Source: Candidatus Ventrimonas merdavium (lineage in GTDB: Bacteria > Bacillota > Clostridia > Lachnospirales > Lachnospiraceae). From it: a DNA stretch of 32,879 nucleotides. Every line of letters begins with the position of its first letter. Within the stretch, counting starts at the first letter, position 1. The translations under genes were made by a program, and so were the position numbers. This document shows positions 1 through 32,879 of this stretch, piece by piece. The notes below the pieces were generated by a model that ran no database searches, was not told where the DNA came from, and saw only the letters and a list, made by a program, of their open reading frames with translations. The stretch covers positions 1 through 32,879 of the forward strand of contig DVLJ01000078.1 in NCBI GenBank assembly GCA_018715565.1, read 5' to 3'.

Positions 1-5
1 CAGCA

Positions 6-704
6 ATGCAGAAAGACGGAAGCACCCTGAAATACATGTACAGTGTGGCTGGTGCGGGAAAAGGACTGGCAGCGGGAGGATGGACGCTCCTGGTGATCGG
101 TTTGGCTTTGACAGCCATGGTGAGCACTGCGGGAGTTCCCCAGATGCTTGTGATGGGGGCGGTGACGATTCTTCCTGGTGTATTGCTGGTTCTGCTGGGA
201 AAATGGAAGCAGGATCAGCGGGATCATGGATGGGTACAGGCGTATGCAGAATGCAGCGGCATTTCTGAGGCGGATGTTCTCCAGGCAGACGCAGAATTTC
301 TGGATTCCCGGACTGCGGTAGTAGGCGTTTGGGGCGGAGATAAAAACGCGAAGAAGAAAGCCGGTTTTGTCTCACCTAATTATTTTAAGGTACCTGGTAT
401 CTGGCCCCGGTTATACCGGCTTCAGGATGTATCCGCCTGCTTTTTCACAGACCAGTTTATCTGTGAGGATGGCGGCTATGCAAAGGCGGTGGTGATCTAT
501 GGGACCTCTCCGGAGCGGTGTACGGAGATCGTGGATGTTTCTGAGAAACGGGCGGCAGAGATTATCGGCGCGGTCAAAGCAGCGGCGCCCTCCGTCATTA
601 CGGACCGATGTTTCCAGTATGAGGGCCAGACTTACGACGCGTTAGAACAGCGGGAGCAGGTCATCGCTCTTTATAATCGTGTGATGGGACAGTCAGCCCA
701 ATAG
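6..704 (+). CDS. Uncharacterised membrane protein, possibly 5'-incomplete
   Basis: A 232-residue open frame with two hydrophobic segments near the N terminus (about residues 25-45 and 48-65), the second followed by a basic stretch (GKWKQDQRD), and then a soluble domain of about 165 residues. I do not recognise the soluble part. The ATG is only six bases from the window edge, so no ribosome binding site can be judged and the true start may lie upstream. The stop is 15 bases before the next gene, with an AGGAGGAAG ribosome binding site in between, so the two are probably cotranscribed. Its partner carries a zinc ribbon and leucine-rich repeats, which fits a cell-envelope role, but function is unknown. 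Confidence 0.7.
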   Translation: MQKDGSTLKYMYSVAGAGKGLAAGGWTLLVIGLALTAMVSTAGVPQMLVMGAVTILPGVLLVLLGKWKQDQRDHGWVQAYAECSGISEADVLQADAEFLDSRTAVVGVWGGDKNAKKKAGFVSPNYFKVPGIWPRLYRLQDVSACFFTDQFICEDGGYAKAVVIYGTSPERCTEIVDVSEKRAAEIIGAVKAAAPSVITDRCFQYEGQTYDALEQREQVIALYNRVMGQSAQ

Positions 705-718
705 GAGGAAGAACCTAT

Positions 719-2629
719 ATGAAATTAACAGAGTTAACATGCAAAGCCTGCGGCGGAACTCTGAAAGTAGATGAGTCCAATCCCAATGTAGCGGAATGTG
801 AATACTGCCATACCCGGTATACTCTGGAGGACAACGGGGAAACCACGGGACGGCAGCCGCAGTTCCAGTACACAGCGGTCAAACCGCCGGAGAAACCAAG
901 GACTGATGGGAAAGCAGCTGCCGGGAAACGGATGGCCGTCCTGGCTGTGTTACTTGTGGCGGTCCTGGGGCTCCTGTGTGGACCAAAACTGTTTGGGGTT
1001 GGAGACGGGGACAGCTCTGCGGATCTGGAACAGGCGGTTGCTGCGGCAGGGGGAGAGAACCAGACCGATCAGACAGCGGACCCGGCAGATGCCGCTGCTG
1101 CCGCGATGGAGAAGCTGAAAGGGGATCCGCTGTTTGCGGCTTTCTGCCAGGCCGTATTTGACCGGCCGGTGGAGGAAGTCACTGGGGCAGAATTGTCTCA
1201 GATTCGCCAGCTGTCCATTTCTTCTACCATTGACTTAAGGAAGATTGGGTACAGCTTTGCGGACCCGGCAGAGGAACCAGAGGCAGAGCTGGTTTGGGAG
1301 ACCTTTTCCCGCGATACATATCCGGAGGCGGATATGTCTTGCCTGCCCGCATTTTCAGGACTGGTTTCCCTGGATACCAGCCAGAGCCTGCGGGCGGGAG
1401 ATCTGGCGGGGGTATCCATCCGGGAGATTTCCGGATATTTCGGCAGTCTGGCGGAGATTGAAGCGGTGGTGGAGAAGCCGGAAGCTTTGACAGCGATTGA
1501 GACCATCAGTTCCTCTTTTGACCTTTCCGGTATCGAGCATTTTTCGGAATTAAAGAAACTGGCCGTAAAGGGAGAGCTGACAGACCCCAAGCTGCTGATT
1601 CAGGGAGCGTCGTTGGAATCCCTGGCTTTAGGATCCACCAGCCTTTCCATGGATTTTTCTGTACTGGGGATGCTGACAGGGCTCAAAGAACTGTCCATTT
1701 CCTCGGAAAATCTGCGGGATATCGGCTTTGTTTCCAAGCTGCCGGAGCTGGCCAGCTTTCGCCTTTCCCATGGAACGATGCTGAGTCTGGACGCGCTGAA
1801 AGACTGCCCCAGCTTGAAGCAGCTGTCTGTGGAAATGTGTGATGAGATCAAGGATTTTTCCGTGATATCCGGTTTGAAAGGATTGGAGAGTCTGCGTTTG
1901 GACCTTCCCTACGGCTGCCCGGAACCGGACCTTTCCGGCCTGGTCCAGTTAAAAGCCCTTTATCTGGAAGGCTTCCAGAACATGGGATTTTTGAGAAATA
2001 TGCCCGGCCTGGAAACGCTGACTCTGGACAGCTGTCAGATATCTGACCCGTCGGTATTTTCCAGTCTGGGAAGTTTAAAATCTCTGACCTGTACCAGCTT
2101 TGTTACCACGGAGCGGGATTACAGCTTTATTTCGGGAATTTCATCTCTGGAAGAGGTAAATCTGTCCGGGACGGCAACCTATGATGATATTTCCGGCATT
2201 TTCAATCTTCCGGCCCTGAAGCGGCTGGATATTTCCGGCATGAGCGCGGAGATCAATTTTGACAAGGTTCAGGAAAATACGGTTCTGGAAGAACTCCATG
2301 CAGACCATCTGAAGCTGTATGAGAATGTGAACGTTTCCGGCGGAGGCGGGATTGTCTATGTGGACTGGGATGATGTGATATTTTCTGAGCATTTGGAATT
2401 TCTGGGCCGGCTTAAGAATCTGAAACATCTTTCCATCCGGGAAAATGAACTGACGGATCTGGCCTTTGCCCAGGCCCTGGGGGCCCTGGAAACCATTGAT
2501 TTTTCCGATAATTATGTTACCGATGTGTCACCCCTGTCTGCTTTGCAGAATTTAAAGCAGGTAACGGGAACGGATAACCCGGTGTCGAACTATGAGGCAT
2601 TGGGGCTGTCTGTGACCTTGGTGCGTTAA
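719..2629 (+). CDS. Zinc-ribbon, single-TM, leucine-rich-repeat protein
   Basis: A protein of 636 residues. The N terminus carries a zinc-ribbon-like pair of CxxC motifs (CKAC near residue 10 and CEYC near residue 28). A basic linker and one hydrophobic segment follow at about residues 72-95. Next comes a low-complexity Ala/Asp-rich spacer, and from about residue 250 to the end there are many leucine-rich repeats of the LxxLxxLxLxxNxLxD type, ending in a clear pair around NELTDLAFAQ and NYVTDVSPL. The likely topology is a cytoplasmic zinc ribbon and an exported LRR domain for protein-protein contacts. The ribosome binding site AGGAGGAAG precedes the ATG. No catalytic domain is visible, and ligand and role are unknown. 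Confidence 0.8.
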   Translation: MKLTELTCKACGGTLKVDESNPNVAECEYCHTRYTLEDNGETTGRQPQFQYTAVKPPEKPRTDGKAAAGKRMAVLAVLLVAVLGLLCGPKLFGVGDGDSSADLEQAVAAAGGENQTDQTADPADAAAAAMEKLKGDPLFAAFCQAVFDRPVEEVTGAELSQIRQLSISSTIDLRKIGYSFADPAEEPEAELVWETFSRDTYPEADMSCLPAFSGLVSLDTSQSLRAGDLAGVSIREISGYFGSLAEIEAVVEKPEALTAIETISSSFDLSGIEHFSELKKLAVKGELTDPKLLIQGASLESLALGSTSLSMDFSVLGMLTGLKELSISSENLRDIGFVSKLPELASFRLSHGTMLSLDALKDCPSLKQLSVEMCDEIKDFSVISGLKGLESLRLDLPYGCPEPDLSGLVQLKALYLEGFQNMGFLRNMPGLETLTLDSCQISDPSVFSSLGSLKSLTCTSFVTTERDYSFISGISSLEEVNLSGTATYDDISGIFNLPALKRLDISGMSAEINFDKVQENTVLEELHADHLKLYENVNVSGGGGIVYVDWDDVIFSEHLEFLGRLKNLKHLSIRENELTDLAFAQALGALETIDFSDNYVTDVSPLSALQNLKQVTGTDNPVSNYEALGLSVTLVR

Positions 2630-2659
2630 ACGGTGTGCAAAAAGGCAAAAAAGCAAAAA

Positions 2660-2689
2660 AGAGGCGTCCTCAGCGTGTGGGGCGCCTCT
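2660..2689. terminator. Bidirectional intrinsic terminator between convergent genes
   Basis: The inverted repeat GAGGCG (2661-2666) / CGCCTC (2683-2688) has further pairing inside. On the minus strand it is followed by a long T-rich run (complement of the A-rich bases 2640-2660), which makes it a strong terminator for the SPFH gene. On the plus strand a weaker T-rich tail follows, serving the LRR gene. Confidence 0.75.
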
Positions 2690-2763
2690 TTCTGACTTTA
2701 TAATCTGGCCGCAGGTTTCAGGAGCGGTCCAGGAGTGGTTAAGGAGTGTTTAAGGGGAATGGT

Positions 2764-3894
2764 TTACAACCGGCTTAAAATCTCTTTTTTCTTTTCGTCA
2801 TATTCGCCCTGCTCGATCAATCCTGCATCCAGCAGCTTTTTCAATGTGCCAAGGGCTTCTATCGGGTCTGCCGCAGGGGCGGGAGCCGGTTCTTCGGATG
2901 AAGCTGCGTCGGCGGCAGTGCCGGCAGAAGTAGAGTTGGCATCAGCCGCGGTGGCAGAAGAAAACAGCTGGCCGGCCATGGCCCCCAGGACATTTCCCGC
3001 GGCCATTCCCATACCCATGCCGGAGCCTATGGCGGTTCCTGGAGAACCGGGATTCCTGGCCAGGTCCCCGAGGATATCCACGGTTTTCTGGCGGTCCCAG
3101 CCGCTGCCCAGGATATCCATGGCGGCCTTATCTCCATGAGCCAGTTTTTCCTTGCGGATAGAATCAATCTGGGACTGGTCGATCGCGTCGTATTTTCCGG
3201 TATCGATGTCCAGGCCGGCCAGGGAGAAGTTCACGCATTTCAGGCCATATTCCGCCAGAGTTTCGTCTATGTAGGGGGTGATCTGCCCGGAAAGCTCATC
3301 CAGGAACGCATCAATGCCGATCAGCTCCTCCTGGCGGCTGTTCAGGAACTTGGAGATGGCGCTTTTGATCTTGGACTGGAATTCCCTGGAAAAATACTGC
3401 TCCAGCTGCTCCTCAAACTGGAAGGGGATATTGCTGCCGATCAGCTTTTCCAGAAAGACCGCCGGTTCTTCAATGCGGACCCGGTAGGCGCCTCTGGCCC
3501 TGGCGGAGGTATAGATCCCCCAGACCTTATCCCGCACCTGGATGGGCGTGGCGGTGCCCCAGCGGATCTCCTGGCTGTCCGCCTTCCGCACAAAATAAAC
3601 GGCGCAGTGGAAGACGCTGACGCCGCCGGTGAGAACGCTGCGGAGCCGGGTGATAAAGGGATAGTTCTGCGTGGAAAGCTGGTAGGTACCGCTTTCAAAT
3701 ACCTGCTCGATTTTCCCCTGCGATACAAAGACCGCGCTTTCTCCAGGCATGACGACCAGGGTCGAGCCTGTATTGAAATCCTCCTCCGGCTGGCGCCAGA
3801 GCAGCAGCCCGCCGGGGCCGGAATTTTTGATCACATTCGTCCAGTGCCTGGCCCCGTCCTGGCCAGCTCCGGCGCTTTTCCTAAATAATCCCAT
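2764..3894 (-). CDS. SPFH-domain protein with C-terminal SHOCT domain
   Basis: A protein of 376 residues. Roughly residues 35-240 match the SPFH/band-7-like family seen in Bacillus YdjI-type and 'virion core' annotations (VVMPGESAVFVSQGKIEQVFESGTYQLST split around a Gly turn, then FSREFQSKIKSAISKFLN). A Gly/Ala-rich linker with GMGMGMAAG and an Ala/Pro/Ser-rich stretch follow. The last 35 residues form a SHOCT domain (LGTLKKLLDAGLIEQGEYDE). Such proteins are thought to assemble on membranes and are often linked to envelope stress. The start is set by an AGGAGGAA ribosome binding site just upstream on the minus strand. It converges on the LRR gene across a shared terminator. Confidence 0.85.
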   Translation of the reverse strand: MGLFRKSAGAGQDGARHWTNVIKNSGPGGLLLWRQPEEDFNTGSTLVVMPGESAVFVSQGKIEQVFESGTYQLSTQNYPFITRLRSVLTGGVSVFHCAVYFVRKADSQEIRWGTATPIQVRDKVWGIYTSARARGAYRVRIEEPAVFLEKLIGSNIPFQFEEQLEQYFSREFQSKIKSAISKFLNSRQEELIGIDAFLDELSGQITPYIDETLAEYGLKCVNFSLAGLDIDTGKYDAIDQSQIDSIRKEKLAHGDKAAMDILGSGWDRQKTVDILGDLARNPGSPGTAIGSGMGMGMAAGNVLGAMAGQLFSSATAADANSTSAGTAADAASSEEPAPAPAADPIEALGTLKKLLDAGLIEQGEYDEKKKEILSRL

Positions 3895-4020
3895 GATGAG
3901 TTCCTCCTATGCAAGTCGATGTGCGCAGCAATGGGATACTCCCCGCTCCCCGGATGTGCTGCGTGTGGTTCTATTGTACATGGCGGAGGTAGGTTTGTAA
4001 AGGCTGAGGGGGATGGGGAC

Positions 4021-4058
4021 ACGAAAGAATCCCACGGATGCCTGCCTGATCGTGGGAT
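4021..4058 (-). terminator. Intrinsic terminator downstream of the small membrane gene
   Basis: The arms ATCCCACG (4029-4036) and CGTGGGAT (4051-4058) pair perfectly. Read on the minus strand, the hairpin follows the stop at 4067 within 10 bases and is trailed by TCTTTC. The T tract is short, so strength is uncertain. Confidence 0.5.
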
Positions 4059-4066
4059 CGACCCTG

Positions 4067-4351
4067 TTATGAAAATGCTGCTGCGATCAACACCCCGATC
4101 GCGATGCAAGCAACGATCAATAGCGATCCAAGCAGCGCCAAAACAACAAGCGTCAGCTTTTTCCACTTATTTTCTTTCAAAGACATTATCATAATAGCGA
4201 TCACATCGAAAACATAGAAAAATTGCAGGACCTTTGCAACGCCGATCAGGATATGTCCATGTATATTCTCCTGTTTCGCCTTCGAGAGATAGGCGATGGA
4301 AAACGGCGCTGATCCAAGCAGGATCAGATAGCCCAGGATATTCAGCGCCAT
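4067..4351 (-). CDS. Small hydrophobic membrane protein
   Basis: An open frame of 94 residues with three hydrophobic stretches (about residues 4-20, 34-56 and 67-93), separated by basic turns such as SKAKQE and KENKWKK. That gives a plausible small integral membrane protein. I do not recognise a family. Its ATG lies almost exactly where the neighbouring plus-strand SPFH fragment loses its homology, so this gene may itself be trimmed at the N terminus by the rearrangement that truncated the neighbour. A terminator-like hairpin follows the stop. The ribosome binding site (AGGGGC) is weak, so the start is uncertain. Confidence 0.5.
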   Translation of the reverse strand: MALNILGYLILLGSAPFSIAYLSKAKQENIHGHILIGVAKVLQFFYVFDVIAIMIMSLKENKWKKLTLVVLALLGSLLIVACIAIGVLIAAAFS

Positions 4352-4359
4352 TGCCCCTG

Positions 4360-4668
4360 CAGGCCAAGATCCAGGCTAAGGAACAGGCCAAACAGGACGC
4401 TGAGAAAGCGGAGCTGGACAAACAGACGGCCATTGCACAAGGAGAAGCCAACAAAGCCCAGGCAGAAGCGGAGGCGGAAGTAAAAAGGATCCAGGCGGAG
4501 GCTGCCGCGGAGCAGACCCGGATCTCGGCCCAGGCCGAGGCAGACGCCAACCATATGATCAACGGTTCGATCACCGAAAATCTGATCCGAATGAAAGAAG
4601 CAGAGGCCCGATTAGAACATGGATGGGTAACGGTTCAGGGGGCAGATGCCGTGATTGCAGGCGAGTAA
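4360..4668 (+). pseudogene. C-terminal remnant of an SPFH/prohibitin-like gene
   Basis: About 100 residues read in frame to a stop and look like the C-terminal coiled coil of a prohibitin/flotillin-type SPFH protein. There are Ala/Glu/Lys/Gln-rich heptads (EQAKQDAEKAELDKQ, EAEAEVKRIQAEAAAEQ), then the family-typical end with ITENLIRMKEAEARLEHG and a short tail. The roughly 200-residue SPFH domain that should precede it is missing. The upstream part of the open frame is merely antisense to the small membrane protein gene, and no ribosome binding site or start belongs to the remnant. I call it a 5'-truncated pseudogene produced by deletion or rearrangement. Confidence 0.7.
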
Positions 4669-4694
4669 ATGGGCAGCTGCGAGGCAATGGGACA

Positions 4695-5936
4695 TCAGGG
4701 CCTTATGGACAGGGAACGTAAGGAAGGAAATTGCTCCCAATCGCTGGATATGGCGTTGATATCCTCGATCGCATACGCCATCAGGAGTGCGGTCTGCAGA
4801 TCTGGCTGGACAATATCCATATCGCAGAGCAGTTCGCGTATATTGTCCAGCCTGTGCTGCAAAGTGCTTTTGTGGATCCCAAGGGCATCAGCCGTCATCG
4901 TGATATGCATCCCATTGCGCAGGTAACAAGCAAAGGTTGTGTATAGATTGGTTTTATGCTTTGCATCATACTGCCGGAGAACACCTAGGGCGGGAAACTC
5001 ACAGCTTGCCCAGGTATCCTTTTTCCGGCAGCAGGAAAGGATCGCATAGATATAATAATCATCATATTCAAGCAGACGTTCTTTTTTGTTCAGTGCCGCG
5101 GCCGCGTCGATCGAAAAAACAGCCTGTAGATAATGCTCCCGCACGGCATTTTTCCCCGAAAAAAACCAACTTATGCCAAGATACCCGTTAAATCGTTCTG
5201 CCAGGGAGGACAATGCGTTCTTCTGCTCTTTTGTCAGGCGTTCCGTCAGGGCGACGATGCTTTCTTTGTAGATCGTTGCAGTCGTATTTTTCAAAATCTC
5301 ATCCAGATAATTGATAAGAGCCAGCCAGATAGTACCTTTCTGCTGATAGGTGGGGCGGAATACCAGCAGCTGCACATTTTGAAACAATGCTTCTCTATCT
5401 GCGATGCCGGTGGATATCTCGTACTCCAACGCATGTAAAAGCGCGGCTCTGTCCGGATGGCACAGAATGGATCCAGATGAAGCCATCGCATCAAGATAGG
5501 TGATCTTGATCAGCCATGCCAGGGATTGAAAGATATCCTGCTTTTGCTTGGAAACGGTATTGTCCTCCGGGATGGCGATCGCGGAGACAGAAGCCGCAAT
5601 ATCATCCTGTTTTTCTGGGGGGAACTGTACCCAATACTTTAATGTAATATTATCCGGCGGATAAGAAACGCCGGTCATGATGCTTGGCGGCAGAGATTTC
5701 ACATAGTCGCTGTCAAATACTTTGGACAAGATATCCTGCCCGTAACGGCCTTCCCGCAAAGCGCGCTGCCAATAGGGATCCCGCACTGGGACTGTTGTGG
5801 AATAAGCCAGCATGTCAAACCTGCTGTTTAAAAAAATGATCGCTGCGCCAAGCAGCTCTGCCGCCGCATCGATCACGGTCTGCAGCGGCTGTTTTTGCAT
5901 GATCATGGTAACGATTTCCGTATAATTCTGCATCAT
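4695..5936 (-). CDS. PucR-type transcriptional regulator (1)
   Basis: A protein of 413 residues from the chosen ATG. The frame stays open further upstream, but the ATG at 5936 has an AGAGAGGA ribosome binding site 8 bases before it. The C terminus carries the PucR/CdaR-type helix-turn-helix: LYTTFACYLRNGMHITMTA, then LGIHKSTLQHRLDNIREL, close to the usual pattern of long N-terminal sensory region plus C-terminal HTH. The N-terminal two thirds is a poorly conserved sensor, which starts with a stretch (VIDAAAELLGAAIIFLNSRF) like the PAS/GAF-like input region of this family. It lies in tandem with a second PucR gene and probably controls the divergent Fe-ADH/GRE genes. The inducer cannot be read from the sequence. 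Confidence 0.8.
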   Translation of the reverse strand: MMQNYTEIVTMIMQKQPLQTVIDAAAELLGAAIIFLNSRFDMLAYSTTVPVRDPYWQRALREGRYGQDILSKVFDSDYVKSLPPSIMTGVSYPPDNITLKYWVQFPPEKQDDIAASVSAIAIPEDNTVSKQKQDIFQSLAWLIKITYLDAMASSGSILCHPDRAALLHALEYEISTGIADREALFQNVQLLVFRPTYQQKGTIWLALINYLDEILKNTTATIYKESIVALTERLTKEQKNALSSLAERFNGYLGISWFFSGKNAVREHYLQAVFSIDAAAALNKKERLLEYDDYYIYAILSCCRKKDTWASCEFPALGVLRQYDAKHKTNLYTTFACYLRNGMHITMTADALGIHKSTLQHRLDNIRELLCDMDIVQPDLQTALLMAYAIEDINAISSDWEQFPSLRSLSIRP

Positions 5937-6198
5937 ATCGATGATCCTCTCTAAAGAATAGTATATCAGACCACAGAAAAACCGTCGGGTTGTGCGATAG
6001 GAAAGATATCGGTACGATCGCACAATCATACTGGGGAGATTTTGTGAAAAATGGCGTTAAGCGTTTTCTGGCTAAAATCCGGCACAGTGTTTCTGTGATC
6101 AAAAAAGAAAACGGTGGAGTGCACGAAAAATCAGGCAGATCTTAGGAGCGGCTGCTCTATGAAAAAGTCTGTATTGATATTAAAATAACAATAGAACC

Positions 6199-7329
6199 TT
6201 ACATGTTGTTGGAGCATAACACGCGTTCCAGTGCAAAGGCATATCGCAGGACAGTTCTTCGGCAAGGGTCTGTTACATCGTATTGGGTCAGTTTCTGGAT
6301 ATACTTTAGCCGGTATAAAACACTGTTCCTGTGCATATGTGCGATCTCTGCGGCACGTGATATGTTTCCGCCTTGTTCTACATAGATCCGCAGTGTTTTA
6401 TATAGCTGCATATTATGTGTTTTGTCCGCTTCGGCAAGTGCCAGCATAACCGGGTGCCTAAAAACGGACAGAGGCCGTTCTACCGTATGACTGTAGAAGA
6501 TATCATAAGGCATGCAGGCGGCATACTCAGCAACAGGCGTAGGTATGGATAATGCAGATGCTTCCTTTGCAGCAAATACGGCCTGCTGGAGAAAGGGCGC
6601 GTAGTCCATGATCTTCTGGAAGGGGTAGCTTAAACCGATCGAGACCTCCTTGTCTGACAGCTGAGCGCAGATTTCGTTTTTTCTTTCTGCTGTCAGCGCG
6701 GTGCTCAATGCTACAACATAGTGATCCTGGTATAAGGTGACCAGTTCTGTGTGGAAAAGTGAGCGCAGCAGGTGAAAATAGGATAGCGTTTCCTCCGGCT
6801 GCTGGCATTGGATCGCCGCAAACTGCATGTCCTTTGGCAGCGGGATCTTGAATGGGGTGTCTGGAAACGGCTGCCGGTCAAACCTGCCACTGGTCAGAAA
6901 TCCAAGAAATTTGCCTTCTGGCGAATTAAGATATTTCGCCGGAGTATCCACAGTCTGACTTGCGGCAAACAGCATCCAGGCCGCGTAAGGGACCAGCTGC
7001 CGCTGCTTTTTTGTAGGGGGAGATTGCTGGTACAGGCAAAAGAGCCTGCCGCGGCCGGAAGGATCCATAGCGGTGCAGACCTGAGGGAGATTCTCCAGAT
7101 ATGCGGTATCGCACCAACGAGTTTGGATAAAGGATCGCCAGCGGGCATCTTCAGAAGACAGCTTTTCTGAAAAAGCGACAATATACCCATAAATATCTGT
7201 CAGGAGGATCGGCGCATCCAGAATAGCAGCCGCCAGCTCTACGCCTTCCTGAAAGGAATTTTGGAGCGTGTAGGACAGCGAGATCAGATCGTAATCTAAA
7301 TATAGGTTCGAGCATGTGTAGTCGGTCAC
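6199..7329 (-). CDS. PucR-type transcriptional regulator (2), GTG start
   Basis: A protein of 376 residues beginning with GTG at 7329, with AAAGGA about 10 bases upstream on the minus strand. The C-terminal HTH is typical of the PucR/CdaR family: LYKTLRIYVEQGGNISRAAE followed by HMHRNSVLYRLKYIQKLT. The N-terminal part (GVELAAAILDAPILLTDIYG) resembles the small-molecule input domain of these activators. It is transcribed divergently from the Fe-ADH gene, 128 bp away, with its own candidate promoter in that gap. A regulator divergent from a catabolic operon is the usual arrangement for a substrate-responsive activator. Confidence 0.82.
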   Translation of the reverse strand: MTDYTCSNLYLDYDLISLSYTLQNSFQEGVELAAAILDAPILLTDIYGYIVAFSEKLSSEDARWRSFIQTRWCDTAYLENLPQVCTAMDPSGRGRLFCLYQQSPPTKKQRQLVPYAAWMLFAASQTVDTPAKYLNSPEGKFLGFLTSGRFDRQPFPDTPFKIPLPKDMQFAAIQCQQPEETLSYFHLLRSLFHTELVTLYQDHYVVALSTALTAERKNEICAQLSDKEVSIGLSYPFQKIMDYAPFLQQAVFAAKEASALSIPTPVAEYAACMPYDIFYSHTVERPLSVFRHPVMLALAEADKTHNMQLYKTLRIYVEQGGNISRAAEIAHMHRNSVLYRLKYIQKLTQYDVTDPCRRTVLRYAFALERVLCSNNM

Positions 7330-7356
7330 AACTTATCATCCTTTCTTTGTGTTTAT

Positions 7357-7384
7357 ATTATACGCAAAAAAACGTATGGAGCAA
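7357..7384 (-). promoter_or_regulatory. Candidate promoter of PucR gene 2 with embedded palindrome
   Basis: On the minus strand TTGCTC (complement of 7379-7384) and TATAAT (complement of 7357-7362) are 16 bp apart. The spacer and the edge of the -10 element hold the inverted repeat ATACG (7360-7364) / CGTAT (7373-7377), a plausible operator for autoregulation. Confidence 0.45.
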
Positions 7385-7400
7385 TCAATAGATAGTAACT

Positions 7401-7450
7401 TCCGGCAGGAAAGCCGGCAGGGATCTATATAATTTCATGGTAAAGGAGAA
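7401..7450 (+). promoter_or_regulatory. Candidate activator-dependent promoter of the Fe-ADH gene
   Basis: A perfect TATAAT (7428-7433) has no recognisable -35 at the right distance. Instead two direct copies of CCGGCAGG (starting near 7402 and 7414) cover the -35 region, as expected when an activator such as PucR recruits polymerase. The AAAGGAGAA ribosome binding site (7442-7450) follows at once, so the leader would be very short. Confidence 0.4.
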
Positions 7451-7457
7451 GAAAAAC

Positions 7458-8645
7458 ATGAGTATCATTAACATGCGTACCGTAACGCCGGTCAATACCT
7501 TTTTGGGATGTGGGAGCAGCCGGCTTGCGGGTAAGCTTGTCAGCGGCATGAATCTGTCCAAAGTGCTGCTGGTCTGTGATGAGAGTGTCAAAGCGTTTGG
7601 ACTTGTGGACGGGGTCCTGGAAAGCCTGCAGGAAGCAAAGGTCAGCATCGTGATGTATGACGGCGTCCAACCAGATCCTCCGGCGGCTATGATCGACGAG
7701 GTGGCGGCACTGTGTAAAAAGGAGGGCTGCCAGTGTGTGATCAGCGTAGGCGGCGGCAGCGTGCTTGATACTGGAAAATTTGCGGCGCTGCTGCAGGCGA
7801 ATCCCGGCAGCATCTGTGACTATGCAGCCAACACTGCAGCACCTCGGGTGAAGGGGATCCCTTTCATTGCGGTCCCCACTACGGCGGGAACTGGCAGCGA
7901 AGTCACCTCCGGTGCGGTTGTCACGCTGCCCAATGGCGTGAAAGTGGGGGTGAGTGGCCCAGAGCTTTTTGCCACGGCTGCCCTGCTTGATCCGGCTCTG
8001 ACCCTGGGGCTGCCGAAAGGCGGCACTGCAAGCACCGCTATGGATGCATTTGCTCACGCAGTGGAAGCGATGCTCAGCGGCATTGGCAACCCTATCTGCG
8101 ACATCCTGTCTTTGCAGGCGGTCCATCTGATCGCGAAAAGCTTGAAAAAAGCTGTGGACAACGGCCAGGATGAACATGCACGCCAGGATCTGATGCTGGC
8201 GGCGTATCTGGCAGGGATGTCCCTCAATGATGGCGGCTGCAATTATGGACATGCCATCGCCCATATCATCGGCGCAAAATACCATTTGCCTCATGGGGCG
8301 GTCTGCGCGGTAGCTGCGCCAATGGTCATCGAGTATTTTGCTGAGGCGTTCCCAGAAAAGATCCGGCAGATCGGGCAGGCTATGGAGCTGTCGCTTGAAA
8401 GCGGACTGGACCCGAAAGCATGTGCAAAAAAAGTAGCGGATGCTGTGCGGGAACTGAATGATTCTGTAGGCATCCGTCCGTTGAGCGCCCTTGGCGTCAG
8501 ATATGAGGATCTGCCCATGCTGGCGGAAGCGATCTTACAGGAGCCCTGCGTAATGGTCCTGCGGATGACGCTTCCGGAGGCACAGATCACGGCGGAAGAT
8601 TTCCTGCTGCCCCTTCAAAGAGAGTTCCAGCGCACTTCATGCTGA
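7458..8645 (+). CDS. Iron-dependent (type III) alcohol dehydrogenase
   Basis: A protein of 395 residues, the normal length for Fe-ADH. The N-terminal Rossmann-like half has SVGGGSVLDTGK and the phosphate-binding PTTAGTGSEVT. The C-terminal half holds the metal ligands: Asp and His in STAMDAFAHAVE, and two His in GHAIAHIIGAKYHLPHG. The family reversibly reduces aldehydes (acetaldehyde, propanal, lactaldehyde, sulfoacetaldehyde and others) with NAD(P)H in the cytosol. The ATG at 7458 is chosen because AAAGGAGAA precedes it by 7 bases. It lies between a divergent PucR regulator and the glycyl radical enzyme gene, so it may reduce the aldehyde made by that enzyme or make its substrate. The exact substrate is unknown. 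Confidence 0.88.
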   Translation: MSIINMRTVTPVNTFLGCGSSRLAGKLVSGMNLSKVLLVCDESVKAFGLVDGVLESLQEAKVSIVMYDGVQPDPPAAMIDEVAALCKKEGCQCVISVGGGSVLDTGKFAALLQANPGSICDYAANTAAPRVKGIPFIAVPTTAGTGSEVTSGAVVTLPNGVKVGVSGPELFATAALLDPALTLGLPKGGTASTAMDAFAHAVEAMLSGIGNPICDILSLQAVHLIAKSLKKAVDNGQDEHARQDLMLAAYLAGMSLNDGGCNYGHAIAHIIGAKYHLPHGAVCAVAAPMVIEYFAEAFPEKIRQIGQAMELSLESGLDPKACAKKVADAVRELNDSVGIRPLSALGVRYEDLPMLAEAILQEPCVMVLRMTLPEAQITAEDFLLPLQREFQRTSC

Positions 8646-8802
8646 TGCTCAATGCGGGGGAGCAGCCTGCGTCCGGCCATCCGTGGCACGGAAAGGTTTA
8701 TCATTCTATATAAGTATTTATACCATACCCGGTTTCGTTTTAACTAGCGAAAGAGACGCCAGCTTTTTTGGCAATGAGTGGGTATTTTGGAGGACCTGGG
8801 CT

Positions 8803-8837
8803 ATTTGCACAAATTAACTATGATATTTTGTACAAAT
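8803..8837. promoter_or_regulatory. Two tandem palindromes upstream of the GRE gene
   Basis: ATTTG-CA-CAAAT (8803-8814) and TTTGTACAAA (8827-8836) are two near-identical palindromes. Their centres are 23 bp apart, about two helical turns. They lie 33-67 bp before the GRE start codon, in a 224-bp gap after the Fe-ADH gene. They look like binding sites for a dimeric regulator. Confidence 0.4.
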
Positions 8838-8869
8838 ACATACAGGCGATGGAAAAGGAGGTTTCTTTT

Positions 8870-11428
8870 ATGAATACGAACACCGTGGCAGCCCACACAA
8901 CAGCGTGCGGCGTTGAACCCTACGACAAGTGTTTTTGTGTTGGGCCTCAAAAGCACTATGATTACGGCGGATTCTCTCCGTATGAGAGAATTGAGACACT
9001 GCGCAAGACCTATCGGGAAGCTCCGATGAATCTTGATTCCAGACGGCTTCTTGCTTTCACAGAGGTATATAAGAAGTATCAGAGTCAGCCGATCGTGCTC
9101 AGGAAGGCACTTGCACTGAAGAAATACATGGAGGAGTGCCAGCTGTCCTATATCGAGGGCGAGCTGCTGCTGACGGATGACGGAACCCCGGTCTTTAATT
9201 ATCCGCTGTATCCGGAAAATACCACATGGATCTATGAGGAACTGAGGAGCCGGCCGCTTTACGAGCGTGAATGGGATCCGATCCATTATGATGAGAAGAT
9301 GAAGGAGGAGATCCTGGCTACGGAGGACTTTTGGAAGAATACGAATATTGCCAATACGTTCAGAGCCAGGATGCTGCCAGAAGCGGCAAAGGGCTGCGCG
9401 GCCTGCGGCGGGATGCTGGTGATCAATCCCAACGTAAACGTCGAGTTTGGCATCGGCCATGTGACTCCGGATTATGAACGCATGGTAAAAATGGGCCTGG
9501 GCGGCTTGAAGGCATATATCCGCGGGCACAAGGACAAAATTGGCGTGCCCACTACCGCTGAGGAGATCGAGGCGCTCCAGCTCTATGATGCGCAGCTGAT
9601 CGTGCTGGATGGATGGTCTGGTTACTTCAGGAGATACGCTGCGTTCGCTAAGGAGAAGATCAGCGAGTATTCCAGCCAGCAGACTAAGGAGGAACTGCAG
9701 AGACTGAGTGAGATCTGCGAGTACCTGGCCGAAGGGGCGCCCAGAACCTTCTGGGAGGCAGCTCAGCTCTGCTTCGCGCTGAACAATGTGCTGTTTATGG
9801 AGAGCAATGGTCACGCCGTCTCGATGGGGCGTTTGGACCAGATCCTGTATCCCTTCTATAAGGCCGATCTGGAAAGCGGCGCGGCCACCAAGGATTTTAT
9901 GCAGCAGGTGATCGAGTGTTATTATCTGAAGCTGGAGACCCACGGCAACATTGCACCGGAAGCCGGCGATAATATGTGGCGCGGAGGATCCAGAGGCTGG
10001 GGCGGCAGCGCACTGGTGCTGGGCGGTGTTGATGAAGACGGCAATGACGCTACCAACGACCTGACCTTTATGTTCCTGGATGCCATGCTCCACGTGCGGC
10101 TGGCCAACCCCTATATCACCGTCCGTTATCATGAGGGAACGCCTTATGAACTGAAGGTCAAGGTGGCCGAGGTTGTGCGTATGGGCATCGGACATCCCAA
10201 GATCTTCAACGATAAAGTTGCCATGAAAGCGCTGGAGCGCTATGGAGTGCCGGAAAAGGAGGCCCGCAACTATGTCAACATCGGCTGCGTGGAACTGGAG
10301 GTTCCCGGCGCATCCGGCGGATGGCTTGACTGCTGCTATGTGTCTCTCCCCAAAGTTCTGGAGTTGGCATTAAATAACGGAAAATGCCTGGACTGCGCAG
10401 GAGAACACTGCCCGAATTATAAGACCCATTGCCGCGGCGCAGGGAAATCCCTTGGCCTGGAGACGGGCTATCTGAAAGACTTTAAGACTTTTGATGAAGT
10501 CATCGCCGCCTACGAGGCTCAGCTGAAATATTGGGCCGACCGGGCGATCCTCACAGTGAACGTGCTGCAGAAGGCCCATGCGGACTGCGATGACGCTCCG
10601 ATCATGTCTTCCGTGATACAAGGCTGCGTCGAGTCTGGGAAGAGCTGGATGAATGGCGGTGCAAAGTACAATTCGGTTGGCCTCCAGTGTCTGGGACCGG
10701 CTACTACCGCCGACTCCCTGACGGCCCTGAAAAAGCTGGTGTATGAGGATCAGAAGGTAACTCCCGAGGAGTATTACGAAGCACTGGCCAAGAACTGGGA
10801 GGGGCACGAGAGGCTGTACCGTCTGGTCAACAGCAATAAAGTCCCGCATTACGGCAACGATGAAGATTATGCCGACAGCATGATGCAGTATGTATTTGAC
10901 ACTTACTGCGATATGCTGCAGGCTTATCCTCCGGTACGCGGCATGTACAAGGTCAAGACAGGTGCTTTCTCGCAGGTGATCAACCTGATCTTCGGCATGG
11001 CTGTTGGCGCAACTCCCGACGGCCGGAAGCATCATGAGGCGATCTCCGCCAATATCGATCCTGCCCGCACGGCCGTATCGAACCGTGACGAGTCCGGCCC
11101 CACCGCACTGGCCAGATCCATTGGCAAGCTCAGCCATGAGAAAGCGGCAAGCGGTACACTGATCAACTACAAGTTCGGTGTTGATACCATCTCCGGCGAC
11201 AAGGGGCGGGAAAACTTTATCGATTTCCTGGATGGGTATCTGGACGGCGGCGCGATGCATATCCAGTTCATGGTCACCAACCGGGATACGCTGATCGAGG
11301 CGCAGCAGAAGCCTGAGGAGTATCGTGATCTGCTGGTACGGGTGTCCGGCTTCAGCGCGTACTTCAACTCCCTGTGCAAAAATTTCCAGGACGAGCTGAT
11401 CAACCGGACCGAGCAGTCCTTTGATTAA
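8870..11428 (+). CDS. Glycyl radical enzyme, substrate unknown
   Basis: A protein of 852 residues from the ATG at 8870, which has AAAAGGAGG 9 bases upstream; the frame runs further 5' but without such a site. It is a PFL-like glycyl radical enzyme. The catalytic motif is GCVE with Cys473 and Glu475, and the radical motif is RVSGFSAYF with Gly827, 25 residues from the end as usual. ESNGHAVSMGR is the family's conserved core segment. The CxE arrangement is shared by the eliminating and decarboxylating branches (glycerol/diol dehydratases, choline, isethionate and hydroxyproline lyases, arylacetate decarboxylases) rather than pyruvate formate-lyase, which has adjacent cysteines. There is no microcompartment shell gene and no small HpdC-like subunit nearby. 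The neighbours are Fe-ADH and the activase. I cannot name the substrate from the sequence. Confidence 0.9.
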   Translation: MNTNTVAAHTTACGVEPYDKCFCVGPQKHYDYGGFSPYERIETLRKTYREAPMNLDSRRLLAFTEVYKKYQSQPIVLRKALALKKYMEECQLSYIEGELLLTDDGTPVFNYPLYPENTTWIYEELRSRPLYEREWDPIHYDEKMKEEILATEDFWKNTNIANTFRARMLPEAAKGCAACGGMLVINPNVNVEFGIGHVTPDYERMVKMGLGGLKAYIRGHKDKIGVPTTAEEIEALQLYDAQLIVLDGWSGYFRRYAAFAKEKISEYSSQQTKEELQRLSEICEYLAEGAPRTFWEAAQLCFALNNVLFMESNGHAVSMGRLDQILYPFYKADLESGAATKDFMQQVIECYYLKLETHGNIAPEAGDNMWRGGSRGWGGSALVLGGVDEDGNDATNDLTFMFLDAMLHVRLANPYITVRYHEGTPYELKVKVAEVVRMGIGHPKIFNDKVAMKALERYGVPEKEARNYVNIGCVELEVPGASGGWLDCCYVSLPKVLELALNNGKCLDCAGEHCPNYKTHCRGAGKSLGLETGYLKDFKTFDEVIAAYEAQLKYWADRAILTVNVLQKAHADCDDAPIMSSVIQGCVESGKSWMNGGAKYNSVGLQCLGPATTADSLTALKKLVYEDQKVTPEEYYEALAKNWEGHERLYRLVNSNKVPHYGNDEDYADSMMQYVFDTYCDMLQAYPPVRGMYKVKTGAFSQVINLIFGMAVGATPDGRKHHEAISANIDPARTAVSNRDESGPTALARSIGKLSHEKAASGTLINYKFGVDTISGDKGRENFIDFLDGYLDGGAMHIQFMVTNRDTLIEAQQKPEEYRDLLVRVSGFSAYFNSLCKNFQDELINRTEQSFD

Positions 11429-11457
11429 AACACGGATATGCAGTGATAGGATCTCTG

Positions 11458-11497
11458 CTATGCGCCCCGGCGATCGGTGGATTGCCGGGGCGCATAG
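11458..11497 (+). promoter_or_regulatory. Long intercistronic hairpin between GRE and activase
   Basis: Arms 11458-11471 (beginning CTATGCGCC) and 11484-11497 pair over 14 bp without a mismatch around a 12-base loop. No T tract follows, so it is not a normal intrinsic terminator. It probably shields the 3' end of the GRE message or lowers read-through into the activase gene, which is needed in much smaller amounts. Confidence 0.6.
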
Positions 11498-11537
11498 GTT
11501 CACGTATTTAAAATTTGAGGGAAAAAGGAACGATAAC

Positions 11538-12530
11538 ATGATGAAAAACAGTGCGGATCCGATGGAGGGATCCAACGAAACGACTGCTATTGTAGTAAAT
11601 GTCCAGCGTTTTACGATCCATGACGGTCCGGGGATCCGGACCGAGCTGTTCTTGAAGGGCTGTCCTTTGCGATGTGAATGGTGCAGTAATCCGGAAACCT
11701 ATGAGCGTTTTCCTCAGATCGGCGTTTTTTCAGAAAAGTGCATCGGATGTGGATATTGTCTGAACGTTTGCGCGGAGCATGGCCGAAACGCGATCCGGAC
11801 CGACGGATCCAGAGTTGTCGGCATCGACCGGAACGCATGTGATAACTGTCTGCAATGCGAAGAGGAATGCATGTCAGGAGCCTTGACCGTCTGGGGAAAA
11901 AAGATGACAGTAGAAGCGGCCATGGACGTGATCCGAAGAGACCGGGATTTTTACGACCGGTCCGGCGGCGGAGTGACGCTGTCCGGCGGAGAGGCGCTCC
12001 TGCAGTGGGAGTTTTGCCGGGATCTGCTGAAGTGTTGCCGGGAGGAGGGGATACATACCTGTGTGGAATCCGCACTGCACGTGGATCCGAAAGCTATTGA
12101 TGAAGTAGCTCCTTATACAGATCTGTTTATCACAGATATCAAACAAATGGACAGCGCCATCCATAAAAGATATACGGGCGTCGGCAATGAGCGGATCTTA
12201 AGCAACATTAAGAAACTGGTGGATAAGAACATGCCCTTGATCATCCGGTTGCCCATCATCCCCGGATTTAATGATGATCTTGGATATATTGATCAAACCG
12301 CTGATTTTATCCTGAACGAGCTGGGAAACAAGCCGGAACAGATCCAGATGCTCAAATACAGGCCGCTGGGAGAGGAAAAAGCAGGCACACTGGGCCTTCC
12401 GCTCCAGATGAAGGGGATGGTCGTGGAAGACAGGGAAGGGTTTGAGAACCGGATCAGAGGCTATGTGAAACGCATGAACAGCAGAGGGATCCCGGCGATC
12501 GCAGGTTCTAGAGGAAAGAAAGAACAATAG
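11538..12530 (+). CDS. Glycyl radical enzyme activase (radical SAM, two extra ferredoxin motifs)
   Basis: A protein of 330 residues from the ATG at 11538, behind an AAAAAGGAA ribosome binding site. The radical SAM motif CPLRCEWC (Cys42, Cys46, Cys49) binds the cluster that cleaves S-adenosylmethionine. Between it and the SAM-binding GGE stretch (VTLSGGEALLQ) sits an insert with two CxxCxxCxxxC motifs, CIGCGYCLNVC and CDNCLQCEEEC, for two further [4Fe-4S] clusters. These are found in activases of the non-PFL glycyl radical enzymes (HPAD, glycerol dehydratase and CutC types) and absent from PflA. It should install the glycyl radical on Gly827 of the upstream enzyme. The long hairpin before it may set the stoichiometry. 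Confidence 0.92.
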   Translation: MMKNSADPMEGSNETTAIVVNVQRFTIHDGPGIRTELFLKGCPLRCEWCSNPETYERFPQIGVFSEKCIGCGYCLNVCAEHGRNAIRTDGSRVVGIDRNACDNCLQCEEECMSGALTVWGKKMTVEAAMDVIRRDRDFYDRSGGGVTLSGGEALLQWEFCRDLLKCCREEGIHTCVESALHVDPKAIDEVAPYTDLFITDIKQMDSAIHKRYTGVGNERILSNIKKLVDKNMPLIIRLPIIPGFNDDLGYIDQTADFILNELGNKPEQIQMLKYRPLGEEKAGTLGLPLQMKGMVVEDREGFENRIRGYVKRMNSRGIPAIAGSRGKKEQ

Positions 12531-12551
12531 GATCATAGTAGAAAAGAGAGG

Positions 12552-13199
12552 ATGAAATTGAACGGCAAGATCATAAGAGAACAGATCGCTGCCGCGGAGT
12601 GGGAGATGTTCCAGGCCACTCATCAGAAAGGCGGACGGGCTTCCTGTCAGGATGACTGGGACACCTTTTATCGTATGCGTCTCGCACAGTTTAACGCCTG
12701 GAGCGATGAGGCCGCGGAAAGCTATTTGGAAGATCTCAGAGCCGCAGGGGCTCAGGGCAGGAATCTGATCGCAGAGAAATACCTTCACATGATGGAACAC
12801 ACATACCCTGCAGAGTATGAGGCTCAAAAGCATTTTCTGCCTTCTTTGAGTGAAGAAAAACGCATGCTGGCAAATGAGATCTGTGATGAGATGATCGCAC
12901 AGACGATCCCTCTGCGCCAGGCCTTCCCACATGTGAGTGAGACCGGCCGGCCGCTTTTTCGCAGCGAGGACCGGCCGGGCGTCACCTCCATACAGACCTA
13001 CCAGTTAGGGGAGCTTCTGACCTACTCTGAAAAAACGCTGCAGCTCCTTAAAAAGCATCTTTTTGTCCTTCAGGCGGAGGGCCGGAGCCTGGCAGAAGAA
13101 GTGATGTCGCGCAGCGTCTGCTCATACGGCTTTTCTTCTTTAGGGGATGCTGAGCGGTATTTGGCAAAAAGGACAGGAGCGGAATATGGAAATGGATAG
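12552..13199 (+). CDS. DUF4125 family protein
   Basis: A soluble, mostly helical protein of about 215 residues. I recognise it as DUF4125 from the RMRLAQFNAWSDE segment followed by ESYLEDLRAAGAQGRNLIAE, and near the end the LTYSEKTLQLLKKH and CSYGFSSLGDAE segments. No function is established. The start is ambiguous: the ATG at 12552 directly abuts GAGAGG, whereas a TTG at 12558 sits 6 bases after it and may be the real start. It begins 21 bp after the activase stop and overlaps the TPR gene by 14 bp, so it is part of the GRE operon or of a tail read with it. Confidence 0.82.
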   Translation: MKLNGKIIREQIAAAEWEMFQATHQKGGRASCQDDWDTFYRMRLAQFNAWSDEAAESYLEDLRAAGAQGRNLIAEKYLHMMEHTYPAEYEAQKHFLPSLSEEKRMLANEICDEMIAQTIPLRQAFPHVSETGRPLFRSEDRPGVTSIQTYQLGELLTYSEKTLQLLKKHLFVLQAEGRSLAEEVMSRSVCSYGFSSLGDAERYLAKRTGAEYGNG

Positions 13200-13887
13200 A
13201 GCGTTCAGCATAGGGAAGCTCCTTGCTGAGATCGACGGGCTGTTAAAGACAGGAGAGGATGCAAGAGCCGAGGCACGGCTGGTGGAGGCTGTCAGCGGAT
13301 ATGCCGAGGCGAACCCGGACGACATCGTCGGCCAAAGCGTGCTTTTCAACGAGCTGGGCGGTTTTTACAGAAACAAGGGGAGGTTTGACAAAGGCGAAGC
13401 CGCTTATTGGAAGGCCAAGGAGCTTCTGGAACAATCCGCAGATACCAATGAAAACTGGATCTGGAATTACGCGACAACGCTTAATAACTTAGCGGGATTA
13501 TACAGAATGGATGGACAGCTTCAAAAGGCTGCGGAGCTGTTCGATAGGGCCATAGAAGCGTATGAGCATTGCCAACAGGAGCTTGCTCCCGACTATCTGG
13601 CCAGCGCCTATAACAACAAAGGCCTGGTCTGCCTTGATCTGCGGGAAGCTGATAAGGCGAAGGCTTTGTTCCTAAAGGCGAAAGCAGTTCTTGAAAGAAC
13701 GGAAAAGAATCCATATGCTATGGGCACGACGCTTTCAAATCTAGGGTTTGCCGCTGTGATCGAAAAGGAGTTTTCCAAGGCGATTGCGCTCTTTCGGGAG
13801 GCGGAAGCGCTCTTTAGGGAAACGGGGGATTGGGAAATGGCCCGGCGCTGCAAAGAATTTGCATCGAGATTGGAGGCGCGGCGATGA
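13186..13887 (+). CDS. Tetratricopeptide-repeat protein
   Basis: A protein of 233 residues from the ATG at 13186, with AGGAG 6 bases upstream; the longer frame lies wholly inside DUF4125. It has about four TPR units, including LFNELGGFYRNKGRFDKGEA, TTLNNLAGLYRMDGQLQKAA, AYNNKGLVCLDLREADKAK and TLSNLGFAAVIEKEFSKAI. Such a superhelix normally serves as a protein-binding scaffold. It overlaps the preceding gene by 14 bp and the following one by an ATGA junction, so the three tail genes are translationally coupled and probably made in similar amounts. A scaffold joining DUF4125 and DUF4037 is an inference. Confidence 0.85.
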   Translation: MEMDRAFSIGKLLAEIDGLLKTGEDARAEARLVEAVSGYAEANPDDIVGQSVLFNELGGFYRNKGRFDKGEAAYWKAKELLEQSADTNENWIWNYATTLNNLAGLYRMDGQLQKAAELFDRAIEAYEHCQQELAPDYLASAYNNKGLVCLDLREADKAKALFLKAKAVLERTEKNPYAMGTTLSNLGFAAVIEKEFSKAIALFREAEALFRETGDWEMARRCKEFASRLEARR

Positions 13888-14813
13888 AGGGTTTAGAGCT
13901 TTCCCGCCGTTATTACAGCGAGGTCTTTCTGCCTGAATGCCGGAAGCGTGTTCCTTATGCGGAAGGCCATTTTGCTGTGGGGCTTGTGGGAGAGGGCTCC
14001 GAATGCTTCGGTTATGACGACAGCCTGTCGCAGGATCATAGTTTTGGGCCCAGGCTGTGCATTTGGCTGACAGCAGAGGATCACGCCCGCTGCGGGGCGG
14101 ACCTGCATGCACTCTGGGACAGCCTTCCGGATCTGTTTGAAGGTTATAGAAGGCCCATCACCGATATCCGTGAGGGAAAGAGAAACGGCGTTTTTACCGT
14201 AGATGAGTTTTACCGGCATATTTTGGGGATCCCGGATGCCCCGGATCACTTCCATCAGTGGCTTGCCATCGCGGAGCCATGCTTTGCCGCTGCTACGAAC
14301 GGGGAGGTCTATTCTGATGAGCCGGGGAGATTCACTGCTGTCCGGAAAAAGCTCCTCGCCCACTTCCCCAAGGACATTACAAGATATTATATGGCAAAGC
14401 ATGCCGCGATCGCCGGTCAGACGGGGCAGTACAATCTCCTAAGAGCTTATCTCCATGGAGAAGAACTGGCTGTGAGCAATATAAAAGCCCGCTTCACCCA
14501 GAGCGTCATAGCCATGGTATTCCTGCTTAACAGGACCTATCGGCCGTTTTACAAATGGGCTCCCAGAGCCATGCGTTCCCTTCCGATCCTGGGAAACAAG
14601 ATCCACGGCAAGCTGCTGCAGCTTGCCGCGGCCAGGGAGATAAAAGAGCAGTGTGCTCTGGTTGAAATGATCTGTGACTTCCTTCTTGCAGAAATGCGCA
14701 TACAAGGCTTCACTTCCGGACAAAGCGATTTTTTGATGGATCATGTTCCCGAGATCATGGAGAGGATCGAGTCGCCGGAAGTAAGAGGGCGAGGGGTCAG
14801 TATGTTCTTTTAA
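13884..14813 (+). CDS. DUF4037 nucleotidyltransferase-like protein
   Basis: A protein of 309 residues. The start is the ATG at 13884 in the ATGA overlap with the TPR gene, behind GGAGG. The N-terminal region has a minimal-nucleotidyltransferase-like signature, GEGSECFGYDDSLSQDHSFG, recognisable as DUF4037. Related proteins usually show a second acidic residue after DH (DHDFGP or DHDWGP in my memory of the family), while this copy has Ser, so metal-dependent transfer may be weakened or lost. The C-terminal part is helical and unassigned. It closes the GRE operon tail. The substrate is unknown, and a role in modifying or sensing a small molecule or protein is only inferred from the fold. Confidence 0.8.
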   Translation: MKGLELSRRYYSEVFLPECRKRVPYAEGHFAVGLVGEGSECFGYDDSLSQDHSFGPRLCIWLTAEDHARCGADLHALWDSLPDLFEGYRRPITDIREGKRNGVFTVDEFYRHILGIPDAPDHFHQWLAIAEPCFAAATNGEVYSDEPGRFTAVRKKLLAHFPKDITRYYMAKHAAIAGQTGQYNLLRAYLHGEELAVSNIKARFTQSVIAMVFLLNRTYRPFYKWAPRAMRSLPILGNKIHGKLLQLAAAREIKEQCALVEMICDFLLAEMRIQGFTSGQSDFLMDHVPEIMERIESPEVRGRGVSMFF

Positions 14814-14984
14814 GACAAAGCTTTTTTAAAACCGCAAAAACAGCCCCAGCTCCCGCGCAGACATCCCATGGATAAAAGCGGGGATATCCAGCGTTTTCCT
14901 TAGATTTAGATATGCGTCCGATCGTTTCTGGCCAGGAAATCTATTGAATACCAGCGAAAAATACGGTACTATGATAGGACATAC

Positions 14985-15025
14985 TGCAGGATACATGTCG
15001 CAGGAAACATGTCGCAGGATACATA
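14985..15025 (+). repeat. Three imperfect 14-bp tandem repeats
   Basis: Three copies of a unit like TCGCAGGATACATG lie head to tail, 40-80 bp before the start codon of the uncharacterised 240-residue gene. Confidence 0.7.
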
Positions 15026-15066
15026 CCGCAGAGGCGATCTGCGGGCAGAAGGAGGCGCGCAATATC

Positions 15067-15789
15067 ATGGCAGCAGAAAACGGACAGTGGATCATGTATG
15101 GGATGGCCTGGGACGATCCCTACCGGATCCGGAGCCATCAGGAGCTGATCCGGTGGGTCCAGGAAATCGGGTTCCTCCCCTTATTCAAGAACGAGGCAGA
15201 CGGCTTTTCCGCGGAGGAGCACACCTCCAACCAGTTCTGGTGGACCGGGGATCCGGAGCAGGACCCCTGGGCCTGGCGGGAGCTGATCGCCCGGAGCGGG
15301 GAGGTGGCCTACGGCAAATTTTTCGGGGGCAAGGCCGGATTTATCTCTAGAGAGTGGTTCCCTTGTTTTGCCAATTACCGGCGGGACGGGTATGATTTTG
15401 ACGCCAGATGGGACGATGAGCTGGCGAATATCCGCTGTAAGAAGATCATGGACTGCTTCGACCGGGAGCCGGAGATCCCGTCCCACGAGCTGAAGCTTAA
15501 GGCTGGTTTTGGAAAAGGCGGGGAAAAGAATTTCAGCGGGATCCTGACCCAGCTCCAGATGCAGTCCTACCTGACGATCCGGGATTTCCGGCGCAGGGTC
15601 AGCAAAAAGGGGCAGACGTATGGCATGGCCGTGGCCGTTTACGCCCAGCCGGAACAGCTGTGGGGCTATGACCATGTGACGTCCGCCTATCGGGAGGACC
15701 CGCAGGAGTCCTGGGAGCGGATCTGGGACCATGTCCGCGCCCGTTTTTCGGCTGCGTCTGAGGAGCAGCTGCGGAAGGTGCTGCGGTAA
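15067..15789 (+). CDS. Uncharacterised protein, possibly AlkZ-related
   Basis: A protein of 240 residues from the ATG at 15067, with GGAGG 11 bases upstream; the frame extends further 5' over a small tandem repeat. Residues are rich in Trp and charged side chains (YGMAWDDPYRIRSHQELIRW, NQFWWTGDPEQDPWAWRELI, then KAGFISREWFPCFANYRRDG). I associate this with proteins annotated as AlkZ-related, which would link it to DNA glycosylase-like folds, but I see no catalytic motif that proves it. No membrane segment or signal peptide is present. It stands alone, with gaps of about 250-280 bp on both sides. Confidence 0.55.
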   Translation: MAAENGQWIMYGMAWDDPYRIRSHQELIRWVQEIGFLPLFKNEADGFSAEEHTSNQFWWTGDPEQDPWAWRELIARSGEVAYGKFFGGKAGFISREWFPCFANYRRDGYDFDARWDDELANIRCKKIMDCFDREPEIPSHELKLKAGFGKGGEKNFSGILTQLQMQSYLTIRDFRRRVSKKGQTYGMAVAVYAQPEQLWGYDHVTSAYREDPQESWERIWDHVRARFSAASEEQLRKVLR

Positions 15790-15961
15790 GAAAGTGCTGC
15801 GGGAAAGGTCGGGGTTTCCGCAGCCAGATGGCCTCTCAGCGGCCAAAGCCTCCCGGAAACAGCCCTTCCGGCCTGGCAATGGGCATGGCAATGCTGCACA
15901 AAAACAGCCCGGTGCGCTCTTGCAGAAACTGACAAAACGTGTGTTCCCCGCCAAGATCCGC

Positions 15962-15990
15962 TTACGAAATGATTTTGAAATTGGTATAAT
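15962..15990 (+). promoter_or_regulatory. Sigma-A-type promoter of the CarD gene
   Basis: TTACGA (15962-15967), a 17-bp spacer and a perfect TATAAT (15985-15990) lie about 78 bp upstream of the CarD start. Confidence 0.6.
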
Positions 15991-16067
15991 AAATAATGGA
16001 AGTATGCAGATATAGCGGAATGGAACAGGGAAACGGCGTCTCAGAGCGCAAAGGGAGAGGTGAGGGC

Positions 16068-16613
16068 ATGTATCAGATCGGGGAATATGTGGTAAAGTCC
16101 AATACAGGGATCTGCAGGGTGGGAGATATCCTCTCCATGGCCGGATTCAGCCGGGGGAAGGAGAGGCTGTACTATCTGCTGATCCCCTGTGCAGACGAAA
16201 AGGCGAAGATCTACGTGCCCACCGATCAGCAGCCAGCGACCCTGCGAAAGGTCCTGGACCGTGATCAGGCATGGGCTGCCATCCATCGCATTCCCCAGAT
16301 TGCTCCGGTCCGCATCGAGAATGAAAAGCAGCGGGAGGAGCGGTATAAGGAAGCCCTCAGGAGCAGCGACCCGGAGCAGTGGGTCAGCATCATCAAGACC
16401 ATGTATCTGCGGAAGCAGAAGCGGAGCGCCCAGGGGAAAAAGAGCACCGCCATGGACGACCATTATTTTAAACTGGCGGAAGAGTATCTGTACTCAGAGC
16501 TAGCGCTGGCGATCGGAAGGGATAAAAGCGAGATGCGGGACCTGATCGCCGATACGGTCCGAAAGCAAGAGGCGGACGGGGAATGGATGTCGGAGCGTAA
16601 TGTTTCACAGTAA
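16068..16613 (+). CDS. CarD-family transcriptional regulator
   Basis: A protein of 181 residues starting at the MYQIGEYVV ATG, preceded by GGGAGAGGTGAGG. The N-terminal 60 residues (IGEYVVKSNTGICRVGDI, then YYLLIP and KIYVPTDQQ) are the Tudor-like RNA-polymerase-interacting domain shared by CarD, CdnL and the TRCF transcription-repair factor. The helical C terminus corresponds to the DNA-binding part. CarD proteins stabilise the open promoter complex and tune transcription of stress and ribosomal genes. It is monocistronic, with a clear promoter upstream and a strong terminator right after the stop. Confidence 0.88.
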   Translation: MYQIGEYVVKSNTGICRVGDILSMAGFSRGKERLYYLLIPCADEKAKIYVPTDQQPATLRKVLDRDQAWAAIHRIPQIAPVRIENEKQREERYKEALRSSDPEQWVSIIKTMYLRKQKRSAQGKKSTAMDDHYFKLAEEYLYSELALAIGRDKSEMRDLIADTVRKQEADGEWMSERNVSQ

Positions 16614-16635
16614 AAAGGATAGAAAACGGTACGAG

Positions 16636-16681
16636 CTGCCGCGCGGTGGATGAGCGATCATCTGAGGCGCGGCAGTTTTTT
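16636..16681 (+). terminator. Strong intrinsic terminator after CarD
   Basis: The arms CTGCCGCGC (16636-16644) and GCGCGGCAG (16667-16675) pair perfectly and are followed by six T. Confidence 0.88.
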
Positions 16682-16704
16682 CGTCTCAAAACAGTGTCTG
16701 CATA

Positions 16705-16749
16705 AATAATAGCAAACTATTGACAACACGATGATAGCGTGCTATTATT
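16705..16749 (+). promoter_or_regulatory. MarR promoter with two overlapping operator palindromes
   Basis: TTGACA (16720-16725), a 17-bp spacer and TATTAT (16743-16748) form a near-consensus promoter. AATAG-CAAA-CTATT (16708-16721) covers the -35 edge, and GATAG-CGTG-CTATT (16733-16746) covers the -10. Both fit ATAG-N4-CTAT. In addition the outer arms 16705-16714 and 16740-16749 form a perfect 10-bp inverted repeat around the promoter. This fits autorepression by the MarR protein encoded next. Confidence 0.7.
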
Positions 16750-16773
16750 TTCTTTGTAAAGGAGGAAATTCAT

Positions 16774-17196
16774 ATGAAGCAGGAACAGGCATGCGCCGTT
16801 TTGATCAAGCAGATCCACAGCGAGTTGGAAAAAAACGCGAACAATATGCTCCGGCAGGACGATCTGACCATGTCCCAGGTCAACGTTCTGATGATCCTGA
16901 ACCAGGCGGAGGGAAAGCAGCTGGAGTTAAAGCAGCTGGAGCGGCAGCTCCACGTAGCCCAGCCTACAGCCGCCGGCATTGTCAAGCGGCTGGAGCAGAA
17001 GGGCTTTGTAGAAGGCCTAGGCAGTCCGGAGGATAAGCGGATCAAGCTGATCCGCATCACGCCGCTGGGGATGGAATGCTGTAAGAAAGCGGAGGCGAAC
17101 ATGCTGCAGGCAGAGCAAGCCCTAACCTCCGCGCTGACGGAAGCGGAATATCTCGTTTTAACGGGCCTGCTGCAAAAAATACGGGACTCCTTTTAA
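16774..17196 (+). CDS. MarR-family transcriptional repressor
   Basis: A protein of 140 residues with an AGGAGGAAA ribosome binding site. The winged helix is clear: LELKQLERQLHVAQPTAAGI (helix-turn-helix), VKRLEQKGFVEGLGSPEDKR (wing with the family's typical DKR), and LIRITPLG. N- and C-terminal helices form the dimer region. It is the first gene of a set that continues with an HXXEE membrane protein and a two-subunit ABC exporter. The same operator-like motif (ATAG-N4-CTAT) occurs in its own promoter and before the exporter, so it probably represses both and is released by a drug-like or other small ligand. Confidence 0.9.
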   Translation: MKQEQACAVLIKQIHSELEKNANNMLRQDDLTMSQVNVLMILNQAEGKQLELKQLERQLHVAQPTAAGIVKRLEQKGFVEGLGSPEDKRIKLIRITPLGMECCKKAEANMLQAEQALTSALTEAEYLVLTGLLQKIRDSF

Positions 17197-17225
17197 ATCA
17201 TTGTTAGAAAGCAGGAGGGATAAAA

Positions 17226-17918
17226 TTGAATACTTTTTTAGAACTGTTTCTATCGGTCTGGCTCTACCTGATCCTGGGGATTGGAATTCTCAACGGGGTG
17301 TTCCTGTACAGGAACCGGAAAACGTGGAGCCTGCAGCGGAAGCTGACGTCTCTGGCGGTGATCATTCTGGTGCTGCATGTGTGGGAGGAATGGCGGATCC
17401 CCGGCGGATTCTTCTATCTGTATAATCAGGGCTCCTATTGCTATCCCATGAACCAGCTGACGGATATGCTGACGAACCTGATCGGGATCGTGCTGGGCAG
17501 CATCGTGGCTCTGGCCTGGGGCGGCAATACGGTCTCCTCGATTGCGGTGATGTTTATCAGCCTGTTTGAGATCGTCGTCCACTGCGGGATCCTGATGCTC
17601 CGTACCCAGGGCCTGTTTGAAGGGACCGGGGTCTCCGTGTATTATGATCCGGGGATGGTCACCGCGCTGCTGGGATTCCTTCCCGTGACGATCGGCTTTC
17701 TCTACTCCTTTGTCAAGCAAAGGCCCAGGTGGAAGGAGTGGGTATTTGGCATCATCGCCCTGCTGATCGTGATCCAGACGAACGTGATCCTTCCGGAAGA
17801 AATATTCAAGGACGAAGAAACGCCCTACGCCTTTACGGACAAAGGCTATTATGCGCAGTTTGACGTGACCTTTCCAAATGATCCTTCCGAAGGAACGGAG
17901 ACTGAGGAAGGTTTGTGA
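17226..17918 (+). CDS. HXXEE-domain membrane protein, TTG start
   Basis: A protein of 230 residues that starts with TTG at 17226, placed 7 bases after AGGAGG. About six hydrophobic segments are visible (for example LSVWLYLILGIGILNGVFLY and VFGIIALLIVIQTNVIL). The motif HVWEE in the second helix is the H-x-x-E-E signature of the HXXEE family, and His and Glu residues in other helices would suit metal or catalytic chemistry within the membrane. Family function is not established. It sits 29 bp after the MarR stop and before the ABC exporter, so it is probably part of the same repressor-controlled response. Confidence 0.75.
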   Translation: MNTFLELFLSVWLYLILGIGILNGVFLYRNRKTWSLQRKLTSLAVIILVLHVWEEWRIPGGFFYLYNQGSYCYPMNQLTDMLTNLIGIVLGSIVALAWGGNTVSSIAVMFISLFEIVVHCGILMLRTQGLFEGTGVSVYYDPGMVTALLGFLPVTIGFLYSFVKQRPRWKEWVFGIIALLIVIQTNVILPEEIFKDEETPYAFTDKGYYAQFDVTFPNDPSEGTETEEGL

Positions 17919-17948
17919 ACTAGTTAAAAACGGTTCCCAACCAGGCGC

Positions 17949-17969
17949 CCCGCCATCAGGCGGGTATTC
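17949..17969 (+). terminator. Weak intrinsic terminator or attenuator after the HXXEE gene
   Basis: The 6-bp stem CCCGCC (17949-17954) / GGCGGG (17959-17964) has an ATCA loop and is followed by TATTCT. The poor T tract suggests partial termination before the exporter genes. Confidence 0.4.
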
Positions 17970-17982
17970 TAATCCTTATATT

Positions 17983-17997
17983 GATAGCGTGGTATTA
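17983..17997 (+). promoter_or_regulatory. MarR-type operator before the ABC exporter genes
   Basis: GATAG-CGTG-GTATTA (17983-17997) matches the site over the MarR -10 region (16733-16747) at 14 of 15 positions. It lies 20 bp before the exporter start codon, where it would overlap the promoter or block initiation. Confidence 0.55.
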
Positions 17998-18016
17998 AAA
18001 TAATAAAGGAGAAACA

Positions 18017-19777
18017 ATGAGGAAACTGATCAAGTATCTCAGCAAACAACAATGGCTCTACATCGCGGTCTGCATTGTCTTTATCGTAGGGCAGGTCTGG
18101 CTGGACTTAAAGCTGCCGGACTACATGTCGGCGGTTACCACTCTGGTGCAGACAGAGGGCAGCTCCCTGAGCGAGATCCTCACCCAGGGCGGGTACATGC
18201 TGCTCTGCGCCCTGGGCAGCGGCCTGTTCTCGGTTGTCGTCGGATTTTTCGCCGCCAAGACCGCGGCCGGTCTTTCCAAAACCTTGCGGGGGAAGGTGTA
18301 TGATAAGACTCTGGATTTTTCTTTGGAAGAAATCGTCCGATTCTCCACAGCCAGCCTGATCAACCGGACCACCAATGATATCACTCAGGTCCAGAACCTG
18401 ATCGCCATGGGGCTGCAGGCCATCGTCAAAGCTCCGATCATGGCAGTGTGGGCGGTCTGTAAGATCGCAGGCAAGAACTGGCAGTGGACAGCAGCCACCG
18501 CCGTGTCGGTGTTCATCCTGATCCTGGTGCTGGCGGTCACCCTGATCTTTGCCCTGCCCCGCTTTAAGCGGATTCAGGGGCTGACGGATAATCTGAACCG
18601 GGTCACGAGAGAGCAGCTGACCGGTATCCGGGTGGTGCGGGCCTACAACGCGGAGCGCTACCAGGAGGAAAAATTTGCCGCTGCCAATGACGAGGTGACA
18701 AAGACCAATATGACCGCCAACCGGGTCATGGCTCTGATGTCGCCCACCATGACGCTGTTAAGCTCCGGCCTGACCCTGGCAGTGTATTGGATCGGGACCT
18801 ATCTGATCGACGCCGCCGCGCAGGGAGAAAAGCTGGCGTTATTCTCAGATATGGTGGTATTTTCCAATTACGCGATCCAGGTGATCCAGGCGTTTATGCT
18901 GCTGAATATGATCTTTATCCTGCTGCCCCGTGCCCAGGTATCTGCCGGCCGGATCTGCCAGGTGTTAGATACGAAGCTGAGTATCCGGGACGGGGAGCGG
19001 CGCCCGGCCGCCGGAGAGTCTGGTACGATCGAATTCCGGAACGTATCGTTTTCCTATCCGGGAGCGGCGGCGGACGCCCTGCATCACATCAGCTTTACGG
19101 CGAAGCAGGGGGAGACGGTTGCCCTGATCGGAGCCACCGGCTGCGGGAAGACCACCCTGATCAATCTGATCCCCCGGCTGTACGATGCGACGGAGGGGCA
19201 GGTGCTGGTAGACGGCATGGACGTCCGGGACTATCCCCTGGAGGAGTTGCATGACCGGATCGGCTATGTGTCCCAGAAGGCCGTGCTTTTTTCCGGAACG
19301 GTCATGAGCAACGTGGCCTTTGGGGAGCGGCGAAATGGAAAGCCTTCGGAAGCAGAGGTGCGGGAGGCAGTATCCATCGCCCAGGCCGCAGAGTTTGTAG
19401 AAAAAATGGACGGCACGTATAACGCTCTTATCGCCCAGAGCGGTACCAATGTGTCCGGCGGTCAGAAGCAGCGCCTTTCCATTGCCCGGGCGATCGCCCG
19501 CAGGCCGGAGATCCTGATCTTCGACGATTCCTTTTCCGCTCTGGATTATAAGACGGATCGGACCCTTCGGAATGGGCTGCGCAGCCGGACGGCGGATACT
19601 ACAAAGCTGATCGTGGCCCAGCGGATCAGCACCATACAGGATGCAGATCAGATCCTGGTGCTGGATCATGGGAGAATCGTAGGACGGGGCAGACATCAGG
19701 AACTGCTGGCGTCCTGTTCGGAATACCGTGAGATCGCGGAGTCTCAGATGTCAAAGGAGGAATTGGAACATGGCTAA
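18017..19777 (+). CDS. ABC exporter half-transporter, degenerate-site subunit
   Basis: A protein of 586 residues with six transmembrane helices in the first 310, then a nucleotide-binding domain. Walker A is GATGCGKTT, the signature VSGGQKQR, and Walker B ILIFDDS. The catalytic Glu after Walker B is Asp, and the H-loop His is Gln (VAQRIST). These are the hallmarks of the degenerate partner in heterodimeric exporters such as TM287/288, BmrCD, LmrCD and YheI/YheH. With the next gene, which it overlaps by 8 bp, it should form a drug or lipid exporter in the cytoplasmic membrane. The exported substrate is not evident. Control is probably by the upstream MarR protein. Confidence 0.9.
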   Translation: MRKLIKYLSKQQWLYIAVCIVFIVGQVWLDLKLPDYMSAVTTLVQTEGSSLSEILTQGGYMLLCALGSGLFSVVVGFFAAKTAAGLSKTLRGKVYDKTLDFSLEEIVRFSTASLINRTTNDITQVQNLIAMGLQAIVKAPIMAVWAVCKIAGKNWQWTAATAVSVFILILVLAVTLIFALPRFKRIQGLTDNLNRVTREQLTGIRVVRAYNAERYQEEKFAAANDEVTKTNMTANRVMALMSPTMTLLSSGLTLAVYWIGTYLIDAAAQGEKLALFSDMVVFSNYAIQVIQAFMLLNMIFILLPRAQVSAGRICQVLDTKLSIRDGERRPAAGESGTIEFRNVSFSYPGAAADALHHISFTAKQGETVALIGATGCGKTTLINLIPRLYDATEGQVLVDGMDVRDYPLEELHDRIGYVSQKAVLFSGTVMSNVAFGERRNGKPSEAEVREAVSIAQAAEFVEKMDGTYNALIAQSGTNVSGGQKQRLSIARAIARRPEILIFDDSFSALDYKTDRTLRNGLRSRTADTTKLIVAQRISTIQDADQILVLDHGRIVGRGRHQELLASCSEYREIAESQMSKEELEHG

Positions 19778-21524
19778 GGCGGACCTGAAACAAGCATTTG
19801 GAGATTTCTTTTCCTATATTGGGACCTATAAAGCAGCGTTGGCTATTTCCGTGGTGCTGTCGGTTGCAGGCGCCGTGCTGACTCTGATCGGTCCTCAAAA
19901 GCTGGGAGAAGTGACGGACCTGATCCGGGAAGGGCTGAGCGGGAGTATGGAGATTCCCGCCATCGTCCGCATTGCGTCGCTGCTGGCGGTCCTTTACGGG
20001 GCGGGCTTCCTCATTAACTACATCCAGGGCTTTCTGATGGCGACGGTCACCCAGCGCATCACCCAGAACATGCGCCGGGACATTTCCCGGAAGATCAACC
20101 GGATGCCGTTAAAATACTTTGATTCCCATACCACCGGCGACACCTTAAGCAGGGTGACCAATGATGTGGACACGGTGGGACAGACGATGAACCAGTGCTT
20201 TTCTACTCTGATCTTTTCCGTGTCCCTGCTGGCAGGCGCGGCGCTGATGATGCTGCTGACCAACGGGCTTATGGCTCTGTGCGGGATCCTGGCGGCTCTG
20301 GTTGGGTTTGCCCTGGTGCTGCTGATCATTTCCAAATCCCAGCACTATTTTACGGCGCAGCAGGAGGAGCTGGGCGGCCTGAACGGCCATGTGGAAGAAA
20401 GCTACGCGGGAATTCCGGTGATCAAGGTCTATAACGGAGAGCGGAATGCCAGGGAGGAATTCTACCGGCGGAACGAGCGGCTGTACGACTGCGCCTGGAA
20501 AAGCCAGTTCCTGTCCGGGCTGATGCAGCCGCTGATGAATTTTATCGGCAATTTTGCCTATGTGGTGGTCTGTGTGGTGGGCGCGGTGCTGGCGGCCCGG
20601 GGGGAGATTACCTTTGGCGTGATCGTTGCGTTTATGCTTTATATTCGGAATTTCACCTATCCCCTCCAGAATATCTCCCAGGCGCTGCAGAGTGTACAGA
20701 GCATGGCTGCGGCCAGTGACCGGGTATTTGCGTTCCTGAACGAGGAAGAGATGGAAAACGAGCGGAGAAAGAACGCCTGTCTGCCGGAGGTCAAAGGCGA
20801 CGTCTCCTTCCGCCATGTGGCCTTCGGTTATACACCGGATAACCTGCTGATGAAGGACGTTTCCTTCGAGGCGAAGGCGGGACAGAAGATCGCCATCGTC
20901 GGACCTACCGGGGCCGGAAAAACCACGGTAGTCAATCTGCTCATGCGCTTTTATGAAGTCAGTGGAGGCAGCATCTCCATTGACGGCGTGCCGATTACCA
21001 GCCTGAAACGGGAAAATCTCCGGGAACTGTTCGGCATGGTCCTGCAGGATACCTGGATGTTTGAGGGCACGGTCCGGGAAAATCTGGTCTACAACAAGGA
21101 GGGCGTCTCCGAGGAACGGCTGGATCAGGTCTGCCGGGCGGTGGGACTGACCGATCTGATCGACCAGCTGCCGGACCGGTATGATACGATGCTGAATGAC
21201 AACGCCAGCATTTCCGCAGGGCAGAAGCAGCTCTTTACCATTGCCCGGGCCATGATCGAGGACGCGCCTCTGCTGATCTTAGACGAGGCCACCAGCTCCG
21301 TAGATACCCGGACCGAGCTGCAGGTGCAGCGGGCCATGGATCTTCTGACTCAGGGACGCACCAGCTTTGTCATCGCTCATCGGCTGTCTACGATTAAAAA
21401 TGCGGACTGGATTCTGGTGATGCAAAGCGGGGACATCGTGGAAAGCGGAAACCATGAGAGTCTGTTGAAAAAGGGCGGAGTATACGCTGAGCTCTACAAC
21501 AGTCAGTTTGAACAGACGGCATAG
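19770..21524 (+). CDS. ABC exporter half-transporter, catalytic-site subunit
   Basis: A protein of 584 residues from the ATG at 19770, which follows AAAGGAGG and overlaps the previous stop by 8 bp. The layout is the same: six helices and then a nucleotide-binding domain with Walker A GPTGAGKTT, Q-loop MVLQDTWMF, Walker B LLILDEATSSVD with the catalytic Glu, and switch His in VIAHRLST. Its signature motif is altered (ISAGQKQ instead of LSGGQ). An intact Walker B and His with an altered signature is what the consensus-site subunit of a heterodimer has, complementing the neighbour's defects. Together they make one working and one degenerate ATP site. Confidence 0.9.
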   Translation: MAKADLKQAFGDFFSYIGTYKAALAISVVLSVAGAVLTLIGPQKLGEVTDLIREGLSGSMEIPAIVRIASLLAVLYGAGFLINYIQGFLMATVTQRITQNMRRDISRKINRMPLKYFDSHTTGDTLSRVTNDVDTVGQTMNQCFSTLIFSVSLLAGAALMMLLTNGLMALCGILAALVGFALVLLIISKSQHYFTAQQEELGGLNGHVEESYAGIPVIKVYNGERNAREEFYRRNERLYDCAWKSQFLSGLMQPLMNFIGNFAYVVVCVVGAVLAARGEITFGVIVAFMLYIRNFTYPLQNISQALQSVQSMAAASDRVFAFLNEEEMENERRKNACLPEVKGDVSFRHVAFGYTPDNLLMKDVSFEAKAGQKIAIVGPTGAGKTTVVNLLMRFYEVSGGSISIDGVPITSLKRENLRELFGMVLQDTWMFEGTVRENLVYNKEGVSEERLDQVCRAVGLTDLIDQLPDRYDTMLNDNASISAGQKQLFTIARAMIEDAPLLILDEATSSVDTRTELQVQRAMDLLTQGRTSFVIAHRLSTIKNADWILVMQSGDIVESGNHESLLKKGGVYAELYNSQFEQTA

Positions 21525-21649
21525 CCGTGTTTTGGGAAAAGAATGGAAAGCTTTCGGATGACCCTATTTTACAAGCCTTTTTAAGTCCAGGAAGCTATAA
21601 TGAAAAGAATCCAAGGAAAAAGGAAATCATCAGGAAAGAGGAAACGAAA

Positions 21650-22072
21650 ATGGACTTACAAAAGGAAAAATGTGTGATGATACTGGACGAGCGTCTGCCG
21701 GTAGGGCTGATCGCCAACACGGCGGCGATCCTGGGGATCACCCTGGGGAAAATGCGGCCGGAAGCAGTAGGGGCCGACGTGACTGACAAGACGGGAAACA
21801 TCCATCCCGGGATCATAGAATTCCCGGTACCGATCCTAAAAGGGGATGGAGACTGTATCAGAAACCTCCGGGAAACCCTTTACCAGCCGGAGTTTTCCGA
21901 TCTGACGGCCATCGACTTCTCGGATCTGGCTCAGGGCTGCAGGACCTATCCGGAATTTATCCAGAAGATGAGCGGGGCGGAGGAAACCGATCTTGCGTAT
22001 CTGGGGATCGCCATCTGCGGCTCCAAAAAGAAGGTCAGCAAGCTGACGGGAACGCTGCCCCTTCTGCGGTAG
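21650..22072 (+). CDS. DUF2000 family protein
   Basis: A protein of 140 residues from the ATG at 21650, with an AAAGAGGAAA ribosome binding site. I recognise DUF2000 from the opening (CVMILDERLPVGLIANTAAI, then LGITLGKM) and the later HPGIIEFPVPIL. The family is a small alpha/beta fold related to peptidyl-tRNA hydrolase II-like proteins, of unknown function. It lies 125 bp after the ABC exporter and may be read with it; a TATAAT at 21596-21601 without a good -35 is a weak hint of its own promoter. It is followed about 95 bp later by a terminator hairpin. Confidence 0.78.
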   Translation: MDLQKEKCVMILDERLPVGLIANTAAILGITLGKMRPEAVGADVTDKTGNIHPGIIEFPVPILKGDGDCIRNLRETLYQPEFSDLTAIDFSDLAQGCRTYPEFIQKMSGAEETDLAYLGIAICGSKKKVSKLTGTLPLLR

Positions 22073-22166
22073 GCGGCAGCTGCCGGGAATCCATGAACAG
22101 CAGCATGCGTTTTGAGCATTTTATAAAATGTCATAAGGGTATTGGACATTCAAAACTGAGAGAACT

Positions 22167-22205
22167 AAAATATAGGTATCCCAATAAGGGGTGCCTATAT
22201 TTTTT
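22167..22205. terminator. Intrinsic terminator after DUF2000
   Basis: Arms 22167-22182 and 22188-22203 pair over 16 bp (two G-U) around a 5-base loop, with A-rich bases 5' and six T at the 3' edge (22200-22205). It can work in both directions. Confidence 0.65.
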
Positions 22206-22251
22206 GCAGATCCATAACAGAAGGATCAGAAAAACGAACGGAGGGAATCTT

Positions 22252-22458
22252 ATGGAATACGCAAAGCTTGAAAATACAGATAGCGAGGTATCCAAACTGT
22301 GTGTCGGATGTATGAGCTTCGGAAAAGCAGGAACGATGCACGACTGGACCTTGAACGAAGGACAAAGTGAAGCCGTGATCAGGGACGCACTGGATCTGGG
22401 CGCGATCTTCTGGATCCGGCTGCGGTCCGGGAAGTGGAAACAGTTTTCGGTGATCTAG
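22252..22458 (+). pseudogene. Truncated aldo/keto reductase remnant
   Basis: An open frame of 68 residues behind a good ribosome binding site (GGAGGGAATCTT). Residues 1-48 are the recognisable start of an aldo/keto reductase: a start like YAKLENTDSEVSKLCVGCMS, then FGKAGTMHDWTLNE and QSEAVIRDALDLG. In intact members this continues with NFFDTA..Y holding the catalytic Asp and Tyr. Here it turns into unrelated sequence and stops. The rest of the roughly 320-residue enzyme is missing, including the catalytic tetrad, so it cannot be active. A deletion that joined it to the region before the Rpn gene is the simplest explanation. Confidence 0.75.
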
Positions 22459-22471
22459 GCTCCTGTCCCTC

Positions 22472-22500
22472 TTGCCCGGAACGGATTTCTATGCTAAAAT
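22472..22500 (+). promoter_or_regulatory. Candidate promoter of the Rpn-family gene
   Basis: TTGCCC (22472-22477), a 17-bp spacer and TAAAAT (22495-22500) would start a leader of roughly 150 nt before the ATG at 22659. Confidence 0.45.
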
Positions 22501-22610
22501 ATCCAAAAGCATACATCAGTTCTAAGGATTCCGGTGCAAACCATCATTTCTATTTCAGAAGCTTATCGGAGAATGTCTATGCTTTTATGATTTCCAAGCA
22601 AACAATAAAA

Positions 22611-22654
22611 GCAGGAGACAAAAGATCCGGTTTCTCCTGCGAAAACAGGAGGAG
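22611..22654 (+). promoter_or_regulatory. Alternating hairpins that can hide the Rpn ribosome binding site
   Basis: Segment 22631-22639 (TTTCTCCTG) can pair with 22646-22654, which contains the AGGAGG ribosome binding site at 22647-22652, giving 9 bp with a 6-base loop. Most of that anti-SD segment can instead pair with GCAGGAGA at 22611-22618 (8 bp to 22633-22640). The two folds exclude each other, which is the pattern of a translational switch or of folding-dependent translation. Confidence 0.5.
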
Positions 22655-22658
22655 TGAT

Positions 22659-23603
22659 ATGAAGAAAGACGGATACGCAAAGGTGTTTTTCTCCCAGAAC
22701 CGTCGTTTTGCAGACGTGATCAACGGAGGGTTCTGCGGCGGCAGGCAACTGGTAAGACCGGAGGATCTGCAGGAACTGGATTCAGAGGATCACAAGGGCC
22801 TGCGCCGGGATCTGATCCGTAAAACGGCATTCGGAACGAATTTTGTCCTCATAGGCCTGGAAAATCAGGACACCGTCAATTACCGCCTTCCGCTGCAGAT
22901 CATGAGGTATGAGGTTGGCGAGTATGAGAAACAGGCAAAACAGATCGAGAGGATGGTGCGGGATACCAGAGACGCCTCACAAAAGCTGACAGGCGGAGAG
23001 TATCTGTACGGATTTCGCAAGAACAGCCGCCTGCGTCCGGTGGTGACCCTGGTGCTGTATTATGGGAAAGATCCGTGGGACGCTTCCGGGGATCTGCACG
23101 GGATCCTGGATTTTAGCGGCCTTCCGGAAGAAATCCGGGATTCTGTCCAGAATTTTCAGACAACCGTTTTGGAAGTGCAGAGCCTCCGGGATACTAGTGT
23201 ATTTCAAACGGATGTAAAGCAGGTGTTCGATTTCATCCGCTGCTCCAATGACAAAGCCCGTCTTTTGGATCTGGTGCGGAGCGATCCGGCATACACGAGG
23301 ATGGAGTCAGATGCCTATGATCTGGCAGCCGCTTACACCAATACGTATGGGATCCTGCAGCGAAAGTCTTATTATATGGAGGAGGGACAGGTAGATATGT
23401 GCAAAGCAATCGACGATATGATCGAGGATGGAAGGAACGAAGGAAGAGCGGAAGGGAGAAAAGAAGGGAGAGAGGAAATGCTCTCGGAATTTGCCGTTTC
23501 CCTGAAGAATCTCATGGAGCATTTTTCGATTTCGCCCAAGGAAGCGATGGCTGTGATGGGGATGTCGGACACGATGCGTTCTGGTTTGGAAAAACGGCTG
23601 TGA
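22659..23603 (+). CDS. Rpn-family recombination-promoting nuclease / PD-(D/E)XK transposase-like protein
   Basis: A protein of 314 residues from the ATG at 22659, 6 bases after AGGAGG. The N-terminal part matches the Rpn/YhgA-like family: FADVINGGFCGGR, then RDLIRKTAFGTNFVLIGLEN, where the PD-(D/E)XK core Asp and Glu are expected, and RPVVTLVLYYG. The C-terminal end shows the family's charged Gly-Arg-Glu run (DGRNEGRAEGRKEGREE), often a hypervariable tail. Rpn proteins are DNA endonucleases thought to promote recombination; some act in phage defence or toxin roles. No transposon ends were seen. The leader can fold over its ribosome binding site. Confidence 0.85.
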   Translation: MKKDGYAKVFFSQNRRFADVINGGFCGGRQLVRPEDLQELDSEDHKGLRRDLIRKTAFGTNFVLIGLENQDTVNYRLPLQIMRYEVGEYEKQAKQIERMVRDTRDASQKLTGGEYLYGFRKNSRLRPVVTLVLYYGKDPWDASGDLHGILDFSGLPEEIRDSVQNFQTTVLEVQSLRDTSVFQTDVKQVFDFIRCSNDKARLLDLVRSDPAYTRMESDAYDLAAAYTNTYGILQRKSYYMEEGQVDMCKAIDDMIEDGRNEGRAEGRKEGREEMLSEFAVSLKNLMEHFSISPKEAMAVMGMSDTMRSGLEKRL

Positions 23604-23657
23604 TTGCATAATTCGGAGGAACGTGCTATAGTACCATACAGTTTCAAATCTGTATGG
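23604..23657 (+). promoter_or_regulatory. Promoter and operator palindrome of the anion transporter gene
   Basis: TTGCAT (23604-23609), a 17-bp spacer and TATAGT (23627-23632) are followed immediately by the perfect inverted repeat CCATACAG (23634-23641) / CTGTATGG (23650-23657), placed over the expected transcription start. It is either an operator for a repressor or a 5' hairpin. The binding protein is unknown. Confidence 0.6.
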
Positions 23658-23672
23658 AAAAGAGTGGATCCT

Positions 23673-24791
23673 ATGAACACACAAAAGATCGTCCAATTTG
23701 TGAAAAATGAAGCGGTATTGTGCGCGGCCTTATTTCTGGCCCTGATCTCCATGATCGTGGTAAAGCCGGACCGGGAATACCTGGAGTACATCGACTACCG
23801 GACCCTGGCCCTTTTGTTCTGCCTGATGTCTCTGATGGCAGGCTTTCAGAAGCTGGGGGTATTCAGCCGCATCGGCTGTACGCTGCTGGGGATGGCGAAA
23901 AGCGGGCGGCAGCTGGCTGCGATCCTGGTGGGGCTGTGCTTTTTCTCCAGCATGCTGGTGACCAACGACGTGGCCCTGATCACCTTTGTCCCCTTTGCCA
24001 TCACGGTGCTGCAGATCGCGGCTTTGGAGGAGCTGCTGCTGCCTGTGGTGGTGCTCCAGACCATTGCCGCCAACTTAGGGAGCATGCTCACCCCCATCGG
24101 GAATCCCCAGAACCTGTATCTATACTCTCAGGCGGGGATGGGAGCGGGTGCCTTTGTGCTGCTGATGCTCCCATACTCGGTATTGTCTTTGGTCCTGCTG
24201 GCCCTCTGCCTGCTGAAGATCAGGCCGACGAGGATCCGCAGCTTTACCATGACCCAGGAGAACGGCCCCTTAGATAAGAAACGGGTGCTCCTATATACCG
24301 CCCTGTTCCTGCTGAGCGTTCTGGCGGTGGCCAGGGTCCTGCCCTGGCAGGCGCTTCTGGTCATCGTGACCGTCTGCCTGGCGCTGGCGGACAAGGGGAT
24401 ATTCCGGCAGGTGGATTACTCCCTGCTCCTGACCTTCTGCGGGTTCTTTGTGTTCATCGGCAACGTAGGAAGGCTCCCGGCTTTCGGAGCGATGCTGGGC
24501 GGGATGCTTACCGGCAGGGAGGTGCTGGTCTCCATCGGCGCCAGCCAGGTGATCAGCAATGTGCCGGCGGCTCTTTTGCTGTCCGGTTTTACTAAGCAGT
24601 ACCGGGAGCTGATCATCGGCACCAATCTAGGCGGCCTGGGCACGCTGATCGCCTCCATGGCCAGCCTGATCTCCTACAAGTACATTGTCCGATGCGCCCC
24701 ACAGCAGAAGGGCCGGTACTTTGGGATTTTCACTCTGGGAAATATCGCCTTTCTCATCTGCCTCGGAGCGCTGTACTGGGTGCTGCCATAG
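23673..24791 (+). CDS. SLC13/ArsB-type anion permease
   Basis: A protein of 372 residues with about ten transmembrane helices. The two signature segments of the ion-transporter superfamily are present: VTNDVALITFVPFAI with NLGSMLTPIGNPQNLYLYSQ in the first half, and SNVPAALLLSGF with TNLGGLGTLIASMASLISYK in the second. They correspond to the inverted-repeat re-entrant loops that bind the anion and sodium. Substrates in the family include citrate and other dicarboxylates, sulfate, arsenite and sodium/proton exchange; which applies here is open. The ATG at 23673 is the first after the promoter, but its ribosome binding site (GAGTGGAT) is weak. The gene has its own promoter and palindrome. Confidence 0.85.
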   Translation: MNTQKIVQFVKNEAVLCAALFLALISMIVVKPDREYLEYIDYRTLALLFCLMSLMAGFQKLGVFSRIGCTLLGMAKSGRQLAAILVGLCFFSSMLVTNDVALITFVPFAITVLQIAALEELLLPVVVLQTIAANLGSMLTPIGNPQNLYLYSQAGMGAGAFVLLMLPYSVLSLVLLALCLLKIRPTRIRSFTMTQENGPLDKKRVLLYTALFLLSVLAVARVLPWQALLVIVTVCLALADKGIFRQVDYSLLLTFCGFFVFIGNVGRLPAFGAMLGGMLTGREVLVSIGASQVISNVPAALLLSGFTKQYRELIIGTNLGGLGTLIASMASLISYKYIVRCAPQQKGRYFGIFTLGNIAFLICLGALYWVLP

Positions 24792-24904
24792 AGAACGAGA
24801 AAAGCAGGCAAGGAAGGAAAAGCGGGAAAGACAGGAAACAGGAGAAAAAGGTAGGAAAAAGACAGGAGAGAAAAAGATAGGAGAAGCAGGAGAAACGAAG
24901 AAGT
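24792..24904 (+). repeat. Polypurine tract
   Basis: The 113 bases between the permease stop and the metallopeptidase start contain only about eleven pyrimidines. They consist of irregular repeats of GGAGAAA, ACAGGA and AAGGA type. Confidence 0.8.
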
Positions 24905-25660
24905 ATGAGCGGAACAAAAACAAGAGATCCAGGGAAGACCCTGGCTGTCACCCTGCCTGTTTCCGGGGAGCAGATCCTAGTGGAGGTCCGGCGGAAGAAG
25001 ATGAAGCTCTGCCGGCTCAAGGTCTATCCCGACCGCCGGGTGACCCTGTCCCTTCCGTACCGGGTCTCCTTTTCCTGGGCGGAAGCCTTTCTGGAGGAAA
25101 AGCGGGGCTGGATCGAGGAAAAGCTGGCTGCATTTCCAGTACCGGAGCTGCAGCAGCCCGAACAGGAATGGAAGGATGGTAGCACTGTGCAGTTTTTGGG
25201 AACGGGTCGGATCCTCACTGTCCGCAAAGCCAGCCGTCCGGCCGCTGCAGAAGAAGGCGGGGGCCGGATCATGATCGACACGCCTTCGCCGGAGAGCCCG
25301 GAAGCGGTGGAGAGACTGTATGAAACATGGCTGCGCCGGGAAGCTCTTCGGATCTTCGAGGAGCGGACGGCCTGCTGGCAACGGATCTTGGCGTCTTACG
25401 GAGTTCCGCTGCCCCAGATCCGGGTGCGAAAGATGAAGACCCTGTGGGGGAGCTGCAGCGTAGGCCGGCGGACCGTTACCTTCAATCTCTATCTGATCAA
25501 AGCGCCCATGGACTGCGTGGATTACGTCGTGCTCCATGAACTGGTGCATTTCCTCCATCCGGATCACAGCAAGGCATTTTACGGATGCTTAAGCCGTTTT
25601 ATGCCGGATCACAGGGAGCGGAAGGCGCGGCTGGACCGGGAAAACCGCCTGCCAAGATGA
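24905..25660 (+). CDS. YgjP/DUF45-type zinc metallopeptidase
   Basis: A protein of 251 residues, soluble. The C-terminal half is typical of the YgjP-like (DUF45, M48-related) family: KMKTLWGSCSVGRRTVTFNL, then YVVLHELVHFLHPDHSKAFY, where HELVH is the zinc-binding HExxH motif and the later His residues supply further ligands. The N-terminal half (KVYPDRRVTLSLPYRVSFSW) is the usual all-beta part. These proteins are often found with restriction-modification genes or as stand-alone genes; the substrate is unknown. It starts at the end of a purine-only-like stretch whose AGGAG repeats supply several possible ribosome binding sites. Confidence 0.85.
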   Translation: MSGTKTRDPGKTLAVTLPVSGEQILVEVRRKKMKLCRLKVYPDRRVTLSLPYRVSFSWAEAFLEEKRGWIEEKLAAFPVPELQQPEQEWKDGSTVQFLGTGRILTVRKASRPAAAEEGGGRIMIDTPSPESPEAVERLYETWLRREALRIFEERTACWQRILASYGVPLPQIRVRKMKTLWGSCSVGRRTVTFNLYLIKAPMDCVDYVVLHELVHFLHPDHSKAFYGCLSRFMPDHRERKARLDRENRLPR

Positions 25661-25753
25661 ATGCGGCGGCCGTGCTGCGGACGGGGCCGCCGCGTGCGGA
25701 AACTATGCGTGGAAATAGTCGCGGAAACAGCCGGCGGAGGTGCGATAAAACGG

Positions 25754-25783
25754 TTGACACAGTCAGAAATGTTATGCTATATT
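25754..25783 (+). promoter_or_regulatory. Strong extended -10 promoter of the polyamine leader RNA
   Basis: A perfect TTGACA (25754-25759), an 18-bp spacer and TATATT (25778-25783) preceded by TGC (extended -10). Transcription should begin near 25790, about 400 nt before the first codon of the decarboxylase gene. Confidence 0.8.
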
Positions 25784-25789
25784 AATTAC

Positions 25790-26155
25790 TAATTGAAAGG
25801 CAAAGATTCTGTCAGAGTTCTTTCAAGCAAACCTTCAGGACCACCCGCTTGCGGGGAATGGCCATACGGACAGCCGGGTCCACTGCCGATCGGCAGCCGA
25901 TGCGCTGCCTTATTGATGGAGTTAAGAGCTCAAATTTTATAAGTTGGTTACTTCATAACCGAAATGCGCACTGGAAGCGCAGACTTGTGAAACGGTCAAT
26001 AAAGAGTGGTAAAAGTGGATTGCTATATAGACTCTGACTTTGGAGAAACGTCTCTGTCCCTATGGGACCGGCGAAGATGCTTACAGACGCCTCACATCGA
26101 AAAAAGACTTATCACACACAGGTCTGCGCACCCCGCGCGCCTGTGTTTTTGTTTT
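25790..26155 (+). ncRNA. Structured leader RNA of the polyamine operon, candidate riboswitch/attenuator
   Basis: The 529-bp gap before the decarboxylase gene holds a promoter, this roughly 360-nt RNA and a terminator, with no plausible protein. The core is closed by 25811-25818 (GTCAGAGT) with 26031-26038, plus 25801-25804 with 26039-26042. Inside are 25826-25830/26020-26024, CCCG-CUUG-CGGG, GGACC/GGTCC (25838-25842/25877-25881), CTGCC-GATC-GGCAG (25883-25896), GGTTA-CTTCA-TAACC (25946-25960) and TGCGC-N7-GCGCA (25965-25981). A further hairpin is at 26049-26089. Segment 25977-25989 is complementary over 13 nt (one G-U) to the 5' arm of the terminator, so it could act as an antiterminator. I do not recognise the family; raiA-type and other Rfam RNAs should be tested. 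Confidence 0.7.
26116..26155 (+). terminator. Intrinsic terminator before the decarboxylase gene
   Basis: ACACAGG (26116-26122) pairs with CCTGTGT (26140-26146). The inner GCGC/GCGC pairing lies beyond a 2-base bulge. The hairpin is followed by TTTTTGTTTT. It ends about 35 bp before the start codon, so the leader either terminates here or reads through into the operon. Confidence 0.85.
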
Positions 26156-26189
26156 ATAAGAAATCTGATACAGCTAAGAGGAGTCGGTG

Positions 26190-27647
26190 ATGAACAAGAA
26201 GATGGCATTAAACCAGGAGCGCGCCCCGATCTATGAGGCGCTGGAACGTTTCCGCCAGATGCGGGTCGTGCCCTTTGATGTGCCGGGGCATAAGCATGGA
26301 AGGGGGAATCCGGAGCTGACGGCATTTTTGGGGCAGCAGTGCGTTGGCGTGGACGTCAACAGCATGAAGCCGCTGGATAATCTGTGCCACCCGGTCTCCG
26401 TGATCCGGGAGGCCGAGGAGCTGGCGGCGGACGCCTTCGGGGCAGCCCATGCCTTCCTGATGGTAGGCGGGACCACCAGCTCCGTCCAGAGCATGGTCTT
26501 AAGCGCCTGCAAGCGGGGAGACGAGATCATCCTTCCCCGGAACGTGCACCGCAGCGTGATCAACGCCCTGGTGCTCTGCGGCGCGGTGCCGGTGTATGTG
26601 AACCCGGAGGTGGACCAGAAGCTGGGGATCTCCCTGGGCATGCGCCGGGAGCAGGTGCAGAAGGCGATCAACGAGCATCCCAACGCCGTGGCGGTCCTGG
26701 TCAACAATCCCACCTATTACGGGATCTGCTCCGACCTGCGGGCGATCGTGAAGATGGCCCACAAGGCGGGGATGATGTGCCTGGTAGACGAGGCCCACGG
26801 CACCCACTTTTATTTCAGCGGGAGCCTTCCCGTTTCCGCCATGGAAGCAGGGGCGGATATGGCCGCGGTGTCCATGCACAAGAGCGGCGGCAGCCTGACC
26901 CAGTCCAGCCTGCTCCTGATCGGACCGGATGTCCACGCCGGATATGTGCGGCAGATCATCAACCTGACCCAGACGACCTCGGGAAGCTATCTTCTGATGT
27001 CCAGCCTGGATATCAGCCGCCGGAACCTGGCCCTGCGAGGGCGGCAGGTGTTCAGCCGGGTGGAGGACATGGCCGAGTATGCCAGAGAGGAGGTCAATGC
27101 CATCGGCGGCTATTACGCCTTTGGCAAGGAGCTGCGGGACGGCAACGCGGTCTTTGACTTTGATACCACCAAGCTGAGCATCCATACCCTGGATATCGGC
27201 CTGGCCGGCATCGAGGTCTATGACATCCTGCGGGACCGCTACGATATCCAGATCGAGTTCGGAGATATCGGCAACATCCTGGCGTATCTTTCCATCGGCG
27301 ACCGCATCCAGGAGGTGGAGCGGCTGGTCAGCGCCCTGGCGGAGATCCGCCGCCGGTGCCAGAAGGACAGCACCGGACTGCTGACCCAGGAATATATCGA
27401 GCCGGATGTAGTCACCAGTCCCCAGGAGGCATTCTACGCGGATAAAGTCAGCCTGCCTCTGGAGGAGTCGGAGGGCTATATCTGCAGTGAGTTTGTGATG
27501 TGTTATCCCCCCGGCATCCCGATCCTGGCCCCAGGAGAGCGGATCACCCGAGAGGTACTGGATTATATTACCTATGCGAAGAGCAAGGGCTGCAGCATGA
27601 CCGGTCCGGAGGACCCGGAGATCCTGCGCCTGAACGTGTTAAAATAA
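26190..27647 (+). CDS. speA: PLP-dependent arginine (Orn/Lys/Arg) decarboxylase
   Basis: A protein of 485 residues from the ATG at 26190, 6 bases after AGAGGAG (a GTG stands directly before it). It is a fold-type I decarboxylase of the Bacillus SpeA type. VPGHKHGRG is at the N terminus, DEAHGTHF supplies the Asp for the cofactor ring nitrogen, and SMHKSGGSLTQ has Lys231 as the PLP Schiff-base lysine. The family includes arginine, lysine and ornithine decarboxylases of about 490 residues. Arginine is chosen because an agmatinase gene follows two genes on: arginine to agmatine to putrescine. It is the first gene of the polyamine operon, and its expression is probably set by the structured leader and terminator just upstream. 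Confidence 0.85.
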   Translation: MNKKMALNQERAPIYEALERFRQMRVVPFDVPGHKHGRGNPELTAFLGQQCVGVDVNSMKPLDNLCHPVSVIREAEELAADAFGAAHAFLMVGGTTSSVQSMVLSACKRGDEIILPRNVHRSVINALVLCGAVPVYVNPEVDQKLGISLGMRREQVQKAINEHPNAVAVLVNNPTYYGICSDLRAIVKMAHKAGMMCLVDEAHGTHFYFSGSLPVSAMEAGADMAAVSMHKSGGSLTQSSLLLIGPDVHAGYVRQIINLTQTTSGSYLLMSSLDISRRNLALRGRQVFSRVEDMAEYAREEVNAIGGYYAFGKELRDGNAVFDFDTTKLSIHTLDIGLAGIEVYDILRDRYDIQIEFGDIGNILAYLSIGDRIQEVERLVSALAEIRRRCQKDSTGLLTQEYIEPDVVTSPQEAFYADKVSLPLEESEGYICSEFVMCYPPGIPILAPGERITREVLDYITYAKSKGCSMTGPEDPEILRLNVLK

Positions 27648-27659
27648 GGAGGCGGAGCC

Positions 27660-28511
27660 ATGGAATTTTGGTTCAGTGAGCTGCATACGCCGGATGTAAA
27701 GCACAGCATCCGGGTGAACAAGCATCTGTACTCCGTACAGAGCGATTATCAGCGGATCGACATTTTTGAGACCCCGGAATTCGGCCGGGTCCTGGCATTG
27801 GACGGCAATGTCATGCTGACGGAACGGGACGAGTTTATTTACGATGAGATGATCACCCACGTGCCCATGGCCGTGCATCCCGGCATCAAGGACGTGCTGG
27901 TGATCGGCGCGGGCGACGGGGGCGTAGTGCGGGAGCTGACCCGCTACGAGACCATCGAGCGGATCGACCTGGTAGAGATGGATCCCATGGTGGTGGAAGC
28001 CTGCCGGGCCTATCTGCCCAGCAACGCCTGCCGTCTGGATGACCGGAGGGTGCATATCACCCTGGGAAATGCGTTAAAATATATCCGCCGCAGTGAGAAT
28101 AAATACGACCTGATCATCGTGGATTCTACGGATCCCTTCGGCCCCTCGGAGGGGTTGTTCACCCTGGAATTCTACGGCAACTGCTACAACGCCCTGCGCG
28201 CCGACGGCATCATGGTGAACCAGCAGGGAAGCCCGTTCTACAAGGAAGACGCCCGGGCCATGCAGCGGAGCCATAAGCGGATCGCCAGCACCTTCCCCAT
28301 CAGCCGGGTATACCAGGCCCACATCCCAACCTATGCGGCGGGCTACTGGCTGTTCGGGTTTGCCAGCAAAAAGTATCATCCTGTGGATGATCTGGATACC
28401 CAGGCATGGCTGGCCCTGAACCTGCGGACCCGGTATTATACTACCAGGCTGCATCTGGGGGCCTTCTGCCTGCCGGCATTCCTGGAAGAGATGCTAAGGG
28501 AGGTGGAGTGA
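27660..28511 (+). CDS. speE: Spermidine synthase-type aminopropyltransferase
   Basis: A protein of 283 residues with AAGGAGG before the ATG, 12 bp after the decarboxylase stop. The features are those of SpeE: the N-terminal beta domain ending in DGNVMLTERDEFIY, the nucleotide-binding GAGDGG (VLVIGAGDGGVVREL), the acidic LVEMDP, and the catalytic-region DSTDPFGPSEGLF. SpeE moves an aminopropyl group from decarboxylated SAM to putrescine. No SAM decarboxylase (speD) gene is in the window although the operon also carries a complete carboxyspermidine route, so the true donor or acceptor of this copy is open. It overlaps the agmatinase start by one base (TGATG). Confidence 0.85.
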   Translation: MEFWFSELHTPDVKHSIRVNKHLYSVQSDYQRIDIFETPEFGRVLALDGNVMLTERDEFIYDEMITHVPMAVHPGIKDVLVIGAGDGGVVRELTRYETIERIDLVEMDPMVVEACRAYLPSNACRLDDRRVHITLGNALKYIRRSENKYDLIIVDSTDPFGPSEGLFTLEFYGNCYNALRADGIMVNQQGSPFYKEDARAMQRSHKRIASTFPISRVYQAHIPTYAAGYWLFGFASKKYHPVDDLDTQAWLALNLRTRYYTTRLHLGAFCLPAFLEEMLREVE

Positions 28512-29374
28512 TGCTAGCGCCCAATGTGGAGACCTTCATCGGCTGTGACGCGCCCTATGAGGAAGCTGGGATCGTCCTTTTCGGAGCGCCCTTTGACTCT
28601 ACCACCAGCTTCCGGCCCGGAGCCCGGTTCGGCTCTGCGGCCATGCGCCATGAGAGCTTCGGCCTGGAGACCTACAGCCCGTATCAGGACCGGGATCTGG
28701 AAGACTGCGCCGTATTTGACAGCGGGGACCTGGAGCTTTGCTTTGGTTCCTCAGAGCAGGCCCTGGCGGATATCGAGGAGCGGGCGGAGCAGATCCTGTC
28801 TGACGGAAAGCTGCCCCTGCTGATCGGCGGCGAGCATCTGGTGACCCTGGGGGCGTTTCGGGCCGTGCAGAAGCGGTTCCCGGATGTGGAGATCATCCAT
28901 TTTGACGCCCATGCGGATCTGCGCCAGGATTATCTGGGAGCGGAGTTAAGCCACGCCTGCGTGATCCGCCGCTGTCACGAACTGATCGGGGATGGGAAGA
29001 TCCATCAGTTCTGCATCCGCAGCGGATGCAGGGAGGAGTTCCAGTTTGCTAAGGAACACACCAACCTTCATCCCTTCCGGTTCGACGGCCTGGAGGAGAC
29101 CGCGGCAGAGCTGGCCAGGCGGGGGACCCCGGTGTATTTCACCATCGATCTGGACTGCCTGGATCCGTCCGTATTTCCCGGGACCGGGACCCCGGAAGCC
29201 GGCGGCGTGACCTTCCCGGAACTTCTGCGGGCCATGGAACAGGTGGCGGCCTGCAATGTGGTGGGGGCAGATGTGAACGAGCTGGCGCCTATGCTGGACG
29301 CCTCCGGCGTATCCACAGCCACGGCCTGCAAGGTACTGCGGGAGCTTTTGTTAGCCCTTTCCGCGAAACGATAA
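28511..29374 (+). CDS. speB: Agmatinase (ureohydrolase)
   Basis: A protein of 287 residues starting at the ATG that overlaps the speE stop, behind GGAGGTGG. It is an arginase/agmatinase family member with the binuclear manganese ligands in their usual places: GGEHLVT, FDAHADLRQDY, and DLDCLDPS followed by the SerGly-type turn (GTGTPEAGG). It would hydrolyse agmatine to putrescine and urea, the step after arginine decarboxylase. Its place between the aminopropyltransferase and the carboxyspermidine genes fits putrescine supply. Agmatinase is preferred over arginase because of the gene context; related acceptors such as an aminopropyl-agmatine intermediate cannot be excluded. Confidence 0.85.
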   Translation: MLAPNVETFIGCDAPYEEAGIVLFGAPFDSTTSFRPGARFGSAAMRHESFGLETYSPYQDRDLEDCAVFDSGDLELCFGSSEQALADIEERAEQILSDGKLPLLIGGEHLVTLGAFRAVQKRFPDVEIIHFDAHADLRQDYLGAELSHACVIRRCHELIGDGKIHQFCIRSGCREEFQFAKEHTNLHPFRFDGLEETAAELARRGTPVYFTIDLDCLDPSVFPGTGTPEAGGVTFPELLRAMEQVAACNVVGADVNELAPMLDASGVSTATACKVLRELLLALSAKR

Positions 29375-29436
29375 AAGAACGAACGTGAGCCGCAGCCCCT
29401 GCGGCAGAACATCCCAAGAGATAAAGGAGAACGAAC

Positions 29437-30696
29437 ATGAGCAGAGTATTAGTGATCGGATGCGGCGGCGTAGCCTCCGTCGCGGTGCACAAGTGCTGTC
29501 AGGTCAGCGAGGTATTTACGGAGCTGTGCATTGCCAGCCGCACCAAATCCAAATGTGACAAGCTGGCCGCCGAGCTGGCGGGCAAGACCTCCACGAAGAT
29601 CACCACGGCCCAGGTGGATGCGGACGATGTGGAGCAGGTTGTGGCGCTGATCAACGATTACAAGCCGGACCTGGTGATGAACATTGCCCTTCCTTATCAG
29701 GATCTGACTATCATGGAAGCCTGCTTACAGTGCGGCGTGAACTACATGGACACCGCCAACTATGAGCCGGAGAACACGGACGACCCGGAGTGGAGGGCCA
29801 TCTATGACAAACGGTGCAAGGAAGCCGGTTTTTCCGCCTACTTTGACTATTCCTGGCAGTGGGCGTACCGGAAGCGCTTTGAGGAAGCGGGGCTGACGGC
29901 CCTCTTAGGCTGCGGATTTGACCCGGGGGTGACCCAGGCGTACTGCGCCTATGCGGCCAAGCACGAGTTTGACACCATCGACACCATCGATATCTTAGAC
30001 TGCAACGGCGGCGATCACGGCTACCCCTTCGCCACCAACTTTAACCCGGAGGTGAACCTGCGGGAGGTTTCCGCGCCGGGAAGCTACTGGGAGGACGGTC
30101 ACTGGATCGAGATCCCGGCCATGTCCATCAAGCGGGAGTACAATTTTGACCAGGTAGGACAGAAGGATATGTACCTGCTGCACCATGAGGAGATCGAGTC
30201 CCTGGCGGAGAATATCCCAGGGGTGCGCCGGATCCGGTTCTTCATGACCTTTGGACAGAGCTATCTGGACCACATGCGGTGCCTGGAAAACGTAGGCATG
30301 CTGTCCACCTCTCCGATCCAGTTTGAAGGCCATGAGATCGTGCCGATCCAGTTCTTAAAGGCCCTGCTCCCGGACCCGGCGAGCTTAGGCCCCAGAACGG
30401 TGGGCAAGACCAATATCGGCTGTATTTTCACCGGAAAGAAGGACGGAAAAGACAAGACCTACTATATCTATAACATCTGCGACCATCAGGAGTGCTACCG
30501 GGAGGTGGGCTCCCAGGCAGTCAGCTACACCACCGGCGTTCCGGCGATGTGCGGCGCCCTGATGCTGCTGACGGGAAAATGGACGGACAAGGGCGTTCAC
30601 ACGGTAGAGGAGTTTGATCCGGATCCGTTCCTGGAGGCATTGGACAAGTACGGCCTGCCGCGCAGCGAATCCCATGATCCGGTGCTGGTAGAGTGA
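29437..30696 (+). CDS. Carboxyspermidine/carboxynorspermidine dehydrogenase
   Basis: A protein of 419 residues of the saccharopine dehydrogenase family: an N-terminal Rossmann fold (RVLVIGCGGVASVAVHKC), then CGVNYMDTANYE and LLGCGFDPGVTQAYCAYA, typical for CASDH/CANSDH. The enzyme condenses aspartate semialdehyde with putrescine (or diaminopropane) and reduces the imine with NADPH to carboxyspermidine (or carboxynorspermidine). An AAAGGAG ribosome binding site precedes the ATG. In the 62-bp gap before it, the bases around the start (GAACGAACATGAGC) occur a second time with GTG, an apparent small duplication. The stop overlaps the start of the decarboxylase gene by one base. Confidence 0.88.
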   Translation: MSRVLVIGCGGVASVAVHKCCQVSEVFTELCIASRTKSKCDKLAAELAGKTSTKITTAQVDADDVEQVVALINDYKPDLVMNIALPYQDLTIMEACLQCGVNYMDTANYEPENTDDPEWRAIYDKRCKEAGFSAYFDYSWQWAYRKRFEEAGLTALLGCGFDPGVTQAYCAYAAKHEFDTIDTIDILDCNGGDHGYPFATNFNPEVNLREVSAPGSYWEDGHWIEIPAMSIKREYNFDQVGQKDMYLLHHEEIESLAENIPGVRRIRFFMTFGQSYLDHMRCLENVGMLSTSPIQFEGHEIVPIQFLKALLPDPASLGPRTVGKTNIGCIFTGKKDGKDKTYYIYNICDHQECYREVGSQAVSYTTGVPAMCGALMLLTGKWTDKGVHTVEEFDPDPFLEALDKYGLPRSESHDPVLVE

Positions 30697-31904
30697 TGGG
30701 GGGCGGAGAGAACCGCCCGCCCTTTCAGCCGCTGAAGGGACGGGACTGGCAGGAATGGTTCCAGGAGCTGCCCACGCCCAGCTACATCCTGGACGAGGGA
30801 AAGCTGCGGGCCAATGGGCAGGTTTTAAAGGCTCTCCAGGAGCGGACAGGCTGCAAGGTGCTCCTGGCGCAGAAAGCATTTTCCAACTTTGATCTGTATG
30901 GAACGCTGGCTCCGTATCTGGCCGGTACGGAGGCCAGTGGCCTTTACGAGGCGCGCCTAGGCCGGGAGGAGATGCCGGACCGGGAGGTGCATGTGTTCTG
31001 CGGCGCTTACCGGCAGCAGGATTTTGGAGAGCTTCTGAAATATGCGGACCACATTGTGTTCAACTCTCCCCGTCAGCTGGCCCAGTTCGGTCCTGCGGCC
31101 AAGGCGGCGGGAAAGAGCGTGGGCCTGCGGATCAATCCGGAGCGTTCCACCCAGGAAGGCCACGCGATCTACGATCCCTGCGCCCCTGGCAGCAGGCTTG
31201 GGACTACCAGGGCCCAGTGGGACGCGGCGATGACGCCGGAGCTTACCGGGCTTCTGGATGGACTGCATTTCCACACCTTATGCGAGCAGGATTCCGACGC
31301 TCTGGAGGTGACCTTGGGGGCAGTGGCAGACCGGTTCGGAGATGTGCTCCCTGGGATGAAATGGCTGAACTTTGGAGGGGGGCACCACATCACTCGCCCG
31401 GATTATGACCTGGAACGGCTGGAGCGCTGCATCCGCCGGGCGCAGGAGGCATGGGATGTGGAGGTGTATCTGGAGCCGGGAGAGGCGGTGGCCTTAAACG
31501 CAGGCTATTTTTTGACCACAGTGCTGGACGCTTTCCAGAATGGGGAGACTTCCCTGGCGATCTTAGACGCGTCCGCCGCCTGTCATATGCCGGATGTGCT
31601 GGAGATGCCGTACCGTCCGCCGCTTTATGGAGCGGGAGACCCGGGAGAGCGCCCCTTCACAGTCCGGTTAGGCGGTCCGACCTGCCTGGCTGGAGACGTG
31701 GTGGGGGATTACAGCTTTGACCGGCCCCTGGCTGAGGGCGACCGGCTGCTGTTCGGCGACATGGCCATTTACACCACCTGTAAGAACAATACGTTCAACG
31801 GCATGCCGCTGCCGGATATCTGGGTCCTGCGGGAAGATGGGTCCCTGGAAAAGCTGGCCGGCTTTGGATACAAGGATTTCAAATACCGGCTGGGGCAGGG
31901 ATAG
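30696..31904 (+). CDS. nspC: Carboxyspermidine/carboxynorspermidine decarboxylase
   Basis: A protein of 402 residues from the ATG at 30696 in the TGATG junction (a GTG at 30693 is the alternative). It is an alanine-racemase-fold PLP decarboxylase of the NspC/CANSDC type: LLAQKAFSNF with Lys60 as Schiff base, RINPERSTQEGHAIYDP, GLHFHTLCEQDSD, NFGGGHHITRPDYD, YLEPGEAV, and near the end the substrate Asp region FGDMAIYTTCKNNTFNGM. It removes the carboxyl group from carboxyspermidine to yield spermidine. It is the last gene of the operon; no clear terminator is seen in the 114 bp before the next gene, so read-through is possible. Confidence 0.9.
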   Translation: MGGGENRPPFQPLKGRDWQEWFQELPTPSYILDEGKLRANGQVLKALQERTGCKVLLAQKAFSNFDLYGTLAPYLAGTEASGLYEARLGREEMPDREVHVFCGAYRQQDFGELLKYADHIVFNSPRQLAQFGPAAKAAGKSVGLRINPERSTQEGHAIYDPCAPGSRLGTTRAQWDAAMTPELTGLLDGLHFHTLCEQDSDALEVTLGAVADRFGDVLPGMKWLNFGGGHHITRPDYDLERLERCIRRAQEAWDVEVYLEPGEAVALNAGYFLTTVLDAFQNGETSLAILDASAACHMPDVLEMPYRPPLYGAGDPGERPFTVRLGGPTCLAGDVVGDYSFDRPLAEGDRLLFGDMAIYTTCKNNTFNGMPLPDIWVLREDGSLEKLAGFGYKDFKYRLGQG

Positions 31905-32018
31905 GGCGTGCATGAAAGCGTGAATAGAAGCGAGAGGATCCTCTGAATTGCTGAGTGTTAGACGGTGCATCAGGCGGTGCAGGCGGAGACAGGCGGGCAG
32001 AGCAGAAAGGAACGGCGT

Positions 32019-32741
32019 ATGGATCCACTTTTTATCAAACAGGTATTGATCAACTGGAACCGGATTCCGAGAAGCAGTTATCTGCATGAAGTCCAGGCGC
32101 TGAAAGGACTTCGTGAGATCACGTTCCGGGATCCGGTAACGTTTTTTGCCGGGGAGAATGGCACCGGAAAGTCTACCCTGCTGGAAGGGATCGCTGTGGC
32201 TTACGGCTTTAACCCGGAAGGCGGCAGCCGGAATTATTCCTTTTCCACTTACGATTCCCATTCGGAGCTCTGGGACGCCATGACCCTGGTGCGGGGGGCA
32301 CGGAGCGGGAAATGGGGCTATTTTCTCCGGGCAGAAAGCTTCTATAATGTGGCGACCAAGGAACAGGACTACGCCGATGCCGGACATCCCTCCATGAGGC
32401 TCCACGAGTGTTCCCATGGGGAAAGCTTCCTGGCCATGATGCAGAGCCGGATGTCCGGGGCAGGGCTATACATTCTGGACGAGCCGGAGGCCGCCCTTTC
32501 CCCCCAGCGCCAGCTGACCCTTCTTTTGGAGATGAGGCGGGCGGTGCAGGCCGGAGCCCAGTTCCTGGTGGCCAGCCATTCGCCGATCCTTCTGGGTTAT
32601 CCTGGAGCCCAGATCCTATCCTTTGACGGCGGCCGCCTCCATCCCGTAGGATATGAGCAGACCGAAAGCTACCAGGTGACGGAGATGTTCCTCAACAACC
32701 GGGAGTACCTTCTGAAGCGGCTCTGGGAGGCGGAAGAATAG
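32019..32741 (+). CDS. AAA-family (ABC/SMC-like) ATPase
   Basis: A protein of 240 residues from the ATG at 32019 (AGAAAGGAAC upstream). The P-loop is FAGENGTGKSTLLEG near residue 50, with Walker B YILDEPEAALS and a switch His in ASHSPILLGYPGA. The arrangement belongs to the single-domain RecF/SMC-like 'predicted ATPase' group (AAA_15/AAA_21-like), which has no membrane part. Such ATPases act alone or with a nuclease partner in defence or repair; no partner is visible here. It is the last gene of the window and is followed by a good terminator. Confidence 0.82.
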   Translation: MDPLFIKQVLINWNRIPRSSYLHEVQALKGLREITFRDPVTFFAGENGTGKSTLLEGIAVAYGFNPEGGSRNYSFSTYDSHSELWDAMTLVRGARSGKWGYFLRAESFYNVATKEQDYADAGHPSMRLHECSHGESFLAMMQSRMSGAGLYILDEPEAALSPQRQLTLLLEMRRAVQAGAQFLVASHSPILLGYPGAQILSFDGGRLHPVGYEQTESYQVTEMFLNNREYLLKRLWEAEE

Positions 32742-32800
32742 CAGATGAAAAAAATGCTGAAGTGAAAAGTTTATTTCCACTTTGAAAATGCCGAAAATAA

Positions 32801-32845
32801 AAGTGGCAATTACTCTTACAAAATTGGGGTAATTGCTGCTTTTTT
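32801..32845 (+). terminator. Intrinsic terminator after the ATPase gene
   Basis: Arms 32801-32813 and 32829-32841 pair over 13 bp (two G-U), followed by a run of T and the T-rich TTTGTTTCTTTT. Confidence 0.75.
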
Positions 32846-32879
32846 GTTTCTTTTAGTGGAATTTAGTGTTACAATACAT

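Follow-up and report, generated by a model that had tools for sequence, protein, structure and literature searches.

A conserved leader RNA of polyamine operons in Bacillota as a candidate spermidine riboswitch

A structured leader RNA precedes a polyamine operon of Candidatus Ventrimonas merdavium (contig DVLJ01000078.1; the analysed stretch, positions 1–32,879, is called the window below), and relatives of this RNA occur across Bacillota. We consider it probable that this leader acts in cis as a riboswitch through which polyamines repress the operon by transcription attenuation, with spermidine as the likeliest ligand. Comparison of related loci reveals a conserved fold, an association in cis with polyamine genes, a terminator and a covarying antiterminator, and on these sequence grounds cis-attenuation is well supported. 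From the same arrangement we infer direct binding of a ligand, its identity as spermidine and the direction of switching. An earlier note on this DNA had read the region as an attenuator before polyamine genes, composed of a folded sensor, a terminator and an exclusive antiterminator. Gene association and covariation bear out this reading, and the observation behind it is confirmed as real: the RNA is conserved and covarying, and its antiterminator goes beyond chance.

The leader, its operon and its relatives

All features of the leader and operon described here lie on the + strand. The strong extended -10 promoter reported in the earlier note is found at 25754–25783. It is of the sigma-70 type (TTGACA-18-TATATT, with TG ahead of the -10) and agrees with the consensus at 11 of 12 letters; one pattern of that quality was found, against 0.5 expected in shuffles. 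Downstream, a hairpin that can be read from the sequence (P0, 25793–25826) pairs TTGAAAG (25793–25799) with CTTTCAA (25820–25826) and carries GTCAGAGT in its loop. P0-like segments (TTGGAAAG..CTTTCCAA) are present in a number of relatives, and the longest perfect stem upstream of the core in relatives averages 5.2 bp, compared with 3.8 bp in shuffles. The conserved RNA, a putative aptamer, follows at 25838–26035. It matches our full-length covariance model R1 with 190.4 bits, the window sequence being among the 57 from which R1 was built. The folding energy of the leader was better than that of all 100 dinucleotide shuffles (z -2.6).

The operon begins with a gene for an ornithine/lysine/arginine decarboxylase (26190–27647; PF01276, E 1.9e-68). 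Its reading frame is listed from a GTG at 26187, with an ATG at 26190. None of the 25 NCBIfam families shown reached its cut-off for this protein, and we name its class without a substrate. It is followed by genes for a speE-like polyamine aminopropyltransferase (27660–28511), an agmatinase (speB, 28406–29374; TIGR01230, 285.8 bits, cut-off 174.3) whose start probably lies inside the listed ATG, a carboxy(nor)spermidine synthase-like protein (29437–30696; NF043000, 419.7 bits, below the cut-off of 800) and a carboxy(nor)spermidine decarboxylase (nspC, 30693–31904; TIGR01047, 409.7 bits, just above the cut-off of 409.05). A search of the window's genome (97% complete) gave no match to AdoMet decarboxylase (SpeD), though the operon has an aminopropyltransferase of the speE-like kind that such an enzyme would feed.

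A search with a 20-nt core pattern returned at least 118 loci in named genomes; the use of an exact core as the selection favours conserved members. Among the matches listed, most are Bacillota by title, and one metagenome-assembled genome each is labelled Spirochaetes and Synergistaceae, both of which could be binning errors. R1, which was built without gene information, was run on a sample of 398 genomes of the window's phylum and on 61 relatives; it detected the RNA in 25 and 6 of them, respectively, with one copy per genome. Presence is patchy: within the window's genus, the RNA is carried by 2 of 24 genomes, one of which is the window's own. With R1, 12 loci beyond those of the exact core came to light, 7 of them in genomes lacking a match to the Rfam family RF02440 discussed below.

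In 128 of the 134 oriented loci, the core is followed by a second conserved block, TCAATAAGAGTAGTAAAAG (up to 5 errors allowed), and 113 of these 128 also have the TAGACTCT end. This tail block is absent in 6 loci, three of which are at contig ends. The whole set counts 136 loci and is reduced to 134 by two (L132 and L134) that the core search missed and R1 later matched; the parsed set omits 16 of the 134, and some of the loci are near-duplicates, such as L027 and L126. Two leaders (L011 and L063) have a degenerate 3′ domain, with the tail block missing or altered, and are perhaps decaying copies. In two other loci, the polyamine leader has a c-di-GMP-I riboswitch as a neighbour on the other strand (L139, 2646–2737; L140, 2659–2750).

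The position of the RNA relative to genes is that of a cis-regulator ahead of functionally related genes. When reference proteins were placed by tblastn, the nearest same-strand downstream gene was a polyamine gene in 128 of 134 loci, and the other 6 have at most 450 nt of downstream DNA. The first gene encodes SpeD in 43 loci, an ornithine/lysine/arginine decarboxylase in 41, a carboxy(nor)spermidine synthase in 28 and PotA in 16. Between the core and the start of the hit there are 184 to 657 nt (median 337); this placement looked for reference proteins only, so a small gene could hide in the longest gaps. NCBIfam naming of sample proteins gave an adenosylmethionine decarboxylase, two PotA-type ATPases and a carboxynorspermidine synthase (the last below the model cut-off). 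All 12 loci that were found by the RNA model alone precede a decarboxylase or SpeD gene.

Fold and covariation of the conserved RNA

The conserved RNA runs for about 200 nt from stem P2 to the tail. Stems P2 to P9 were drawn by hand from complementarity, after inspection of the sequences that were then used to count covariation. P2 (25838–25842/25877–25881) delimits 25838–25881 and encloses P3 (25843–25847/25852–25856) together with the highly conserved GGCCATACGGACAGCC loop. Two-sided changes were seen in 4 of 5 pairs of P2 and in 5 of 5 pairs of P3, whose outermost pair is an unpaired A-G in the window. The P4 hairpin (25892–25909, pairing 25892–25897 with 25904–25909) changes on both sides in 6 of 6 pairs. 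P5 (25910–25916/25996–26002) closes the 3′ domain (25910–26002) and is nearly invariant: 5 of its 6 counted pairs change on both sides, in one or two sequences per pair, and by eye these include L076, L160 and L082. Within this domain are the P6 hairpin (25918–25932, pairing 25918–25921 with 25929–25932; 4 of 4 pairs two-sided, outermost pair G-A in the window) and P9 (25939–25945/25982–25988, spanning 25939–25988; 4 of 7 counted pairs). P9 in turn encloses P7 (25946–25950/25956–25960; 5 of 5 counted pairs) and P8 (25966–25969/25977–25980; 2 of 2).

A tree-based null applied to a plain MAFFT alignment gave one pair with E 0 and three more with E below 1, an outcome that we blame on misaligned hairpins. 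After this attempt, structure-anchored and model-based counts were used, which lean towards the drawn structure. In a structure-free MAFFT alignment of 57 sequences, 92.5% of cells are paired and two-sided changes occur in 21 of 43 pairs, compared with 12.9 in shuffles. The model alignment, which took 96 chosen loci (95 distinct sequences), has 94.8% of cells paired and two-sided changes in 35 of 40 pairs. Two-sided cells number 378 there against 97 in shuffles, and none of 500 shuffles did as well. When the partner strand was slid by 1 to 3 columns, pairing dropped to 32–42%. Even P2, nearly invariant in the 57-sequence set, becomes GCCC/GGGC in L163. Thus, the leader has the conserved, covarying, aptamer-like fold expected of a riboswitch.

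Four loci (L156, L159, L161 and L164) lack the 5′ domain, which holds GGCCATACGGACAGCC and the most conserved letters, yet retain the 3′ domain as well as the polyamine gene. Part of the conserved RNA is therefore dispensable and the 3′ domain is its constant part; the 5′ domain may be optional or may be a second sensor.

The earlier note had closed the core with an 8-bp long-range stem, P1, between 25811–25818 (GTCAGAGT) and 26031–26038 (ACTCTGAC). The complementary letters are present, and in relatives P1 turned out to be the least supported element. An upstream GAGT is present in 60 of 106 loci, against 19% expected. The locus's own P1 pairing beat swapped partners (0 of 5000 swaps as good), yet so did a control, the next 10 nt downstream, which makes this swap test unspecific. 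P1 also competes for the same ACTC with a tail hairpin, P10/P11 (26004–26034; GAGT-GGTAA...TTGCT-ATATAG-ACTC), that is conserved in relatives. In its 9-bp form (GAGT-AGTAA/TTGCT-ACTC), all nine pairs are made in 77 of 96 loci, compared with 1.5% of shuffled tails, and GAGT/ACTC becomes GAGC/GCTC in L076 and L160. As the tail is highly conserved, the support for the hairpin comes from conservation more than from covariation. On comparative evidence, P2, P5 and P9 are better supported than P1. The GAGT strands of 25811–25818 and 26004–26034 can both pair with the one ACTC, a possible second switch within the aptamer.

Terminator and antiterminator

The terminator that the earlier note had placed before the decarboxylase gene is found at 26116–26155, with a hairpin at 26116–26146 and a T-rich run to about 26155; from there, the distance to the ATG at 26190 is roughly 35 nt. 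Among relatives, 83 of 125 loci have a strict terminator in the stretch from the RNA to the gene, compared with 1 of 125 stretches after mononucleotide shuffling. These 125 are the 134 loci minus six without a downstream hit and minus L072, L077 and L082, which have no ACTTGTG anchor. The remaining 42 loci have no strict terminator. Among them is a SpeD-linked subgroup (L041, L060, L070 and L106), of which L041 and L106 also lack P7 and P8; in L041, a CAAGTT ahead of the ribosome site could pair with AACTTG, possibly for translational control.

The 13-nt segment 25977–25989 (GCGCAGACTTGTG) had been described as complementary to the 5′ arm of the terminator (26117–26129), and it is so with zero mismatches and one G-U. 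At -25.6 kcal/mol, this putative antiterminator is the best of 75 loci, a set made up of the 83 terminators minus six scoring below 22 and two duplicates. Across these 75 distinct loci, the aptamer strand ...ACTTGTGAAA pairs with the terminator 5′ arm, with a mean energy of -15.97 kcal/mol for own partners, -13.07 for partners swapped between loci and -8.32 for a shuffled strand. None of 10,000 permutations was as good, either overall or within gene class (swapped mean -13.89). Permutations leave the relatedness of loci in, an effect that within-class swapping reduces. In 62 of the 75 loci, the own pairing surpassed the mean swap. Concerted changes are visible too: CTTGTAA goes with TTACAGG in L043, and TCTG with CAG in L028 and L039. 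The covariation that the earlier note had named as a check on its antiterminator is thus supported.

The 12 held-out loci add thin support. A strict terminator was found in 6 of them, where the mean was -13.7 kcal/mol for own pairing versus -12.2 and -10.9 for the two kinds of swap, and the own pairing beat both in 4 of 6. Among the remaining 6, a candidate hairpin is missing in one, and in five a weak hairpin shows poor pairing with the aptamer strand (-2.6 to -6.4 kcal/mol); by our finder, none of these 6 has a working platform. Loci of this kind may use translational control or have imperfect terminators.

Because the 3′ sides of P8 and P9 double as the 5′ strand of the antiterminator, the folded core and the antiterminator are mutually exclusive. 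Such an exclusive expression platform, a further property of riboswitches, is found in the window and in the 75 loci, with the strict terminator absent in 42 of 125 loci and 6 of 12 held-out ones.

A terminator and an antiterminator ahead of biosynthetic genes would also be expected if a translating ribosome read a leader peptide. There is a slight excess of open frames of at least 30 codons (67 of 96 loci versus 51 of 96 in shuffles), 11 of them with a ribosome-site-like motif versus 7 in shuffles. The spacing between conserved blocks is spread evenly over the three phases (20, 23 and 24 of 67), and no conserved reading frame was found between the blocks. We thus rejected the leader peptide, and ribosome-mediated attenuation is to be regarded as extremely improbable.

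Known RNAs and the candidate ligand

An Rfam scan, proposed by the earlier note, matched 25838–25889 to RF02440 (SpF59 sRNA / ldcC RNA; E 4.6e-9) with 62.2 bits, well above the gathering cut-off of 37.2. This makes the leader the same RNA as the RF02440 family. The Rfam model, classed as an sRNA gene, spans 54 of the roughly 200 conserved positions and seems to represent a fragment of the larger conserved RNA. The family had gone unrecognised in the earlier note, which holds for the bulk of the roughly 200 nt, uncatalogued, and fails for the 54-nt piece. In the 398 phylum genomes, RF02440 was found in 18 and R1 in 25, and none of 8 divergent loci reached the RF02440 gathering score. The words 'ldcC RNA' in the Rfam title imply that someone had already noticed a link to ldcC.

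Across the 4227 families scanned, which we take to have included the raiA model, neither raiA nor a known riboswitch matched the leader at E 5; besides RF02440, just one chance-level snoRNA match came up. On this basis, raiA and T-box were rejected, as was the SAM-I/spermidine riboswitch, given that no SAM family matched 25700–26200 at E 5. The main alternative put forward in the earlier note, a stand-alone RNA such as raiA, does not hold up: in all 128 loci with enough DNA, the RNA is on the coding strand before polyamine genes, which disfavours a free-standing RNA. The raiA motif RNA (ModT) is likewise a structured RNA conserved in Bacillota, but according to PMC11477304 it acts in trans and is often hundreds of nucleotides from the next gene, or sometimes opposite to it.

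We assume, by the Rfam name alone, that RF02440 is pneumococcal F59. Published sources give this RNA (also srn235, SN20 or Spd_sr49) as 82 nt long in one study and 327 nt by coordinates in another, and place it between SP0915 and SP0916; SP_0916, the gene downstream of it, is the arginine decarboxylase gene speA.

It could be argued that the RNA is a trans-acting small RNA that happens to be transcribed ahead of the operon. Rfam labels it 'sRNA', pneumococcal sRNA lists include F59/srn235/SN20, and a review table of virulence-tied sRNAs enters it under 'Lung'. A terminated leader would itself register as a small RNA, though, and the RNA covaries with the terminator and precedes polyamine genes on the same strand in 128 of 134 loci and in all 12 new ones. 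A trans-acting role is therefore very improbable. In the open-access literature, to which the search was limited, we found no description of this RNA as a cis-regulator or riboswitch; a prior description may exist elsewhere.

If the leader is a polyamine-repressed riboswitch, as we prefer to read it, the RNA would fold P2–P11 in the presence of ligand. The folded state would hold the 3′ strands of P8 and P9 (...ACTTGTG) and let the terminator form, which would halt transcription ahead of the decarboxylase gene. With no ligand, the freed ACTTGTG strand would pair with the terminator 5′ arm and the operon would be transcribed. Such an arrangement would be an OFF switch.

The gene association, the antiterminator and the covarying fold would fit equally well an attenuator read by an RNA-binding protein that stabilises the fold at high polyamines, and such a protein could make contact with the long, highly conserved stretches that are unpaired. 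Simple protein-binding leaders are smaller and less ornate than an RNA of about 200 conserved nucleotides with many invariant unpaired letters, and the window's operon, to which the search was limited, contains no conspicuous regulator gene. We judge the protein-read version to be distinctly unlikely.

As for the ligand of the proposed riboswitch, SpeD and the carboxy-polyamine enzymes reach spermidine by different routes, the decarboxylase feeds both, and PotA imports spermidine. Spermidine is thus the one end product common to all four kinds of first gene, which are otherwise unrelated, and this makes it the likeliest ligand. Another signal is conceivable but unlikely: agmatine, putrescine, cadaverine, a carboxy-polyamine, SAM, or polyamine charge and Mg2+ jointly. 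Judging by gene matches and pathway knowledge, agmatine and putrescine would be made by the same operon. In the known pathways, putrescine is consumed rather than made by the synthase and decarboxylase that head the Bacillus and Paenibacillus loci, SpeD makes decarboxylated SAM, and spermidine lies downstream of all four gene classes. The window's genome gave no match to SpeD, which makes it improbable that its RNA responds to the products of that enzyme.

Pneumococcus has lower polyamine levels when its importer (potABCD) is lost; PMC8540371 reports a 16.9-fold rise of speA and a 14.4-fold rise of speE in such a mutant by qRT-PCR, with neither gene differentially expressed by RNA-seq. This fits polyamine repression and weakly supports it.

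Polyamine-sensing riboswitches have long been claimed and long doubted. As described in PMC10853860, a class reported in 2023, a spermidine-binding variant of SAM-I, is also found before ldcC, speE and speB genes and turns them off by intrinsic termination with a competing antiterminator, like the mechanism proposed here. That variant has the four-stem SAM-I fold, whereas our leader has no SAM-I match at E 5, and it is rare according to its authors, whereas the leader RNA is present in 25 of 398 sampled phylum genomes. The same authors have no doubt that further polyamine classes are still to be discovered. Descriptions of the speF, potE and odc1 motifs, also candidate RNA elements ahead of polyamine genes, assign speF and odc1 to alphaproteobacteria and potE to Veillonella; they are set apart from the leader RNA by the Rfam scan only.

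The leader RNA is a strong candidate for a further, apparently much commoner, class of polyamine riboswitch. With modest confidence, we lean towards a broader view in which a widespread, uncharacterised class of spermidine riboswitches, with an aptamer of about 200 nt unrelated to SAM-I, controls polyamine synthesis and import across Bacillota and is hidden in Rfam behind a 54-nt 'sRNA' family, pneumococcal F59/srn235 being its terminated leader. The leader RNA offers a structurally complex polyamine-riboswitch candidate with a ready expression platform, and it looks far commoner than the SAM-I variant. If the broader view is true, an 'sRNA' would be recast as a cis-regulator, and the RNA would explain polyamine feedback in many Bacillota and possibly the rise of pneumococcal speA upon loss of import.
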